A model generated the notes under the pieces. It saw nothing but the letters and a program-made list of their open reading frames with translations, did no database searches and was not told the DNA's origin. Below, piece after piece: positions 1-64,000 of a stretch of 64,000 nt of DNA; positions within the stretch are counted from its first letter, which is position 1; every line of letters starts with the position of its first letter. The DNA is from Bacteriovoracaceae bacterium. GTDB taxonomy: Bacteria > Bdellovibrionota > Bacteriovoracia > Bacteriovoracales > Bacteriovoracaceae. The stretch is taken from positions 18,226 through 82,225 of the forward strand of contig CANEUH010000019.1 of NCBI GenBank assembly GCA_947441615.1, in the 5' to 3' direction. The translations under genes and the position numbers were made by a program.

Positions 1-231
1 TTTGACCCCGGCTTTTTTCAGAGGAACTCTTAAGAGTGTTGTAAATCCTTGAAGTTCATTGGTCTTTTTATCTTTTAATAGAATCACATGATCCTTTTCA
101 AAAAGGTCGTGCTCAAATGTGTTAAAGGTGTGGTTGTTGTAATACTCTGAAAAAAGTTGATACATTTTTTCAATATCTCCACGCTTTATTTTTTTTACTC
201 TCAATGTTTCTGAGACTAATTCTTTTTTCAC
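1..231 (-). CDS. Partial protein, first 77 residues (acyltransferase-like?)
   Basis: An open frame runs from a GTG at 231 to the window edge without a stop. The GTG overlaps the TGA of the upstream Rieske gene (GTGA), the usual sign of translational coupling. The visible residues are charged and include KDHVILLKDKKTNELQGFTT, a strand-turn-strand pattern seen in GNAT acyltransferases, but the diagnostic part lies outside the window. The function is therefore a weak inference. The overlap makes co-expression with the oxygenase likely. Confidence 0.55.
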   Translation of the reverse strand, partial: MKKELVSETLRVKKIKRGDIEKMYQLFSEYYNNHTFNTFEHDLFEKDHVILLKDKKTNELQGFTTLLRVPLKKAGVK

Positions 232-1277
232 GGCAATTTCCAAGAGGAGGATTTTAATTTATTGACGTATTGAATGTATTGAGCAACCGGTCTATCAATA
301 CTGAGAAGATTAGCGGGATAAAACCTCATGTTTTCGTAAACAGCTCCATCCTCTCCTTGAAGTGAATAAAAAGCTCTTTTTGTTAACCAAATTAAAAGAT
401 AGGACACGATCCTACCATGAAGACCAGAACGTTTTTTAGTCACATAGATGGGTTGCACCAACAAACGTCCTCTTTCTAAAGGTCTGTATGCAAATATCAT
501 ATGAAGTGAAGGCCACTTATAATTTTTGAAATAGACATCTTTCATCAGCGTCAAAAATCCATTGTTTCCATGGTCATATCTCATAGAATATGAGTAATGA
601 GATCCAAACATAAATCGGGCGATTTTTTCGCGCCACTTGCCATCACCAATTTTTCCCTTAAGCGATATATCAATCATATTTCCTAGTTGTGGCTCGGAAA
701 TATCAATGTTCATTTCTATATCCAACTCATGAACAGTTTTTAGATGCTGGGGATCTATTCCATTAATCATGGTGACATGATGATGACAGGTTCTTTCATA
801 GCTTTTACCAAAATGGATGATTTTCTCTGTTGCGTGTGAGAGATCCTGAAAATCAACAAGCCCATAATCAGGTTGAGACGACGGATAGATCCAGATGGAT
901 TCATATAATTCTAGAACTGAGTAATTTTTAACCTGCGCTTTAGGAGGTATTTCTGTTTGACATGGAATATGAACACATTTTCCATTTTCACTGAATTGCC
1001 AATGATGAAAAAAACATTGGATGTTATTACCAACCACTTTTCCCTTTCCAAGGTGAGTCCCCATGTGAGGGCAATAAGCGTCGAGGGCCCTGACCTTTTC
1101 ATCTTCACCCCTGAAAAAGACGAGCTCTTGCCCACAAATTTGAATCGATTTGACAGCATTTCTCGGAAGATCTTTTGAAGGAATAACAAAATACCAACCA
1201 TTGGCAATTTCATTCCAATTATTAAAAACAGGAAACTCCTGAATTGGTTGCGTCGTTTGATTTTTTGTAGAGTGCAT
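228..1277 (-). CDS. Rieske [2Fe-2S] non-haem iron oxygenase, terminal component
   Basis: A 349-residue protein with an N-terminal Rieske domain (C69-x-H71 and C88-x2-H91 bind the 2Fe-2S cluster) and a C-terminal catalytic domain. The mononuclear iron motif is GIDPQHLKTVHELD around residues 173-186, with H178 and H183 as likely ligands. The layout matches the KshA/VanA/PobA-type ring-hydroxylating or demethylating oxygenases, which need a separate reductase; none is nearby. The substrate cannot be read from sequence; large hydrophobic or aromatic substrates are usual. A GTGA overlap joins it to the next minus-strand gene. Confidence 0.88.
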   Translation of the reverse strand: MHSTKNQTTQPIQEFPVFNNWNEIANGWYFVIPSKDLPRNAVKSIQICGQELVFFRGEDEKVRALDAYCPHMGTHLGKGKVVGNNIQCFFHHWQFSENGKCVHIPCQTEIPPKAQVKNYSVLELYESIWIYPSSQPDYGLVDFQDLSHATEKIIHFGKSYERTCHHHVTMINGIDPQHLKTVHELDIEMNIDISEPQLGNMIDISLKGKIGDGKWREKIARFMFGSHYSYSMRYDHGNNGFLTLMKDVYFKNYKWPSLHMIFAYRPLERGRLLVQPIYVTKKRSGLHGRIVSYLLIWLTKRAFYSLQGEDGAVYENMRFYPANLLSIDRPVAQYIQYVNKLKSSSWKLP

Positions 1278-1346
1278 TTTTTCATTTTAAGAGTGAAAAT
1301 AATGGCCGTCGAGAAGGCGTTTTTTTCTGTTATAGACTAAGTTAGT

Positions 1347-1365
1347 TGGTCATATTGATTGACCA
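1347..1365. promoter_or_regulatory. Inverted repeat, possible operator (TGGTCA-N7-TGACCA)
   Basis: Two perfect 6-bp arms, TGGTCA at 1347-1352 and TGACCA at 1360-1365, lie in the divergent gap between the Rieske gene and the first RRM gene. A further TGACCA occurs about 90 bp downstream. The size suits a dimeric repressor, but no regulator gene sits beside it, so this is only a candidate. Confidence 0.3.
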
Positions 1366-1509
1366 CGCATCATTAAGCTCCTAAAAGTTTTAAGGATATT
1401 TTAAGTGTCCATTTTCGAGAATGTATTGTTTCTTAACGTTCGTGTATCGAGTGACCACTGTTACTTTTTCATGGGCCTCTTTACGCTTAATCAGACCTAA
1501 GGAGGTTTT

Positions 1510-1791
1510 GTGGGAAAAAAAATTTATGTAGGTAATCTGCCTTTTTCAGCAACGAGTGATTCTTTGTCCGCAGCATTTTCACGTTTTGGGACAGTGGACT
1601 CAACTAAGATTGTCATTGACCGTGAGACTGGAAGATCAAAGGGATTTGGATTTATCGAGATGAGTGATCCAGTAGCGGCCGACACTGCCATCTCTCAGCT
1701 TCATGGATCCGATTTCGGTGGTCGTTCACTAACAGTAAATGAGGCCCGACCAGCGGAAAAAAAGGACATCCGGACAGCTTCTCGAAGATAA
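1510..1791 (+). CDS. RRM RNA-binding protein, short form
   Basis: A 93-residue single RNA recognition motif protein. RNP2 (IYVGNL) is near residue 5 and RNP1 (KGFGFIEM) near residue 44, both with the aromatic residues that stack on RNA. The GTG start follows a strong AAGGAGG Shine-Dalgarno. It is paralogous to the next gene but stops shortly after the fold and lacks the Gly/Arg tail. Such bacterial RRM proteins are often cold- or stress-induced RNA chaperones. The role here is inferred from the family. Confidence 0.9.
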   Translation: MGKKIYVGNLPFSATSDSLSAAFSRFGTVDSTKIVIDRETGRSKGFGFIEMSDPVAADTAISQLHGSDFGGRSLTVNEARPAEKKDIRTASRR

Positions 1792-2085
1792 AAATATACC
1801 GGGGGTCTTAGCGAACTCAACACTGGCCATGACCCCCCTAAAAGCACTTAAACCACTGAATACATTAACATTCCGCTGTGCACAGAAGTGTTTGATGATT
1901 TTTTGAATCCATCGCTTGATCTTTTTTTTACCTTAAATTTTCATGACAAACTCAAATTGTGCTATGCTTTCTTTGGGATTTAATGCTATTTAGATCCTGT
2001 ATTATTGTTTTGTCGCTGTAAGTGTTCTTCGAGCGAGTTGCTCATGATTCTCTGAAAGCGCGTCCCTGGCCTTAAGGAGGTATTT

Positions 2086-2466
2086 ATGGGTAACAAGATT
2101 TATGTTGGTAACCTTCCATTTTCTGCTACAAGCGAAAACTTAAACGAGCTTTTCTCAAAGTTCGGTCAAGTTGATTCTGCTAAAATCGTAATGGACAGAG
2201 ACACTGGTCGTTCTAAAGGTTTCGGCTTTGTTGAAATGTCATCTGGTGACGAAGCTCAAGCTGCAATTGAAAAACTTAACGGTTCAGATATGGGTGGTCG
2301 TTCACTCGTAGTTAACGAAGCTCGTCCTATGGAGCCACGTACTGGTGGTTTCGGCGGCGGCGGTGGACGTGGCGGCGATCGCGGTGGAGACCGTGGTGGA
2401 CGCGGTGGTTTCGGTGGTGGCCGTGGTGGCGATCGCGGTGGAGACCGTGGTGGAAACCGTTGGTAA
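2086..2466 (+). CDS. Gly-rich RRM RNA-binding protein
   Basis: A 126-residue protein. Residues 1-83 are one RRM (RNP2 IYVGNL, RNP1 KGFGFVEM). From about 88 to the end it is a low-complexity Gly/Arg/Asp tail built from GGRGGD-type units, like cyanobacterial and plant cold-inducible Gly-rich RNA-binding proteins. The start follows AAGGAGG, and a strong terminator closes the gene, so it is probably monocistronic. The 294-bp gap upstream could supply a long regulated leader. The RGG-like tail suggests added RNA affinity or condensation (inference). Confidence 0.92.
   Translation: MGNKIYVGNLPFSATSENLNELFSKFGQVDSAKIVMDRDTGRSKGFGFVEMSSGDEAQAAIEKLNGSDMGGRSLVVNEARPMEPRTGGFGGGGGRGGDRGGDRGGRGGFGGGRGGDRGGDRGGNRW
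2374..2454 (+). repeat. 27-bp exact direct repeat coding for the Gly-rich tail
   Basis: The same 27 bases occur at 2374-2400 and 2428-2454, an 18-codon period inside the Gly-rich tail. Each copy contains the palindrome GCGATCGC. The repeat explains the internal duplication GGDRGGDRGG in the protein and makes the tail length prone to slippage. Confidence 0.85.
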
Positions 2467-2492
2467 TCTCTATTTGATTTAACCAAATATAA

Positions 2493-2519
2493 GGCCGGAG
2501 CAATCCGGCCTTTTTTTTT
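2493..2519 (+). terminator. Rho-independent terminator after the Gly-rich RRM gene
   Basis: Stem GGCCGGA/TCCGGCC (2493-2510) with a short loop is followed by nine T residues. It ends the RRM transcript 27 bp after its stop and lies 23 bp before corA. Confidence 0.9.
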
Positions 2520-2541
2520 ATCAAAATGGACTGGACTCAAG

Positions 2542-3456
2542 ATGGTAACTGAAGATCTATTGAGCAATAGAAATTTTAGTTGGTTTGATGTTGAAAAACC
2601 TCAGGATGAGGACTTTGAAGTTTTATCTATCAAGTTCAATCTCCCCTACCTTTTAGTCCAAGATACTTTAAGACCTGAGCATCTACCGAAATACGAATTT
2701 ACCGATGAAGGTCACTTCCTCATGATGCGAAGTTATGACGAAGAATCTGACATAGATGCAACAACGGTCCAGGATCTCACAAGAAAGATTGCCTTATTTA
2801 TTAGTCCAGATCGACTTGTTTCAATTCACAGAGTGAAACTAAACTTTCTTGATAAAACGCTTGAGAAAATTAAAAAGAATGAAGTTTCCTCAACGCTCCA
2901 AGGCGTTGTCCATCAAATTATCCTTTCAATAATTAGAACATATGAAAAGCCAGTCATGAATCTTCAAGATATGTTTGATGAATTTGAAGAAGAGATCCTT
3001 TCTAAAAATGTAGGATGTCTCCATACGTCTAAGATATACCGGTTCAGAAGACAATTATTTGTCATAAAAAGAATCTTAAAACAAACGAATGACTCCCTTT
3101 ATCGTTCAAAGGAATTCTGGGAAGGATATCCCTCACTTCTTCAGGACTTAAAAGAAAATATAGACCAAGTATATTTTCAATTAGACGATATTTCCGATAA
3201 CTTTGAACATTTGTTTCAACTCCATATTTCTCTTAATGACCAAAGGGCTAATGAGGTCATGAAAATATTAACCGTATTTTCAACGATACTTCTTCCCCTT
3301 AATTTTATTGCATCATTCTATGGGATGAATTTTGATTATCTGCCGGGTCTACATTCGACCACTGCTCTTATTTGGGTCATTTTTAGCATGATCTTTATCA
3401 GTGTCAGTGCTTTTTGGTTTTTCAGAAAGCGAGGTTGGTTCAAGGGTGGGGAATAG
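2542..3456 (+). CDS. corA: CorA-family divalent cation transporter
   Basis: A 304-residue protein with a long acidic/helical cytoplasmic domain and two C-terminal membrane helices. The CorA signature YGMNF is at residues 260-264, at the end of the first helix, and a short basic tail (RKRGW) follows the second. These pentameric channels carry Mg2+, Co2+ or Ni2+, some members Zn2+. It is preceded by a terminator and is probably transcribed on its own. Confidence 0.93.
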   Translation: MVTEDLLSNRNFSWFDVEKPQDEDFEVLSIKFNLPYLLVQDTLRPEHLPKYEFTDEGHFLMMRSYDEESDIDATTVQDLTRKIALFISPDRLVSIHRVKLNFLDKTLEKIKKNEVSSTLQGVVHQIILSIIRTYEKPVMNLQDMFDEFEEEILSKNVGCLHTSKIYRFRRQLFVIKRILKQTNDSLYRSKEFWEGYPSLLQDLKENIDQVYFQLDDISDNFEHLFQLHISLNDQRANEVMKILTVFSTILLPLNFIASFYGMNFDYLPGLHSTTALIWVIFSMIFISVSAFWFFRKRGWFKGGE

Positions 3457-3557
3457 TCAGTTATAAAAATTCAGAACAAACTTCACATTTTTCTCATTTT
3501 CTTGTCCTCTAAGTTGTAACATATTGAAAAAATCTACATCTACCTAAAGGAAAACAT

Positions 3558-4580
3558 ATGCTGGATTCAATCATCAGCTCAGGCTTCGTCCCGGATTTCG
3601 TCTTAAGAACTGGAATTAGAAAACTTTTAAAAGAAAGAATTAAAGAAATTACACCGACTCCTCCTCATTCTCTAGAAGAGACAAAAACGAAATTCATCGA
3701 GATGATGAAAAAATCCCCTCTGGCAGTACAAACAAGAGATGCAAACGAACAGCACTATGAGGTTCCAACAGAATTTTATCTCTATGCTCTTGGTCCAAAT
3801 CTAAAATACTCGTGTGCCTATTTTGACAATGATGAAAGTCTTGAAGAAGCTGAAATTAAAATGCTTGAAAGAACTGTTTCAATGGCAAAAATTCGTCCAG
3901 GTGAAAAAGTTCTAGAACTGGGTTGTGGCTGGGGCTCCCTTACTCTTTTTATGGCGAAAAAATTTCCGACATGCCAAATTACCGCCGTATCAAATTCCGC
4001 AACTCAAAAAATGCATATTGATCAAAAAGCAAAAGAACGTGGACTTAATAACATCCGGATTATTACTGCAGACATGAATCAGTTTGATATCCAGGAAAAA
4101 TTTGATCGCGTCGTTTCTGTTGAAATGTTCGAGCACATGAGAAACTATGAAATTCTTTTAGGTAAAATATCTCATTGGTTAAATGATCACGGTACACTTT
4201 TTGTTCATATTTTTGTTCACCGTTCGACTCCTTATCTTTTCGAAGTGAAAGATGAAAGTGATTGGATGAGTAAATATTTTTTCTCTGGTGGCATGATGCC
4301 ATCTGATGATATCTTCACACATTTTCAAGAAAAATTTAAGCTGATTGAACATGTTCGCTATAATGGGACTCATTACGCGAAGACTTCAGAAGAATGGTTA
4401 AAAAACACTGATCGAAACAAGAAAAAGATCATGGAAATTTTTACTAAACATTACGGAGTCAAAGAAGCTGGGAAATGGTTGGAGTACTGGAGAATTTTCT
4501 TTATGGCCTGCGCTGAATTATGGAAATATGATCAGGGCCGAGAGTGGTTCGTTTCTCATTACCTACTGGAGAAGAAGTGA
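3558..4580 (+). CDS. Cyclopropane-fatty-acid synthase-family methyltransferase
   Basis: A 340-residue SAM-dependent methyltransferase. Motif I (VLELGCGWGSL) is near residue 118, preceded by the family segment QHYEVPTEFY that binds the lipid substrate. Family members methylate or cyclopropanate double bonds of phospholipid acyl chains, or methylate small substrates. It heads a tight run with an FAD amine-oxidase-like gene and a DUF1365 gene, a grouping known from lipid-modification loci. Methylation of unsaturated acyl chains is therefore more likely than housekeeping Cfa activity. It overlaps the next gene (GTGA). Confidence 0.85.
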   Translation: MLDSIISSGFVPDFVLRTGIRKLLKERIKEITPTPPHSLEETKTKFIEMMKKSPLAVQTRDANEQHYEVPTEFYLYALGPNLKYSCAYFDNDESLEEAEIKMLERTVSMAKIRPGEKVLELGCGWGSLTLFMAKKFPTCQITAVSNSATQKMHIDQKAKERGLNNIRIITADMNQFDIQEKFDRVVSVEMFEHMRNYEILLGKISHWLNDHGTLFVHIFVHRSTPYLFEVKDESDWMSKYFFSGGMMPSDDIFTHFQEKFKLIEHVRYNGTHYAKTSEEWLKNTDRNKKKIMEIFTKHYGVKEAGKWLEYWRIFFMACAELWKYDQGREWFVSHYLLEKK

Positions 4581-5836
4581 AAAAAAAAGTAGCAATTGTT
4601 GGAACTGGAATGGCCGGCATGAGTGCCGCCTACTTTCTTAAAGATCATTTTGATTTAACTATCTTTGAGAAAAATGACTATATCGGTGGGCACACGAACA
4701 CTGTTTATATCCAAGAAGAGAATGAAGAAAAACCAATTGATTCTGGATTTATTGTCTTTAACGAAGTGACCTATCCACTCATGCTGAAACTCTTTAAAGA
4801 GTTAAATGTGCCCTTTTATGATAGTGATATGTCCTTTAGTGTTCTTGAGACCAAGTCTGGGCTTGAATACAACGGAAGTAGCTTATGGAATGGTCTCTTC
4901 GCTCAAAAAAGAAATCTATTTAAGCCTTCTTATTGGAGGATGATTTTAGATATTCGAAAGCTTTGTAAAATGGCACCTAAAATCATTTCTGAATCAAAGT
5001 ATGAGACCATGACAGTGAGAGACTTCGTTAAAAGAGAAGGCTACGGACAGGAGTTTCTAGATCATTTCGTTGTTCCGATGAGCTCTGCTGTTTGGTCAAC
5101 CCCACAAGATAAAATGCTCGATTTTCCAATGAAAATGCTAGTACGTTTTTTTCTTAATCATGGATTTTTGGGCCTTGATACTCAACACCAATGGAAAACA
5201 GTTGAGAAGGGATCTCAAACATATAAGCTAAAAATTATAGATACGTTTAGAGATAAAATCCAAATCAACAATGCCGTAAAATCCGTTGAAGTAAAAGATG
5301 ACAGTGTCCTTGTCATGACTGAAAAAGGCGAGACGCACACATTTGATCACGTCATTTTTTCATCTCATGCTGATGAAACTCTAAAGATGATAAAAAATCC
5401 TACTGAACGTCAAAAAGAACTTCTTACGCCATTCAAGTATCAAGAAAACATCGCGATTCTACATACGGATGACAGTGTGATGCCAAAGCTTAAGACAAAT
5501 TGGTCTTCCTGGAATTTTGTCTACAAAAAAAATGACGCTTTTACAGTTTACTACATGAATCGACTTCAAAAAATCTCGAAGGTAAAAAACTACTTTATCA
5601 ACATTAACGGAGAAGAGTTTGTTGATAAAAACAAAATCATAAAGAGAATTGTTTATCATCACCCTGTTTTTGATTCGAATACTTACAAGGCTCAAGAGAA
5701 CCTATCCGAACTAAATAAAAACAACCCGAAGCTCTATTTTTGTGGGGCGTATTTTAGATATGGATTTCATGAAGATGCTCTCTTTTCTAGTGTTACTCTT
5801 TGTGAGGAGATTCTTGGGAAGAAAGTTCTTCAATGA
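4577..5836 (+). CDS. FAD-dependent amine-oxidase-like protein (COG2907 type)
   Basis: A 419-residue flavoprotein with an N-terminal Rossmann motif (VGTGMAGM, then an acidic residue in TIFEKN and a GGHTN box). I place the start at the GTG at 4577. It overlaps the upstream stop as GTGA and is preceded by GGAGAAG; the ATG further upstream would add 11 residues before the FAD motif. The family is repeatedly found next to CFA-type methyltransferases and DUF1365 proteins and is thought to oxidise or desaturate modified acyl chains. The exact reaction is inferred. Confidence 0.85.
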   Translation: MKKKVAIVGTGMAGMSAAYFLKDHFDLTIFEKNDYIGGHTNTVYIQEENEEKPIDSGFIVFNEVTYPLMLKLFKELNVPFYDSDMSFSVLETKSGLEYNGSSLWNGLFAQKRNLFKPSYWRMILDIRKLCKMAPKIISESKYETMTVRDFVKREGYGQEFLDHFVVPMSSAVWSTPQDKMLDFPMKMLVRFFLNHGFLGLDTQHQWKTVEKGSQTYKLKIIDTFRDKIQINNAVKSVEVKDDSVLVMTEKGETHTFDHVIFSSHADETLKMIKNPTERQKELLTPFKYQENIAILHTDDSVMPKLKTNWSSWNFVYKKNDAFTVYYMNRLQKISKVKNYFININGEEFVDKNKIIKRIVYHHPVFDSNTYKAQENLSELNKNNPKLYFCGAYFRYGFHEDALFSSVTLCEEILGKKVLQ

Positions 5837-6624
5837 AGACTGAGTTCTATCTCTCCTTTGTAAAGCATTCTCGATTTTTTCCAAAAAAATATCATTTTAA
5901 TTATCGTTTTTTTTGGACCAAATTTGATATTGATGAACTTAACGAGCTTGATTCAAATTTCTTTTTCTTTTCACGAAATCGATTTAATCTAATTTCATTT
6001 TATGACCGTGACCATTTTAATTTAGGTCACAATGATACACGTAAAAATATTGAGGCTTACTTTTCAGAGAATGGAATCCATGAGGAAATTTCAAAGATTG
6101 AGCTCGTTACGAATCCGAGGATTCTAGGTTACACATTTAATCCTGTTTCTTTTTATTTCATCGAAACCATTCATAATCCCTACGTTATCATCGCCATCGG
6201 AAACACCTTTAACGAGCAAAAGCCTTACCTCCTGAGACCTGAGCATAAAGAAGAGAAAGAATGGGTCTTTACAACGAAAAAAGAATTCTATATCTCTCCT
6301 TTCATTTCTGTTGAGAACTCGATGACTTTTAAGATTAAAAGATCATTAGATGCTCTAGTGATAAATATTGATGATTTCAATAAAAATAATGAGCTTGAAC
6401 TTCGAGCGAGTTATTCAGGTAAGAGACTTGAATGGAATTCAAAAAATATCCTTAAACTTTTTTTTAGTTATCCCTTAATTACATTCCGAATTATTTTTTC
6501 TATCCACTATCATGCTTTGAGACTTTTTATGATGAAAATTCCTTATTTTAAAAAAAGTGACGAGGCCCAATTACAAAAAAATTTATACGTCCGCCAAAAC
6601 GGATCGTTTGTTAAAAAGCACTAA
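5833..6624 (+). CDS. DUF1365-family protein
   Basis: A 263-residue protein overlapping the FAD gene by an ATGA. It shows the family hallmarks: an early KHSRFFPKKYHFNYR segment and the central RILGYTFNPVSFYF box. The biochemical role is unsettled, but the family travels with CFA-like methyltransferases and COG2907 flavoproteins, so a step in lipid modification is the best inference. It converges with the DUF1295 gene, overlapping it by 4 bp. Confidence 0.82.
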   Translation: MKTEFYLSFVKHSRFFPKKYHFNYRFFWTKFDIDELNELDSNFFFFSRNRFNLISFYDRDHFNLGHNDTRKNIEAYFSENGIHEEISKIELVTNPRILGYTFNPVSFYFIETIHNPYVIIAIGNTFNEQKPYLLRPEHKEEKEWVFTTKKEFYISPFISVENSMTFKIKRSLDALVINIDDFNKNNELELRASYSGKRLEWNSKNILKLFFSYPLITFRIIFSIHYHALRLFMMKIPYFKKSDEAQLQKNLYVRQNGSFVKKH

Positions 6625-7373
6625 GGTTTTGTAAACGGGATAAATTTCGGTACTTTTTTTGAGTATTCTTGATAATCCACTCTCTTTTGATATTTTTCTT
6701 CAAGGAGTGGCACTCCCGTGACCTTAAGGATGAAAAAATTAATTGCTAGTGGCCCTATAATCGTCCAAAAGTTTATAAATTCGAAACTTGCAAAGTAAAT
6801 CCCGTACCAAAGTAATACTTCTCCAAAATAATTAGGAAAACGGCATAATCTCCAAGGACCTGTAGTGCAAATTTTCCCTTTGTTTTCAGGTTTCGCCTTC
6901 CACCAATTAAGATAATGATCTGCACTAATTTCGAATCCAAATCCAATGACCCAAACCAGAACTCCTATCCAATTTAATAGAGAAATGTCTTTTCTCTCCT
7001 GCGCCATAGCAAAAGTTACAGGCAAGGAAACGATGAGCATTAAAAATCCCTGAAAAATAAACACTTTAAAATAGGCCTGAAGATTCGCATTCGGTTTCCA
7101 AGACTCTCTAAACTTCGTATAGCGTGGGTCTTCGCCTTTACCGCGACTTCTCATCAAAATATATGTTCCGAGCCTAAGCCCCCAAATGGTCACGATTAGC
7201 ATGAGTAAGGCATTTTTGACCGATAGAGGATGATGAAAATAGGCGACTAAACCAATGACAATAAAACCAAGTCCCCAGCCAATATCAATGACTGCGAAGT
7301 TTTTTCTAATCAACGCGACAAGGAAAAAGATGTGTACAAAGATAAGAACAGCTAAAATAAGATGAGTGAACAT
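6621..7373 (-). CDS. DUF1295 membrane protein (steroid 5-alpha-reductase-like fold)
   Basis: About 250 residues with several hydrophobic helices and the family C-terminal block FPNYFGEVLLWYGIY. I chose the ATG at 7373, eight codons inside the longest frame, because TTGGAG lies seven bases before it. The longer start would also overlap the divergent gene at 7397. DUF1295 proteins belong to the isoprenylcysteine methyltransferase/steroid 5-alpha-reductase superfamily and often accompany CFA/DUF1365 clusters. An NAD(P)H-dependent reduction or methylation of a lipid is plausible. Confidence 0.8.
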   Translation of the reverse strand: MFTHLILAVLIFVHIFFLVALIRKNFAVIDIGWGLGFIVIGLVAYFHHPLSVKNALLMLIVTIWGLRLGTYILMRSRGKGEDPRYTKFRESWKPNANLQAYFKVFIFQGFLMLIVSLPVTFAMAQERKDISLLNWIGVLVWVIGFGFEISADHYLNWWKAKPENKGKICTTGPWRLCRFPNYFGEVLLWYGIYFASFEFINFWTIIGPLAINFFILKVTGVPLLEEKYQKRVDYQEYSKKVPKFIPFTKP

Positions 7374-7396
7374 AATTTTACTCCAAGGATGCCACA

Positions 7397-7891
7397 ATGA
7401 AGATTATACTCCTGTTTCTCTTAATAATGTCATCCATGAGTTGGGGACAAACAATGAACAACATGACAAATAAAGAAAAATTCCAATACATCTTCCAAAA
7501 GCTTACTAAAGATAGTCTCTATCTTATTGATGAGTTTTATGATCCCAATATCGAATTTCATGACCCTGTAGGAATGATTAAGGGCACTAAGAAAATTAAA
7601 AGCTATTATGAAAACATGTATAAGAATGTGAAAACAATCCGCTTTGATTTTTCTCATTTTGTAGAATCCGGGGACGATGTTGTTGGTGTTTGGACGATGA
7701 CCTTGGAAACTGAAAAACTCAATGGTGGAAAGCCTATTATTGTGCCTGGAACTTCTGTCATAAAATTCTCTAATGGTAAGGCGATCTATCACAGGGATTA
7801 TTTTGATATGGGTGCTTTTGTGTATGAGAATGTGCCTGTGTTGGGTTTTTTAGTTAAAAGCATTAAGAACCGATTTAAGGTAGAGGAATGA
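7397..7891 (+). CDS. Secreted SnoaL/NTF2-like protein
   Basis: A 164-residue protein with a signal peptide (residues 1-17, ending SWG). The mature part contains LIDEFYDPNIEFHDPVG, the helix-turn typical of NTF2/SnoaL cone-shaped domains that bind small hydrophobic ligands. The same fold family appears in CFA/DUF1365 clusters, so it may bind or act on a periplasmic lipid product. It is divergent from the DUF1295 gene and overlaps the HD gene by an ATGA. Confidence 0.75.
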   Translation: MKIILLFLLIMSSMSWGQTMNNMTNKEKFQYIFQKLTKDSLYLIDEFYDPNIEFHDPVGMIKGTKKIKSYYENMYKNVKTIRFDFSHFVESGDDVVGVWTMTLETEKLNGGKPIIVPGTSVIKFSNGKAIYHRDYFDMGAFVYENVPVLGFLVKSIKNRFKVEE

Positions 7892-8517
7892 GCCGCCTTT
7901 CATTACTTATAACTCTCGCACGTCCCTTTTATCATTCAGATGATCCTGCCCATGATTGGGCGCATGTTTTACGGGTAGCTTCTAATGCTGAAGTCCTGTG
8001 TAAAAATGAGGGGATCAAATCTGAACTCGTTTTAGCTGCTGTTTATTGCCACGATCTTGTGAATCTAGCTAAAGATCATCCAGATCGCAAAAAAGCTTCT
8101 ACCCTTTCTGCAAAAGCTGCTGAGCGAATTCTCATTAAATCTGGTTACAATAACGAAGAAATTGAGATTATAAAACAAGCCATCATTGAGCATAGTTTTT
8201 CAAAAGGCGATAAGGCCAGTTGTCTAGAGGCAGCCATCGTTCAAGATTCAGATCGACTTGATGCCTTGGGATCTATCGGCATACTTCGATGTGCCGCTGT
8301 AAATGCCAAGATGAACTCAAAATTTTATGACCCTCAAGATCCCCTTGCCGAAGCTCGAGTCTTAAATGATAAGGACTTCATGCTGGACCATTATTTCGTA
8401 AAACTATTTAAGTTACCTGATCTCATGAATACGAAGGCCGCTCAAATTCTCGCAATCGATAGAGTCGAATTTATGAGGAATTTTGTAAAACAGCTTATGA
8501 TGGAAGTGAGAAAATAG
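7888..8517 (+). CDS. HD-domain phosphohydrolase
   Basis: A 209-residue HD-superfamily metal-dependent phosphohydrolase. Metal ligands are visible as H22 (AHDWAH), the central HD at 55-56 (YCHDLV) and a C-terminal aspartate in QDSDRLDA. This matches the small uncharacterised HD group around E. coli YedJ, which acts on nucleotides or phosphorylated metabolites. It starts by ATGA overlap with the SnoaL-like gene and is followed after one base by the GAF-type reductase. Confidence 0.85.
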   Translation: MSRLSLLITLARPFYHSDDPAHDWAHVLRVASNAEVLCKNEGIKSELVLAAVYCHDLVNLAKDHPDRKKASTLSAKAAERILIKSGYNNEEIEIIKQAIIEHSFSKGDKASCLEAAIVQDSDRLDALGSIGILRCAAVNAKMNSKFYDPQDPLAEARVLNDKDFMLDHYFVKLFKLPDLMNTKAAQILAIDRVEFMRNFVKQLMMEVRK

Positions 8518-8518
8518 T

Positions 8519-9004
8519 ATGTGGATCATTGAAGCCAAATATGGAGAGAAAGATTTTTACCTTAAACTAGAAAAAGAAATTTTTTCACTCATTGATGGCG
8601 AAAAAAATCTTTTCGCGAACTTGGCCAATATTTCTTCATGGATTTACCACACTCTGCCAAATCTGAATTGGTGCGGTTTCTACCTATGGGATAAGACTGA
8701 CCAAGAGCTAGTGCTGGGGCCTTTTCAAGGGAAACCGGCCTGTATACGAATTAAACCTCACCGCGGAGTTTGTGGAGCTGCCTACACTCAAAGGAAAACA
8801 GTGAAAGTCTCTGATGTGAATGAATTTCCCGGTCACATTGCTTGCGACTCATCCACAGAGTCAGAACTCGTTATTCCGTTGATTAAAAACAGCATCGTTT
8901 ATGGCGTTCTTGATCTAGACTCTCCCCTTAAGAGAAACTTCACAGAGATTGATGAGATTCAGCTAACTTCGATTATGAATGTTGTTAGTGATAAGATTTT
9001 CTAA
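8519..9004 (+). CDS. msrC: Free methionine-(R)-sulfoxide reductase (GAF domain)
   Basis: A 161-residue single-GAF enzyme that reduces free L-methionine-(R)-S-oxide. The family segments NWCGFYLW, LGPFQGKPAC, RGVCG and HIACD are all present, with cysteines at 52, 75, 85 and 109. The last three correspond in spacing to the redox-active set of the fRMsr family. It ends by a 4-bp overlap with the convergent MFS gene. Good length match to MsrC/YebR. Confidence 0.9.
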   Translation: MWIIEAKYGEKDFYLKLEKEIFSLIDGEKNLFANLANISSWIYHTLPNLNWCGFYLWDKTDQELVLGPFQGKPACIRIKPHRGVCGAAYTQRKTVKVSDVNEFPGHIACDSSTESELVIPLIKNSIVYGVLDLDSPLKRNFTEIDEIQLTSIMNVVSDKIF

Positions 9005-10254
9005 GCAGCTTCTTCAGTAATTTCAACAACACAGTCATCATCTTGCTCTTTGGAATCATCCTTAAAGAAATAATAATACAAGGTAATGGCCAGAGCGTAG
9101 AAAGAACCTGCGACATAAAAAGTTTGAACAAAAGAATAGGTCTCGATGAGGTACCCGCCGAGTCTAGTACTCGTTGTATACACGAGGTGATAAAAAAAGA
9201 TAATAATAGCTGAAGCGAAGATACTCTCCTCTTCTCTGACTCTTTCCATCTCAAACATGCTGGTGATCGGCCCTGACATATTCATGAGCATTCCCCGCAT
9301 AAAAAAACATCCCAAGACGAGAGTAATATTTCCCGTGATACCCATGGTAATCATGAAAGGGATTGAACATAGGCCTGTTAGGACAATAAATCTTAGGTGG
9401 GTTGTCTTTTTTATAATTGTTGGAGTAACGAAGATTCCAAGAAAAATAAAAAATTGAAGAACAGCATATGCGACTCCAATTTTATCTGTCGCAAGATTAA
9501 ATTTCTCTTTTAGGTATAAATTCATGAAGGGGACTATTAGTCCACCACCGAACGCAAAACAAAGCTTAGGGAGTATAAGTTTTGCTAACAAATGCCAATC
9601 TTTTTCCCTTAAACCTTCAAATAACTTCTTATGTATCTTTTTTGTTGGAAGGCGTTTAATTTGAAAAAACATGATATTCGAAGAGAAGACCGCTCCAAGT
9701 GCAATCATCATCGAAAATCTATAGACTTCTACTTTTGACAAAGTGGGCATTAAGGCTTCCATCATATCTGGAAGAAACCCACCTAGGAGGTAACCCAAAA
9801 GATGTGCGCCCATATTCATCGAAGAATTCATCGTAAAAAGATGGACTCTTTGATCAGGCTTCGAATTTTTTAAATAGAAAGGTGAAACAGAGATATTAAA
9901 AAGTGCCTGGAACATACTCGCCAAAAGTCCAAACGTAAAAAGAGATCCCTCATCAATATTCATCACCTGCAAGGCATAAAAAACTGAGGAGAAAATCATA
10001 GCGGTCGTTACGAGATGTTTAACATGAAATTTTTCAATAATGAGTGCTGCCGGAACCGCCATGAGTGAGATTCCAAGTGAGGTCGTTGAAATTAATCCCC
10101 CAATTGCTGACTCACCAAAACCAAGCTCTTTAAGATAAAGATTGAATAACAAACTATAAATTGAAAGGCCCATGCCCTGAATGGCATTCCCCAGAAGAAA
10201 GAGTTTTACGTTTTTTGGAAGGTTGGAATAATAAGACTTATAACTACGAAACAT
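9001..10254 (-). CDS. Major facilitator superfamily transporter
   Basis: A 417-residue protein with about 12 hydrophobic helices in two halves and a short acidic cytoplasmic tail (SKEQDDD). The start MFRSYKSYYSNLPKNVKLFLLGN places a basic segment before helix 1, as in drug or metabolite exporters. Nothing in the sequence or neighbourhood names a substrate. Confidence 0.85.
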   Translation of the reverse strand: MFRSYKSYYSNLPKNVKLFLLGNAIQGMGLSIYSLLFNLYLKELGFGESAIGGLISTTSLGISLMAVPAALIIEKFHVKHLVTTAMIFSSVFYALQVMNIDEGSLFTFGLLASMFQALFNISVSPFYLKNSKPDQRVHLFTMNSSMNMGAHLLGYLLGGFLPDMMEALMPTLSKVEVYRFSMMIALGAVFSSNIMFFQIKRLPTKKIHKKLFEGLREKDWHLLAKLILPKLCFAFGGGLIVPFMNLYLKEKFNLATDKIGVAYAVLQFFIFLGIFVTPTIIKKTTHLRFIVLTGLCSIPFMITMGITGNITLVLGCFFMRGMLMNMSGPITSMFEMERVREEESIFASAIIIFFYHLVYTTSTRLGGYLIETYSFVQTFYVAGSFYALAITLYYYFFKDDSKEQDDDCVVEITEEAA

Positions 10255-10392
10255 AGGAAAATTCTATCTTGAGTCGAGGCCCATTCCTATTCGGTAAATA
10301 TTAACTACTATAGAGCAGATTAGAATCGTTGGTTTATAAGATTCGGAACCTATAACACTTAAAATATTTTTAAGGGTACCCGTAATAGGAAC

Positions 10393-11985
10393 TTATAGCC
10401 CAGACTTTCCATAATTAGGTAATACCCGAGCTGAAGGATCACTTACATTGCAATTAGACCACTCTTTGTTTGGCATCCAAAAATCCTTTATCAGATGGGA
10501 TTGCCCAGCAAAATGCTTTTCAAAGATATCTCGATAAAGAAGCGACTCTTTTGTAAAAGGAGTTCCATGAGGGTATTTCTCTTTTGCGGCCAAAACATCT
10601 AACTCTGTATACTGACCTTCAGCAAACTCCTTGAGGTAATCTACCATGGAGTGACCCACGGCATCCGAGAAAGCTGCCTTTTCACGCCACAGAATCGAAT
10701 CAGGGATGAAATCAGTGCCATCAAAAGCTTTTCTCAATAACCACTTACCCATTCCTGTCGTATTCATTTTGAATTCTGGATGAATATGCATCACACTTTG
10801 AACAAAATCTAAATCACCAAATGGCACTCGTGCTTCAAGGGAATTGGCGGAAATAGACCGGTCGGCCCTCAATACGTCATACATGTGTAATTCATCAACT
10901 CTTTTTTTAGCTTCTTTCTGAAAGGCTTCGGGAGACGGGGCAAAATCAGTATATTTGTATCCAAATAATTCATCTGAAATCTCGCCCGTTAGTACCACTT
11001 TGATATTTGTTTTTTCATGAATGTATTTACAAACTATATACATCCCAATTGAGGCTCTGACAGTTGTGATATCCCAAGTCTCTAAGTGCCAAATGAGTTT
11101 ATTTAAAACACCTAAAGTATCTTGCTTGTTAAAATAAACTTCATGGTGATCGGTTTTTAAATAATCAGCAACAATTTTGGCGTACCCAATATCAATTGGA
11201 TTATGATCTAGTCCAACCGAGAAAGTTGTTATTGGTTTTCCTAATAAATTTTGAGCAATTCCACAAACTAGAGAAGAGTCTAATCCACCAGACAGTAAAA
11301 AACCAACAGGCACATCAGCAACCAAACGTTTTCTCACTCCTTCAATAAGTTTTTCACGAATATCTTTTAGATGCTGTTCAAAGTTTTTAGGAGAATAACT
11401 TACCACTGTCGTAAGGTCTTTATACTGAACGAATTTATCCCCATCAAAGTAATGCCCAGGGGGGAAAAACTCTACCTTTTCACAATAAGGTGTGAGCACC
11501 TTTATTTCAGATGCGAACATGATTTTTTTATCTTTTGTGTAACCATAAAACAGTGGACGTATGCCAATAGGATCTCTGCCTGCCACTAGTTTCTTTTTTG
11601 CGTTATCCCAAATAACGAGAGCAAACTCTGCATCAAGATTTTGACAAAGTTTTTCAATCCCAAGGTTTTTATACATTGGAATTAAGACTTCACAGTCTGA
11701 ATGTGATTTAAATTTATATGTCGCTTCGTAATCTCTTTTTAAAATTTCGTAGTTATAAATTTCACCATTACATATAGCTACATTACCATTTGAATCATCT
11801 ACGAATGGTTGGTGACCCTTTTGAGTGGGATCCATGATGGCGAGGCGATGAAAACACAGTGAAGCCTCTGTTCCAACCTTTAAGACTTCAGCGTCATCGG
11901 GTCCACGATGAGTAAGTTGTGCAAAGTTTTTTTCAAAATCCGGGAGTTCTTTAACATCTCCAGAGTAGGCAAGTAATCCACACAT
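10393..11985 (-). CDS. asnB: Asparagine synthetase B (glutamine-hydrolysing)
   Basis: A 530-residue enzyme converting aspartate, glutamine and ATP to asparagine. Cys2 (MCGLLAY) is the glutaminase nucleophile exposed after Met removal. The N-terminal half has LTHRGPDD and the CNGEIYN box. The synthetase half has the ATP-pyrophosphatase loop FLLSGGLDSSL and the GEISDELFGY box. The length is close to E. coli AsnB. It has its own upstream region with an inverted repeat and no operon partners. Confidence 0.95.
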   Translation of the reverse strand: MCGLLAYSGDVKELPDFEKNFAQLTHRGPDDAEVLKVGTEASLCFHRLAIMDPTQKGHQPFVDDSNGNVAICNGEIYNYEILKRDYEATYKFKSHSDCEVLIPMYKNLGIEKLCQNLDAEFALVIWDNAKKKLVAGRDPIGIRPLFYGYTKDKKIMFASEIKVLTPYCEKVEFFPPGHYFDGDKFVQYKDLTTVVSYSPKNFEQHLKDIREKLIEGVRKRLVADVPVGFLLSGGLDSSLVCGIAQNLLGKPITTFSVGLDHNPIDIGYAKIVADYLKTDHHEVYFNKQDTLGVLNKLIWHLETWDITTVRASIGMYIVCKYIHEKTNIKVVLTGEISDELFGYKYTDFAPSPEAFQKEAKKRVDELHMYDVLRADRSISANSLEARVPFGDLDFVQSVMHIHPEFKMNTTGMGKWLLRKAFDGTDFIPDSILWREKAAFSDAVGHSMVDYLKEFAEGQYTELDVLAAKEKYPHGTPFTKESLLYRDIFEKHFAGQSHLIKDFWMPNKEWSNCNVSDPSARVLPNYGKSGL

Positions 11986-12003
11986 GAGTTTTTCCTGAAA
12001 TTC

Positions 12004-12021
12004 ATAGGAAGAATTTCCTAT
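12004..12021. promoter_or_regulatory. Inverted repeat upstream of asnB (ATAGGAA-N4-TTCCTAT)
   Basis: A perfect 7-bp inverted repeat (12004-12010 and 12015-12021) lies 19 bases before the asnB start, where a repressor could block transcription or translation. No cognate regulator is visible. Confidence 0.35.
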
Positions 12022-12133
12022 AAATTCTGAATATATTATCTCAAGTTAAAAGTCATCGGTCTCACAGGCCATTTTTGCCTACTAAGTTCAGGAATTATGA
12101 TCTTACTTAGTCTATCTTTTGATTAAATAAAGA

Positions 12134-12448
12134 TTAGCCTCTGATTTGAAAACGGTTCAATTCTTCCAAGGCGAGAACTCTGGCGCGGTCTCTGGCCTTG
12201 CTTAAGAACACTGGGCGATGTGCAGGGAGCTCCACTTCTACGGACTTACCAACATATTCTTTTTTCCAAACATTCATGATTTTAATTCGAACATAGTAAG
12301 TATGATTTTGGGCCTTGTAGCCATACTCCTCCACAGCGACGTATTGTCCCTTGGGTGAGGCCCCAAGCGTGTCAATCATCTGGTGCTCAGATGCCTTAGT
12401 GATATGGGTAAAAGCTAACAAAGTGATAAAAAGGATGATGTTTTTCAT
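12134..12448 (-). CDS. Small secreted protein of unknown function
   Basis: A 104-residue protein with a signal peptide (residues 1-19, ending TKA). The mature part alternates charged and hydrophobic residues (YYVRIKIMNVWKKEYVGKSV), suggesting a small beta fold. It is flanked by asnB and apt without tight spacing. I do not recognise the family. Confidence 0.6.
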   Translation of the reverse strand: MKNIILFITLLAFTHITKASEHQMIDTLGASPKGQYVAVEEYGYKAQNHTYYVRIKIMNVWKKEYVGKSVEVELPAHRPVFLSKARDRARVLALEELNRFQIRG

Positions 12449-12615
12449 GCTTTACCTTAAGCAAGCTCAGGGCCATCTATAAAACAGAATTACCATGAGT
12501 TAGATTTCTCTCTTTGTCTCGAACACAAAGGGATGTCGAAAGATTAGACATAAATTGCTTTTTTATTTAGAAACTTATAAGTTCTGAATTCCTTTTATCA
12601 CTAGGAGTCCTTCGC

Positions 12616-13116
12616 ATGCATTCATTTGAATCCCATATTCGTAATGTTCCTGATTTCCCTAAACCAGGGATTGTTTTCAAAGATATCACTCCCCTCCTTC
12701 AGGAAAGATTCCCTGAAGTCATAGAGGCGATGTCACTGGGAATTAACTGGAATGAAGTTGATTTCGTTGTGGGCATTGAGTCCAGGGGCTTTATCCTAGG
12801 GGCAGCGATGGCACAGCTTAAAGGCAAGGGCTTTATTCCTATGAGGAAGAAGGGAAAACTCCCTCCTCCGGTCATTGCTGAAACTTATACTCTTGAGTAT
12901 GGAACTGACACCTTAGAGATGATCAAGGAAGAGCGCCCAGCAAGAATCGTTCTCGTGGACGATGTACTCGCCACCGGAGGAACTTTAAGAGCAGCGGCAT
13001 CACTATGTATGAAAAATAAACTTGAAGTAAAGGCCATGTCCTTACTCATTAACCTGACTTTTTTAAATAAGTTTAAAGAAGAGGGTCTTCCCGTTCACTC
13101 AGTTCTTAATTACTAA
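12616..13116 (+). CDS. apt: Adenine phosphoribosyltransferase
   Basis: A 166-residue type I phosphoribosyltransferase making AMP from adenine and PRPP. The PRPP-binding motif VLVDDVLATGGT is near residue 116, and the family N-terminus IRNVPDFPKPGIVFKDITPL and flexible hood (RKKGKLPPPVIAETY) are both present. Length and motif order are normal for Apt. Confidence 0.96.
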   Translation: MHSFESHIRNVPDFPKPGIVFKDITPLLQERFPEVIEAMSLGINWNEVDFVVGIESRGFILGAAMAQLKGKGFIPMRKKGKLPPPVIAETYTLEYGTDTLEMIKEERPARIVLVDDVLATGGTLRAAASLCMKNKLEVKAMSLLINLTFLNKFKEEGLPVHSVLNY

Positions 13117-13154
13117 ATTCTTTGAATCTACCCAAAATGGTTTACAATTAAATC

Positions 13155-14411
13155 ATGTGGATCATTTTGGGAATCATACTTTCTTTTTCAGCTCTGGCAC
13201 TCGAATCTTTCGACAAGCTTGGAAATGTTAAAATTTTAAAAGTTTTACCTAATAATATTGTGATGATTAATCGAGGCCTAGAGGATGGTATCTTACGCCA
13301 TGATCACGCCAAGATAAGTCACGAGTTGAATGGGTATAGCTCAAGGGCCATTTGTCTTAAGGCCTCTTCGGATCTTTCCTATTGGAAAATTTATCGAGTC
13401 CCCCATTCTGAAGCTTTTTCTATGGATAACGTCTACGTTCTTTCTGGAATAAGCGATAAAGAAATTCCTAAAAGAATGGGCCAATGGATAGAAAACGAGG
13501 GTGAGTTTGTTGAACCAAAAGAGAAGGTTAAATCAGTCACAGGAACTGATCCATTTAGCCTTTCTAATGACCTACCAGAAAAGCTTACTGAAAGAGATCT
13601 CATTGAGCCTGTAGGTTTGGATAGACGAAAACTTTATGTTGAACAGTCTTGGAATCAAGAGCAATTTAAAAAAGACCTCTCATCTTATAATATTTCCCTT
13701 TTTGCATCACCCTTTATGAGGCAATCGATCAATCAGGCCGAAAGCCTGAGATATGGTTTCAAGGGTGGTAACCTTGCTTCAAAGTACAGGCTAATGACCC
13801 AATTTGAACAACAGCAGACTCAAATAAAAGATCCTTTAACGAAAGAAACTGTTAGAACCAGAGGAACAAACGGTCAATTGCAATTTGTGATTCACCACCT
13901 GACTCCCTCTCTGTCCTCCCTTAGCCTTATTAACTATAATTCACAACAATTTAGCGACCTAGGAACCCCCGCCTCGCACTGGCAAGTTGGAGTTTTGGGA
14001 TTCACCTGGCATATGCATGATTCAAAAACCTGGGAGTATATGGATTTCTCCTATATTCCTCTCTACGATATTCGTAAAACCGATGTGATGAATAATGGAC
14101 AGGTTTCACAAGACTCAAAAAGTGGATTAAGGCATGGATTTCGTTTTGGAGTTAAAAGCAGAATTAATGAACGTGTAGCCTTTGAAAATATTCTGTGGCT
14201 TAGACCCTACCAAGACTTGGCTTCCTGGATGATAGAGACAGATAACCTTAACCTCTCTAACGACTTAAAGTTTATCGTTAGTTTAACCAATAATCTCTTT
14301 TTTGATTACAATTTGATTTATCAAAAAGATAAAATTTGGAAAACGAAAAGTGGACTACCAGATAGTAACACCATTAACTCGCTTAATTTAAGATATGATT
14401 TTAGTCTCTAG
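13155..14411 (+). CDS. Secreted or outer-membrane protein of unknown function
   Basis: A 418-residue protein starting with a signal peptide (residues 1-15). Residues 25-90 form a compact segment (KILKVLPNNIVMINRGLEDG) like the small beta domains that precede membrane barrels. The C-terminal two thirds alternate polar and hydrophobic residues and end NLRYDFSL, consistent with an outer-membrane beta barrel. No catalytic motif is seen. It converges with tlyA, overlapping by 4 bp. Confidence 0.7.
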   Translation: MWIILGIILSFSALALESFDKLGNVKILKVLPNNIVMINRGLEDGILRHDHAKISHELNGYSSRAICLKASSDLSYWKIYRVPHSEAFSMDNVYVLSGISDKEIPKRMGQWIENEGEFVEPKEKVKSVTGTDPFSLSNDLPEKLTERDLIEPVGLDRRKLYVEQSWNQEQFKKDLSSYNISLFASPFMRQSINQAESLRYGFKGGNLASKYRLMTQFEQQQTQIKDPLTKETVRTRGTNGQLQFVIHHLTPSLSSLSLINYNSQQFSDLGTPASHWQVGVLGFTWHMHDSKTWEYMDFSYIPLYDIRKTDVMNNGQVSQDSKSGLRHGFRFGVKSRINERVAFENILWLRPYQDLASWMIETDNLNLSNDLKFIVSLTNNLFFDYNLIYQKDKIWKTKSGLPDSNTINSLNLRYDFSL

Positions 14412-15127
14412 ACTTTTTTAAACCAACCAAGAAACTCTTTATTTCCAGATTTCCCTTCAATGGGAGAATCAATTGTCTCAAGGTGAGTCCATCCATTTGC
14501 GATAAAAAATGCAGTCACTTCAGCTAAGACACTCGCCTGGACTTTCGAATCTTTAATCACGCCATCTTTTGGAAGTCTCTCACGTCCGGCCTCAAATTGA
14601 GGTTTAATTAAAACGATTAAATCAGCTTCTGGCATCAAGAGTTTAAATACGTTTGATAGAACTTTTGTGACCGATACAAATGAAAGATCCATCACCGCCC
14701 CATCGGCAAGTTCAGGAAGTTCATTCAGTTCACGGATATTCGTTCCTTCTAGATTAATAACTCGAGAATCTTCTTTCAGTTTTGGATCTAATTGATCATG
14801 GCCAACATCAATGGCATAAACTTTTGAGGCACCCTTTTCCAAAAGAACTTCGGTAAAACCACCTGTACTTGCTCCAACATCGAGAAAGACTTTGTTAGTC
14901 ACATCCAGATGAAAGACCTCTAGGGCCTTTAAGAGTTTTAAGGCCCCACGTCCAACGAAAATTTGGGACTTAATTTCAATATGGGATTCCGGATCAATCA
15001 GGTCACTGGCCTTTTTTATCAATTGCCCGTTAACACTCACTTCACCATTTTCAATGATAGTTTTGGCCTTTGACCTGGTTGAAACAAACCCCTTATCAGC
15101 GAGAACTTTATCTGCTCGATCTTTCAC
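14408..15127 (-). CDS. tlyA: TlyA-family rRNA 2'-O-methyltransferase
   Basis: A 239-residue protein with an N-terminal S4 RNA-binding domain (residues 1-55, ADKVLADKGFVSTRSKAK) and a FtsJ-like Rossmann methyltransferase. The SAM site is LDVGASTGGFTE near residue 82, and the later block includes AVMDLSFVSV. TlyA proteins methylate 16S and/or 23S rRNA; the older label hemolysin is misleading. It starts within the stop of dapF (ATGA). Confidence 0.92.
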   Translation of the reverse strand: MKDRADKVLADKGFVSTRSKAKTIIENGEVSVNGQLIKKASDLIDPESHIEIKSQIFVGRGALKLLKALEVFHLDVTNKVFLDVGASTGGFTEVLLEKGASKVYAIDVGHDQLDPKLKEDSRVINLEGTNIRELNELPELADGAVMDLSFVSVTKVLSNVFKLLMPEADLIVLIKPQFEAGRERLPKDGVIKDSKVQASVLAEVTAFFIANGWTHLETIDSPIEGKSGNKEFLGWFKKV

Positions 15128-15906
15128 ACTGCGTATTCACCTTCAAAGCAAAATTTGACCTCACCTGAGTAATGAATTTTATCCGCCACAGAAATATGCT
15201 GTGAGCCACCTAAAGTCTTTAGGGTGATGTCTCCAGTCCAGCCATACCAATGATTGAGGGCCAGTCCAGAGGCCGTAAGTCCAGTTCCGCATGAGAATGT
15301 TTCATCCTCAACCCCTCTCTCGTAAGTTCTTACATAGGCAACTTGATGGCCTTCAAGGACCTGAAGGAAACTCACATTCGTTCCATTGGGAAACATTTTA
15401 TGAAAGCGGTATTGGGGAGCACGGGATTTAATATCAATTCTTTTTGCTTCATGAACTTCAAACACAAGATGAGGAACACCGGTGTTGACGAAGAAGCTTC
15501 TCTTAAACTCATTAAAGGGTGAAAGATCAAAGGCATTCATGTCTTTAATTTCAGACATTTCAACAGCAAATGCACCGTCTTTTTTAGTGATTTCATAAAC
15601 ACCATTCATGGTTTTAATTCGGTAGGTGTTTTTTCTTTCTTTATTTTGATCATCTAGGTAGGTCACAAGGCAGCGGATACCGTTTCCACACATCTCCGCC
15701 TCACCGCCATCAGAATTATAAATTTGCATTCGCCCATCAGCATTTTCAGCTGAGCTAAGGACTAATATACCATCGGCCCCAACTCCAAAATGCCTACTAC
15801 ACATAGCGGAGATTAATTCAGCAGTTAGAGGTATTTCTGGACGGTTAAGGATGATGAAGTCATTCCCATTACCTGAGTACTTATGGAACTTAATTTTAGT
15901 TTTCAT
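15124..15906 (-). CDS. dapF: Diaminopimelate epimerase
   Basis: A 260-residue enzyme converting LL- to meso-diaminopimelate for lysine and peptidoglycan synthesis. The two catalytic cysteines are seen in AEMCGNGIRC and TFSCGTGLTASG, with the N-terminal SGNGNDFIIL. It forms a two-gene unit with tlyA by ATGA overlap. Confidence 0.95.
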   Translation of the reverse strand: MKTKIKFHKYSGNGNDFIILNRPEIPLTAELISAMCSRHFGVGADGILVLSSAENADGRMQIYNSDGGEAEMCGNGIRCLVTYLDDQNKERKNTYRIKTMNGVYEITKKDGAFAVEMSEIKDMNAFDLSPFNEFKRSFFVNTGVPHLVFEVHEAKRIDIKSRAPQYRFHKMFPNGTNVSFLQVLEGHQVAYVRTYERGVEDETFSCGTGLTASGLALNHWYGWTGDITLKTLGGSQHISVADKIHYSGEVKFCFEGEYAV

Positions 15907-16029
15907 AAGTTATTTCTAACACAAGGGTCAAATTATTGAAATAGTGTCTTAGATGGATAGAAAAAGAACAAATTGAGGAAACTCAATATTGGCAATGATA
16001 GGAGGATCAAGTAAATTAATAGGCCTTAG

Positions 16030-16106
16030 GGGACTATAGCTCAATTGGTTAGAGCTCCCGGCTCATAACCGGGTGGTTACAGGTTCAAGTCCTGTTGGTC
16101 CCACCA
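16030..16106 (+). tRNA. tRNA with CAU anticodon (elongator Met, or Ile2)
   Basis: A 77-nt cloverleaf with encoded CCA. The acceptor GGGACTA pairs with TGGTCCC (one G-U), and the anticodon stem CCCGG/CCGGG encloses CTCATAA with CAT at 16064-16066. The T arm reads ACAGG TTCAAGT CCTGT. It lacks the initiator-type C1 mismatch, so it is elongator tRNA-Met or the lysidine-modified tRNA-Ile2, which I cannot separate by eye. Its 3' end is the left border of the accessory island. Confidence 0.93.
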
Positions 16107-16132
16107 CTTTTTTTTTCAGTACATCATCAGGT

Positions 16133-16564
16133 CTAATTTGATTCCCATCTAAACTCATACAAAAGCATTGATGGACGGTATGAATACGAAATGTTTTCTG
16201 AAGAACATTTACCAGATTCGATTGATTGCACCGTGTGTCCAATGCTTTTTATTTCAGATTTTTCATTCCACGAACACGAAATCGTTTTCTTTAATTCATC
16301 GAATCTTTCTTTTGGTACAAACAAAAATTGAACCTTAAGTCTTCCTAATGAATCAAAGAAATGTCCACTCTCTATTGATTTCCAGGTGAACCAATAGATA
16401 ATTCCATTATGCTTTTGTTCAAATGTAGGCCCCAACTCCTTGATCACTTGCTCTCTTGTAGCCCTTTCATGCCATAACTTATTAATCATGGCATATCTGT
16501 CAGGGCTTTTCTTGCTTGCAGCGCAAGCTACTATTAAAAGTAAGAATGGCATGAATCTCATCAT
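16133..16564 (-). CDS. Small lipoprotein, island unit gene A
   Basis: A 143-residue predicted lipoprotein with lipobox IVAC (Cys14) after a hydrophobic signal. The mature part has NKLWHERATREQVIKELGP, an SmpA/OmlA-like start used for small outer-membrane lipoproteins, then short beta segments. It overlaps the upstream HExxH gene by an ATGA. A decayed paralogue lies at 19309-19593 in the same relative position. Function unknown. Confidence 0.75.
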   Translation of the reverse strand: MMRFMPFLLLIVACAASKKSPDRYAMINKLWHERATREQVIKELGPTFEQKHNGIIYWFTWKSIESGHFFDSLGRLKVQFLFVPKERFDELKKTISCSWNEKSEIKSIGHTVQSIESGKCSSENISYSYRPSMLLYEFRWESN

Positions 16565-17262
16565 TTCAATCTTCCTTTGAGAAATTGATAAATTTTTGGA
16601 TATTTTTTCGCATAAGTCTCTGGCGAAATATAGAATTCTTCCACATGGTTGGAAAAATCTTCTTCTTTGCTGATCGATGAATCAGGTTTAAGTAACACTT
16701 TCGGTGGAATTTCAAAAACTTGTCCAGCTTTATCAACCTCAAGTTTCCAACCTGAAAGGTCAACGAAATCATTAACACCATCTGGACCTAAGTTTTTATA
16801 AATGTGATGAGAGGATTCATGAACGATAACAGATTTCTTATTTTGCTCTTTAAAAAATTGATCATAAATTATTATTGATTTATGGACTAGCTCGCTCGAA
16901 GCTGGATTACCTTTATACATGGAATCCTTGGCTCGTCGAAAGTTATAATTCTTAACTTCGGTCCATGAAGGTAAAGTAGGCAAGATTTCGAGCATAAGTT
17001 GCACTTCACTTCTATTCCACTTCTTAAAAACCTCTCCCTTATGAGACCACCCGATTATGGGATCATCAGAAAATTGTTTAATATGAACATCTGCATCTTT
17101 CCAGCGATTCCTACAATGTTCCACCCTTGGATGCTGCCGAACAGTTGTTTGCTGACGAGGATGCTTATCCACATCAGAAGCCGACACCTTGCTCTGCCAC
17201 CACTGGCACTCTACCGAATAAGCTTCTGGAATTAATAAAATAAGAAGTAAAAAAAAATTCAT
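16561..17262 (-). CDS. Secreted HExxH metallopeptidase-like protein, island unit gene B
   Basis: A 233-residue protein with a signal peptide (ending PEAYS). H148-E-S-S-H152 is an HExxH zinc site, and acidic residues follow in SKEEDFSNHVEEFY, where a third ligand could lie. A Cys/Trp-rich N-terminal block (ECQWWQSKVSA, HPRVEHCRNRW) recurs in the decayed copy at 19590-19855. I start at the ATG at 17262, eight bases after the higA stop; a longer start would overlap higA. A secreted protease or toxin-like role is inferred from the zinc motif only. Confidence 0.7.
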   Translation of the reverse strand: MNFFLLLILLIPEAYSVECQWWQSKVSASDVDKHPRQQTTVRQHPRVEHCRNRWKDADVHIKQFSDDPIIGWSHKGEVFKKWNRSEVQLMLEILPTLPSWTEVKNYNFRRAKDSMYKGNPASSELVHKSIIIYDQFFKEQNKKSVIVHESSHHIYKNLGPDGVNDFVDLSGWKLEVDKAGQVFEIPPKVLLKPDSSISKEEDFSNHVEEFYISPETYAKKYPKIYQFLKGRLK

Positions 17263-17269
17263 TTTTAAC

Positions 17270-17575
17270 TTATCCAGCTTTATTAAGCTTGCCTGGTAAT
17301 TCACTGTCTTTCAGTTCATCCTGAGCATCAAACAAGTCGACAGCAAGCTGAGCATTCAACCAAAACTCAGGCGAAGTATCGAAGGCTGAAGCAAGCTTTA
17401 ATGCCAACTTGGAAGAAACAGATGTTTTCCCATTCACAAGACGATTAATTACTTTAATATCAATTCCAAGATGATCAGCTACGATTTTTTGAGTCAAGCC
17501 TAGAGGAATAAGATACTCCTCTTTAAGGATTTCCCCAGGAGTAGTAGGTCTTCTCGTAAAACGCTTAATTTTCAT
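17270..17575 (-). CDS. higA: HigA-type antitoxin (XRE helix-turn-helix)
   Basis: A 101-residue antitoxin with the VapI/HigA form: the N-terminal RRPTTPGEILKEEYL, then helix-turn-helix LTQKIVADHLGIDIKVINRL, and SPEFWLNAQ near the end. It lies 9 bp after the toxin gene, the reversed toxin-first order typical of higBA. It should neutralise the toxin and repress the operon. Confidence 0.92.
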   Translation of the reverse strand: MKIKRFTRRPTTPGEILKEEYLIPLGLTQKIVADHLGIDIKVINRLVNGKTSVSSKLALKLASAFDTSPEFWLNAQLAVDLFDAQDELKDSELPGKLNKAG

Positions 17576-17584
17576 AAAACCTCG

Positions 17585-17875
17585 TTAATGGTAATCAACT
17601 ATGTCGACTTCGACCGGGCCCTGACTTGTCCATTGAAAGATAATCCTCCATTGGTCATTAATCTTAATACTATAGAAACCTTTCAGGGTACCTTTTAATT
17701 CTTGAAGACGATTACCTGGAGGAGACCGTAAATCCAGTAAGACATGAGAATAATGAAGCATGTCCAACTTCCTCCTAGCAATAGAATGAACAGATCTCCA
17801 TCCGACCTTAGGCGGGATTTTGCCTGTATAAAAAAACTCTCGAATTCCATTGTCTGCAAAGCCAAGAATCGCCAT
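17585..17875 (-). CDS. higB: HigB-type mRNA-interferase toxin (RelE superfamily)
   Basis: A 96-residue toxin. Family features are RRKLDMLHYSHVLLDLRSPPGNRLQELKG and YSIKINDQWRIIFQW, the RelE/HigB core with its basic catalytic residues. I use the ATG at 17875: the alternative GTG 15 bases upstream falls in an inverted repeat that looks like the operator. HigB cleaves translated mRNA on the ribosome. Confidence 0.9.
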   Translation of the reverse strand: MAILGFADNGIREFFYTGKIPPKVGWRSVHSIARRKLDMLHYSHVLLDLRSPPGNRLQELKGTLKGFYSIKINDQWRIIFQWTSQGPVEVDIVDYH

Positions 17876-17881
17876 AACTAC

Positions 17882-17902
17882 ATATACCACAACAAGGTAT
17901 AC
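17882..17902. promoter_or_regulatory. Probable HigA operator (ATATACC-N7-GGTATAC)
   Basis: Near-perfect 7-bp arms (17882-17888 and 17896-17902) sit directly upstream of higB. This is where HigBA autorepression normally acts, and the site supports the shorter higB start. Confidence 0.55.
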
Positions 17903-17958
17903 TCGTCAACGGTCATTCATCTTTCAAGTATCCCTACTTCTCTGACTGTTTTAGAGTG

Positions 17959-18075
17959 CTACCGTCCTTGACCTGACCTGGTCTTAACTCCCCACAGGTT
18001 AAAAATATCGGCAATCGCTTGATAGGCTAGACCTCTTTCTCTCATTGCCTTAATCTTCTTTCTTAAGGCAGATAC
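17959..18075 (-). pseudogene. Fragment of a site-specific recombinase, C-terminal region
   Basis: A 38-codon open stretch encodes LRKKIKAMRERGLAYQAIAD followed by IFNLWGVKTRSGQG and a stop. This is the helix-turn-helix pattern at the C-terminus of large serine recombinases. There is no start and no catalytic domain. A second piece of the same family, covering the segment just after this one, is at 19214-19290. Only similarity to remembered family patterns supports this call. Confidence 0.5.
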
Positions 18076-18099
18076 TCATTACAGCGGCGGTCAACAAGC

Positions 18100-18483
18100 T
18101 CAATTCCAGCCTCCAAAAGCTTTTTCCTCGGTAATGCTAGCCTTCGGCCACTTCCAAATCAACCATGCCCAAAATGGAAGGCAAGCCGTTAAAGCTATTA
18201 ATTGCGTGGTACCCTCAAATGAAATGTTAATTGCCATATGAATTATGAGTGCCCACATCACACCTATTGCCAAAGATTTTTTTATTGGTGACTCAATCTT
18301 CAAGTGATCCTGTAGCCATCCTCTCCATCCAAGCTCTTTCCCTAAATGAGTAATGAGTCCAAAGGTGAAATATGTATACCAAGGAGTTACGGGAGAAATA
18401 AGCACCATTGAGATTACGAAGATGAAGTAAGCTATTAAACTATAAAATAGGCTAGTACCAAAAAAAAGGCTAACTAAAGGCAC
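18100..18483 (-). CDS. Truncated CPBP-like membrane protein
   Basis: A 127-residue membrane protein carrying KELGWRGWLQDHL, which resembles the EExxxR motif of CPBP (Abi/CAAX) intramembrane proteases. The first glutamate is replaced by lysine and the protein is roughly half the usual length. The second motif region (WALIIHMAINI) is present but weak. It is probably an inactive remnant of an accessory gene, consistent with the surrounding decay. Confidence 0.45.
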   Translation of the reverse strand: MPLVSLFFGTSLFYSLIAYFIFVISMVLISPVTPWYTYFTFGLITHLGKELGWRGWLQDHLKIESPIKKSLAIGVMWALIIHMAINISFEGTTQLIALTACLPFWAWLIWKWPKASITEEKAFGGWN

Positions 18484-18577
18484 ACGCCAATAGATAATAA
18501 AGCGAGATTTTTTTCTATGACTTTATTGTTGAATACATCAATAAATTTCCTGCAAAGATCTTCGACTAATTTCTAAC

Positions 18578-18673
18578 ATGAAACATTACCTTTAAGACTT
18601 CTAATACTACTTATCATTACTCTTTTTATCCTTTTTGCATTCCCAAAATCTCAGGGGAAACATTATGAATGAT
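18578..18673 (+). pseudogene. Frameshifted signal-peptide remnant
   Basis: ATGAAACATTAC starts a frame that stops at once. Shifted by two bases it continues as LRLLILLIITLFILFAFPKS, a clear signal-peptide core, and ends after QGKHYE. It looks like the front of a lost secreted-protein gene cut off by the ORF6N gene. Confidence 0.35.
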
Positions 18674-19228
18674 GAGAGAAAGCTTATAGAGATCACTAAT
18701 CGGATCTTCATCATGAATGATCAAAAAGTTATGCTATATCGCGATTTGGCAGAACTCTACGGTGTAGAACTTAAAGCGCTAAACCAGGCCGTTAAAAGAA
18801 ACCTGGAACGTTTTCCATCTGATTTCATGTTTCAACTAACTTCCAGTGACTTAGATAACCCATGGTCACAAATTGTGACCATGCATAGTTTAAGTGATCG
18901 AAACTACATGAAGAGAAACAAGCCTTATGTGTTTACCGAGGCTGGATCCTTCGCTTTATCTTTCATACTGAACTCAGATAAAGCTGTTGAAATGGGTCAG
19001 TTTATTATACGGGCCTTCACTCATCTTCGAAGATTTGTTTTGAAGAATGAAAACTTAATGATGGAGCTGAAAAATAATGATCACCTCTCTAAGACATTTT
19101 CAAATTTTGAAAAAAGAATTGAACAGGACTTGATCGTTTTATATAAAAATAATTCAATTAAGGATAAAGGACTAAGCACTATTGAAGAAAAAATTAGAAA
19201 GATTGAGCTTCAATTACAGTTGAAGTGA
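18665..19228 (+). CDS. ORF6N-domain protein (phage/mobile-element type)
   Basis: A 187-residue protein with an N-terminal ORF6N domain: DQKVMLYRDLAELYGVELKA, then AVKRNLERFPSDFMFQLT and the RKNKPYVFTEAG-like box. The C-terminus is a coiled-coil-like charged helix. I take the ATG at 18665 because AGGGGAA precedes it; the TTG 30 bases earlier has no Shine-Dalgarno. ORF6N proteins are common in prophages and genomic islands and probably bind DNA. Its exact role is unknown. Confidence 0.85.
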   Translation: MNDERKLIEITNRIFIMNDQKVMLYRDLAELYGVELKALNQAVKRNLERFPSDFMFQLTSSDLDNPWSQIVTMHSLSDRNYMKRNKPYVFTEAGSFALSFILNSDKAVEMGQFIIRAFTHLRRFVLKNENLMMELKNNDHLSKTFSNFEKRIEQDLIVLYKNNSIKDKGLSTIEEKIRKIELQLQLK

Positions 19229-19290
19229 AATATCTCTTACGGTCTTTGCGTGCCATTTTCCTTCTCTCTTTCGGGTCGAAATCTTCCAAA
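19214..19290 (-). pseudogene. Second recombinase C-terminal fragment
   Basis: The frame reads LLWKISTRKREGKWHAKTVR then DISLQL and a stop at 19214. GKWHAKTVRDI is the end-of-protein motif of large serine recombinases and continues the pattern seen at 17959-18075. The two pieces overlap in the FNLW..TR segment, so they derive from two copies, both dead. Confidence 0.5.
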
Positions 19291-19294
19291 GAAG

Positions 19295-19324
19295 GTTGTG
19301 ATTGCCCATCAAGTGGCCCACCAC
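19295..19324. repeat. 30-bp direct repeat, copy 1
   Basis: Matches 20496-20525 with one mismatch over 30 bp. It ends in AAGTGGCCCACCAC. TTCAAGT (in copy 2) and CCCACCAC also occur in the T loop and 3' end of the tRNA at 16030-16106. It may be a degraded attachment-site-like repeat, but it also lies at the 3' end of the decayed lipoprotein gene. Confidence 0.7.
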
Positions 19325-19593
19325 TCATTTTTCTCAAGAAAGATGAATTAAACTGTAAGTTTATTTGCCTGATTAAAAAAATGGCCGCTCTTCGGATAAT
19401 TGAATGTCGTAAATGAGTAAGTAATTCCGCTTGGGGCAACATGGTAGTTAGCTCCTAAAGCAGAAATTAGTTCTGTTTTATTTGCTTTATTTTGCCATAA
19501 ATCATTCATCACCTCATACCTATCCTTACTAGATGCTGATTATTTCGATGTGCAAGAAACAACAAATAGGAATAGCCAGAAAGTCAGTCTCAT
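19309..19593 (-). pseudogene. Decayed paralogue of the island lipoprotein (gene A')
   Basis: Translating from the ATG at 19593 gives a signal with lipobox VVSC. TAA at 19540-19542 interrupts, then DRYEVMNDLWQNKANKTELI, YSFTTFNYPKSGHFF and a second TAA at 19348-19350. The residues align with gene A at 16133-16564 (DRYAMINKLWHERATREQVI, SGHFF). The ATGA overlap with the upstream copy of gene B is kept. Two nonsense codons and a lost C-terminus make it dead. Confidence 0.8.
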
Positions 19594-19855
19594 AAAGGAT
19601 ACCTCTGCTTAAAAAAATCATAGAGCTTAGGATAAGAAGTTTTATACGAATTGGGATTTTGGTAATAAATCTCTAAATGATTGGCATTGGGCCAGCGACC
19701 CCTACAATACTCTCTACGGGGATGTTCGCGAACTTTTCCTTTTTTTGGATACTTATTGACAACTGTAGCTGAATATTTCGTCTGCCACCAATAACATTCT
19801 AGTGCATGTGAGGTTAAAGAAATAGATAGAATGATTAATAAAAGACTACTTTCAT
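19590..19855 (-). pseudogene. Decayed, internally deleted paralogue of the HExxH protein (gene B')
   Basis: The frame contains ECYWWQTKYSA, EHPRREYCRGRW and YKTSYPKLYDFFKQRYP, matching the N-terminal and C-terminal ends of gene B (16561-17262). The whole middle, including the HExxH site, is missing. The ATG at 19855 needs one more A in its AAA run to reach the signal-peptide frame, so there is a frameshift as well. It follows the RelE gene by 3 bp, just as gene B follows higA. Confidence 0.8.
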
Positions 19856-19858
19856 ATC

Positions 19859-20125
19859 TTAAATATTCCGGTATATATCTTTACGATGACCGATTTTTAA
19901 TATCAAAACTTTCAAATACTTTCCTTCTACTTCATAAATAATTCGGTAAGTACCTTGTCTTATACGATAGGTACCTTCTTCACCTGCCAGCTTTCTACAC
20001 CCCTCAGGGAAAGGATTAATAGCAAGAATTTGAATTGAATTAATGATCTTAATTAAATCTTTCTTAGGAATTTTCTTTAATGCTTTTTCAGCAGTTGAAG
20101 AAAATTCAATCCTATAATTTGCCAT
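19859..20125 (-). CDS. relE: RelE/YafQ-family toxin
   Basis: An 88-residue RelE-superfamily mRNA interferase. Recognisable segments are YRIEFSSTAEKALKKIPKKD, the RKLAGEEGTYRIRQGTYRII strand pair and the C-terminal IGHRKDIYRN. It overlaps the antitoxin gene by 14 bp (antitoxin first). No truncation is seen, so the module could be active. Confidence 0.92.
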   Translation of the reverse strand: MANYRIEFSSTAEKALKKIPKKDLIKIINSIQILAINPFPEGCRKLAGEEGTYRIRQGTYRIIYEVEGKYLKVLILKIGHRKDIYRNI

Positions 20126-20336
20126 TTGCCTTAAGCTCTTTTAAGATTTCATCAAAAGGTCTAAAAGATTCATTGCGCAGTTTTCGCAAGTCAGAAACGT
20201 CTTCAAATTCTTCAAGTTTATCTAAAATTGCATCTTCTAAAAATTTATTAATTTTCAGTCCTTTCTCTTCACAGAATGAATCTAAAGCCGCCTTAATATT
20301 TTCATCTATCTTAGTGGCAAGTTGCTTGGCCCCCAT
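20112..20336 (-). CDS. relB: RelB-like antitoxin (ribbon-helix-helix)
   Basis: A 74-residue protein with LATKIDENIKAALDSFCEEK and INKFLEDAILDKLEE, the ribbon-helix-helix arrangement, followed by an acidic toxin-binding tail (FRPFDEILKELKANG). It is directly upstream of the RelE gene and should bind toxin and operator. Confidence 0.85.
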   Translation of the reverse strand: MGAKQLATKIDENIKAALDSFCEEKGLKINKFLEDAILDKLEEFEDVSDLRKLRNESFRPFDEILKELKANGKL

Positions 20337-20495
20337 GTGCCCTCCCTCTTTTTTATTATTTTACTATAAAAAACTAGAAAAATCTAGCCAGGCAGGAATC
20401 TGAGCATGTTAAATAACATTCATAAGTCATTGTTTTTAATAAAATTTGATGTAATCAATCCATAACTAGCTCGCGGATAGTTTTTGTATATTAAT

Positions 20496-20525
20496 GTTGT
20501 GATTGCCCTTCAAGTGGCCCACCAC
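20496..20525. repeat. 30-bp direct repeat, copy 2
   Basis: Partner of 19295-19324 (29 of 30 bases equal). It lies 60 bp before the first core gene to the right and so is close to the right border of the island. No gene explains this copy. Confidence 0.7.
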
Positions 20526-20585
20526 CTTTCAAAATTTCAAATTTCCAATTGAGTCAAAATACACAAAAGCTTAAGATAATGGATC

Positions 20586-21080
20586 ATGAGAACTATTCTT
20601 TGGCCAAAACACTCACCAATCATCCCAACAAGTGAATCAAGAGCTTTTCACAGGCATCGAAACGCTGTTTATACGCCAGAGAAGTTTGAAACTTATATTG
20701 ATTGGTTTTATTTTATTCATTTAGATCCACGAGCACGTGCGGTTCATGCATTTGGGATGGTCGTAGGTACTTTTCTTTATCTCATTTCAGCTTATAAATT
20801 CTTTATCTTTGGAATAAGTTTAAATTTAACCATTACTATTTTAACCGCTGCTTTCTTTTTCTTTTATCTCCCGCTTTTAAGTCACTATCTCTATGATGGT
20901 GGCGGAGCAAAATCTACATCTGATAAATTTATCCCCACTTTTTTACCAGTGATTCACATTAATCTCATGACTCTTACTGGAAAATTTGATCCGTGGCTCA
21001 GAGAATTTATTAAGAAGTATCCCTTTACTGTTGAGGCCTGGAAACTAGAAGAAAAAGAGGTCAGAAAAAAGTTACTTTAG
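20586..21080 (+). CDS. DUF962/Mpo1-like membrane protein
   Basis: A 164-residue protein with a Y-x6-H-x8-H-x2-G type segment (YIDWFYFIHLDPRARAVHAFG) and further histidines near SHYLYDGGG. Two membrane-like stretches lie between. The pattern fits the DUF962 family, whose yeast member Mpo1 is an Fe2+-dependent 2-hydroxy fatty-acid dioxygenase. A fatty-acid oxidation role is inferred. It converges with the RND gene, overlapping by 9 bp. Confidence 0.65.
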   Translation: MRTILWPKHSPIIPTSESRAFHRHRNAVYTPEKFETYIDWFYFIHLDPRARAVHAFGMVVGTFLYLISAYKFFIFGISLNLTITILTAAFFFFYLPLLSHYLYDGGGAKSTSDKFIPTFLPVIHINLMTLTGKFDPWLREFIKKYPFTVEAWKLEEKEVRKKLL

Positions 21081-23201
21081 AAGTTTTTTAAGACCCCACA
21101 AATCACCAATTAAATTTATAAAGAATCCAAAAATAAAAAGTGCTCCCATAATTTTCAATGGAAAAAGAGACTGAAAAAGGAACATCGAGCTTCCGGCCAT
21201 CATCAAAATTGTAACAACTATACTTGATCGTGCTCTGCCTTCAATTCCAGAAGAGAGATTCTCTTCACCTGCAAACAGAAACTGTATTGCATTATCACCA
21301 GCAAGACCCACCATAACGGCAAGAAAGATTGAAGTCACTATTGTGACAGGGATCTGAAAAAGAGCAAGAAAAGAAAGGGTCGCTAAAGGCCCCATGAGAG
21401 CAGATAACGTTAATGGAAAAAAATATGTCACCTTGTTTTCCATCCATAAGAGCCAAAAAAGGATTAACGATACAAGTAAAATGCTTACGGCAAAACTTTC
21501 AATCATCATCTTAGTGATTCTTTCACCATATTCTAAATACACAACTCTTTGACCCGCCAAACGGCAGGACTCTCCACAAATGTCGTTAACTTTATCTCTG
21601 ACTGATCGTAATGAGTGTAGGTCTTCAGTCGAAAGATAGATTGGTAATCTTAATTCACCTGAGGCTGAATAATATCTTTCCCAGAGTGGAGTCATGGATA
21701 AATCGCGAGAAATTAAATCTTTTTTCAACAAAGGTAGTCCATTGGTCCAATCTTCAAGAAGTTCAATTGGAGTCTCAATCCTATGAATCGACTTTAATTG
21801 GGTGAGTGAGGCGATGATCGGTTTTAGCTTTTCGGATTGAATAACCTCTGGAAAATAAATGTAGGCTTGTGATTCCCATTGAAAATTTTCTTTAAACAGT
21901 TCATGACCCTCACGCATGGGATGATGTGTTGGCAAATTCTGAACTGGAGAATCCTGATCATTTAAGAAGAAAAAGGAGGGAATGGAGAGAGACATAAGAA
22001 CAAAAAAGCCCCAAAGGACAGACCTAGGAAGCTCAATGCGTTCGATTTGATTAAAAATTTTAAAAGAAAAGGCTTTTGATGGGTTCACCCAAATTTGATT
22101 AAGACCAAAGACTTTCAAGAATGAAGGGAGAAATAAAAACATCATCGCCCATTCACAGAAAGCACCGATTGCAGCTCCGTTACCGAACTGTTTAATAATA
22201 GATAATTCGGAGGTATTTAAAGAGAGAAAACCCACAATTGTTGTTAAAGTCGTAAAGAAACAGGGAGTGATCATTCTTAAAAAACTTTTCTCATAATCTC
22301 CATGAAGCTGATCATGAGTCACAAAAATAAAATCAGCAGCTCCCGCTACGGCCGTCATGAGAAAAAGATTGTTTGTTAAAATATTAATGGATCCGCCCAA
22401 AAAGGCCAAGGCGCCATAAAGAACCGAACCAGATGCGATGAGAGTCATCGTTAAATAAACGCCACTTCTCCAGGTCCCATAAAAAAAACGTAACAAAAGA
22501 ATCATCACCAAGATGACCAAGAGATTATATAGGCTATCGTGAAACAAAATCTTTTTAAAATAATATCTAGTCGAACCATTTCCCATAAAATGAACATTTA
22601 GATTAAGTTTTGAATCTTTGAGAAATAAATGGCTTTCAGTAATAATTTTTTCAACCTGCTCTTCAAGATGATAACTTCCATCTAAGACGACATCAAAAAG
22701 GAACATCTTATTTCCTTTGGAAGGAATTAAATGCCTAAAGTGTGAGGTCTTTAATCTTTCAGGATACCTAAATCTCTCCTCTGGATTTAGCGTGCATGGG
22801 TCCTGCAACTGTTTTTTGTATAACAATCGAGATTCAAAAATCTCAGGACGCCGTAAAGTCCAGATTGAATGAACTTCATGAACCTCGGGAGAACGTTCGA
22901 TTTTTTTGATCCAATCGGAAAGAAGGCAGAGCTCACTCGCCTTAGGGTCATTTTTAAAATTAAAAAACAAGACGACTTGCGAATCTCCTGCATATTTTTT
23001 TTTCATTTCAAAAAGATCTGAACTACTTTGAAAATGAGGATCTAAGACATCATAGATATCTAATTCGAGCTTAGAGAATTTGAGCCCCACTATCGAGAGG
23101 ATGAAAATTAAGAAGAAGGAAAATAGTACAGATAACGATTTATTCTGTGTTAAGAAAAAGAAACGGTGAAAAATTCGATACCTTATCTCAGGAGATTTCA
23201 A
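21072..23201 (-). CDS. RND/MMPL-family exporter
   Basis: A 709-residue protein with two repeats, each a helix followed by a large periplasmic loop and five further helices (12 in all). AVAGAADFIFVTHDQLHGDY and MVGLAGDNAIQFLFAGEEN are the equivalent TM4 regions, with the acidic residue used for proton coupling in the MMPL/sterol-sensing subgroup. Substrates in this subgroup are often lipids. It lacks a visible adaptor or outer-membrane partner. It is followed upstream by a FecR gene. Confidence 0.85.
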   Translation of the reverse strand: MKSPEIRYRIFHRFFFLTQNKSLSVLFSFFLIFILSIVGLKFSKLELDIYDVLDPHFQSSSDLFEMKKKYAGDSQVVLFFNFKNDPKASELCLLSDWIKKIERSPEVHEVHSIWTLRRPEIFESRLLYKKQLQDPCTLNPEERFRYPERLKTSHFRHLIPSKGNKMFLFDVVLDGSYHLEEQVEKIITESHLFLKDSKLNLNVHFMGNGSTRYYFKKILFHDSLYNLLVILVMILLLRFFYGTWRSGVYLTMTLIASGSVLYGALAFLGGSINILTNNLFLMTAVAGAADFIFVTHDQLHGDYEKSFLRMITPCFFTTLTTIVGFLSLNTSELSIIKQFGNGAAIGAFCEWAMMFLFLPSFLKVFGLNQIWVNPSKAFSFKIFNQIERIELPRSVLWGFFVLMSLSIPSFFFLNDQDSPVQNLPTHHPMREGHELFKENFQWESQAYIYFPEVIQSEKLKPIIASLTQLKSIHRIETPIELLEDWTNGLPLLKKDLISRDLSMTPLWERYYSASGELRLPIYLSTEDLHSLRSVRDKVNDICGESCRLAGQRVVYLEYGERITKMMIESFAVSILLVSLILFWLLWMENKVTYFFPLTLSALMGPLATLSFLALFQIPVTIVTSIFLAVMVGLAGDNAIQFLFAGEENLSSGIEGRARSSIVVTILMMAGSSMFLFQSLFPLKIMGALFIFGFFINLIGDLWGLKKLLK

Positions 23202-23210
23202 GGAAAATTT

Positions 23211-23927
23211 TTACCTTGAGCGTCTTCGATCCTTTCGGGACCGTCTTTTTTCAACTTGAGTGGTTTTTAAACTTTTTCTTCTTAGTTTTTTTTCTTTCCA
23301 TGCCTTCCTCATCACATCTGGACGCTCAAATCCAGGATGGTTTTTAAATCGGGACATAAATTTTCGACGGAGGAAGATCTTCTTTGATTTCTGGAAACGA
23401 AATCCCTCATTACCTTTTACGATTTCAGGTACAAAAGAATGGATATAGGGAGATGACACTGCCACTTCACCTTCAAGAACATCAAGATCCACATCTCCCG
23501 ATTTTTCAAGCGTGACCTCAAAATCTGTGCCTCGAACACCAAAAACAACATTTCGTGTTTTTATTTGCTGCTCAATCTCCTGATTTTGATCCTTTTCCAC
23601 ATTGACTCTGATGAGACCTGAAATGAATTCAATAACTGAATAGGCTTTTTCTAACTGACTGAGTTCTTGGACTTGATGCTCGCTTATTTTAAGCTCGGTA
23701 TTCTTGGCCATGCTGACCTGGGTTGAGGGGTCTATTTGAAGAAGGACGACACTGTTTTGTGAAAAAACCTCATCTCCCAACTCTAAAGGAAGATCAACTT
23801 CTAGCTTAATTCTTTCTCCTCCTCTTAAGGCATAACCATCCTGGTCCCCAAGAATCTTTTTAACGTTTCCAATTTCTGCGAAAGCGGATGAAATTAAAAA
23901 AAAGAAAACGAGTGCTAAGAGTTGCAT
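23211..23927 (-). CDS. Secreted FecR-domain protein
   Basis: A 238-residue protein with a signal peptide (ending SAFA) and a FecR domain. LELGDEVFSQNSVVLLQI and TRNVVFGVRGTDFEV give the typical beta-helical order. The C-terminal 50 residues are strongly basic (KLRRKSLKTTQVEKRRSRKD), which could bind peptidoglycan or lipopolysaccharide. There is no sigma factor nearby, so it is not a FecIR-type sensor. Confidence 0.82.
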   Translation of the reverse strand: MQLLALVFFFLISSAFAEIGNVKKILGDQDGYALRGGERIKLEVDLPLELGDEVFSQNSVVLLQIDPSTQVSMAKNTELKISEHQVQELSQLEKAYSVIEFISGLIRVNVEKDQNQEIEQQIKTRNVVFGVRGTDFEVTLEKSGDVDLDVLEGEVAVSSPYIHSFVPEIVKGNEGFRFQKSKKIFLRRKFMSRFKNHPGFERPDVMRKAWKEKKLRRKSLKTTQVEKRRSRKDRRRSR

Positions 23928-23987
23928 ATCTATCCCTCTGTTAATATGAGCTTATTTTGCAACTCTTGGTGATTAAAATCAATGTTG

Positions 23988-25232
23988 TTAATTTTCAGGA
24001 ATGAGAAATGCCGTATCATCCCAAGGAAAGATTGATATTTTATTATAAATTAATGGCCCCATAGGCCCAAGAACATCGAAAAGCTTTGAAACGAAGTGAT
24101 CCTGAAAATGACGAGCTGCCTCTGTTGAAGTTGTGTGGTTCAATATCGCGAAGGGAACTTGCTCCCTTGTTAGCATGAAGCCAGCCAGAGATGATGCATT
24201 CTTTAAGGTGCCTGTTTTCGCTAAAACCGACTGAAATGTTTCTGGAAATTCCTTAAACCTGTCTCGAAAAGAACCTAAATCGACTCCACCATTAATGGCC
24301 AAAATATCACTTAAGTTCAAGTCGTGTTTTTTAATACTCTTATCCAGAAGATCGATCACCTTCAAGATGGTTTCACAACTTGAGAGATTATCCACCCTTG
24401 AGCCAGATTTAATCATCGGTAAGCCTGAACCATTTTGAATGGAATAAGTTTCGGAAGAGATTCCCTGTTCATCTAAAAGCACTTTAAGGGACTTCGATCT
24501 ACTCGCCATAGAAAAAATATTTTCCGAGACATAGTTTTTCGACTGAACATTCATGGACTTAATTAATAGATGAAGTTGTCTTGAGTCGTGAGTAAAAACT
24601 TCGCTTACTTGATCCTTTGGCAGAATGTTGCTTAAAGAAACACTTCCCGCTGTTAAGGCCGGCGACTCGTCGGATAATTTAATTCCTTCTTCCTGTGCAA
24701 AGACTCTAATTTTACTCCATTGTTTTTTTACAAAGGATCGATTTTTTTTGTCTAAATAAAAGCGAAGTCTTTCCTTGGTATGAGAGGGTGTTATTTGCAA
24801 GTAACGACCAAGAGCGAGGTCATAAAAATGGAACCCACTAGAAAATGTTACCTTTTCAAAATGATGATAGCCTCTTTCATTTAATGCTTTAAAAAGTAAT
24901 AGCAACTTTTCTTCTTCAAAATAAGGATCTTCTCCCCCAATAATATGAAGAGTGGAATTTGTGAGATAAAATTTTGTCCTGAATTGTCTTCTTAAGTCTA
25001 AATTCTCTGAGGCCAAATAGGTTGTAAAGATTTTTGACAAAGAAGCTATTCTTTGAAGTTGATCCTGCCGGTAGCCGACAATGCGATTCTCTGTTTGGTA
25101 GCAGAAACTCTGCTGACTTAAAGGGGAGATGCCATAGCGTTCTGTGAGATCTTTGAAATAATCAATTGCAAGAATGTCTTGGGCAAAAATATTTAAAGAT
25201 ACAAATAATGTAAGAAAGAAAAAAAAATTCAT
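23988..25232 (-). CDS. dacB: D-Ala-D-Ala carboxypeptidase/endopeptidase (PBP4 type)
   Basis: A penicillin-binding protein of 414 residues with all three active-site motifs: S-L-S-K in IASLSKIFT, S-E-N in YVSENIF and K-T-G-T in LAKTGTLKN. A signal peptide precedes them. I use the ATG at 25232, just two bases past the upstream stop, because the longer frame adds a charged stretch before the signal. PBP4 enzymes trim and cut peptidoglycan cross-links. The adjacent L,D-transpeptidase suggests joint wall remodelling. Confidence 0.88.
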   Translation of the reverse strand: MNFFFFLTLFVSLNIFAQDILAIDYFKDLTERYGISPLSQQSFCYQTENRIVGYRQDQLQRIASLSKIFTTYLASENLDLRRQFRTKFYLTNSTLHIIGGEDPYFEEEKLLLLFKALNERGYHHFEKVTFSSGFHFYDLALGRYLQITPSHTKERLRFYLDKKNRSFVKKQWSKIRVFAQEEGIKLSDESPALTAGSVSLSNILPKDQVSEVFTHDSRQLHLLIKSMNVQSKNYVSENIFSMASRSKSLKVLLDEQGISSETYSIQNGSGLPMIKSGSRVDNLSSCETILKVIDLLDKSIKKHDLNLSDILAINGGVDLGSFRDRFKEFPETFQSVLAKTGTLKNASSLAGFMLTREQVPFAILNHTTSTEAARHFQDHFVSKLFDVLGPMGPLIYNKISIFPWDDTAFLIPEN

Positions 25233-25233
25233 T

Positions 25234-25974
25234 TTATTCTTCGTAGACCACGACAACCGTATCCCAAGAATTAATTTTTTCATTTAAAAAGTCACCTGTT
25301 TGTCTTTCAAGTCCATCGACAACAACGGTGTTTCCAGTTATTCGATTACGGCCCTCATTTTCATTAAGGACCTTATATTGACCCGGACGACTTCCTCGAC
25401 CGGTATCCATAATCTTTTTTCTAATCATAAGTGAAACTTTTGGCATTAATCTTATACACCCACCAGACGCCCTCTTCCCTAGCTCAGCAAAGTTCTTTTT
25501 GGTTGTGGCATGTAAAGCAATTCCACCGATGATAAAGACAGCATTCGGCATAGGAGCTTGCCAAGTGTAAGATAGATAATCTTGATACATTTTTTGAGGC
25601 CGAAAATAGCCTTTGGGCGTAGTGGAAAAGTACCTTCTCCCTGAGGTCGCGAGTTCTTCTTTTTCTCTTCCCGTAGAAACTTTAACTTTCAAAGTCTCGA
25701 TACCATTTTCAAACATCGTAAGCGTTTGAGCATCGACTCCATTAGTTGATTTATTAACCGCTATCACTAAACGATTAGACCTCGCTGCTCTCAGTACTCC
25801 CTCTTTGGTAAGGGCGGGATTCACAATAGATTCTATTTCATTAATCATATAGGATTCCATCGGGAGCATTCCCTCTCCCATCGCCTGAAAGTCCGTCATG
25901 GCATAGGTTTGATCCATATTCATGACCCCTAGGCTTAACCCAAGGATAATTGATTTCCAGATTAATTCTTTCAT
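25234..25974 (-). CDS. Secreted L,D-transpeptidase (YkuD domain)
   Basis: A 246-residue protein with a signal peptide and a YkuD domain. The conserved histidine is in IALHATTKKNF and the catalytic cysteine in ASGGCIRLM. The usual SHGC is SGGC here, a histidine-to-glycine change beside the nucleophile. Family enzymes make or exchange 3-3 cross-links or attach proteins to peptidoglycan. It sits directly upstream of dacB. Confidence 0.88.
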   Translation of the reverse strand: MKELIWKSIILGLSLGVMNMDQTYAMTDFQAMGEGMLPMESYMINEIESIVNPALTKEGVLRAARSNRLVIAVNKSTNGVDAQTLTMFENGIETLKVKVSTGREKEELATSGRRYFSTTPKGYFRPQKMYQDYLSYTWQAPMPNAVFIIGGIALHATTKKNFAELGKRASGGCIRLMPKVSLMIRKKIMDTGRGSRPGQYKVLNENEGRNRITGNTVVVDGLERQTGDFLNEKINSWDTVVVVYEE

Positions 25975-26165
25975 AGAGAACTCCTATTAAAAACGAAGGG
26001 CTTTTTTCAAGGACTATAAGCTATTGCTTGGGGTTATAGGCAATTCTTGAAAAATAAACCTAGTGTCCCCTTGAGTGTCTATTTTCTGTACACCTCAATA
26101 GAATTTTTCCAAGTTAGGCGTCCGCTTGACCCTATTTTGATATAATCCCAAAAAAAGGAGATTTT

Positions 26166-26741
26166 ATGATGAAAGTTATTTTTGCCATGGCGTTCGCCAC
26201 AACCTCATTCCTCACTTTCGCCCAAGTCGAAAGAAAGCTATTTACCATGGAAAAAAATCATAATCCCGGGAACATCATGATGATTCATACTCAAACAGAC
26301 CAGGATTGCAAATTTGTTACGAGTAAAAAGAACAATGAAAATAATTTTTTAGAATTTTACTGGATAATGGACTTTGGTAATTCAAAAAAAGATGTTCATC
26401 CATTAATTAGAGATGAAATTAAAAAACGTGTTAGTTTCGCTGGTATCAATAACCGCAGTGATTCTTTCCGTGTTACCCTGAATGACCTTAAAGAACTTCG
26501 TCACGATTTAACAGACACGACGATGGAGATCATCGGTGAAATGAATCAGGGAAAATGTGGAGTAAAATCTATGCTTACTTTGGGCGCATCTGGAAATTAT
26601 AGAAAAATGGACCTTGAAAGGACTTACTGTGAGGTTTCAAAAAACTTAATAGGTTTACCCAATGGTTGCAATACCCTCCTTCTTGAAGGTAAAGACGCTT
26701 CTAATGGAGAATTGATTAAAGTCACTTTTAAAAAGAAATAA
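26166..26741 (+). CDS. Secreted protein of unknown function
   Basis: A 191-residue protein with a signal peptide (ending TFAQ). The mature part has four cysteines (DCKFV, KCGVKS, TYCEV, GCNTL) that could form two disulfides, and mixed alpha/beta character. AAAGGAG precedes the double ATG. Its end overlaps the convergent aroA by 14 bp. I do not recognise the family. Confidence 0.65.
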   Translation: MMKVIFAMAFATTSFLTFAQVERKLFTMEKNHNPGNIMMIHTQTDQDCKFVTSKKNNENNFLEFYWIMDFGNSKKDVHPLIRDEIKKRVSFAGINNRSDSFRVTLNDLKELRHDLTDTTMEIIGEMNQGKCGVKSMLTLGASGNYRKMDLERTYCEVSKNLIGLPNGCNTLLLEGKDASNGELIKVTFKKK

Positions 26742-27915
26742 TATCAAAGAATCCAGGGAAGGATTTATTCACTGAATCTGCAGGCGTTATCTTTCCTCCA
26801 GAGTGATGTAGTTGAAAAAGCGTTCCTGCCATAACCATGCGGTGATCATCCGGTAAAATCAAATCCACTTCTGAAGGAACTCGTTCTTTTGAGCCTTCGA
26901 TCCAAAGTGTTGATCCGTCAGAGTAGGCGTTTCGATTAAACATCTTGATCAATTTTATCACTTCTTCTAATCGATTACTCTCTTTGTGAATCAAGTTCGA
27001 TATACCCTTTAAGGAGTGCCTACCCTCAATATGACCAAGGAAATAAGTAAGTGTTGGCACTAAATCCAAGCAATCAGAAACGTCTAAATCAACGTTTCGA
27101 TGGATCTTCAGGGGACTCACAGAAATTCCCAATTCATTTTCTTCAACACAATGAAATGATTTTAAAAGATCGAACATCTTTGAATCCGCTTGAAATTCAT
27201 CATGGTGAAGTTTTGGAAAAACGATCTTGTGGTTTAAAGCAGCATATGCCATTGGATAACTAGCACTACTCCAATCTAGAGGGACTTCATAATGGTCCAT
27301 CGCTTTCAGTTTTTTTTGCAGCTCATTTGTCATTGCCCAATAACTTTGAGAAGACTTCATGTTCTTTGGGATAATCTCGGTCTTACTATCGTGATTGATC
27401 AATTGAAAGGCTGAAGCGAATTGAGTTGTTGATGAACAATCAACCTCTAAAAGAGAAGGGAATATCACTGGGCCTTTCAAAGTCAGTATGTCATCGTTAA
27501 GTTCCGCCAATGCACCTAATGATCGAGCTAAAGAAATAAATTCACTCCAAGGTCTGTCTTTTAATCTATGACCTAATTTTAGCGTATATTTTTGCTTACC
27601 AAGAAGGAGCATCACAGATAGAAAGCGGGCCGTCGTTCCCCCTTCCCCCACTGAAAGAAAGACCTCACCGTCTTTTTCACATTGAGGAAATGAATTTGAA
27701 AACTTAATCCCCTCACCAAAACTCTGAAACTCTAGCCCCATATCTTCCAAGCATCTCAAAAGATTTGAAACATCACTGGCATTGGGAAGATTATTAATGA
27801 CTGGAGAATTTTTTAAAAGAGCACAGAGAATTAAGACTCTATTTGCATAAGACTTAGATGGAGGTATTTTAATTGAAGTTAAGAGCGAGCTTTTCTTATT
27901 TTGTAAAGTCTTCAT
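26728..27915 (-). CDS. aroA: 3-phosphoshikimate 1-carboxyvinyltransferase (EPSP synthase)
   Basis: A 395-residue enzyme making 5-enolpyruvylshikimate 3-phosphate. It has the substrate loop PPSKSYANRVLILCALL at the N-terminus, GEGGTTARFLSVM near residue 90 and LPDDHRMVMAGTLF near the end. It is somewhat shorter than the usual 420-430 residues but shows both domains. It overlaps aroB by 20 bp, giving an aroBA unit. Confidence 0.92.
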   Translation of the reverse strand: MKTLQNKKSSLLTSIKIPPSKSYANRVLILCALLKNSPVINNLPNASDVSNLLRCLEDMGLEFQSFGEGIKFSNSFPQCEKDGEVFLSVGEGGTTARFLSVMLLLGKQKYTLKLGHRLKDRPWSEFISLARSLGALAELNDDILTLKGPVIFPSLLEVDCSSTTQFASAFQLINHDSKTEIIPKNMKSSQSYWAMTNELQKKLKAMDHYEVPLDWSSASYPMAYAALNHKIVFPKLHHDEFQADSKMFDLLKSFHCVEENELGISVSPLKIHRNVDLDVSDCLDLVPTLTYFLGHIEGRHSLKGISNLIHKESNRLEEVIKLIKMFNRNAYSDGSTLWIEGSKERVPSEVDLILPDDHRMVMAGTLFQLHHSGGKITPADSVNKSFPGFFDIISF

Positions 27916-28891
27916 GAGAAGTGATCTTTGCTTTAAAATCTTTCATCGACATTTCTTCAGCATAGCAAAAACCGATCTTCTTAACGAGAACCAGTCTGAT
28001 ATCTTTATCAATTTTTTTCTTGTCGTGTTCAATATAAGAAAGAAAAGCCTTCATATCAAAATTGGGGAAATTTGATAGTTCAAATTTTTCTTCTGGAAGA
28101 TTCATGGCCTTCACCATTTTCCCCCACTCCTTAAGCGAGTTTTCATCTTTCATGACTTTAAAAAGGTACTTGAGCCCCATTGCAACTGCATGGCCATGAG
28201 GAATTTTCAAAGTCAACTCGAAGGCATGTCCTAAAGTATGTCCTAAATTCAGAAGAATTCTTTCTCCCTTGTCTTTGAAATCTTTGTCCACAATCTCATT
28301 CTTATATTTCGCACAAGCAAGGGCAATGTCCTCAACTAGAGACTTGTTGTTAATGAGTTCATTAATATCTTGAGAGAGAAATCCATATTTCAAGATTTCT
28401 CCTTTACCTGATATCCATTCATCTTCAGGTAGAGAGGTTAAAAACTCTCCGCAAATGAACACTTTTTCAGGAAGGTGGAAGGCCCCCACTAAATTTTTTC
28501 CTTGTGGAAGATTCACGGCAACTTTTCCACCAATTGAACCATCTATCATCCCTAAGAGTGTTGTCGGTATTGAAACCCACTTGACTCCTCTTAAAATGGT
28601 GGCAGCTACAAAGCCAGCAAAATCAGTTGTGGCCCCACCGCCAATAGCATAAATCGTTGAGGATCTAGTCATTCCCTGTTTAAGAAAAAATTCAATGGCT
28701 GTTCTATAGACCTCTAAGTTTTTTTCTTCTTCAGGATTTTTTAACCAAAATATATGTGGTGAAAAGGATACCCACTGAGGTAAATGATTTTTAACTCGAT
28801 GATCTGCTATGGCAAAGAACTGACCGTCTTTGAAACTGTCTAGTTCTTTTAAGAGTTCGAGTTTTTTGAGATACGTAAGATTAGATTTCAT
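27896..28891 (-). CDS. aroB: 3-dehydroquinate synthase
   Basis: A 331-residue NAD+ and metal-dependent enzyme of the shikimate pathway. Motifs: YAIGGGATTDFAGFVAAT (nucleotide site), PTTLLGMIDGSIGGKVAVN, and the zinc ligands in LNLGHTLGHAFE and PHGHAVAMG. The length is slightly below that of E. coli AroB. It is the first gene of aroBA and divergent from the zinc-ribbon gene. Confidence 0.95.
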   Translation of the reverse strand: MKSNLTYLKKLELLKELDSFKDGQFFAIADHRVKNHLPQWVSFSPHIFWLKNPEEEKNLEVYRTAIEFFLKQGMTRSSTIYAIGGGATTDFAGFVAATILRGVKWVSIPTTLLGMIDGSIGGKVAVNLPQGKNLVGAFHLPEKVFICGEFLTSLPEDEWISGKGEILKYGFLSQDINELINNKSLVEDIALACAKYKNEIVDKDFKDKGERILLNLGHTLGHAFELTLKIPHGHAVAMGLKYLFKVMKDENSLKEWGKMVKAMNLPEEKFELSNFPNFDMKAFLSYIEHDKKKIDKDIRLVLVKKIGFCYAEEMSMKDFKAKITSHEDFTK

Positions 28892-28979
28892 GTATATATC
28901 ATTATCGTCAATTCCTAAGGAAAATGAAGTGAGTGTTAAGTCATTTTTAACATTAAAAGAAATCGACTCCCTGTCAAAA

Positions 28980-29612
28980 ATGAGAATTACTCAGCTAAAC
29001 GTCAAATCTGACCAGGAACTGCGAGTCCAAAAGCTCAACGATAAACGTCAGGGAATTGAAAATGAGATTATTTCGTTAAAAAAAGAAATCGTCCAACACC
29101 AGGGGCTTCTTGGAACAGTTGAAGACAAAATCAAAACGGCCGTTCAGCAAAAACAAAGATTGATTGACTTAGGCGGTGATGAAAAGAAGATCCAGGCCTA
29201 TGATCTTGAAATTAAATCTTTAGAGGACAAGGGATTCGAATACCTCTCAGTCATTGATGAGTTTGAGACAACGATAGCAGACCATAAGACTTTTCTAATT
29301 GGTCTTACTAAGACCCTAGGGGAAATTGATCAGGAAGTGCGAGAAGTACTTACCAAAATTGAAGCAGATATTAAGAACATCGATCTGCGCCTCGCTCTTC
29401 TTCGAGAAGAACTTCCACCTGAATTTAAAACCACACTCTCTAAGATCTCGGCCAAAAACCTCGCCTTTGGGCCTTTCACTAGAGTCGAGCAAGGCAGTTG
29501 TTTCTTTTGCCGCTTTAAAATATCAAGAATTGATGAATCTGAGATCGACATGCAAAAGAATTTGAAGACTTGCCCCCAGTGCACCCGTATCTTCTTGCCT
29601 TATGGGGCGTAA
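28980..29612 (+). CDS. Coiled-coil protein with C4 zinc ribbon
   Basis: A 210-residue protein. Residues 1-150 form a long charged coiled coil, and the C-terminus has CFFCRFKI and CPQCTRIF, a four-cysteine zinc ribbon. This is the widespread C4-type zinc-ribbon family (CdsZ/HP0958-like), linked to flagellar, secretion or nucleic-acid functions. I start at the ATG at 28980; the longest frame would run back through the aroB promoter region. It directly precedes rnpB, a neighbourhood I recall from other proteobacteria. Confidence 0.85.
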   Translation: MRITQLNVKSDQELRVQKLNDKRQGIENEIISLKKEIVQHQGLLGTVEDKIKTAVQQKQRLIDLGGDEKKIQAYDLEIKSLEDKGFEYLSVIDEFETTIADHKTFLIGLTKTLGEIDQEVREVLTKIEADIKNIDLRLALLREELPPEFKTTLSKISAKNLAFGPFTRVEQGSCFFCRFKISRIDESEIDMQKNLKTCPQCTRIFLPYGA

Positions 29613-29630
29613 TTTCGCTATATAACCCCT

Positions 29631-29931
29631 ACCGAGATCAGGGGACTGTCGCCGCCGCAAGGGGGAGGAAAGTCCGGACACCATAGAGCATCGTAGCGGG
29701 TAACGCCCGTCCGCCGTGAGGCGAGGACAAGTGCAACAGAAAGGATGTATGGCCGACTTCGGTCGGTGCGTAGTGAAATCAGGTAAACTCTACGAGGTGC
29801 AAGCCCATGTAGGTGAGCGTTGAGTCTGCTCGAGGAGCTCACGGGTAGGGTGCTGGAGCTCTGGGGTAACCCAGGGCCTAGAGGAATGATGGTTTAATAC
29901 AGAATCCGGCTTATTCCTGATCTCGGTTTTT
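29631..29931 (+). ncRNA. rnpB: RNase P RNA, bacterial class A
   Basis: The hallmark GAGGAAAGTCCGGACACC is near 29666 and the universal ACAGAATCCGGCTTA near 29900, with GTGCAACAGAAAG between. The ends form a 12-bp P1 helix, ACCGAGATCAGG (29631-29642) with CCTGATCTCGGT (29916-29927), followed by a T run. It is about 300 nt, shorter than the E. coli RNA, implying loss of some peripheral helices. Confidence 0.96.
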
Positions 29932-30003
29932 TCTAACTCAAGATAGACTATAAAAATTTCATTCACATTTAATTCAATTCCATCAAATGATACTCTCCTT
30001 CCC

Positions 30004-30861
30004 ATGAAAATAACATTCTTAGCTCTTCTCATCATGGCGTCATGTATTCCTATGGAACAAAAAGGGAAACTCACCTTTAGAGATTTACGCCAAGAAGAAA
30101 TTGATGAAATGGAAAGAAGACAGGAAGCCATTCGTCAGGCAGAAGTGGCAAGGCTAGAATTACAAAGAGAAAAAAAACGGGAAATGGAAGAGATTATTTC
30201 GGATGCAAAAGCTGGATTTGAAGAGATTAAACCACTCCTAAAAAGTAAATGCTTTGATTGCCATGACTCGAATACAAAACTTCCTGCTTACGGAAGAATT
30301 TTTCCACGAATTAATCCCATACATAAACATCAAGTGGAAGGAATTAAGGCCCTCGATTTTGTCGATGGTTATCCATTAAAAGCCCAAGGTACCCCATTAC
30401 AAATCTCCCTTCTAAAATCTATCCGAGATGAAGTTCTAGATCGTGGAATGCCACTCAAATCTTATACTCTTGTTTACCGTTCAAAACGAATTTTTGAGGA
30501 GGATGAACGTAGGATATTAAATTGGGTTGATCCACTCATCACTCGCCTTCAGGATTTCTCTGGGAAATACGAACCAATGGAATCAAATCCAAGAAGTGAT
30601 GCTCTAAAAATACTAGAAATGAAGTGTTACCGATGCCATGCTCATGGGGTTGCCAAGGGAGGGTTTGGTGATATGGAAGATACAAAAAAACTTTTAAGCA
30701 GTGGGTACGTGGATTTAAACAATCCAGATCAGTCTGAAATCTATAAATTATCAGAAAATAAAGAAATGCCTACCAATAAGCGTGATGCTCTCAGTGATCA
30801 TGAACTGTTTACTTTACGCGAATGGCTCATCTTAGAATCGAAAGAAAAACCAAAGAACTAA
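30004..30861 (+). CDS. Dihaem c-type cytochrome-like lipoprotein
   Basis: A 285-residue protein with a lipobox-like signal (IMASC), a charged helix (residues 30-75), then two CxxCH haem motifs: CFDCH near 82 and CYRCH near 205. The region after the first resembles haem-binding domains that carry CxxCH plus a distal methionine. GMPL and EMPT are candidate ligands. It is probably anchored in the periplasm for electron transfer. It is alone, not beside oxidase genes. Confidence 0.78.
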   Translation: MKITFLALLIMASCIPMEQKGKLTFRDLRQEEIDEMERRQEAIRQAEVARLELQREKKREMEEIISDAKAGFEEIKPLLKSKCFDCHDSNTKLPAYGRIFPRINPIHKHQVEGIKALDFVDGYPLKAQGTPLQISLLKSIRDEVLDRGMPLKSYTLVYRSKRIFEEDERRILNWVDPLITRLQDFSGKYEPMESNPRSDALKILEMKCYRCHAHGVAKGGFGDMEDTKKLLSSGYVDLNNPDQSEIYKLSENKEMPTNKRDALSDHELFTLREWLILESKEKPKN

Positions 30862-30872
30862 ATATGAAATTT

Positions 30873-31919
30873 TTAAGATTTTAGCTTTTTATAGCCGTCA
30901 ATGGCCTTAAGAGTGGCGGTAGATAAGTTTGAAGTCTTTCCTTCAACAGTTCGCCATTCACCTTTGAATTCAGGAAATAATCTTTTAAATTGAGTCTCAT
31001 TCATCTCGACAATAGTATTCTTAATCGAGTACTTCGTAATCCCTGTTTTGAAAGTCATTAATCCTTCAAATTCATGATGGGTATGAGGATATTGTTTTAA
31101 AGAATTGTCAGTACTTTCTAACACAAAAGTTGGTACTTCATACTGTCCCTCTAACCACTCCCCTTTCTTTTTTTGATAGACAAGGATCTTATCTTTTTTT
31201 ATCACTAAAACTCGCACAAGAGTAAGTTCATGATCGATAGCTTTTTTCTTATCAAAGTCCTTTATCAAAGGCAGTAAAAGTGGATCACCTTTTTGAAAAC
31301 TCGTGCAATCCTTTTTAAGCGGACATAGCTCACAACTCGCCTTCCTCGCCTGACAATAAGTGCGACCCAAATCCATCAAGGCTTCATTGAGTTTTCGATA
31401 GGACTCCACTCTGGGAAAAATCTTTTTGCTGGAAAAAAGAGCATGAATCTCTTTTTGTAATTTTATGCCTTTTTCAATTTTTATATTAAAAAGTCTCGCA
31501 ATAACACGCTCAAGATTAGCATCTACCGCCAAGGCTCGTTGATCCATTCCAATCCCAACCAGAGCGTTGGACGTATAAGGCCCAATGCCAGGTATTCCCA
31601 TGAGGATAGAGGGATCTTTCGGGAACTCACCTTTGTGATCTTGAACCAGTGTTTCTGCAATTTTTTTTAAATTTCTCGCTCGACGATAATAACCTAATCC
31701 TTTCCACGCAATCAGGAGTTCTTCTTCGGTGGCTTTGGCCAGTTGAAAAAGATCAGGAAATGTCACTAAAAAGCGCTCAAAATGATTTTTGACTGTTCCT
31801 ACGGTCGTCTGTTGAAGCATGATTTCAGAAACAAGAGTCCCATAGAGTGTGCGGTTTTTTCGCCAGGGTAAAAATGAAAATTCTTTCTCAGACCAATTCA
31901 ACAGCTTATCTAGTTTCAT
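30873..31919 (-). CDS. mutY: Adenine DNA glycosylase
   Basis: A 348-residue base-excision enzyme removing A opposite 8-oxoG. LPWRKNRTLYGTLVSEIMLQ and GIPGIGPYTSNAL form the helix-hairpin-helix region, with DANLERVIARL carrying the catalytic aspartate. The 4Fe-4S loop CQARKASCELCPLKKDC is present. A degenerate Nudix-like C-terminal domain recognises 8-oxoG. Normal length. Confidence 0.95.
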   Translation of the reverse strand: MKLDKLLNWSEKEFSFLPWRKNRTLYGTLVSEIMLQQTTVGTVKNHFERFLVTFPDLFQLAKATEEELLIAWKGLGYYRRARNLKKIAETLVQDHKGEFPKDPSILMGIPGIGPYTSNALVGIGMDQRALAVDANLERVIARLFNIKIEKGIKLQKEIHALFSSKKIFPRVESYRKLNEALMDLGRTYCQARKASCELCPLKKDCTSFQKGDPLLLPLIKDFDKKKAIDHELTLVRVLVIKKDKILVYQKKKGEWLEGQYEVPTFVLESTDNSLKQYPHTHHEFEGLMTFKTGITKYSIKNTIVEMNETQFKRLFPEFKGEWRTVEGKTSNLSTATLKAIDGYKKLKS

Positions 31920-31953
31920 TCATGTATTGTGATCGGAAATCAGTTTAATGACA

Positions 31954-31989
31954 AGAAGCCTGGAGGAAGAAAATCCTTTCCAGGCTTCT
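31954..31989. terminator. Hairpin between mutY and the 32-kb secreted-protein gene
   Basis: Perfect 10-bp arms AGAAGCCTGG (31954-31963) and CCAGGCTTCT (31980-31989). It lies 13 bp past the stop of the minus-strand gene at 32003, so it probably ends that transcript before mutY. T tracts are weak on both strands. Confidence 0.6.
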
Positions 31990-32002
31990 TTATCTCAGAA
32001 TT

Positions 32003-33364
32003 CTACATGTCCGTACTAATAAAACGACCATCTTTAATTTTTAACTTAGGGAATCCTAATTTGTTAACTGGTTTTTTGAAAACATCTTTAATCTGCATAG
32101 AAAAACCGAATCTTCTTGGCTTCCTAATATGCTCAAAGCATTTAAGATTCATATTATAGGTTTGTCCCGTAATTTTCGTCAGTGATTTAAGCCTTGTTGA
32201 ATAAGTTTCTTCCACATCTTTTATTTTTGGAAAATCATAAAGATCAATTTGCAGGTTTGGATTCTCAGCAATAAAAGCATCTACATGCGGCGCCATCTCA
32301 TCTACCATATCTATCACCTCTTTTGAAGGTTGAACAAATTCACTGCTCCCTTGAATGGACTTAATAGAAAGGGCCATCTTGGTAAACTCAACCTTGGCCT
32401 TATCCGAAAAATCTTCAAAAGAATCAACTGATTCCACTTTACCCTCGAGTTGATCTATTGTGTCCTCACTTAAAAAATCATCGGCCCTTGGAATATGATC
32501 ACCATTAACGGCGACCACGATTTCTGGGTTTTCGACAATTGCTCTTGAAATAGCTAGCCCTGCTCTCAAGTCAGGAGTCATGGGCTTAATGGGTGAAACT
32601 TGGAACTTAATAGAAGGATTTTCTCCTAGCTTAGGATTTGTCTTAATTTTTTTTCTTGTTCCCATGACTAATTCATCTTCAGCTTCTGATTGAGCAAGGT
32701 AAACGAGATAATCACAAAGTTTTTTAGGAAGTTCTTCCAGTATTGGCTCAAATTCACAGGAATTAGGTTTTCTAATTTTAGACTTCTTTCCATTAGGAGA
32801 GATACAAACAACTTCTTTTGTATCTTGATCCTTATAAAACTCGACTTCTTCTTTAAGATCCTCAAGAGAAATCCTATGGCTCTCCATCTGAACAGCTCCA
32901 CAAGGCCAGCTTCTATCAGCTATTTCTGCTTTAAAAGCAGCGCCCATTTCTTTTCTCGCAATAGCTATTTCGTCCTGCGTTCTCTCTGGAAATGAAAAAA
33001 CAGGCTTCACTGGTTTTAGAAATTTTGAAAAAATACTCGATATTTTCTTATCTTTAAATGATATTTTAGTAACTGGATGTCCCTTTTTGATCCCAAATTT
33101 TTTAGGGGCTGCACCAGGTACTTCTAAAGTGTATAGAACTTGGCCCATTTTTTTTTCATTGGCGCGACAGTTGGTCCCTAATAGATCTTGCTTTTGAACC
33201 AATAAAGTTCCCACCTCGTAATCACTCATCTTCATCACCATCTGTTGGAGATTCTCCTGAGTAATTTGGACATATTTACTTTTAGACCCATTTCCGTTTT
33301 TACCCGAGACCATCAAAGGCACAATTAAAAGAAGAGATGCCCATATAAAAGTACTCTTGTTCAT
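32003..33364 (-). CDS. Large secreted protein of unknown function
   Basis: A 453-residue protein with a signal peptide (ending MVSG). The mature part is Lys/Glu-rich with several cysteines and no recognised catalytic motif. It includes IVENPEIVVAVNGDHIPRAD. I use the ATG at 33364, preceded by AAGGAG, six codons inside the longest frame. It is isolated, with a terminator downstream. Family not recognised. Confidence 0.7.
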   Translation of the reverse strand: MNKSTFIWASLLLIVPLMVSGKNGNGSKSKYVQITQENLQQMVMKMSDYEVGTLLVQKQDLLGTNCRANEKKMGQVLYTLEVPGAAPKKFGIKKGHPVTKISFKDKKISSIFSKFLKPVKPVFSFPERTQDEIAIARKEMGAAFKAEIADRSWPCGAVQMESHRISLEDLKEEVEFYKDQDTKEVVCISPNGKKSKIRKPNSCEFEPILEELPKKLCDYLVYLAQSEAEDELVMGTRKKIKTNPKLGENPSIKFQVSPIKPMTPDLRAGLAISRAIVENPEIVVAVNGDHIPRADDFLSEDTIDQLEGKVESVDSFEDFSDKAKVEFTKMALSIKSIQGSSEFVQPSKEVIDMVDEMAPHVDAFIAENPNLQIDLYDFPKIKDVEETYSTRLKSLTKITGQTYNMNLKCFEHIRKPRRFGFSMQIKDVFKKPVNKLGFPKLKIKDGRFISTDM

Positions 33365-33536
33365 AAAATCTCCTTCGTTCATTATTTCGATAATTATAAG
33401 TTCCTATCATCAGAGTCTTGTTTTAAATTAACAAAGACATGTTATTTTAAGGAGTTAGAATCATTTCACAGAAGCTCTGTGAGCCAAATATTGGAGGGAT
33501 TTATTTATAACCCATGGGAATAACATGAATTCATTC

Positions 33537-33564
33537 TTGAATAGAACTTAATTTAAATTATAAT
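33537..33564 (+). promoter_or_regulatory. Sigma-70-type promoter before the prepilin-like gene
   Basis: TTGAAT (33537-33542) and TATAAT (33559-33564) are separated by 16 bases and end 22 bases before the ATG at 33587. This fits expression of the prepilin-like gene and its downstream neighbour. Confidence 0.55.
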
Positions 33565-33586
33565 AAACTCAACCAGGGAGTTATTG

Positions 33587-34303
33587 ATGGTTATTCTGAG
33601 GACAAATAGAGGCTTCTCGCTGGTTCAAGTGCTCATTGCTATCGGCATGACGGGGATCCTTTCCGCTATTCTCATGAACCTGACAGAGCAGCAGACTAAG
33701 CAGCAGAAAAAAGCAGTCGTAGATGGTGAAATGAATGAGGTCATCACTCAAATCCGCTCTATCCTTAGTAACGAAGACTCATGCAATGCTACTCTTGTGA
33801 ATAAAAAAAGAGATCAGGATTTTTTAAGACTTATGACTACCAATAAAACGGGAACTCTCATTTATGAAGAGGTGGATGGAGACCCGGATGAATTCTTTCG
33901 CGGAACAAAAATAAATTTTATTGGTCTAAGAATCCTGTCTAATAATGAAGTTAAAAGCATTCAAGGATTAAGTCCTCAGACAGGCGTCATCGTGGTACAA
34001 GTGGAGTTAAAAAAACCAGATAAGCTTATTGGTGGAAGGTCGATTAAAAAGAATTTTGAAGTTAGAGTTTTGTATGGAACAGAGGGGCTCGTTCGAGATC
34101 CTCTTTCTGCTACTGGAGTAGTCACAAATTGCAAGTCAGAATTTGGTCAAGAAAGTTTTATTAAAGATCTTAAAACAGGTAAAGCCTTAGAACCTGAAGA
34201 AGATGGAGTTTTTAGGGCCGGACAAGAATTTCTTGGAATGTGTGTCCGAGAAGATGAGACAAATCCTGGTGCTTCGGTCATACATTGTATTAAAACATCA
34301 TGA
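33587..34303 (+). CDS. Prepilin-like (type IV pilin/pseudopilin) protein
   Basis: A 238-residue protein with the type IV prepilin pattern: a short basic leader (ILRTNR), the cleavage site G^FSLVQVLIAIG and a long hydrophobic helix. Position +5 of the mature protein is Gln instead of the usual Glu. The globular domain holds CNATL, TNCKSE and MCVRED cysteines. No pilus machinery is next to it, so it may be a minor pseudopilin. It is followed after 16 bp by a membrane-anchored protein. Confidence 0.75.
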   Translation: MVILRTNRGFSLVQVLIAIGMTGILSAILMNLTEQQTKQQKKAVVDGEMNEVITQIRSILSNEDSCNATLVNKKRDQDFLRLMTTNKTGTLIYEEVDGDPDEFFRGTKINFIGLRILSNNEVKSIQGLSPQTGVIVVQVELKKPDKLIGGRSIKKNFEVRVLYGTEGLVRDPLSATGVVTNCKSEFGQESFIKDLKTGKALEPEEDGVFRAGQEFLGMCVREDETNPGASVIHCIKTS

Positions 34304-34319
34304 TTATTAAGGATTATAT

Positions 34320-34994
34320 TTGAAACAGAAATCTGATACTAGCACGATTAAAAATCAGTTAACACTTATACTCTTTTTAATCGTTATTCTGGTTGGTGGT
34401 GGTTTTTATTATTACTCTGAAATATCTCATGAATCTGATACTCAAGAGGTAGGCACATCTGTTAAAGGATCTGATTCTTCTCTTGATGCTATTACTCAAG
34501 CAGAAGCTGAAATCCCGCCTCTAAAAAATCAGGGGGTTGATTTTAATGAGTTGAAAAAAAACAATAGCTGCTCAACTCTTGGAACTCTCTGTTCAGATAT
34601 GGGTCTCACTTATGCTAAAGAATCAATTTCGATTTCGGAAGACAAAGTCGTCATCTATGTCAATATTGACTCTCTACCAACTGATCAGCTGGCCGAAGAA
34701 TTTAAAAAACTTTCTCCATCACAAAAAGCGGAATTTATCATGGGTAAAAAAGGAACTCACCCGAAATTAATTGAAGAAGTGATAAAAAGAAACCCGATTC
34801 ATCTTCTAGTCGTGGGTTTTAATGCTCTAGATGATATTATCATTAACAAACATATCCTTAATATTAGCTACAAACAGCTTCCACCCATGAACGAGGCCCT
34901 TCATGAGTTTTTATTCGGAGAGATCTTCTACAACGGAAAATTCAAACGCTACAGGAAATATGTGGGTTACTACTCCGCTTTTTCGAATTTGTAA
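34320..34994 (+). CDS. Single-span membrane protein of unknown function
   Basis: A 224-residue protein with one N-terminal membrane helix (LILFLIVILVGGGFYYY) and a mainly helical periplasmic part. The start is a TTG 6 bases after AAGGA. It is likely co-transcribed with the prepilin-like gene. One short Cys pair (CSTLGTLC) is notable. No family recognised. Confidence 0.65.
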   Translation: MKQKSDTSTIKNQLTLILFLIVILVGGGFYYYSEISHESDTQEVGTSVKGSDSSLDAITQAEAEIPPLKNQGVDFNELKKNNSCSTLGTLCSDMGLTYAKESISISEDKVVIYVNIDSLPTDQLAEEFKKLSPSQKAEFIMGKKGTHPKLIEEVIKRNPIHLLVVGFNALDDIIINKHILNISYKQLPPMNEALHEFLFGEIFYNGKFKRYRKYVGYYSAFSNL

Positions 34995-34995
34995 T

Positions 34996-35772
34996 TTACT
35001 TACAAGATTGGATCAATTGGCCTGAAAGGTCTATCATCTCTTTTGCTGTTAATGGCATTTTATCACCGCGAAGTTTTCCATTTTTCTTTTCAACGAAATC
35101 GGAAAACTCTTTGTGAAATTCATATATATCAGTAATGATCACTAACTTTTTTGCATCTGATCTTTCAATCCAATCCATGAGACGTTTGTAATCGTTAAGT
35201 CCCTGGTTATTACACAATTGATCGATATCTCCCGCTTGTTTAATGGAAGTATCAAACATCATCACGTTTACTTTTTGATTAAATCCGCAGGCCTTATCTA
35301 ATTTACTGACCAATGATTTTCGATGGCAACTTCCATCCTTCTCTGAATAATCAAATTCCTTCATTGATGAACTTGTATCAATCCACAAATCAAGTTTTGC
35401 CTGAGTGGCTTTTTCTTTTTTTGATTTACCACAGAACATATCAAACGCATTAGTTTTGTCACACTCGATGACGTCTCTATCAACTGACTTTGCAGTAGGA
35501 ATAACTGGACCTTCCGTCACTATTTTTACCGTTTCAACGACTTCCGCGTTCGCATCATCTTTTTTATAAAGTCCATACTGAGGGTCAAAGCAATACTCTC
35601 CCATCATTTCACACTGAAGTTCCGCTACAGGCCTACGAAATAAAATAGGGGTACTCTCAAGAAGGTTCTGAACTGCAGAAACCTTTGTATTCGAAATAAA
35701 CCAAACCTCAAGCTCCCTGGGAGCTGAAAAGGTGGTGGTAGAAAATAGAAGAAAAAATATAATTTTAATCAA
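34996..35772 (-). CDS. Secreted VWA-like protein with MIDAS motif
   Basis: A 258-residue protein with a signal peptide. LWIDTSSSM supplies the D-x-S-x-S metal-ion-dependent adhesion site of von Willebrand A domains, followed by a VMMFDTS strand and an LVIITDIYEF strand ending in Asp. Several cysteines suggest disulfides. Such proteins bind partner proteins in the periplasm or at the surface. It overlaps the XRE gene by an ATGA, a regulator-target pair. Confidence 0.72.
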   Translation of the reverse strand: MIKIIFFLLFSTTTFSAPRELEVWFISNTKVSAVQNLLESTPILFRRPVAELQCEMMGEYCFDPQYGLYKKDDANAEVVETVKIVTEGPVIPTAKSVDRDVIECDKTNAFDMFCGKSKKEKATQAKLDLWIDTSSSMKEFDYSEKDGSCHRKSLVSKLDKACGFNQKVNVMMFDTSIKQAGDIDQLCNNQGLNDYKRLMDWIERSDAKKLVIITDIYEFHKEFSDFVEKKNGKLRGDKMPLTAKEMIDLSGQLIQSCK

Positions 35773-36347
35773 AATTCAACATTCCTTTGGCGAAAATATC
35801 TCAATATGGCATCACCCAAATCGACGATAAGATCCCTGTCATTTACGTCCAAATTTAGAAAGTCATTCAAGTAAGCCTTCTGCCTTGGCGAGAGAGTTTC
35901 AAACTTTTCACGGATACTCGTATCCGTTTTAGTGACTCCAATTGGTCCTGTCTCTCCGAACGGCATTTGCTGTTTACGTCCACCTACATTAATCGTTGCA
36001 CTGGTTTTAGTTTTGGAATCCTGTGGCCTTGCTTCACTCTCCTCTGCCTTCTGTTCGGAAACTTTCTGATCTTTATAAAATTGAACTAAGCGCTTAAAGG
36101 TATCCGTTGAATCCTCTTCAACACCATCAATGATTTCATGCAGGGGTATGCCAAGAGTTGCAATGATGTTTGCAACCAGTTGCTCGTCGACACTCGAAGT
36201 CTTCAAATTGAGAAAACGACTCATGGTTGAAATCCCAACATTCATCTGTTCCGACAAGTCTTTCTGGGTGAGTCCACCTCTTAATTGCATGTATTTTCTG
36301 ACAACTGCTAAGAAGTTTTCTAAAAAGTCTGTACTAAAGCGGATCAT
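35769..36347 (-). CDS. XRE-family transcriptional regulator
   Basis: A 192-residue protein. Its N-terminal helix-turn-helix includes GLTQKDLSEQMNVGISTMSR, followed by a linker rich in Glu/Gln and a C-terminal helical segment. I start at the ATG at 36347, preceded by a G-rich Shine-Dalgarno; the longer frame reads through the operator region. It is divergent from a pentapeptide-repeat gene over strong inverted repeats and probably autoregulates. The VWA-like gene is in the same operon. Confidence 0.82.
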   Translation of the reverse strand: MIRFSTDFLENFLAVVRKYMQLRGGLTQKDLSEQMNVGISTMSRFLNLKTSSVDEQLVANIIATLGIPLHEIIDGVEEDSTDTFKRLVQFYKDQKVSEQKAEESEARPQDSKTKTSATINVGGRKQQMPFGETGPIGVTKTDTSIREKFETLSPRQKAYLNDFLNLDVNDRDLIVDLGDAILRYFRQRNVEF

Positions 36348-36380
36348 AATCCACCCCCTTGAATTCCTTATCGGTCTGCA

Positions 36381-36405
36381 AATTAATTGCTTGATGCAAT
36401 TAATT
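36381..36405. promoter_or_regulatory. Perfect 10-bp inverted repeat, likely XRE operator
   Basis: AATTAATTGC (36381-36390), spacer TTGAT, and GCAATTAATT (36396-36405) form a perfect dyad in the divergent gap. Further half-sites GCAAT (36414) and ATTGC (36426, 36436) extend toward the promoter, giving an array of TTGC/GCAA boxes. Position and symmetry point to the adjacent XRE protein. Confidence 0.65.
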
Positions 36406-36408
36406 ATC

Positions 36409-36437
36409 TTGACGCAATGCTTAAAATTGCATATTAT
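36409..36437 (+). promoter_or_regulatory. Sigma-70-type promoter of the pentapeptide-repeat gene
   Basis: TTGACG (36409-36414) and TATTAT (36432-36437) with the ideal 17-base spacer. A smaller dyad GCAAT-N7-ATTGC lies within the spacer, so a bound regulator would block the polymerase. Confidence 0.7.
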
Positions 36438-36471
36438 TGCACTCAGGTAAAGCGCCGCAATCGGAGGGGCC

Positions 36472-36906
36472 ATGATCACACAAACTATTGAAAAGACTCA
36501 ATACGATTCATTTGGAAGCTACCAATTCATACAGGACGAAGAACTGGCCTCCATCGTGATTACCTCCCAAATCCTGGCCGGCTCACGCATCCAATCGAGC
36601 ACCTACCGGCAAGTGGTTTTCTCCGATTGCATTTTCTATGCTTGTGATTTCAAAGGAGTTTCATTTGAAAACTGCGTTTTTGAGAATTGCAGATTTGAAT
36701 TTTCTCACATTAAGAAATGTCATTTTGAAAACTGCAATTTCACTGATTGTACGTGGATTGCCTCAACTTCAATCAATTCTCACTATAAAAATTGTGACCT
36801 TGGAATGGAACTTAAATCAATCCTTGGATCCAACAAAAACATCCTACAGCAAAATCACACTGATGATTACTCTACTGATATCTATATTGAACTTTTAGTG
36901 GCATAA
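36472..36906 (+). CDS. Pentapeptide-repeat protein
   Basis: A 144-residue protein. Residues about 45-100 show the five-residue periodicity of a right-handed beta helix: CDFKG VSFEN CVFEN CRFEF, then CHFEN CNFTD C. The Cys-rich stack is unusual. Some pentapeptide proteins mimic DNA and protect gyrase; others are structural. It is controlled by a strong promoter embedded in operator-like repeats. Function unproven. Confidence 0.8.
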   Translation: MITQTIEKTQYDSFGSYQFIQDEELASIVITSQILAGSRIQSSTYRQVVFSDCIFYACDFKGVSFENCVFENCRFEFSHIKKCHFENCNFTDCTWIASTSINSHYKNCDLGMELKSILGSNKNILQQNHTDDYSTDIYIELLVA

Positions 36907-36920
36907 AAAATGAGGTCAAA

Positions 36921-37001
36921 ATGAATCACCATTTTTATCATTTAACATTGGCACTCAATTTTCTCTTTTTGGCACTGATCGTAAACGCCTATGGGATTTA
37001 A
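36921..37001 (+). CDS. Small membrane peptide, 26 residues
   Basis: ATG at 36921 is preceded by GAGG at 36913-36916. It encodes MNHHFYHLTLALNF then LFLALIVNAYGI, one hydrophobic segment long enough to enter the membrane. It lies 14 bp after the pentapeptide-repeat gene and could be its partner. It has the look of a true small ORF but no homology is known to me. Confidence 0.4.
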   Translation: MNHHFYHLTLALNFLFLALIVNAYGI

Positions 37002-37007
37002 TGCCTA

Positions 37008-37619
37008 CTAATTCGTAATGACTTTCGTATTTGCCGACGGGGTAAATTCAAAATTTCCCTCAGGAAATGAAATATTTTCTTTAAGATCTATAAGCTTAAT
37101 ATTCGTTTTATTTTTATTCAGATGCTTGAGTGTAATATTCTCAAATCCCTTTAATTCCTTAACTTCTTTGGCATCTTTTGAACCATGAAGAGTCACTTCA
37201 ATAAATCCCATTTCTTTCTGGGAATTCTTATTAAATGTTAGGATAAGGTCATTCCCCACATACTGAGACGTAAAAAGCTTCGAATTTTCTAAACCATTTT
37301 TTACGGAATCTAAAAACTTCACAAGAGGCAGATTGGAGGATTTTTGAACAGTGACCTGATCTTTCTCTCCTTTAACAAAAGCTGGTTGATAAAACCAAGT
37401 CTTCTTTGGATTAACCACAAAAAGTGATGACACGGGACTTGTGACTTCAAATCTTAAGTGTCCAGGAAACTGATAATCAACTTTACCAAAGCTTTTTTTT
37501 ACTTTTCCCGTAATAGAGACGAGATTCTCTTCGTAGTTAGCAGAAAATGAACCGGGGACAAAAGCTTTTGCAATAGTTACCGATGGAATAAGGATAAGTG
37601 AAATCAGAAATAGTTTCAT
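37008..37619 (-). CDS. lolA: Outer-membrane lipoprotein carrier LolA
   Basis: A 203-residue periplasmic chaperone with a signal peptide. The fold is visible in GKVKKSFGKVDYQFPGHLRF, VNPKKTWFYQPAF and the C-terminal beta sheet. LolA takes lipoproteins from LolCDE to the outer membrane. It is downstream of smc on the same strand, with a terminator between. Confidence 0.82.
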   Translation of the reverse strand: MKLFLISLILIPSVTIAKAFVPGSFSANYEENLVSITGKVKKSFGKVDYQFPGHLRFEVTSPVSSLFVVNPKKTWFYQPAFVKGEKDQVTVQKSSNLPLVKFLDSVKNGLENSKLFTSQYVGNDLILTFNKNSQKEMGFIEVTLHGSKDAKEVKELKGFENITLKHLNKNKTNIKLIDLKENISFPEGNFEFTPSANTKVITN

Positions 37620-37631
37620 ATTGTTTCCAAT

Positions 37632-37672
37632 AAAAAAGGGGAAAGCTTCCTCTTACTGAAGTCGCTTCCCCT
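37632..37672 (-). terminator. Terminator downstream of smc
   Basis: On the minus strand GGGGAAGC pairs with GCTTTCCCC (one bulge) and is followed by six T residues. It begins 13 bp past the smc stop and separates smc from lolA. Confidence 0.75.
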
Positions 37673-37684
37673 GTCCACAAACCA

Positions 37685-40600
37685 CTAATGGAGTTGCACG
37701 GAGACGGCCTTAGAAACGCCGGGCTCCTGCATAGTCACTCCGTATAGAGTGTCATTAAGTTCCATGGTTTTCTTATTATGAGTAATTAAAATAAATTGAG
37801 ACTCTGAACTCATTTCGCGAAGTAGCTCATTAAAGCGACCCACGTTCGCATCATCAAGGGGAGCATCAACCTCATCGAGAAGACAGAAAGGAGAAGGCTT
37901 CACAAGAAAGATTGAGAAAATAAGCGAAACAGCAGTCATGGCCTTTTCACCACCTGACATGAGTGTAATCGACTGCATCTTCTTACCTGGTGGTTTTGCG
38001 ATAATATCAACACCACACTCAATTGAATCCAAGTCACCAGTGACTTCAAGTTTTGCTTCCCCACCACCAAAGATGATTGGGAAAACTTTTGAGAAACGCT
38101 CGTTAACTTCAGTGAAAGCTTCTTTGAATCTCTCTTTCGATTTTTCATCAATGTGAGCAATCGCCGTTTGAAGATCAAGTAGGGACTTTTTAAGTTCCTC
38201 TTCCTGGGCTTTTAAGAAGTCATAACGAAGTTTTTGACGATCATAATCTTCAATCGCTTGCCAGTTGATTTCACCGAGGCGATTGAATTCTGTTTTATAT
38301 TCTTTGAACTTCTCGCGTGCTTCCTTAACTTGACCAGGGAAGCGTTTTTCAAATTCGTACCCCAAAGCTTCGATTTCTTTTGGCCCATCTTCTGATTCCA
38401 TAAAGTACATGGCCGAGAGGTCTTTTAATCCTTCTATCTTTTCAGAAGTGATTTCGAGGTGTTTCATTAAAGTTGAACGTAAATCAATTTTATAACGCTC
38501 AAAAATATCCTTAGCGAGAAGTTCTTCTTCTTGAATAATTTGAGTTGTTTTAAGTTCCAATTCCACATTCTCTTTTTCAATCTTATTCAAGGAACTCGTA
38601 ATCTGTTTAAGCTCAGATTCCTTTTCCTGCATAGAAAGAAGGATTTGAGCAATCTGATCTTTAAGAAGATTAAGATATGTTTCTTTCTCAGAAAGAACTT
38701 CCGCCATATCACGATTCGAGGCCTCCACTTCTTCCGCTTCATTTTGAGCGTTTTCAATTTCTGTTTGGTAATTCTCTAAAAGTTCGAGATTCGTTTGCTG
38801 TTTTTCACGGTAACGCTCGATTTGAGAATTAACATCCTCAATCTGAGACTTAATGGAACTGAGTTGCTGCTGATAACTTTGGGCCTTTACCTTAAGCTCC
38901 ATCATCTCATCGCGCTCATTTTCAAAAGAGATTTTAACCTCATGATGGCGAGATTCAAGATCTGCGACAGCAGAAGAGAGTTCTTTAACAGTTGATTCTA
39001 GTTCTTCTTTAAGCTCTATCAGTTTTTCATCTGCTTCTAAAAGCTCTAAACGTGCCTTAGAAGTTTCAGATTTTCTATTAAGGAGAATTTGCAATCTAGA
39101 TGAGTTCGATGACTGGTTCGCCTCTTTAGACTCAAGTGCTGCCTTCGTGGCCGCAAAAGTTGTATTAACTTCGTTGAATTCTTTGCCCTTTGCTTCCAGG
39201 ATGAGGCGCTTTTCTTCAAGTTCAGTTTCAAGTTGCATAATTGTCGTTTCTAAAACTGCAAGCTCAGCTTGTTTTTTCTCAAGCTCAACACCCATTTCTT
39301 GAATGAGATTGTTTCTCTGAACAATACCTTGGGCCTCTGAAGCCGTATCATGGCGAAGACCATAGACGACAGAGTTGCCGACTTTTTTAATGAGAACTTT
39401 TCCATCCTTAGAAACAAGTCCTTTAAACTGGATTTCCGGGTTAATTTTAGAAGCCAGCTCCGTAGTTAAGTTCTCAACCACAAAGAATCCGTTAAGAATC
39501 TTTGTAAGCTTATCTGCATATTCTGAATTATTAATTCTAACAAGGTCAGTGAGCGCCTTCATGTTGAGACAGCCCTGAGTTTCTAGTCTTCCGATAGACT
39601 CTTCCGAAATGATTGATTCTTGAGGCCATAGCACATCTACAGTTGAATTGAAGTTTGTTGTTAAAGAAGCAAAGGCTTCCTTGCCCGCCGTTGAAAGAAC
39701 GACATCCAGCGATTCCCCAATGAGTTGCTCTACTGCTACCGCGTACTCAGGATCACATTCAATCAGTTTTCCCAGAACTTCAAGAGTTCCGTCATTTATT
39801 TTCTGAACAAGCTCTACTGCTCCCGCTCTACGTCCTTCAGCTGAGTTATTAATTTCAATTAAGGAATTTCTCTTAGATTCAATTTGAATCACTTCACGAG
39901 ACAATTCGCGGAATTTAACATCTGAAGATTTAAGTTCATTATAGAGAGTTTCAGCGGCTTCTTTTAATAGAGGTAATGCTGTTTTAAATTCCTCAACCTT
40001 GGCCCCAGATGATTTCACGAGGGCGCGGTCTCTCATAAGATCATCAGTAAAATTCGATGTACTCTTTTCTAGAGTCTCGATTTCAGATGTTAAATCTTGA
40101 AGGAGTCTTGAATATTCTTCAAGTTTCGACGAATTTTTAAATGCCTCATTATCTTGGGCCTGAAGTTTTTCTTTCGAAGAACTTAGATCTCTGCGTTTTT
40201 CAGATAACTCTTCTTCCAGATCAAACATCTGAGACTTAAGTAATTCCACTTTTTCTTCGAGAGTAGAAAAATCCATTTGCTCATAGTTATTCTCCTCTAA
40301 ATCAGAAAGTTGCACTGATAATGCTTCAAGACGCTCAGTTCTTTTTTCAATATCGATATTTAGCTCTTCATTTTCTTTACGAGCTCGATCAATATGCTTC
40401 TCTTTTTCAATGAGTGATTTTTTAAGATGCTTCACCCTCTCTTCAAAAGCCGCAAGTTGCCTCGAATGATCATTGTAATCATCCTGAGCAATATCGATCT
40501 TTTCCATCATGTCGGTCTTCTGGATTTTTTCGTCTTCTAGGAGTAGATCAAGTTGGGATTTTCTTAAAGTAAATTTCTCATGCTCCTCAGCGCGACTTTC

Positions 40601-41362
40601 AAGCATTGAATGAGCATTCACATAATCTTGAAGATAGTCATGCTCTCTATGTGACTCAACAATGAGTTCATATTTCGTAATTCTATCACGAAGAGTTTTG
40701 GCCTTTTCTGCCTTCTCTGCTTGACGCTCAAGATTTTTGAGATTCTTGTAAATTTCATTTTGTAGATCTTCAAGGCGAATAAGATTTGATTGAGTGAGCT
40801 CAATCTTCTTTAGGGATTCACGCTTACGAAGTTTAAACTTTGTAATCCCCGCAACTTCTTCAATCATCACACGGCGCTCTTCAGGTTTTGCCTGAACAAG
40901 TTTATTGATTTCACCTTGAGCGATAATGGAATAAGACTTCGCTCCTGCTCCAGTATCCATAAAGACTTCATGGATATCTTTTAGGCGAGCTGGTTCGTTG
41001 TTAATTCGGTATTCAGTTTCACCGTTTCTATAGAGTTTACGAGTTAAGTGAATTTCTGTTGGCTTTGCAACTGCACCGTTAATGTGAATATGTTTTCCAT
41101 TTACGTTATCAAGCACAAGTGTCACTTCAGCAAATGAAGCGGGAGCATATTTTGAAGAACCAGCAAAGATGAGGTCCTTCATGTTCGTTCCACGAAGGTG
41201 CTTTGCTGACTGCTCACCCATGACCCAGAAGAGTGCATCTACGATATTCGATTTACCGCAACCATTAGGTCCTACGATGCCGGTAATACCTTCATCAAAA
41301 ATAATGACTGTCTTGTCTTTAAAGGATTTAAAACCTTGAATAATGAGCCTATTAAGTCTCAT
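37685..41362 (-). CDS. smc: Chromosome partition protein SMC
   Basis: A 1225-residue condensin ATPase. Walker A (GIVGPNGCGKSNIVDAL) is near residue 30, two long coiled-coil arms flank a hinge around residues 500-650, and the C-terminal signature LMSGGEKAMTA and Walker B FCLLDEVDAPLD are present. I use the ATG at 41362, which gives the canonical MRLNRLIIQGFKSF; the longer frame adds 23 unconserved residues. It works with ScpA/ScpB, encoded elsewhere. Confidence 0.97.
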   Translation of the reverse strand: MRLNRLIIQGFKSFKDKTVIIFDEGITGIVGPNGCGKSNIVDALFWVMGEQSAKHLRGTNMKDLIFAGSSKYAPASFAEVTLVLDNVNGKHIHINGAVAKPTEIHLTRKLYRNGETEYRINNEPARLKDIHEVFMDTGAGAKSYSIIAQGEINKLVQAKPEERRVMIEEVAGITKFKLRKRESLKKIELTQSNLIRLEDLQNEIYKNLKNLERQAEKAEKAKTLRDRITKYELIVESHREHDYLQDYVNAHSMLESRAEEHEKFTLRKSQLDLLLEDEKIQKTDMMEKIDIAQDDYNDHSRQLAAFEERVKHLKKSLIEKEKHIDRARKENEELNIDIEKRTERLEALSVQLSDLEENNYEQMDFSTLEEKVELLKSQMFDLEEELSEKRRDLSSSKEKLQAQDNEAFKNSSKLEEYSRLLQDLTSEIETLEKSTSNFTDDLMRDRALVKSSGAKVEEFKTALPLLKEAAETLYNELKSSDVKFRELSREVIQIESKRNSLIEINNSAEGRRAGAVELVQKINDGTLEVLGKLIECDPEYAVAVEQLIGESLDVVLSTAGKEAFASLTTNFNSTVDVLWPQESIISEESIGRLETQGCLNMKALTDLVRINNSEYADKLTKILNGFFVVENLTTELASKINPEIQFKGLVSKDGKVLIKKVGNSVVYGLRHDTASEAQGIVQRNNLIQEMGVELEKKQAELAVLETTIMQLETELEEKRLILEAKGKEFNEVNTTFAATKAALESKEANQSSNSSRLQILLNRKSETSKARLELLEADEKLIELKEELESTVKELSSAVADLESRHHEVKISFENERDEMMELKVKAQSYQQQLSSIKSQIEDVNSQIERYREKQQTNLELLENYQTEIENAQNEAEEVEASNRDMAEVLSEKETYLNLLKDQIAQILLSMQEKESELKQITSSLNKIEKENVELELKTTQIIQEEELLAKDIFERYKIDLRSTLMKHLEITSEKIEGLKDLSAMYFMESEDGPKEIEALGYEFEKRFPGQVKEAREKFKEYKTEFNRLGEINWQAIEDYDRQKLRYDFLKAQEEELKKSLLDLQTAIAHIDEKSKERFKEAFTEVNERFSKVFPIIFGGGEAKLEVTGDLDSIECGVDIIAKPPGKKMQSITLMSGGEKAMTAVSLIFSIFLVKPSPFCLLDEVDAPLDDANVGRFNELLREMSSESQFILITHNKKTMELNDTLYGVTMQEPGVSKAVSVQLH

Positions 41363-41532
41363 AGGATGACCTCTCGAAAAGTGTGTTGTGTGAACCTTTA
41401 AAACTAGACTTAAAACTTCCGCATCTTGCATTCATTTTAGGTCAGATATAATTAAAAGTTGCCCCTATCATCTACTAGAGTGGAACGGCCTGTCTAGATT
41501 TTTTGGACTAACTTTCCCTAACTTAGGAGTCA

Positions 41533-41634
41533 ATGACTCAACGCCAACCTGATTTAATTGTTTATGAGAAATGGCATCGTTCATGCTCCTTCAATAAAAA
41601 ACAAAGGGGAGAGCATGCTTTCAATCATAATTAA
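41533..41634 (+). CDS. Small ORF, 33 residues, overlapping the next
   Basis: ATG at 41533 follows TTAGGAG, a strong Shine-Dalgarno. The polar peptide (MTQRQPDLIVYEKWH...) ends inside the next ORF. The overlap in another frame suggests it could act as a leader coupling translation. No homology known to me; modest support. Confidence 0.3.
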   Translation: MTQRQPDLIVYEKWHRSCSFNKKQRGEHAFNHN

Positions 41635-41776
41635 ACTCAGGGGAATTAAAGGTCTTTTAATACTTCTGAGATACAGAAAACTTGTTAAATATTTTGTCAA
41701 AAGAAGAACAAAAGGCCCTGAATGGGCCTCATTTTTCTATCGCTCTCAAATTGATCGAGATCTATTACAGCTGTAA
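41615..41776 (+). CDS. Small basic protein, 53 residues
   Basis: ATG at 41615 is preceded by AGGGGAGAGC. The peptide has a hydrophobic-basic helix (MLSIIIKLRGIKGLLILLRY), a strongly basic stretch (RKLVKYFVKRRTKG) and a polar tail. It is divergent from smc and converges with the nucleotidase gene, whose last base adjoins its stop. Possibly membrane-associated; family unknown. Confidence 0.45.
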   Translation: MLSIIIKLRGIKGLLILLRYRKLVKYFVKRRTKGPEWASFFYRSQIDRDLLQL

Positions 41777-43342
41777 TTACTCATCTGGAGTAAGAATAGG
41801 AACGATTTTTTTGGTTTTAAGGCACTCAATTGGACTATTTTGACGAATGTAATTTTCCATCAGGGGCCAATAAAATTTACCAGTCTGAGTGAGATTCGGC
41901 ATAAGTCTTCTTGCTGCTTCCGGGATAGAAAGCTTAACAGCGTAAGCGACCTCAGATGGAAAAGCTATTTTGTACTTAGCTTTATTATCGATTTTTTTTC
42001 CGTTAACTCTTAAACCAAAGGCATAAACCCTATTTCCAATATAGGGAACATATGAGGGTATTTGGAATGCTTTGTATTGAACCCCATAGAAATTCACGCC
42101 AAGGCTTTTGAGATTTATGATCGCTTTTAAAAGAATTTTAAGTGCAGTTCCCGGAACCGTAATGGTTGAAATTTCCCACCCGCTATCACCATAATCTCTA
42201 AAATGCGGAAAATTTTCAATCATGTCACCAAAAGTAATTTTTCCTGGATCAACTGATAAACCTTCAAATTGCGCAAGGTGAAGTGAAAGATCGGCCCCAG
42301 TTGCCTCCTGGCCCATTTTCGCCATATGCTCACCCCAACAGCTCTCGCCAGCGAGATTCACTCCATTTTTATAACCAGAAAGTGGTATTAACGTTTCTCC
42401 TAGAATTTCATCCCATCTGCCACCAAAATAATTATTTCTATCGTCTTCAGCGGCCTCAACAAATTCAGAAACACTCTGATCTTGAGGAAGGTCTGACGTG
42501 ATGTCATGAAGTTTGTAATCAATCACTTTAAAAGAGTTATCGTCAGCAACATCAATTAATAAGTCACCAACTGCTAAACTATGAGCTCCTGTTTGAACAA
42601 TCGGAATAAGATTTCCTTTCTTGTTTTTTTGGTAAAGGACTTGCTCCATACGAGAGTGAGAGTGACCACCAACAATAATGTCAATGTCTGATGATTTTTT
42701 GGCCAATTCGATATCTGATTTTTTTCCAATGTGAGTCAGAGCAATCACAAGCTCTGCACCTTCTTTTTTTGCTTGAGTCGACAAAACATCGCCAATTGGT
42801 TGAGCAGGAAGAATGAATCCAGGAAGAAGTGGGTATTGAAAATGAGGTTCAGCTGTTGATAAGCCGATCACCCGAATTTTTATTCCAGCGCGCTTTATAT
42901 CCACAAAGGGAGTCACAATTCCTTGAAGATTCATATCAGGTGTTTGAACGAGATTCGCAGAGACAAATTTCGTTTTGACATTCGCCTTACGTATTTGATC
43001 GCCAAGGATTTTTCCCCCCAGCATATGATCATGATTACCGATGACTGAAACATCTGTTCCAATGAGTTCAAGCGCTTTAACTGAGGCGGATCCCTCTTCA
43101 GAAATAAAAAAAGATGTTCCCTCTCCAAAGTCACCAGCATCGAGTTGAAGGACTTCTATTCCTTGTGCCAGCGAGCTCGCTTTTAATTCTTCAATCTTTG
43201 ATTTTAATCTTGGATAACCCCCGCGCCCGTCCTTGTATCCTTTAAAATAGGAGTGAAGATCATTGGTGTGGATGATATTCAGTAGTCTCGCCTCCGAAAC
43301 CAGAGGAGAGAGGCAAAGAAGTGAAAAAAATAAATATTTCAT
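41777..43342 (-). CDS. Periplasmic 5'-nucleotidase/UshA-family metallophosphatase
   Basis: A 521-residue protein with a signal peptide (ending SEA). The calcineurin-like metal sites are clear: IIHTNDLHSYF, LDAGDFGEG, IGNHDHMLG and VGGHSHSRM. The C-terminal 5_nucleotid_C domain has LAGESCWGEHM and the substrate region near MIENFPHFRD. Family members dephosphorylate extracellular nucleotides for salvage. The exact substrate is open. Confidence 0.9.
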   Translation of the reverse strand: MKYLFFSLLCLSPLVSEARLLNIIHTNDLHSYFKGYKDGRGGYPRLKSKIEELKASSLAQGIEVLQLDAGDFGEGTSFFISEEGSASVKALELIGTDVSVIGNHDHMLGGKILGDQIRKANVKTKFVSANLVQTPDMNLQGIVTPFVDIKRAGIKIRVIGLSTAEPHFQYPLLPGFILPAQPIGDVLSTQAKKEGAELVIALTHIGKKSDIELAKKSSDIDIIVGGHSHSRMEQVLYQKNKKGNLIPIVQTGAHSLAVGDLLIDVADDNSFKVIDYKLHDITSDLPQDQSVSEFVEAAEDDRNNYFGGRWDEILGETLIPLSGYKNGVNLAGESCWGEHMAKMGQEATGADLSLHLAQFEGLSVDPGKITFGDMIENFPHFRDYGDSGWEISTITVPGTALKILLKAIINLKSLGVNFYGVQYKAFQIPSYVPYIGNRVYAFGLRVNGKKIDNKAKYKIAFPSEVAYAVKLSIPEAARRLMPNLTQTGKFYWPLMENYIRQNSPIECLKTKKIVPILTPDE

Positions 43343-43562
43343 GACCCTATCTTATTAAAAAACTGAGGTTATTTCATTCCTCAGGGTAAGAGTTACAGCC
43401 TCGATCAAATAATAGACAGCATCTTAAGTTCTATATTTTATTGAATTTCTAGTTTCGATTGAGTGAAAAAAGTGGTCGGAAGTTCGGTGAACTCACAACC
43501 AACTATAATCATTTAGCTATTTTTTTCTCTGATAGCAACTGGCAGCGACTTTTGTTGATCGA

Positions 43563-43760
43563 CTAAAGACAAGACTTGACCCACCTCGTTTGAGGCCAAA
43601 CTGTAACCAAGTTCTGAAGTTGCTCCCTGAACCTCAGATAGACGTTAGTGGTCTTAATTTGCGTATGTCCCACCATTGCCATAACTCGTGCCAGTGATTC
43701 ACCACGGCCCAAGAGATTAGTTATAAAGGTAGCTATAAATATTCTTTTGATATTTCGATC
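43563..43760 (-). pseudogene. Tyrosine recombinase (integrase) C-terminal fragment
   Basis: The minus-strand frame reads FIATFITNLLGRGESLARVM then AMVGHTQIKTTNVYLRFREQ and ends at TAG (43563-43565). GHTQIKTTNVYL is the integrase box with the conserved His and catalytic Tyr. The N-terminal and Arg-containing core are missing. It is a relic of a mobile element at the edge of the IS66-rich zone. Confidence 0.7.
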
Positions 43761-44534
43761 TTATCTGTCAGAACATTTGATTTTGTCGATCCACTCATCA
43801 GCACGAATACTTTTTGCTTTAGTCTTGAACTCTTTGCAGCTAGAAACAAATTGGGCATCTTTCGTATAATTTTTTTCGCGTTTGAAATTCAGCTTATCCT
43901 TTACAAGATTTAAAGCAGAAGTAGCGTCTGTATAAGTGATTGTTCCTCGTGTTGGTCTTATATCGCTATCATAAAGACCATCGACCTTGAGACCGGGAAG
44001 TCTTTCAGCGGCTTCCCTTATTCCGTTCTTCGCGAAACCTAAATTAACACGTACCGTGGCAGAATCACTAAATAAACCGCCCTTGGAAATGGTGATAGCT
44101 CCCCACCCATCTTGCCACGGTCTCCCCCGAACAAACGCCAAAGTGTTGCCTTCCACTTTTTCTGCACAGAAGACAATATTCCCATCCGCATATTCAGGAA
44201 TTTCTGGATTAAGAAGCTTCTTAAAATCATCAAAATACCAGCTATGGTAGCCGCTTGGTTGATGTATACCATAAACATGTTTAACATCATCAATAACTTC
44301 TTTTGTTCTCGTGAACTGGAGAATCTGCAATTCTCCAAAACTACTATTTCCCGTATTGATAACCAAAAGGTTTGATTTAAGTCCTAGCGATGAAAATGGA
44401 ACAGAGGTGCAGGGAGGCGCTTCATTATATATTCCTAAGCCGGTTTGAGTTGCAACTTGGTCATAGCAACCAGTTACTGCAACAAGTAAATATGAGAAAG
44501 TAAAAACATTTGAAAACCGTCTTAAGCTGATCAT
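43761..44534 (-). CDS. Lipoprotein of unknown function
   Basis: A 257-residue predicted lipoprotein with lipobox VTGC (Cys23) and AAGGTG before the ATG. Four further cysteines are spaced along the mature part, which has mixed alpha/beta character (NLLVINTGNSSFGELQILQF). Its 3' end abuts the integrase fragment, so it may have arrived with that element. No family recognised. Confidence 0.65.
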   Translation of the reverse strand: MISLRRFSNVFTFSYLLVAVTGCYDQVATQTGLGIYNEAPPCTSVPFSSLGLKSNLLVINTGNSSFGELQILQFTRTKEVIDDVKHVYGIHQPSGYHSWYFDDFKKLLNPEIPEYADGNIVFCAEKVEGNTLAFVRGRPWQDGWGAITISKGGLFSDSATVRVNLGFAKNGIREAAERLPGLKVDGLYDSDIRPTRGTITYTDATSALNLVKDKLNFKREKNYTKDAQFVSSCKEFKTKAKSIRADEWIDKIKCSDR

Positions 44535-44797
44535 AGTGCACCTTCGATAGATATTGCCCAGAAAATGGCCTACTATATAATTGATCTGAGTGGCGACATA
44601 GGGGGGCCGTAAGAATGATATGGATTGGGTGTAAATGAACTATACAGCAGTCGTTACTGGGTCTCAAAAAAGCAAGTTTAAATCTTTAATTCCTTTTTCT
44701 CTTGATACATGCGGTAAATTCAAAAAGAGGACCTATGAGAAAGCAAATTAATCTTAACCTCCATCAAGGACATAGCGGAGGAAGAATTTAGTCCCAC

Positions 44798-44824
44798 AAA
44801 AAAAGGGGAGAATTTCTTCTCCCC
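44798..44824 (-). terminator. Terminator of the 29-residue peptide gene
   Basis: On the minus strand GGGGAGAA (stem, 44824-44817), loop GAAA and TTCTCCCC (44812-44805) are followed by seven T residues. It starts 8 bp after the peptide stop, making that gene a complete short transcription unit. Confidence 0.88.
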
Positions 44825-44831
44825 CCAAATT

Positions 44832-44921
44832 TTAGAACCAACCCATTAACAATCTTAAAATTGTTGTTAGCAATTTAAAAATCTGGATTATAAGCTCTAG
44901 AATTTTCAACGCTTTGAGCAT
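44832..44921 (-). CDS. 29-residue amphipathic membrane peptide, type I toxin-like
   Basis: ATG at 44921 lies 5 bases after a perfect AGGAGG. The peptide, MLKALKILELIIQIF then KLLTTILRLLMGWF, is almost entirely Leu/Ile/Phe on one helical face with Lys3, Lys6, Lys16 and Arg23 on the other. Length and composition recall TisB-class inner-membrane toxins of E. coli, though I see no residue-by-residue homology. The leader can fold to hide the Shine-Dalgarno, and a divergent RNA carries a 16-nt complement to codons 3-8. Toxicity is inferred. Confidence 0.75.
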   Translation of the reverse strand: MLKALKILELIIQIFKLLTTILRLLMGWF

Positions 44922-44926
44922 CCTTG

Positions 44927-44958
44927 CCTCCTAAGATAGCCTTCATTGGCCACAGGAG
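44927..44958 (-). promoter_or_regulatory. Shine-Dalgarno-sequestering leader hairpin
   Basis: In the peptide mRNA, CTCCT (44958-44954) can pair with AGGAG (44932-44928) of the Shine-Dalgarno. Nested inside, TGGCC pairs with GGCTA around loop AATGAA. The two stems together would close the ribosome site, as in the translationally inert leaders of TisB-type toxins. Confidence 0.6.
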
Positions 44959-44967
44959 CTCTCCGCT

Positions 44968-44995
44968 TTGATCATTTTTATAAATGTGCTAGAAT
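44968..44995 (+). promoter_or_regulatory. Promoter of the divergent antisense-type RNA
   Basis: TTGATC (44968-44973) and TAGAAT (44990-44995), spaced by 16 bases, predict a start near 45002. A TATAAA on the opposite strand (44982-44977) is a candidate -10 for the peptide gene, so the two divergent promoters overlap. Confidence 0.55.
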
Positions 44996-45001
44996 AAATT
45001 A

Positions 45002-45077
45002 CCCCCAAATTCGGGTTTGTTAGACCTCTTGGGAATTTTCAACGCTTTAAAACCCCTCTTATCATGAGGGGTTTTTT
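45002..45077 (+). ncRNA. Putative antitoxin small RNA, about 76 nt
   Basis: It has a promoter upstream, no ORF, and a strong terminator AACCCCTC/GAGGGGTT plus T6 at 45051-45077. A 5' hairpin CCCAA/TTGGG (45004-45033) can form. Between hairpin and terminator lies the single-stranded stretch GAATTTTCAACGCTTT (45033-45048). The same bases occur on this strand at 44900-44915, inside the oppositely transcribed peptide gene. The RNA is therefore perfectly complementary to the peptide mRNA over 16 nt just after its start codon. Confidence 0.65.
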
Positions 45078-45235
45078 ATTTGGAAGTACCAATGAATTTT
45101 CGAGACGATAGTTTCCAAATTTGAAACTTCATCAAAATCACTAGAAAACGATTCGCTTTCTGAAAACTTATACGACCCTTCGGATGCTTGCCTGATGGCT
45201 GCTAAACGCACTTCTCCTGCCCAAAGGAGCTCTCA

Positions 45236-45538
45236 ATGTCAATCCCTGAATTAAACTGGAAACAAATCGTGATGGATCACCAGACCTCTGGATTATCTAT
45301 CTAAGATTTCTGCCAGAGCAAGGGCCTTCGATATCATCAGTTCTACCACTACAAAAGAAAGTTCTCTGGAAACAAAATTCAGAAGTCCTTGTTTACCAAA
45401 GTAAAAGTCGTAGACCGACCGCCAGTCAAGGAGCCGTCAAGAATTGTTATCTACTACAATGACCTCTCCCTTGCTATTGAAGGTGATCAAGACTTGGACG
45501 TCATCGCGAGACTTTGTCACAAGCTTGGACAAGTATGA
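45236..45538 (+). pseudogene. IS66-type accessory gene tnpA, nonsense-mutated
   Basis: From the ATG at 45236 the frame gives MSIPELNWKQIVMDHQTSGL then a TAA at 45302-45304. It resumes as DFCQSKGLRYHQFYHYKRKF and ends VIARLCHKLGQV, with a GQV TGA that overlaps the tnpB ATG. This is the small helix-turn-helix first gene of IS66 elements. It is inactivated by the stop. Confidence 0.7.
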
Positions 45539-45630
45539 AGTCCCTTTCTTCGTTTACTCAGGTCTATCTCCATCGAGACCCTGTGGACTTCAGAAAATCA
45601 ACTAACGGTCTTGGGGGGATTGTTCAGTAA
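45535..45630 (+). pseudogene. IS66 tnpB, 5' fragment cut by a second element
   Basis: MKSLSSFTQVYLHRDPVDFR then KSTNGLGGIVQ is the start of IS66 Orf2/TnpB. The frame stops exactly where the inverted repeat of the next element begins (its GTAA supplies the TAA). The rest of this tnpB is not found on the other side. Confidence 0.8.
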
Positions 45631-45654
45631 ATCCTCTCACCTCCCCACATTTTC
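45627..45654 (+). repeat. Left terminal inverted repeat of the IS66 element
   Basis: GTAAATCCTCTCAC, then CTCCCCACATTTTC. It pairs with 47451-47478; the first 14 bases are perfect and the inner CCCC and TTC are shared. Confidence 0.85.
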
Positions 45655-45708
45655 AATCCCACTAGATATGGCATATTAAACCCAAGTCATAAAACAGGAG
45701 GTTTAATA

Positions 45709-46015
45709 TGGACTTAGCAGTGTTAAAAAAAAAGATCAGCTCTTACAAGAGCCCAGCTGGGAAGGTGACTAAAATTCCTGACGAGCTTGTTATGGAAATC
45801 CTCCATAACTGGGAACAGTGGTCATGGCCAAGAAACTCAAGTGCGAGGGGCACTTCACGGAGTCAGATTTTAAAGAAATTATAATCTACTCTGAAAGTGG
45901 AAAGATTGTTGAAGCCGGTCCCTGCTCTGGAGTGGAAATTATCTGGGACAACGGAAAAATTATAAGGTTTTCTCAGGTTGATCTCTTGGTTGATTTTTTA
46001 AAAAAGGCAGCTTAA
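45709..46015 (+). pseudogene. Disrupted IS66-element accessory gene
   Basis: AGGAGG precedes an ATG at 45709. The frame encodes LKKKISSYKSPAGKVTKIPD and ELVMEILHNWEQW, then leaves the family pattern. In another frame MAKKLKCEGHFTESDFKEII continues to FLKKAA at 46015. The family protein normally joins these parts, so a frameshift and probably an internal deletion near 45812-45825 broke it. Confidence 0.6.
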
Positions 46016-46034
46016 TGATTGCGTTGAATCGTAG

Positions 46035-47405
46035 GACGAAGTCCTAATCAAAAGTAAAATTTTTGGAAGGAGCTCGAAGAAGATCTCTACGAATAAGCCG
46101 TCTGCAAGGGCAAAAACTAAAGATAAAAAGAAACGCGAAAACTTTTCTAAGGATCTGGCGGATCGTTACCCGAACGTGGATATCAAGGAAGAAGAAATCT
46201 TGCTTGAGACCCCTCCAAGTTGCACTTGTTGCCAGTCTCAAATGGAAGACTCTGGACTTACTGAGGATAGTGAGTATCAAACAGTGATTCCTAAGAAGTT
46301 TTTAATAGTGAGGCAAAAAAGCCATAAATACCGCTGCGGGAGCTGTCATGGAGATATCCAGACGGCCCCGGGGCATCCTCGTCTTGCGCCGGGATCATCT
46401 TATGGTGACGAAGTCATAGTGGACGTAGCACTTTCAAAATATTGCGATCTAATTCCCGTTGAAAGATATCCAATGATAGCCGCACGTCAGGGTTTGAAGG
46501 GTCTGCCGTCGAATAGCTTAATTAACGTGACCCATTTTTTGGCGGATTTCATAAATCCAGCGTATCAGAAGTTACTTTTAGAAATCAGATTTTCGGAAGT
46601 AATTCAAGCTGACGAGACCCCACACCGGATCCTTGAGGGAGACGAGAAAAGTAACTGGTACTTGTGGGGATTCCCGACTGTAAAGGCGTGTTACTTTGAG
46701 TTTCATGACACGAGATCAGGTGACGTCGCTATTGATTTTTTGAAGGACTCAAGCTGTATCTATCTCTTAAGCGATGTTTATTCTGGTTATTCGAAAGCAG
46801 TGTCGGAGACGAACAAAATGAGAGCGAAAGAGAATAAACAACCTATATCCAGTGCGTACTGCAACGCTCATGCGAGAAGAAAGTTTGACGAGGCTAAGCA
46901 TCCATTTGTGAATGAGACACAGTTTTGTCTGGATAAGTTTGAAGAGATTTATAAATTAAATTCGGAATCGAAAGATAAAAGTCCTGACGATGTTCTAAGA
47001 ATAAGATCCCGGATGATAAAATACTTCGATGAGATGAAAAAGCAGTCAGAGAAAGATCTTCGTGGAGTCTCAAATAAGAGTTAACTGGCAAGAGCGATAA
47101 ATTACTTTTTAAATAACTTTGAGGGACTCACATTTTTTATAAAAGAGGCTTCGATTCCGATAGACAACAACTCACAAGAAAGACTTCTTAGGAATCCGGT
47201 AATTGGTAGAAAAACTTGGTATGGAACCCACTCAGTAAAGGGTACGAAGACAGCGGCTGCGATATTTTCGTTAGTCGAGAGCTGCAAGTTAAACAAAGTG
47301 AATCCGAGAGATTATTTTAAAGAATTAGTAAGTCAGATACACCAAAAGTCAGACCCACTTACCCCGTGGAAATTTCTTCAAAAGAAAAAGTCCGCAGAAA
47401 AGTAA
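46035..47405 (+). pseudogene. IS66 transposase tnpC, 5'-truncated with one nonsense codon
   Basis: A single frame runs from 46035 to TAA at 47403 and is broken only by TAA at 47082-47084. It contains the zinc-finger segment PPSCTCCQSQM...YRCGSCHGDI, the DDE-core pieces IQADETPHRIL and YLLSDVYSGY, and the C-terminal IPIDNNSQERLLRNPVIGRK. The start is missing: MIALNRRTKS overlapping the accessory gene stop leads into a stop. A one-base change (GAA to TAA) would explain 47082. Confidence 0.85.
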
Positions 47406-47450
47406 GATCCAAAAATGTCCGAAAAATTGTAAAAGTGGAAAGAATTACCA

Positions 47451-47478
47451 GAAAGTACGGGGCAGTGAGAGGATTTAC
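47451..47478 (-). repeat. Right terminal inverted repeat of the IS66 element
   Basis: Read on the minus strand: GTAAATCCTCTCACTGCCCC, matching the left end. It fixes the right boundary at 47478. Confidence 0.85.
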
Positions 47479-47495
47479 ATTATAATTACAAAGAC

Positions 47496-47519
47496 AAGGC
47501 CGACTTTGGTCTCGGCCTT
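47496..47519 (-). terminator. Hairpin downstream of the 48-kb secreted-protein gene
   Basis: Perfect 8-bp arms AAGGCCGA and TCGGCCTT. On the minus strand the sequence after it is only moderately T-rich (GTCTTTGT), so termination is plausible but not certain. Confidence 0.45.
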
Positions 47520-47613
47520 AGTCATGCGATAAATATCGTCGATAACAAAGTAGAATTCATCCAACTTCGCACTTACGACATTTTAAATTTCTATTCCTCC
47601 CTTGGCGAAATAA

Positions 47614-49089
47614 TTATGGACTCTCTGGCTTTGATTCATCACTTTGGTCTTTTGCATCATCTTTTTGATTAGGATCTACACAATTTCCACCCTCATCAAG
47701 AATCATGTCCCAAGGACAAGAATTACTGCCAGGATCATCATCACACGTAGTATTTGAAGGATTTTCTTCATCAATCACACATGGTGCCAGACATCTTTTA
47801 TCATCTGGATGATGAGAACAGTAACAAGATTCATTCTCTTCGTAACTCGTCTGCTTGTCGCAAATACAGTATTTCTCATAATTCTCTTTTTTAAGCTGAC
47901 AGAGGAGAGCACTACTTTTTCCGTTCACCGACGGATGATAACGGTTGTCTGTTGGTTTAGATGCACCAGTGTCCTGATAACTACCAGGGTTAACACAGAT
48001 ATCGACGTGATAAGACCCATCGGAACTTGGACCGTTAGGAAAGTGATTAGCACTACCAACATCAGTAACTTTGATAGTACCGATTCCATCATTAAAAATC
48101 AGTTTTACACCTGGTTTTATTGAATTATCTCGCATTTTAACTGGTTTTAAATTTCCAAAAGGTCCTCTTGTCTTGCTATTTCCAGCTGCTCCAGTAGTTT
48201 CTCCTTTATCTTTAAGATTTGAGACATCAAGAGGTATTAATGGATTTCCAAAAGCATCTTTTGGACCTCCTTCATTTCCACCCCAGGTCGGAGTGTAAGC
48301 TGTTTTCTTTACGGTGATGATCTTTCCTTTCCATTGCACTACTTTATCATCCTTATTAAAGACCGGCGTACCATAACCGCAGCCACAGGTTTTTGATAAA
48401 GGTCCAGAATTTGGATTATTTGATGAATTATTTGATCCTAAGTTACTTGTTAGTGCAGCTTGACCATCCTGAAGTTTAGACTCTAATAACTTCGATGGCA
48501 GAATGGCATAAGTCACAAGACGATTCGATTCTATACCGGTCTGAGGAAATGTTTTCAAGTCAGAGCATATACTGCCCGTTTCTTTGGTGAAAATGCCGTC
48601 TCCATCTCGATCAATGTAAGAGTAGGGTACACGATAAATGGATTCCTTATCTTCGTCACATTGATCAATAATTGGTCTAGAATTAACTACCGAATAAGAA
48701 ATCCCCTCAATCTGTTGGGGGAATGCTTTTCTGTTAGAACATATTTTCCCAAAGGATCTTGCAAAATATCCATCACCATCGCGATCGATAAATGCATAGG
48801 GGACATTATAGATCCCATCTTTATTATTATCACATTCATCAATGATTTTTCTCGGATTGTTTCCCGAATAAGTGATGTTGCCGATCTTTTGTGGAAGAGT
48901 TTTATCCCTTGAGCAGAACCTTCCTTTAAACGGAGTAAAATAACCGTCTTGGTCTCTGTCAATAAAAGAATAGGAAACAAGATGTTGACCGCTACCGCAA
49001 GTTTGCGCCAGTGTCTCAACGATACTAAAAGCTGAAAAACAAATAAGGGCCAGAATTGTCAAAAAATATTTGTAATGAATCTGAATCAT
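47614..49089 (-). CDS. Secreted protein with three Asp-rich repeats and a 3D-like barrel domain
   Basis: A 491-residue protein with a signal peptide (ending ETLA). Three repeats of about 53 residues each begin YSFIDRDQDGYFT, YAFIDRDGDGYFA and YSYIDRDGDGIFT, with paired cysteines, like Ca-binding MopE/thrombospondin-type motifs. Residues about 250-410 hold ITVKKTAYTPTWGG and GTIKVTDVGSANHF, resembling the 3D/double-psi barrel of lytic enzymes. A Cys- and acid-rich tail follows. I use the ATG at 49089, preceded by AAGGAA. It is flanked by IS66 remnants on both sides. Confidence 0.75.
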   Translation of the reverse strand: MIQIHYKYFLTILALICFSAFSIVETLAQTCGSGQHLVSYSFIDRDQDGYFTPFKGRFCSRDKTLPQKIGNITYSGNNPRKIIDECDNNKDGIYNVPYAFIDRDGDGYFARSFGKICSNRKAFPQQIEGISYSVVNSRPIIDQCDEDKESIYRVPYSYIDRDGDGIFTKETGSICSDLKTFPQTGIESNRLVTYAILPSKLLESKLQDGQAALTSNLGSNNSSNNPNSGPLSKTCGCGYGTPVFNKDDKVVQWKGKIITVKKTAYTPTWGGNEGGPKDAFGNPLIPLDVSNLKDKGETTGAAGNSKTRGPFGNLKPVKMRDNSIKPGVKLIFNDGIGTIKVTDVGSANHFPNGPSSDGSYHVDICVNPGSYQDTGASKPTDNRYHPSVNGKSSALLCQLKKENYEKYCICDKQTSYEENESCYCSHHPDDKRCLAPCVIDEENPSNTTCDDDPGSNSCPWDMILDEGGNCVDPNQKDDAKDQSDESKPESP

Positions 49090-49335
49090 TGAGAATTCCT
49101 TTTTTTTAACATTGAAATTATTTTGGAGTAGGACCATGAAATTAAAAATTCAAAGATATGAATAGTTCCTTTGTTCTCATAACATTCAGACACTTAAGTC
49201 ATTAATCTTTAAGATTATTGAATTGAAAATGGCCATTACAATGAGAAAAAAAGTAGGCACCTATATATAAGTTTAAAAATGCGAACTTCATAAGAAGTTT
49301 ATCATCAAGAATCTCAAAACAAACAGTTTTACATA

Positions 49336-49656
49336 TTGTCTTCGGTCGTGGACTTCAGAAAATCAATCAACGGGCTCGGAGCTATTGTTCAGGAGGAGAT
49401 GAATCTCAATCTCTTTGACTCCGCACTCTTCATCTTCTGCTGTCTGAGAAGAAAAAGAATCAAAATCTTGTATTGGGATCAGACAGGATTCGCCCTCTGG
49501 TATAAGAAACTTGAGGAAGATCTCTTCCCTTGGCCCAAGAAGTTCGAGGATAAGACTGTTGAACTTACGACTAAAGAGCTTCAGTGGATTCTGGATGGAA
49601 TCGATATCTGGAAAATAAAACCCTTCGAAGAAAAAAATTATCAAAAAATGTGCTGA
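49336..49656 (+). CDS. IS66 Orf2/TnpB, nearly complete
   Basis: A 106-residue frame: VDFRKSINGLGAIVQEEMNL, FIFCCLRRKRIKILYWDQTG, then LYKK-like and KELQWILDGIDIWK. This is the IS66 TnpB family. The first residues before VDFRKS are missing, so the TTG start at 49336 is artificial and the gene is truncated at its 5' end. Confidence 0.8.
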   Translation: MSSVVDFRKSINGLGAIVQEEMNLNLFDSALFIFCCLRRKRIKILYWDQTGFALWYKKLEEDLFPWPKKFEDKTVELTTKELQWILDGIDIWKIKPFEEKNYQKMC

Positions 49657-49705
49657 CTTTCATTTTGGCCTTGGCCAGCCGTGGAGATTATTCTAAAATC
49701 ACTTC

Positions 49706-50071
49706 ATGCTTTCGTATGAAGAACTTCTTCAAGAAAATGAACGCCTTAAGAATGAGAATCAAGGTCTCCAAGACCTTGTGGCACAACTTCGTCGCAAGCA
49801 ATACGGAAAAAGTTCTGAAAAAGTTCCCGCTGAGCAGTTGGGGATGTTTGACGAGGTTGAAACTGAGGCCCTAAATTGGAAGAAAAAATTGGATGTTCTC
49901 AGTAAAACCAGAGGGAGCAGTGGCCAGTGCAAATCTCTACAGTCTTGTAGAAACGGCGAAGGCCAATGGACTTGATCCATTTGATTATCTGAATCTGGTC
50001 TTTAAGAAACTACCGAAAGCTGAAACCGAGAAAGATTTTTTAGAGCTTCTTCCTGTCAAGATAGAGAGTTA
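49706..50071 (+). pseudogene. IS66 tnpC with large internal deletion
   Basis: The N-terminus MLSYEELLQENERLKNENQG, LQDLVAQLRRKQYGKSSEKV, as far as LDVLS, is intact. A frame change near 49900 then leads into the C-terminus ASANLYSLVETAKANGLDPF, ending LLPVKIES. The zinc finger and DDE core are missing, so roughly the middle three quarters are gone. Confidence 0.85.
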
Positions 50072-50072
50072 A

Positions 50073-50093
50073 GGGTCATACAGGATCGCTTAC
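50073..50093 (-). repeat. IS66-type terminal repeat
   Basis: Read on the minus strand it is GTAAGCGATCCTGTATGACC then C, the common IS66 end (GTAAGCG...). It lies two bases after the tnpC stop. No matching left end is present in the window. Confidence 0.7.
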
Positions 50094-50155
50094 AACAAAA
50101 ACGAGAAGAAGATGGCATTAATAGCCACCTTCTTAAGTTCGATATTTGCTAAGGC

Positions 50156-50184
50156 TTGATGAGATTTATTCTGTGATTTATAGT
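50156..50184 (+). promoter_or_regulatory. Sigma-70-type promoter at the head of the glycan cluster
   Basis: TTGATG (50156-50161), 17-base spacer and TATAGT (50179-50184). It is about 90 bp before the first gene and just outside the IS66 end. Confidence 0.5.
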
Positions 50185-50275
50185 AAAGTTTAAAAAGAAT
50201 ATCTAACTGCAGTAGTAACCAAAGCTGCGTGACCATTCAGGATGAAGTACTTATGTTCCTAGGTAATTTGAAACG

Positions 50276-51661
50276 ATGAGAGCAAATAAAACCATCTGGT
50301 TTGCTCTCATTTCATTAGGCTTTACAATTATTTTATACTTTCCTATATTGGACGGTGAGGCGCTATGGGACGATCACATCTACCTCTTTAGGCCAAGATT
50401 AATTGAATTAAATTTATGGAATTACTTCAACCGGTATGAATGGCCAATATTCCATTATTTTATCGATTTTCTTTATCTCAATTTCGGTAAAAATCTTTTC
50501 ATATTTCATTCACTTTCAATTTTTTTCCATTTAGCGAATGGAATTCTACTTTTCGTTTGTTTAAAAAAGATCATACCTCGCGCACGATTTGTCGCGTTGA
50601 TGTTTCTACTTCATCCAGCGCAAGTTTTGAGTGTCGCTTGGATGGTTCAAATTAAAACATTGCTGGCAGCAAACTTTGTATTGCTAGCTGTTTTCTTTTT
50701 CTTAAAATTCGAAGAACTTAAAAGAAGAAAGTACTTTGTTTTAACCGTCATATTTTTTATATTGGCATGCAAAGTCAAATACTCATTTGTCACACTACCT
50801 CTAGCACTTATTCCTTATTATCTTTTTATAAAATCTCAATCCACAATAAAGTTAAAGCTTAAAAATAAAATAACTTTTGGGATTATCATAATTGGTTTTG
50901 GCTTTTATATGTTTAGCCTATTTTATTCTGGGAGATCACTTTCGCATTTACATGACATGACTGATCAATTGTATCAGGTCGATATTTTAAAAAACGCCAC
51001 TCATTACTTGAAAGCCTCACTGCTTCCCTATGACTTCTCCCCCATATATCAATTTTCGAATCAAACTGAGTTCATACCCTCTATCGCAGTTGTAACAATT
51101 CTATTCTTACTCATTATTTTCGGGAGGAATTGGAAATTTTCGTTAATTGCATTGATGACATTTCTCTTACTCAACATACCATTTTGGGGAATCATTTTTG
51201 CACCTTATATGAAAATCACTCCCGTCAGTGATCAGCATCTCTATTTGGCACTTATTCCGCTGCTGATACTCATTGCTAATTTTTTTGAAAAACTTGAGAT
51301 TCGATTTAATATCAAAAGATTAGCCGTTACCGCTCTCGCCCTTACATGCTCTTGGTACTTCTATGTTGGGCTTAGATACGTGCCAGTTTATAAAAGTGAG
51401 AATAACTTTTACCAAGCAATCCTGACGCGCTATCCATATCACATGACATCACTTAACAACTTCATTTCATATTTGGCCCGAGTCCAAAACTATGAATTGG
51501 CCGTAAAACTCATGAGAGTCTCCTTTGGACGCTGGGACGAACTTCAAGAGTTTGACCGAGATAATATCCTCAGGATTCGAAAGCACATTTCGAAGTTTTA
51601 TCCAATACCTCCTGAACTCATGGAGTACCATGATGACGGAAAAAAACTGAATGCTAATTAA
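50276..51661 (+). CDS. GT-C-like polytopic membrane glycosyltransferase
   Basis: A 461-residue protein with 10 or more membrane helices. EALWDDHIYLF after helix 1 supplies the acidic loop-1 motif of GT-C enzymes, and LLHPAQVLSVAWMVQIKTLL resembles the conserved block of TMTC-type mannosyltransferases. The TPR tail of TMTC proteins is absent. GT-C enzymes move sugars from lipid carriers, so transfer of a lipid-linked sugar on the outer face is inferred. It overlaps the next gene by 11 bp. Confidence 0.65.
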   Translation: MRANKTIWFALISLGFTIILYFPILDGEALWDDHIYLFRPRLIELNLWNYFNRYEWPIFHYFIDFLYLNFGKNLFIFHSLSIFFHLANGILLFVCLKKIIPRARFVALMFLLHPAQVLSVAWMVQIKTLLAANFVLLAVFFFLKFEELKRRKYFVLTVIFFILACKVKYSFVTLPLALIPYYLFIKSQSTIKLKLKNKITFGIIIIGFGFYMFSLFYSGRSLSHLHDMTDQLYQVDILKNATHYLKASLLPYDFSPIYQFSNQTEFIPSIAVVTILFLLIIFGRNWKFSLIALMTFLLLNIPFWGIIFAPYMKITPVSDQHLYLALIPLLILIANFFEKLEIRFNIKRLAVTALALTCSWYFYVGLRYVPVYKSENNFYQAILTRYPYHMTSLNNFISYLARVQNYELAVKLMRVSFGRWDELQEFDRDNILRIRKHISKFYPIPPELMEYHDDGKKLNAN

Positions 51662-52970
51662 TGTTCTGCCCCCCCTGATCCAACGATTTCGCCTTGGGTT
51701 CATGCTCTCTCCCTTGTATTGGCTTTCATTTCTAATCTTAAACCTTACTGCTAGACGCTATGACTTTATCAAAGCATGTTTTACGATGAGAGACGTCAAA
51801 TCATCCAACTTTCAATATGGAGTGAGTGACATCGATTTATGCTTTATCATTGATGAAGAAAAAATTCTAAAAAACGTAGATGCTTTTACAAGATTCTGGA
51901 AAAAGATCTCTCTCATCCAAAAAATATTTCCCTTTATAAGCTCTGGAAAAAGTGCGATTCCATTTATTCCAGAATCTCTGTTTAAGTCTAGCGAAATAAT
52001 CTATTCGATAAATTATTCTGATCTACCGTATCTAAATGCAAAATGGACTGTTTTTTTTCAAAGAGTACAATGTGTTAAAAAGTTCCAAAAACTAATCTCA
52101 GAGCACTTCTCATCCTTTAGACTCGATTCTTCATTCTATCATTTTACCAAGAAGTATCTTGTGATGCGATGGAGCAGCCCAAACCTCCAAAGAGACTACC
52201 ATCATAAAAAACTAAAGGCATTTTATAAACTTACCAAGGTGATTCAAGACTACGGAGATGAAGCCGGCGCGGATGAGATCGTGAAAACGCTTGAAAGTCA
52301 TTTACCTCATCGGATAAAGTCCGAAAGACTTTTTTATCAAATTCAAAAGTCGCAAGAAGTCATTAGTGGAGAACTTAATTACCCCATCTCCCTTGAGGCG
52401 TTCGCTTTTCCCTTCCTAAAAGTTGAATTTGGAATTCTTGGAATTAAGCATGAACACGACTATCAAACATTCTATTTTGCCGAAAAAGAAGACGGGCGCT
52501 TGGATTCCATCATTTCTAGCATAGATCCCAGCACACTATCCCGCTCAACCATTATCACAAGAGCTTTATTTAATAAGATGTGCATCAGCGCTTCACATCA
52601 CGAACCGTTTCTATTCTATTTTGCAAATCGCTCTGGTTACCCTTTAACTTTTATGCCTTCAGTTAAAGATCTTGAGATTTCGATAAAAATGAATGCCCTG
52701 CGATACTTAACCAAAAAGTGCTTTTCCAACACCCAAGAACTACTGAAAGGAAGGAAGAAATATTATATTTTGAGTGAATTGAATAAAGTGCTAATGAGTA
52801 TACACTTTTTAAAAACCAATAAGATCATTGATGATCATCGCTTTCTTTTTAATGAATATCATCAAGAGAAATTCCTCGAGATGGATCCTGCAGACAGTAT
52901 CACTAAAAAAGATTGGTATGATTTCGTAGAAGCATTCAGACGCTTAATCAAAGAACATTTCTTAATTTAA
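51651..52970 (+). CDS. Nucleotidyltransferase-fold protein
   Basis: A 439-residue protein. The segment FQYGVSDIDLCFIID near residue 55 has the GS-x-D-x-D-like signature of the nucleotidyltransferase superfamily (here GVSDID), after a hydrophobic N-terminal stretch. The rest is helical and unrecognised. It may activate or modify a substrate of the glycan pathway. The end overlaps the convergent glycosyltransferase gene by 9 bp. Confidence 0.6.
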   Translation: MLINVLPPLIQRFRLGFMLSPLYWLSFLILNLTARRYDFIKACFTMRDVKSSNFQYGVSDIDLCFIIDEEKILKNVDAFTRFWKKISLIQKIFPFISSGKSAIPFIPESLFKSSEIIYSINYSDLPYLNAKWTVFFQRVQCVKKFQKLISEHFSSFRLDSSFYHFTKKYLVMRWSSPNLQRDYHHKKLKAFYKLTKVIQDYGDEAGADEIVKTLESHLPHRIKSERLFYQIQKSQEVISGELNYPISLEAFAFPFLKVEFGILGIKHEHDYQTFYFAEKEDGRLDSIISSIDPSTLSRSTIITRALFNKMCISASHHEPFLFYFANRSGYPLTFMPSVKDLEISIKMNALRYLTKKCFSNTQELLKGRKKYYILSELNKVLMSIHFLKTNKIIDDHRFLFNEYHQEKFLEMDPADSITKKDWYDFVEAFRRLIKEHFLI

Positions 52971-54023
52971 AAGACTAAGAATCAACTTATTAAAGTTTAT
53001 TTCCGTTCCTTTGATAGTACGTGGATGAGGTTTCAGCTTCTCTAAGCTTTGAATCTTTTGATGCCAGCTCTTATCTAGGCGCTCGATCGGAAGTACGTTT
53101 TGATATAGCCGAAATCGCACTTCTTGTTCATGGAAATCCGGAAAAGGAAATATTAAAGACGGCATCGAGAACTTTCGAATCGCCATTGCTGTATTGTAAC
53201 CAAAAGTCCCGATATACAATTTGCTTACGGCCAAAACTTCTTCAAGGTCGTAGTTGCTTGGCAATACTTCAAACTCCAAAGTGGATTCTCCTTTTAACTC
53301 CGACCAAGGGCCCGGAAGCAGTAGAAGTTTTTCACTTTTATGATTTTGTAAGTAGTGAAGCACGTCTTTGAATCTTTCAAAAAACTCACTCATGTACCGT
53401 CCTCCTCCGCAGGATATGCATATGCGAGATGGATCTGTCACAGTATAACTTTTACTCGAGCTAACAGATCCGGTAAAATAAATCGGAATATTTTTGGATA
53501 TCACAGGCAGAATACTCAACTCTTTTTCTCCATGAACAAAAACGCCGTGATAGTATTTTCTTAGAATTTGATTTTTCTCTTCGCTCTCCTCCATCAAGTT
53601 TTCATTTAAAATATCTCGAATCGAAGAAAAGACTTTGACACTCGGATTAATAGACCGAAGACACTCCAACATGCCTTCAACTTCTTTATGAAATTTCATC
53701 CGTGCAAAAGGGAAGTATTCCGTAATCAACACATCAAATGATTGTCCACAGGTGGCGTGAATTAAATTCCTTCTCTTTGCCCAGACCGTGTCTATTTGCT
53801 CTCCGAAGGGAGAAGTCACATTTTCAGAATTTGGTGAAGACACAAAGGGTGGCAGCCGAACGTGAGTGAAACCGGGTCTTGAAATTGTTCGCCCCCAGTC
53901 TGTTCCTCCGTCTAGGAGCACGACCTCAAAGTCTTCTAACAAACTTTCAATAAGGTAGAGTGATCGGACAAGATGACCGACTCCCCATAGTGACTGGCAG
54001 TAAAACAGTACTTTCTTTTTCAT
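52962..54023 (-). CDS. MurG-like (GT-B) glycosyltransferase, copy 1
   Basis: A 353-residue protein beginning KKVLFYCQSLWGVGHLVRSL, the GT-B start with the GxGH motif. RICISCGGGRYMSEFF and GTFGYNTAMAIRKF are the donor-binding loops of the MurG/COG4671 group. It is paralogous to 59248-60363. Only 21 bp separate its start from the divergent radical-SAM gene, leaving no room for two independent promoters between them. Confidence 0.82.
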   Translation of the reverse strand: MKKKVLFYCQSLWGVGHLVRSLYLIESLLEDFEVVLLDGGTDWGRTISRPGFTHVRLPPFVSSPNSENVTSPFGEQIDTVWAKRRNLIHATCGQSFDVLITEYFPFARMKFHKEVEGMLECLRSINPSVKVFSSIRDILNENLMEESEEKNQILRKYYHGVFVHGEKELSILPVISKNIPIYFTGSVSSSKSYTVTDPSRICISCGGGRYMSEFFERFKDVLHYLQNHKSEKLLLLPGPWSELKGESTLEFEVLPSNYDLEEVLAVSKLYIGTFGYNTAMAIRKFSMPSLIFPFPDFHEQEVRFRLYQNVLPIERLDKSWHQKIQSLEKLKPHPRTIKGTEINFNKLILSLLN

Positions 54024-54044
54024 AAGAAGCTAGCTAAAACATAA

Positions 54045-55199
54045 ATGATGAATGAAATCTATCCGAACTATATCGCCTGGAGACTTAGTTATCAATGCAA
54101 TTACCGCTGCAAAGCCTGCTTCTTTTCTGAGGATGCCCTTAAATCCGTTCACTCTGGGCTCGACCCGCAAGAACTCTTAAACTTTCTTGATCGTACTGAA
54201 AAAAAATGGCGCATCGGTATTTCCGGGGGAGAGGCATTCTTCATCAAAGATTTTCTAGAACTCGCTGAAAAAATAACGCGAATCCATCAATTAGAGATTA
54301 ATACTAACCTTAGTCTGACTGGAAAAATTAATGAGTTCTCAGAACGCATAAACCCAAAATCAGTTCCAAAATTGATCGCAACTTATCACCCGCTTGATGA
54401 CGGCGAAAGAAATCGTCGCTCAACTTTCATTCAAAACTACATGAATCTCACCAAGAAGGGATTTACCACAGAAGCGGTTTTCGTTGTTACCCCTGAGCGC
54501 ATCGATCTATTTTACGAACTTTCTGACGAGTTTAAAACATATGACATTTCTCTTACTCCTAAACCATTTCGAGGTATTTGGAAGGGCAAAGAGTATCCAT
54601 ACGCCTTTGATCACGAAGCCAGAAAAGTTTTTGCGACGGTGCCAAACTCTACCCGAAGAATTCCTTTAAATTACCAAGGAGTGCTATGTCGTGCGGGCAG
54701 TAGCTGCTTACGGATTCATAACGATGGCACCATCACAAGATGTGGCGAATTACCATACGAGGACTACATCGTTAATAAGCAGGTCCATCTTGGGGACACC
54801 ATGCCTACTGCCGAAAACACCGTTCTAGGCTTCGTAAGTAGCTCACCCCAAGAAATACTCTACTCTGAAGCAAGGCCGTGCAAGTCAAGCATGTGTACAT
54901 GCTTTGGGAGGCACTTTACTGTTCTGAGTAGTGATCAAAAGAATTTTGTAAAAGGTATGCGAAATTTCATGAAAAATGAATATCTTGAGGCAAAAAATTT
55001 CTTTTTAAAAACTATTGAAGAAAATCCTACCCACGCGAGTGCCCATAATAATCTCGGGGTGGTTTACCACTATCTAGGTCAATCGATTTTGGCCAAAGAG
55101 TGTTTTCAAAAATCTCTCACTCTTAATAGTCGTAGCGAACTATTCAAGCAGAACCAAAATTCTGAGCAACCTCAGCTAACCCCTGACGTCTTGCAATAA
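54045..55199 (+). CDS. Radical SAM protein with C-terminal TPR, copy 1
   Basis: A 384-residue protein. CNYRCKACF near residue 18 is the CxxxCxxC 4Fe-4S/SAM site, and ISGGEAFFI follows as the SAM-binding GGE. Residues 210-290 hold extra cysteines (GVLCRAGSSC, TRCGE, PCKSSMCTCF) like a SPASM/twitch auxiliary cluster. Residues about 305-370 are a TPR (EYLEAKNFFLKTIEENPTHA). Peptide or sugar modification are both possible; no precursor peptide is visible. Confidence 0.85.
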   Translation: MMNEIYPNYIAWRLSYQCNYRCKACFFSEDALKSVHSGLDPQELLNFLDRTEKKWRIGISGGEAFFIKDFLELAEKITRIHQLEINTNLSLTGKINEFSERINPKSVPKLIATYHPLDDGERNRRSTFIQNYMNLTKKGFTTEAVFVVTPERIDLFYELSDEFKTYDISLTPKPFRGIWKGKEYPYAFDHEARKVFATVPNSTRRIPLNYQGVLCRAGSSCLRIHNDGTITRCGELPYEDYIVNKQVHLGDTMPTAENTVLGFVSSSPQEILYSEARPCKSSMCTCFGRHFTVLSSDQKNFVKGMRNFMKNEYLEAKNFFLKTIEENPTHASAHNNLGVVYHYLGQSILAKECFQKSLTLNSRSELFKQNQNSEQPQLTPDVLQ

Positions 55200-56294
55200 C
55201 TTTTCAATGAATTGTTTCCAGGCCATATACTCATTTTGCGTCGAGTAATTCGTAATGGCTTTTAGGGCACCTCTCCCTAGAATTTCGCCTAGTCCAGGAT
55301 TGGCCCTTAGCTCTGCGATCTTTTGGGAAAGTCCCACAATATCTCCTGGTCTCACTACTAGGCCGCTTTCTTGGTTTTTGACGATGTCTCCCATCGCTCC
55401 AGCACTCGTCACGATAATCGGTTTAGACAGTGACATGGCCTCCAGGAGAGTATTTGGACAGCCTTCGGAAAATAAACTTGGTTGGACGTAAATCTGGCAT
55501 TGATTTATATGCTTTAATACCTGCCCTCGGTTGCAGAATCCTGTGACTTCAACGCGATTCTTCAAACCGAAAAACTCAACTTGTTTTAAGAAAATCTCTT
55601 TTTCGTAACTTTTATCAAAATCACCAATGAGCTTTAAATGAAGCGGCTCATCTAGCAAAGAAATCGCTTCTAGCAAGTGATGAACTCCTTTCTTGAACTT
55701 GAATTTACCCGCACTAGCGACGACAAATTTGTCCTCTACATTTTGTTCGAATGGAGTCTCACACCAGGTATCTAAGCTATTGTGGATAACGATCGACTTC
55801 GTACTTTCTCCGAGCAAATCATGAGCGAGATCTCGCAGATCTGAACTCACACAGACAATCCCATCACTCAGCTCAAGAGTCAGCTTGAGGTGGGATAGCT
55901 TATCGCTTTGAAAAACAGCTTTACCTAGATCATTTCCTCTTACTGAAACAAGGGTCTTAATTCCGTATTTTTTTCCTAATAAGGCGCAGTGGTGTCCAAA
56001 GTGCGCAATGTAAAAACAGATCACTAAATCATAGGGATTCGTTGCTAATTCGTTATCAATCAATCGATAGATCTCTAGTTCCTGAGAGTCCTGTTGATAC
56101 TGACACTTATCCTTCTCTGTATTTGTATCTTCTTTAGTAAAAAAAACTGGCAATTCAATTTTTTGCATCACAAAAGAATCTTGTTCTACCATGTGAGATC
56201 GCGTTATAAGATTTTCAGCATTGGGCCTTGTAATGTGTAAAAGCTTAATATCAAAAGCTTCTCGCAAACGGCTTACGATGCGGTTGGCAGACAC
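55176..56294 (-). CDS. GT4 glycosyltransferase, start codon unclear
   Basis: At least 372 residues of a GT-B enzyme, with VASAGKFKFKKGVHHLLEAI and QPSLFSEGCPNTLLEAMSLS, the GT4 E-x7-E region. The GTG at 56294 is not the true start. The frame continues upstream with KILFITHEFPPQPGGVGVSA, the family N-terminus, as far as a stop at 56391-56393, without ATG, GTG or TTG. It either starts at ATT/ATC (56354-56381) or has lost its start. It converges with copy 1 of the radical-SAM gene, overlapping by 24 bp. Confidence 0.8.
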   Translation of the reverse strand: MSANRIVSRLREAFDIKLLHITRPNAENLITRSHMVEQDSFVMQKIELPVFFTKEDTNTEKDKCQYQQDSQELEIYRLIDNELATNPYDLVICFYIAHFGHHCALLGKKYGIKTLVSVRGNDLGKAVFQSDKLSHLKLTLELSDGIVCVSSDLRDLAHDLLGESTKSIVIHNSLDTWCETPFEQNVEDKFVVASAGKFKFKKGVHHLLEAISLLDEPLHLKLIGDFDKSYEKEIFLKQVEFFGLKNRVEVTGFCNRGQVLKHINQCQIYVQPSLFSEGCPNTLLEAMSLSKPIIVTSAGAMGDIVKNQESGLVVRPGDIVGLSQKIAELRANPGLGEILGRGALKAITNYSTQNEYMAWKQFIEKLLQDVRG

Positions 56295-56455
56295 CCCGAC
56301 TCCACCAGGCTGTGGAGGAAACTCATGGGTAATAAAAAGAATCTTTTTTTTGATAGGATTTTTAATAAGCTTGCCAATAATTGGGGTTATTTAAAGACTT
56401 ACCATTATTTATAACTTATTTGTATAATAATACTTAGTCACTCAAAGAGGTCAGC

Positions 56456-57598
56456 ATGGAGCATTTAAACAAGGCCTGTCCTGAGGTATCGTGGGTCATA
56501 ACTGGAACCTGTAATTTCTCTTGCCACTACTGCTCCACGGAAAAAGAATTTCTGGAGTACAATGACCGGCAAGCGAGCGAAGTAGCTCAAAAATTAATCT
56601 CTATTTTGGATCAGACCGACAAAGAGTGGCATGTGGTGATAACGGGGGGTGAACCGTTTGTCGTCAGAAATTTTCATGAAATCTGTCACCAGATCACGCA
56701 GAACCACTTAATCACGATCGATACGAACTTAAGTCTGGACAAGCCGATTGAGAATTTTATTCAAACGGTTAACCCCTCGAGGGTTCGTCAGCTGTATGGG
56801 GCCGTGCACATAGAAGAGCGAGCCAAACATGAGAGCCTTACGAAATTCGTGAATCGAATTCATCACCTCAAAAAGCACGGATTCCCATTAAAGATCAGCT
56901 ACGTCCTCGAGCCGAAGCTCTCTGTTCGCTTTTGGGACGATCATCAGTTCTTCAAAGAACATGATATTGAAATCGTTCCGAAGCCTTTTAAAGGAATCAT
57001 GGAACACGGATTCAGAAATCTTAAAATGGAATACTACGATCAGAAAACGAAAGAAATTCTCAGAGAGTTTGCCAAAACTAAATTAAAAACAACGGTCAGT
57101 GTGACCGGTGTACAGTGCAACTCTGGCAAAGATTTTATTAGGGTCATGCCGAACGGAGATGTGAAACGCTGCTACAATGCGACCAAATTAATGGGGAATG
57201 TCTTAGTGGATTCTTTTGAATTCAATTTAATGGCAAAAGAATGTGACGTTGCTATTTGCTGCCACAACGGATTGAAGCATGTTGAGTTTAAACCTGCCGA
57301 AAGAGAATTCCTCAACGCCATTATGTCCCTCAAGTTAGGAGAGTTCGTTCGCGCCAAGGAATCCCTCGAGACTGGGCTAAAGCTCGATCCTAACTTCGCG
57401 AGCGCTTATATTAATCTCGCCCATATTGCCATCCAAGAAAGGCAATATGAACTCGCCTCCACTCATCTCGAAAAGGCGAAAATGCTCAGCCCCGATCATC
57501 CCACTGTGAAGCACCATGAAGAGAAATTTAAGATGGGTGAGTTTGATAAAATTTACTTCACCAACACGATCTATTTCGAAAAAAGTCGAATGATGTAG
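56456..57598 (+). CDS. Radical SAM protein with C-terminal TPR, copy 2
   Basis: A 380-residue paralogue of 54045-55199. CNFSCHYCS near residue 20 binds the cluster and TGGEPFVV is the GGE motif. Later cysteines GVQCNSG, KRCYN and CDVAICCHNG form a twitch-like auxiliary site. The TPR (residues 280-365) reads LKLGEFVRAKESLETGLKLD and ASAYINLAHIAIQERQYELA. AGAGG precedes the ATG. It is joined to the ABC gene without a gap. Confidence 0.85.
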   Translation: MEHLNKACPEVSWVITGTCNFSCHYCSTEKEFLEYNDRQASEVAQKLISILDQTDKEWHVVITGGEPFVVRNFHEICHQITQNHLITIDTNLSLDKPIENFIQTVNPSRVRQLYGAVHIEERAKHESLTKFVNRIHHLKKHGFPLKISYVLEPKLSVRFWDDHQFFKEHDIEIVPKPFKGIMEHGFRNLKMEYYDQKTKEILREFAKTKLKTTVSVTGVQCNSGKDFIRVMPNGDVKRCYNATKLMGNVLVDSFEFNLMAKECDVAICCHNGLKHVEFKPAEREFLNAIMSLKLGEFVRAKESLETGLKLDPNFASAYINLAHIAIQERQYELASTHLEKAKMLSPDHPTVKHHEEKFKMGEFDKIYFTNTIYFEKSRMM

Positions 57599-59251
57599 AT
57601 GCGTACAAAAATTAAGCTCTTATGGAAACTCCTAGAGATCTCAGAAAAGAGGAAGATGCTTCTTCTGTTTTTAGGAATGTTTCTTTCATCGTTATTCGAA
57701 TTCCTGAGCATCGGTAGCCTCGTGCCTTTTTTGGTAAATCTCACTGCGAATACATTTTCAGGCAGCACTGCTCTTTCACAAAGTTTGATTTCACTCTTTG
57801 ATGAGGTTTCACCGGACTGGATTCCGGTTTTTATTTTTTTCCTTGTTTCCTGTAAGTTTATCGTCACGACTTTAACTCACTCGGCCCAGGCGAGCTTGGG
57901 GAAATCACTCCAGCTTCGCTTGGCGCTCACACTATATGAGCGGTTTATTCACCTTCCTCTACCGGAAGCCGAGGCGACGCACCAGGTATCCATTAGTCGA
58001 CTAATGGAGGACACGGACCATACGAGTAATGAGTTTTTTAAAAATTTTTGTTGGCTCATCCATCACTCATTTTTAAGTATCTCGTTAGTTACCCTCATGC
58101 TACTGAACTCCGCTGCCGCCTTCGGCGGTGGACTCTTGTTGTGTCTCACTTCTATTTTAGTTTATCTCATCTTCATTCGGCCTAAGTTCTCAGAGTTGGC
58201 GACAAGAAGACTCACGCTGAAAAAAACTGTCATGACACTTATAGATACATTTCACCATAACATCATCGAAGCTCAAGCTTTTAAGATGAAACATCAGTTA
58301 CTAAGAAACTTTGGCTTCGCATACGAGACACTCGTCGATGTGAATCGAAGTAAACTGCTGTCTCAGCTCAATGCAAGGCCTGTGGTGGAGTTTTGTGGGG
58401 TGATCTTGATTCTAGTTTCTTATTATCTTATTTCTTTACACTACGATGATCCAGGAGCTCCCCTGGTGCATCTTTCAATGCTCACCATCATTTTAATGAG
58501 GCTAGCTCCCTCCGTCGCTAAAATCTATGGCTCGTTGAATGCGATAATTTTTTCTAGGCCCTATCTCGAAGAACTGGATCAATTTCTAAATCGATCAAAC
58601 CGCAACGGGTCGATGGATGAGCTTCCGTCGAGAGAAGTCTCTAGCATTGAATTTGAAAATGTTAGCTTTCAATATGAGGCGAGAAGCGCACCACAAAATC
58701 TCAATCTAAGTATTCATTCACCTGGCCTCTACTTCCTCCAGGGCCCAAACGGCTCAGGTAAAACGACGGTGTTGAAAATAATGGCAGGACTTTTGAGACC
58801 CACGACCGGAAAAGTTATCATCAATCAAGATCCACTATTCCTCCAGCATTTTATTCCTCATTTTAGCTTCCTCGGACAAGACGTTTTTTTGTTTTCCGGC
58901 AGCATCAAAGACAATGTCACCATACATGAAAAAGTCAGTGATCCTGAGTGGGAAAATTTTCTCGAGGAGTTTGAACTCGAGTCTTTGATCAATGTGCACT
59001 CGAGCATCAGTTTCAATGGGAAAGAGTGTTCCGGCGGCGAAAAGAAGCTCATCGGACTAGCTCGCGCACTATTTCAAAAGAGTCATTTCGTTTTACTCGA
59101 TGAACCCCTCGCCTCGCTAGATCAAAGAAAACGTCACCTAATTTTAAACATATTAAAAAAACATTCTCTGACACGAATTATTTTCATGACGGGTCATCAA
59201 TCTCTCGATGAGAATTTTTTTACTCAGACTTTTACGATCAAATCAGAATGA
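57599..59251 (+). CDS. ABC flippase/exporter, fused permease-ATPase
   Basis: A 550-residue half transporter. The six-helix permease begins with LSSLFEFLSIGSLVPFLVNL, typical of the PglK/MsbA-like group moving lipid-linked oligosaccharides. The ATPase has GPNGSGKTTVLK (Walker A), CSGGEKKLIGLARAL and FVLLDEPLASLD (Walker B). There is no N-terminal peptidase domain, which argues against a bacteriocin exporter. The start abuts the radical-SAM stop, and the end overlaps the next gene by an ATGA. Confidence 0.88.
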   Translation: MRTKIKLLWKLLEISEKRKMLLLFLGMFLSSLFEFLSIGSLVPFLVNLTANTFSGSTALSQSLISLFDEVSPDWIPVFIFFLVSCKFIVTTLTHSAQASLGKSLQLRLALTLYERFIHLPLPEAEATHQVSISRLMEDTDHTSNEFFKNFCWLIHHSFLSISLVTLMLLNSAAAFGGGLLLCLTSILVYLIFIRPKFSELATRRLTLKKTVMTLIDTFHHNIIEAQAFKMKHQLLRNFGFAYETLVDVNRSKLLSQLNARPVVEFCGVILILVSYYLISLHYDDPGAPLVHLSMLTIILMRLAPSVAKIYGSLNAIIFSRPYLEELDQFLNRSNRNGSMDELPSREVSSIEFENVSFQYEARSAPQNLNLSIHSPGLYFLQGPNGSGKTTVLKIMAGLLRPTTGKVIINQDPLFLQHFIPHFSFLGQDVFLFSGSIKDNVTIHEKVSDPEWENFLEEFELESLINVHSSISFNGKECSGGEKKLIGLARALFQKSHFVLLDEPLASLDQRKRHLILNILKKHSLTRIIFMTGHQSLDENFFTQTFTIKSE

Positions 59252-60363
59252 CAATAAAAAAAATCGTCATCATGTATCATCACCATGGTTCCTACGGCCA
59301 CACTCGTCGGATTCTTCATTTCATTGCGGCGTTGAAAAATTTACCTCTTGAAATAGTCATCATCGCAGGTGGAGAGCTGACTCCTTTCATGCACCCTCTC
59401 TTTCCCACATCAGTGAAACTTGTCGAATTACCACCTTTGATATCTGATGGCCACTTCAAACATCTTCGTCCAGTCAATACGGCGCTGACTCTGAATGAGA
59501 CGAAAGGCCAGAGATTAGATCTCATCAAAAAAATAATTCGCACGGAAGCGCCCGACATATTATGCTGTGAATTTTTCCCCTTCGGCCGGCATCAAATCGC
59601 TGAAGAATTCACGACCGCGATCCAACTGGTTCGGGAGCAACAGAAAAAGACTTTTGTCATCAGCACCATGAGAGATCTCTTGGGAGTTCATCTTTCGAAA
59701 GAAAAAAAAGAATTGATTGGCAGGTATTCTCAGCTCTTTGATGACATCCTGGTGCATGGAGACAAAGATTTTCTTAGTTTTGACCAAGAGCTCATACCAT
59801 TGATTCAAGATAAAATTTTTTATACGGGCTATCTCACTCATGCTCCCCCTTTGCAAAGAAAGATACACTCACCAAAGAGGATCCTTGTGTCCATGGGTGG
59901 CGGCCGTGATGGGGAGAAAATCATTGAGATCATTTTTCAGTTAGCACAAGCACTCCCTCAACATCATTTTAAATTAATTACCGGTGAATTTAGTCCGCCT
60001 AACGATTTACCAAAATCTGCGAATGTTGAAGTTTTAACATTGGGCCCTGATCTCTTGCAAGAGCTTAAGCGAGCTCATTTTTTTATATCGATGTGTGGGT
60101 ATAATACTTTTTGCGAGGCCTATCTCAGTCAGATTCCGACACTTTTTATTCCAAGAGATTTTGAACCCGAACAACTATTGCGGGCCCGTGAGGCATCACT
60201 TAAAGTTGAGTGGATGAGTTACATCCCCTTAAGCAAGCTCACGGTTGAAGCGATTTTCACAAAAATCCAGAATGATTTTCTTGAGATTACAGATATTTAC
60301 CCAATTAACATGAGTGGCCTAGAGAATGTCCAGCAATACTTTAGAAAACTTTTAAGTTGTTAA
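59248..60363 (+). CDS. MurG-like (GT-B) glycosyltransferase, copy 2
   Basis: A 371-residue paralogue of the 52962-54023 protein. YHHHGSYGHTRRILHFIAAL gives the GxGH-type start, and ILVSMGGGRDGEKIIEI and FISMCGYNTFCEAYLSQIP the donor site. It is translationally coupled to the ABC gene (ATGA). The pairing with radical-SAM/TPR copy 2 and the flippase suggests addition of a sugar before export. Confidence 0.82.
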   Translation: MTIKKIVIMYHHHGSYGHTRRILHFIAALKNLPLEIVIIAGGELTPFMHPLFPTSVKLVELPPLISDGHFKHLRPVNTALTLNETKGQRLDLIKKIIRTEAPDILCCEFFPFGRHQIAEEFTTAIQLVREQQKKTFVISTMRDLLGVHLSKEKKELIGRYSQLFDDILVHGDKDFLSFDQELIPLIQDKIFYTGYLTHAPPLQRKIHSPKRILVSMGGGRDGEKIIEIIFQLAQALPQHHFKLITGEFSPPNDLPKSANVEVLTLGPDLLQELKRAHFFISMCGYNTFCEAYLSQIPTLFIPRDFEPEQLLRAREASLKVEWMSYIPLSKLTVEAIFTKIQNDFLEITDIYPINMSGLENVQQYFRKLLSC

Positions 60364-60527
60364 GCCATCGATTAAGCTCAGGACGAAAGACTGCCTAGAA
60401 TTTGTCATTAGAAGTATCATGCAGCAGGCATAGCTAAATACTAAAAAGCCCACCTGTTTTGGTCGATACGTCTTTAATGTCTTTAAGCTATTAATTTTTT
60501 TTAAATTCGACCGATTAATAAAGTGTT

Positions 60528-62954
60528 ATGCACAAATACTTGGTTTTCTTGTCGCTCATTTTGCTCACCGCTTGTAATCCTTTTTTTAAGGATAGTGAAA
60601 GTATTATCCCTGATCCTGCCGGCAACACTGATGGAAATGAAAGCAGTAACACCGTTGAATTAAATTTCACTTCTAGTGCCGACTACACATCTGATCCCAA
60701 CATCGAATTTCTTCCCACCGGTGCTCATATCGCTCAAAATCCAACGCCGATTGATGGCACGCTTGACTCGGCCCCTGAATACGCTGAAGGAGTGGCCAGC
60801 AACACCAGCTATACCTCAGGCATAACACTCAACACTGTCCCAACAAGTACGCTTGGCGCTACTACGACTCCGCAATGGGCTAACCTCGTTGGCTACTTCA
60901 CTTTTGATGCCACCGTTGGGGGCAATTCAAAGGGCAGTCTCTCGATGACGACGAGTAACGCTTCAGTAAATAGTCTCTTAAAAGTCTCTGGGAATTCATC
61001 GGTCGATCTTACTGATAGAGATGGCTTTGTTTCGATCAATGATCACAGCGACATCGATTTCACTGATGAGTTTAGTATTTCTTTTTGGTTTCATATGATC
61101 CAGAACTCTATTTCTCGTCGAATATTGATGAAAGGAGGTTCAGGAAACGCATCGCCATATACTCTTCTCTACAATTCCTGCGCAGCAAATACTGCGACTC
61201 TCTCACTTGTGTTGAATGGCACAGCGGTTATCACTACTCCCTGCATCGACTTCACAAAAACCTGGAACCATATCGCTGTCACTTATCAAAAATGGCTCGG
61301 CAACAGCCAAGCCAAAATTTATCTCGATGGTGAAGTGATAGGGTCTGGAACGTTCACAACGTCTTTAAACACAAATAATATGCCACTGGTCTTTTCCGGC
61401 GGAGAAGAATTTACAAGTGGCTATTATAAATTAGCGATGGTGATGGACGAATTGATGCTCTGGAATACCGGACTATCCACTGAGGAGATAAAAGAAGTCT
61501 TTACTAAGCAAAGAGCAAACTATGGAGAATACACTTCAAAAGTCATCAATTATGGGTCAACAAAAACTCATAGCACCTTTTCCTGGGTCACTGATCTTCC
61601 TTACGGCAAAGAACTCCCGGCCGATCGGTTAAGTGAAAAAACTAGCGACTACTCCGCTCTCGTGGGCTCCACTGGAAGTCTCAATGACGACAATCTTTTA
61701 TATAACTTAGAAGTCTATTATGATTTTAATGGCACTCTAGGTCCAGTCTCTACTGGAACAATCATCAACGATAAATCGGGTTTTGCGAAACACTTTTCCA
61801 CATCCGCGGGAACGATTAGGGCGAAGACTCGCTTTAGAGAAGGAATTACAGGGTACCACACACTTTCTGGTCTTGCGATGGCTGCACCTATGACATTCTC
61901 GATGTGGGTTGCGCCCACCTACCATACAAATCTTAATCTATTCGTAAATAGTAGTTCAAATAATGAGGTCAGAATCATTCTTCAACGTTTTCCGACAAGC
62001 AGGTTGTATTTCATAGTCAATACGGCTGCCAATACTGATTCGACTCTCACGTGTACTGAAATTAAATTATCAAAAGACGGCATGATGCATATTGCAGCTA
62101 CTTTCGATGCCACCTCACTCAAACTTTATGTCAATGGTAATCTCTGTCAATCTGCCTATGGCAAAAATAATACTTTTTCCACTACGACTTTGACGAGTCA
62201 ATTCGGCTTAAACTCGGGATTAATGGATGAATTCGCAATCTGGCGACGAGAGCTTCGTGCCGCAGAAATCATGCAGCTCTACAAAAGAGGATCTTCCACC
62301 GCGAAATTCCAAGTGCGCTCTTGTAATGACCCACTTTGTAGCGGTGAATCCTGGATGGGTCCCGATGGCAGCAGTAACACTTTCTTCTCCGAACTCTACA
62401 ACGCCGATGATGGCTTCCATGCTGGTCTCTTAAGTGCAAGCTCTAAGACACTTGATTCCAAACCCGTCATAACTTTTGCTGACTTTCCCACTCCTCCTGC
62501 GGATGCTCAGTACTTTCAGTGGCGAGCGATTTTGGAGAGCTTTGTTGATGAAACGAACTGTGATGGTAGCTTTTGTAAACCTCTCATTCAATCCGTGGTA
62601 ACCTCGGATGCAGTGACCATTTATCCGCTTGATCGGTATTATGTGCAGAACGCCGCCGGTATTCGTTTCTCCAAAATAAAATACTTAGTGATCACTGAAG
62701 GCGTGGAAGCGGGCTGTACCCACCGATACCGATTATCCAATAACGCAGGAGCGAGCTTTTTATATTACAACGGCAGTGCCTGGGTTCCATCATTGAGCGA
62801 TACAGATGCATCCAGCATCCTACAAGTCATGTCACGAATCTCAAGCTTCCCGACCCCGACAGGTGGAGGAGAATTCGTGATAAGAAGTATTATCCAATCT
62901 GATGGCATTAGTGATTGCTCGATTGAGAAAATCACCCTTGAAAGAGAAAACTAA
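60528..62954 (+). CDS. Lipoprotein with two LamG/concanavalin-like domains
   Basis: An 808-residue lipoprotein with lipobox LTAC (Cys16). Two laminin-G-like lectin domains: residues about 165-320 (DEFSISFWFH, ITVTYQK-like WNHIAVTYQKWLG, LDGEV) and about 395-590 (GLAMAAPMTFSMWVAPTY, MHIAATFDATSLKLYVNGNL). Each ends with a MDELMLW/MDEFAIW strand. A disulfide-rich C-terminal part follows. It probably binds glycans at the cell surface, possibly the product of the preceding cluster. Confidence 0.82.
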   Translation: MHKYLVFLSLILLTACNPFFKDSESIIPDPAGNTDGNESSNTVELNFTSSADYTSDPNIEFLPTGAHIAQNPTPIDGTLDSAPEYAEGVASNTSYTSGITLNTVPTSTLGATTTPQWANLVGYFTFDATVGGNSKGSLSMTTSNASVNSLLKVSGNSSVDLTDRDGFVSINDHSDIDFTDEFSISFWFHMIQNSISRRILMKGGSGNASPYTLLYNSCAANTATLSLVLNGTAVITTPCIDFTKTWNHIAVTYQKWLGNSQAKIYLDGEVIGSGTFTTSLNTNNMPLVFSGGEEFTSGYYKLAMVMDELMLWNTGLSTEEIKEVFTKQRANYGEYTSKVINYGSTKTHSTFSWVTDLPYGKELPADRLSEKTSDYSALVGSTGSLNDDNLLYNLEVYYDFNGTLGPVSTGTIINDKSGFAKHFSTSAGTIRAKTRFREGITGYHTLSGLAMAAPMTFSMWVAPTYHTNLNLFVNSSSNNEVRIILQRFPTSRLYFIVNTAANTDSTLTCTEIKLSKDGMMHIAATFDATSLKLYVNGNLCQSAYGKNNTFSTTTLTSQFGLNSGLMDEFAIWRRELRAAEIMQLYKRGSSTAKFQVRSCNDPLCSGESWMGPDGSSNTFFSELYNADDGFHAGLLSASSKTLDSKPVITFADFPTPPADAQYFQWRAILESFVDETNCDGSFCKPLIQSVVTSDAVTIYPLDRYYVQNAAGIRFSKIKYLVITEGVEAGCTHRYRLSNNAGASFLYYNGSAWVPSLSDTDASSILQVMSRISSFPTPTGGGEFVIRSIIQSDGISDCSIEKITLEREN

Positions 62955-63994
62955 AACTTCCAGTCCATACCAAGGCCCAAAGTGTAGTCTTCTAACGCTT
63001 GAGTCATTCTCGATGTATCACGTCCCTCTTTGGAATACTCAAACAAACCCACGATTCCTAATTTTTTATCTCTCAGATCCTTTCTCGCTTGAATGCCCGC
63101 AAAGAGTCCTGAGTTGGCATCGGCCTTAAAACTCTTGGCACTATTTGCAAAGCTATAGGCCCAGCCACCATAGACGGAAGTAGTAAGGCCCTCTGTCTGA
63201 CAAAACTGATAGGACACTCGTGCACGGTTAACAAGAGTATTACTTCTGTCTAAAGAGACCTGTCCGGATTCAATGGGGTTGAGATAGATCATGCTCTCAT
63301 AGGACAGATCGTTGATTAAACTCCAGTTCTCTGAAAGATGATAAGTCAGACCTATGCCTAAGCTCTCTTCACTCAAATTGGAATTGAGCAGCGTCGTATC
63401 CTCTGGCACCATAAATCGATAACTTTGATACTGAAAGTTGTAGGACAATGAGAATTGGTCTGAGAACTTTTCAATCCAGGACAACTGAAAACCCACGTTC
63501 GGCATAGAAGTAAGAGAATACCTCTCACTAGAAGATCTTACCTTTCCCTTGAACTGTGCGAACTTGAGAAGCGGTAAAAAAACGAGTCTTTTTTTAACTA
63601 AATAGGATGGTTTCTCTGTCTTTGTAACCTCATCTACGACTTCTGTTTTTACTTCGACACTTGGTTTTTTCTCCTCAACAACAATGACTGGAATTTTCTT
63701 TGGTTTAATAGTGATTGTAGAGATGTTTGAAAAATCGGACCATCGACTATAGGCATCTTTATAACGAACCCGGAAAAAAATCTGACCTGGCCCAGATGTG
63801 ATTTTGGTGGTGGGTTTTGTCAGTTGTTCAATTTTTAATCGACCGGTTAAATCCGGCGCAGAGTATACCTCAATTTCATAAAGGACGGCGTCCTCAACTT
63901 TATCCCAACTAAATTTAATCGATTCCGCCATTGCGGAGAAAGTGACAACAAGAAAGGTGATAAATATAAGGCTACTTAACTTCAAGGAGCACAA
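62951..63994 (-). CDS. Fibronectin-III plus beta-barrel outer-membrane protein
   Basis: A 347-residue protein with a signal peptide (ending AMAE). An FnIII-like domain spans residues 25-100 (IKFSWDKVEDAVLYEIEVY, FFRVRYKDAYSRWSDFS), followed by a Lys/Glu/Val linker. Residues 150-347 are amphipathic strands ending LGLGMDWKF, with a terminal Phe as in outer-membrane barrels. It converges with the LamG lipoprotein, overlapping by 4 bp. Function unknown. Confidence 0.75.
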   Translation of the reverse strand: MCSLKLSSLIFITFLVVTFSAMAESIKFSWDKVEDAVLYEIEVYSAPDLTGRLKIEQLTKPTTKITSGPGQIFFRVRYKDAYSRWSDFSNISTITIKPKKIPVIVVEEKKPSVEVKTEVVDEVTKTEKPSYLVKKRLVFLPLLKFAQFKGKVRSSSERYSLTSMPNVGFQLSWIEKFSDQFSLSYNFQYQSYRFMVPEDTTLLNSNLSEESLGIGLTYHLSENWSLINDLSYESMIYLNPIESGQVSLDRSNTLVNRARVSYQFCQTEGLTTSVYGGWAYSFANSAKSFKADANSGLFAGIQARKDLRDKKLGIVGLFEYSKEGRDTSRMTQALEDYTLGLGMDWKF

Positions 63995-64000
63995 CCGTTA

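Follow-up and report, generated by a model that had tools for sequence, protein, structure and literature searches.

A small locus at positions 44798-45077 of the 64,000-nucleotide stretch of DNA analysed here (the window) has the organisation of a type I toxin-antitoxin pair, and we put the probability that it is one at about 0.84; in it, translation of a peptide mRNA would be blocked by a divergently encoded small RNA annealing near the beginning of that mRNA. The related loci are best read as a new family of toxin-antitoxin cassettes of type I-like character, which have multiplied to form arrays whose pairs are partly orthogonal to one another. The initial annotation of the window had already proposed a toxin-antitoxin-like locus here; as far as sequence goes that proposal is supported, and it is the function that we infer.

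Locus architecture and genomic setting

The window comes from a 3.26-Mb draft genome of Bacteriovoracaceae type, in the phylum Bdellovibrionota; the family Bacteriovoracaceae includes predators. Exact matches to the pattern of the small RNA occur in 14 GTDB-species contig stretches, the named records all being metagenome assemblies labelled Bacteriovoracaceae or Bacteriovorax, and there is no match to it in viral contigs. An Rfam scan at gathering thresholds gave no match at the peptide/small-RNA locus; the window does contain a Class A bacterial RNase P RNA at 29633-29929.

The minus strand carries the peptide gene, whose ORF of 29 codons (44832-44921; MLKALKILELIIQIFKLLTTILRLLMGWF) encodes a predicted membrane-active toxin with homologues in related genomes. 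It has an AGGAGG Shine-Dalgarno sequence 5 nt before the ATG (44927-44932) and its own intrinsic terminator (44803-44826), all just as the initial annotation had placed them. GGAG is found at the aligned position in 20 of 21 leaders, being shifted in the remaining one (G061.11). By eye, no promoter is recognisable for the peptide gene, where a TATAAA-like stretch upstream is accompanied by no -35 element, and none of four LexA-type palindrome patterns, taken in their generally known forms, is matched within window 44701-45200, though the genus's own LexA motif may differ.

On the plus strand, a predicted promoter, TTGATC-16-TAGAAT with an extended -10 (TGC), lies at 44968-44995 and precedes a predicted small RNA of about 77 nt, the putative antitoxin (45001-45077, its 5' end being placed from the -10). 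Its parts are a 5' hairpin in the predicted fold (45004-45033), the antisense linker GAATTTTCAACGCTTT (45033-45048) and an intrinsic terminator (about 45049-45077); the promoter and terminator signals that had been proposed for this unit are confirmed in the sequence, the latter at 45049-45075. The earlier statement that the unit holds no ORF stands at a 25-aa threshold but has to be qualified for a 25-aa frame with a TTG start, at 44946-45023, which ends inside the unit.

The link between the two units is the linker sequence itself. GAATTTTCAACGCTTT occurs in the 64-kb window only at 44900-44915 and 45033-45048, while 100 shuffles gave no match at all; no other exact direct repeat in 44798-45077 is as long, and the longest seen in 5,000 dinucleotide-preserving shuffles was 14. 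Its complement is ORF nt 7-22, within codons 3-8, so that the antisense relation originally noted is confirmed by the sequence. In the relatives the target extends over codons 2-8 (ORF nt 5-22, here 44900-44917 on the minus strand), of which 44900-44915 are the perfect 16 nt.

A fragment at window 43566-43760 is like the C-terminal end of a tyrosine integrase and similar to L007 2952-3263, which matches Phage_integrase, the window fragment itself having no Pfam match. Remnants of IS66-family transposases adjoin the cassette (46176-47084 and 49706-49975), and 49336-49656 is, by eye, probably another.

The peptide

Peptides of the family are 27-29 residues long and hydrophobic, with spaced charges; that of the window has a net charge of +3. 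The amphipathic helix claimed for it is fair, with a hydrophobic moment of 0.38 that 1.75% of shuffles reach, but not extreme, and in only 6 of 21 peptides tested was the moment beaten by fewer than 5% of shuffles. Judged by its codons the peptide is under purifying selection: among 21 genes pN/pS is 0.36 over codons 2-27, and pN is below pS in 207 of 210 comparisons, which answers the question of codon-level conservation raised with the first description of the ORF. In the target codons pS is 0.64 and pN 0.16; silent sites are thus free to vary just where the RNA would pair, and yet they do so in step with the linker.

Comparison with known toxins leads towards TisB. The Pfam model TisB_toxin matches 12 of 23 family peptides at E<=10, all below threshold (best E 0.0033), with a top printed score of 17.9 bits against a curated cut-off of 25; the window peptide itself is without a TisB_toxin match. 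NCBIfam TIGR04459 matches 9 of the 23 (best E 0.012), and none of 69 shuffled peptides matched TisB_toxin. For other type I toxin families of Pfam (Ldr, Ibs, Hok and Fst), none of the 23 peptides gave a match in Pfam or NCBIfam at E<=10, in a search whose HMMER filters discard most weak hits. Two of the family's peptides, compared with E. coli TisB by BLASTP, are 39% identical to it over 23 residues and 42% over 19, with E of 1e-4 and 0.003, these being single-comparison values. In the BLASTP register E9, K16 and position 23, which is R in one peptide and N in the second, fall on D5, K12 and Q19 of TisB, and K16 is present in 22 of the 23 peptides; K12 and Q19 are reported as essential in TisB (PMC11449926). 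A profile comparison by hhalign aligns 18 columns at 46% probability in a register different from that of BLASTP, and the residue match is for that reason tentative. We read the resemblance as a likeness in the working part, kinship not being proven.

The predicted small RNA and its potential pairing with the peptide mRNA

The predicted fold of the small RNA, a 5' hairpin, an open linker and a terminator hairpin, has a z-score of -3.24, and the 16-mer minus its first base (45034-45048 unpaired) is the open linker. Over 21 loci the mean unpaired probability is 0.79 in the linker core and 0.46 for the whole RNAs. Both signals of the unit that had been pointed out in the window are conserved in relatives: the extended -10 is present in 21 of 21 promoters and TTGA at a spacing of 16-17 in 20 of 21, where mononucleotide shuffles lead one to expect about 0.04 of 21, and the terminator stem is conserved likewise, as is the sequence of the RNA across 25 complete pairs. 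No Hfq was found in the 26 genomes of the window's genus, several of which are incomplete; the same search was positive in 5 of 14 control genomes, E. coli included. The window's genome does have an RNase III gene.

The conservation of the 16-mer pair in relatives was proposed at the outset as a test, and in 25 complete loci the paired segments are both kept and co-varying. An ungapped comparison of target and linker across ORF nt 5-22 shows each of the 25 linkers matching the peptide gene of its own locus, with 14-18 of 18 positions identical. The 450 cells comprise 397 identities, 20 transitions compatible with G-U pairing, 11 pair-breaking transitions and 22 transversions, most of the pair-breaking changes being at one end or the other. 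The 300 cells of the core (nt 8-19) hold 288 identities, nine G-U-compatible transitions, some of them shared by descent (G067 and G061.6), three transversions and no pair-breaking transition.

Identity between target and linker is 0.882 within a locus. Across loci the figure is 0.641 among targets and 0.645 among linkers, so target and linker of a locus have changed jointly; in this first comparison, though, the linker stretch was chosen for its best fit to the target of the same locus, a bias towards own pairs. The verdict is the same when the offset is left free in all combinations: own partners agree at 15.88 of 18 positions and permuted ones at 11.72, and pairable positions number 16.68 for own partners and 13.97 for permuted ones, in neither case reached by any of 100,000 permutations, which, like the other partner permutations, treat the loci as independent of shared descent. 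Duplex energies for the first 21 pairs are -27.0 kcal/mol for own and -18.4 for permuted partners (0 of 100,000), and in the one genome with 8 pairs only 2 of 40,320 arrangements, the own one included, are as good. On this comparative evidence the pairing of target and linker is under selection.

The specificity has limits. Scored by Watson-Crick plus G-U pairs, no linker surpasses the own one for 15 of 25 targets, and for 9 of these the own one stands alone at the top; for the remaining 10 another locus's linker scores higher. By identity alone the corresponding figures are 17 and 12. Close paralogues should, from these scores, cross-talk, and clean orthogonality is not seen.

The mRNA leader

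Upstream of the Shine-Dalgarno sequence the peptide mRNA has a predicted hairpin with a co-varying stem (GGCC-AAUGAA-GGCU, 44938-44951) and, beyond it, a segment (44955-44973, both on the minus strand) that is predicted to pair with the start codon and codons 1-6. RNAalifold on 21 leaders pairs GAGCUCC of this segment with GGAUGCUC at 44916-44923, which covers the start codon, and adds the AAUGAA-loop hairpin; two outer short helices are predicted besides. In the hairpin stem 98.8% of cells are paired, with changes on both sides in 13 of 21 rows at the outer pair. For the structure including the two outer helices 93.1% of cells are paired, against 25-43% in slid controls, and two-sided changes number 27 against at most 11, a control that flatters the structure, which was partly drawn from the same sequences.

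The leader helix claims ORF nucleotides from about -2 to 16 and the small RNA those from 5 to 22, so that the two overlap. A leader helix acting together with the small RNA would fit the two-layer control known in other type I mRNAs (PMC11228461). When the mRNAs are folded without the leader (partition function), the target opens in 18 of 21 loci and the AUG in only 9 of 21; a simple step in which cutting off the leader starts translation is therefore unsupported. The idea that the leader holds a conserved upstream ORF was rejected, since some loci lack an AUG in the AAUGAA loop and its frame varies in length.

Distribution, copies and decay

A DNA search of 58 genomes gave five more loci of the same genus, in which most of the cassette is 73-92% identical, and a sixth with a part of it. 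With peptide profiles run over 129 genomes of the family the gene turned up in a second genus (g32) also, often as clustered copies, and a covariance model of the small RNA added two more complete pairs and several orphan RNAs. In all, 25 complete pairs are present in 13 of the 129 genomes: 6 in 6 of 26 genomes of genus g1 and 19 in 7 of 14 of g32, where G068 has 8, G061 3, G060, G063 and G067 2 each, and G064 and G070 1 each. Most of the genomes being draft assemblies, these counts are lower bounds. A twenty-sixth pair, in G063, is split by an element of about 1.3 kb that looks by eye like an insertion sequence (L056, about 7150-8440); it parts leader from Shine-Dalgarno site, cutting the peptide gene off from its leader and leaving the small RNA intact.

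Throughout the phylum the peptide search gave matches at E<=0.01 in 18 of 368 genomes, with nothing convincing among these 368 outside the family Bacteriovoracaceae; matches in G082 and G217 (outside genera g1, g32 and g33), L098 and G068:C353 look like chance, and those with E of 0.05-0.5 in one search, or up to 10 in the other, were taken as noise and most were left out. Among the matches to the small-RNA model, G000:C14, G063:C6 255252, G062:C86, G058 and G093 have little in common with the family but a terminator and were rejected; G022, G118 and G126 were left out of the pairs.

The cassette is accessory: homology among loci of the same genus stops at or near the two terminators, and in G015 the cassette lies inside a variable stretch whose flanks on either side are kept in relatives. 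Neighbours common to many loci were not found, only a few pairs of loci sharing flanking proteins (the Pfam scan of the flanks covered 9 flanking proteins).

Decay is asymmetric. Among peptide matches with E up to 0.05 within the family, no peptide gene with leader, Shine-Dalgarno sequence and ORF intact lacks an adjacent small RNA. Two loci (G063d and G068:C181) keep the ORF but have lost the leader beside it; peptide remnants lacking start and leader are seen in L061, L086, L087 and parts of L126 and L132, and that in L093 keeps the ATG, with an early stop and no leader. Conversely, six copies like the small RNA (G010:C48, G061:C13, G066:C3 and three in G073) have no peptide gene in the 260 nt upstream or in the aligned locus; a promoter-like stretch is kept, by eye, in only two of the six, so most look like decay rather than working orphan antitoxins. 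This asymmetry is what a toxin would leave, and decay alone could also give it.

Scars resembling those of deletions across the cassette's short direct repeats, with loss of the start and leader or of the whole peptide gene, are seen at L123 2545-2628 (G073) and L061 2084-2163 (G064). By eye, L061 has the target fused to the small-RNA terminator and L123 the peptide-side terminator fused to the 5' end of the small RNA.

A different small-peptide gene (MIRVLALIILWLQLMVAVLELIR in G003) is found at L090 1501-1580 (G003) and L088 1501-1566 (G074). In the predicted fold of its leader UCUUCC pairs with GGAAGA near the start, with the same AAUGAA-loop hairpin, and the 1 kb searched holds no antisense repeat of 11 nt or more. 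This may be a related toxin mRNA that closes itself and has its antitoxin at a distance; with such a closed leader and no antisense repeat nearby, the rule that a small RNA lies adjacent may not reach beyond the family.

Proposed mechanism and alternatives

In the mechanism that we favour both RNAs would be transcribed, and the leader would keep new peptide transcripts closed. The small RNA, working without Hfq, would cover codons 2-8 within the initiation footprint of the ribosome, and the duplex with the mRNA would perhaps be exposed to RNase III. If the small RNA were lost, or the mRNA made in a burst, the peptide, which would insert in the inner membrane and depolarise it as TisB does, could stop growth. 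A fuller version, in which an Hfq-free family of cassettes has toxin start, small-RNA linker and cis leader co-evolving, and in which duplication has produced at least 25 pairs now drifting to separate specificities, is tentative, its chances in our estimate falling a little short of even.

All the evidence for pairing would suit any dedicated antisense pair, and with the TisB match lying under its cut-off one may ask whether the peptide is instead a harmless or regulatory small membrane protein tuned by its own antisense RNA, not part of a toxin-antitoxin system. We hold this to be unlikely in view of the TisB-like arrangement, with K16 falling on the essential K12 of TisB in the BLASTP alignment (hhalign gives another register), and of a patchy, multi-copy, accessory presence that is usual for toxin-antitoxin cassettes and unlike that of housekeeping peptides. 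The charge (+3) and amphipathic character of the peptide, in a family that includes predators, also bring to mind a leaderless antimicrobial or prey-directed product, released onto other cells and with its dose set by the antisense RNA; but the library entry closest to it is a toxin that acts on its own cell, and no neighbour shared by many loci was found beyond the few pairs with flanking proteins alike, so that this reading seems to us very improbable.

The likeness of the two 16-mer copies could in principle be due to recombination or gene conversion between direct repeats, with no RNA pairing at all, and losses that look linked to repeats do occur (the fusions in L061 and L123, judged by eye). 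Conversion would, however, give pair-keeping and pair-breaking transitions alike, and the nine to none in the core, even with some of the nine shared by descent, speaks against it; so does the predicted place of the linker in an open loop, flanked by hairpins that are conserved, as is the promoter of the unit. We give this explanation hardly any credence. With 25 natural pairs, eight of them in a single genome, the splitting of pairing specificity after duplication is open to direct test, and so is a possible competition of the cis leader with the trans RNA for the start codon; if the fuller version given above is true, this library of pairs shows how new antisense pairs turn orthogonal.

Comparison with known type I systems

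The initial annotation likened the locus to TisB/IstR-1, DinQ/AgrB and ZorO/OrzO; the divergent layout and the short complementarity bear this out, whereas the target is here the start of the coding region and not the 5' UTR. With TisB/IstR-1 of E. coli (PF13939, TIGR04459) it shares a 29-aa amphipathic peptide, a divergent small RNA and short complementarity, but IstR-1 is described as binding a standby site in the 5' UTR (PMC4147584) and the target predicted here is codons 2-8; with the score below cut-off and the pairing site in the coding region, the locus does not belong to the TisB/IstR family by the tests made. ZorO/OrzO, ShoB/OhsC and DinQ/AgrB, also of E. coli, are similar in divergent layout and limited complementarity. 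For OrzO, 18 nt of complementarity are reported, 15 nt in a row being enough, and a portion of the pairing segment is said to tell the two duplicated zor-orz loci apart (PMC3919570). According to PMC4147584, antitoxins of the divergent E. coli systems bind the long 5' UTR and overlap neither the initiation site nor the coding sequence, unlike the coding-region site proposed here. TimP/TimR of Salmonella resembles it in having a divergent small RNA, a small toxic membrane protein and an mRNA structure that hides the ribosome binding site (PMC11228461, PMC7667032), and differs in that the TimR site is given as more than 60 nt upstream of the ribosome binding site (PMC7667032). Complementarity within the toxin coding region, for which the present locus has the pairing potential, is reported for RalR/RalA of the E. 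coli rac prophage, though RalR is a DNase and RalA Hfq-dependent (PMC4147584), as against a 29-aa peptide and Hfq in 0 of 26 genomes here. Coding-region pairing in divergent type I loci may have a precedent, and no priority is claimed for it.

Type I systems are reported from few phyla, namely Proteobacteria, Firmicutes, Tenericutes and lately Cyanobacteria (PMC12390103), partly because such peptides and RNAs escape annotation. Among the openly available papers found by searching for type I systems or antitoxins in Bdellovibrio, Bacteriovorax or predatory bacteria, PMC3818213 included, none reports one. MsoT1/MsoA1 of Microcystis is likewise described as a type I-like system outside the classical phyla (PMC12390103), in a different phylum from the present locus. 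If our reading is true, a family of the Bdellovibrionota with a divergent layout, an antisense site in the coding region and no Hfq detected widens the kind of system that the type I class comprises.
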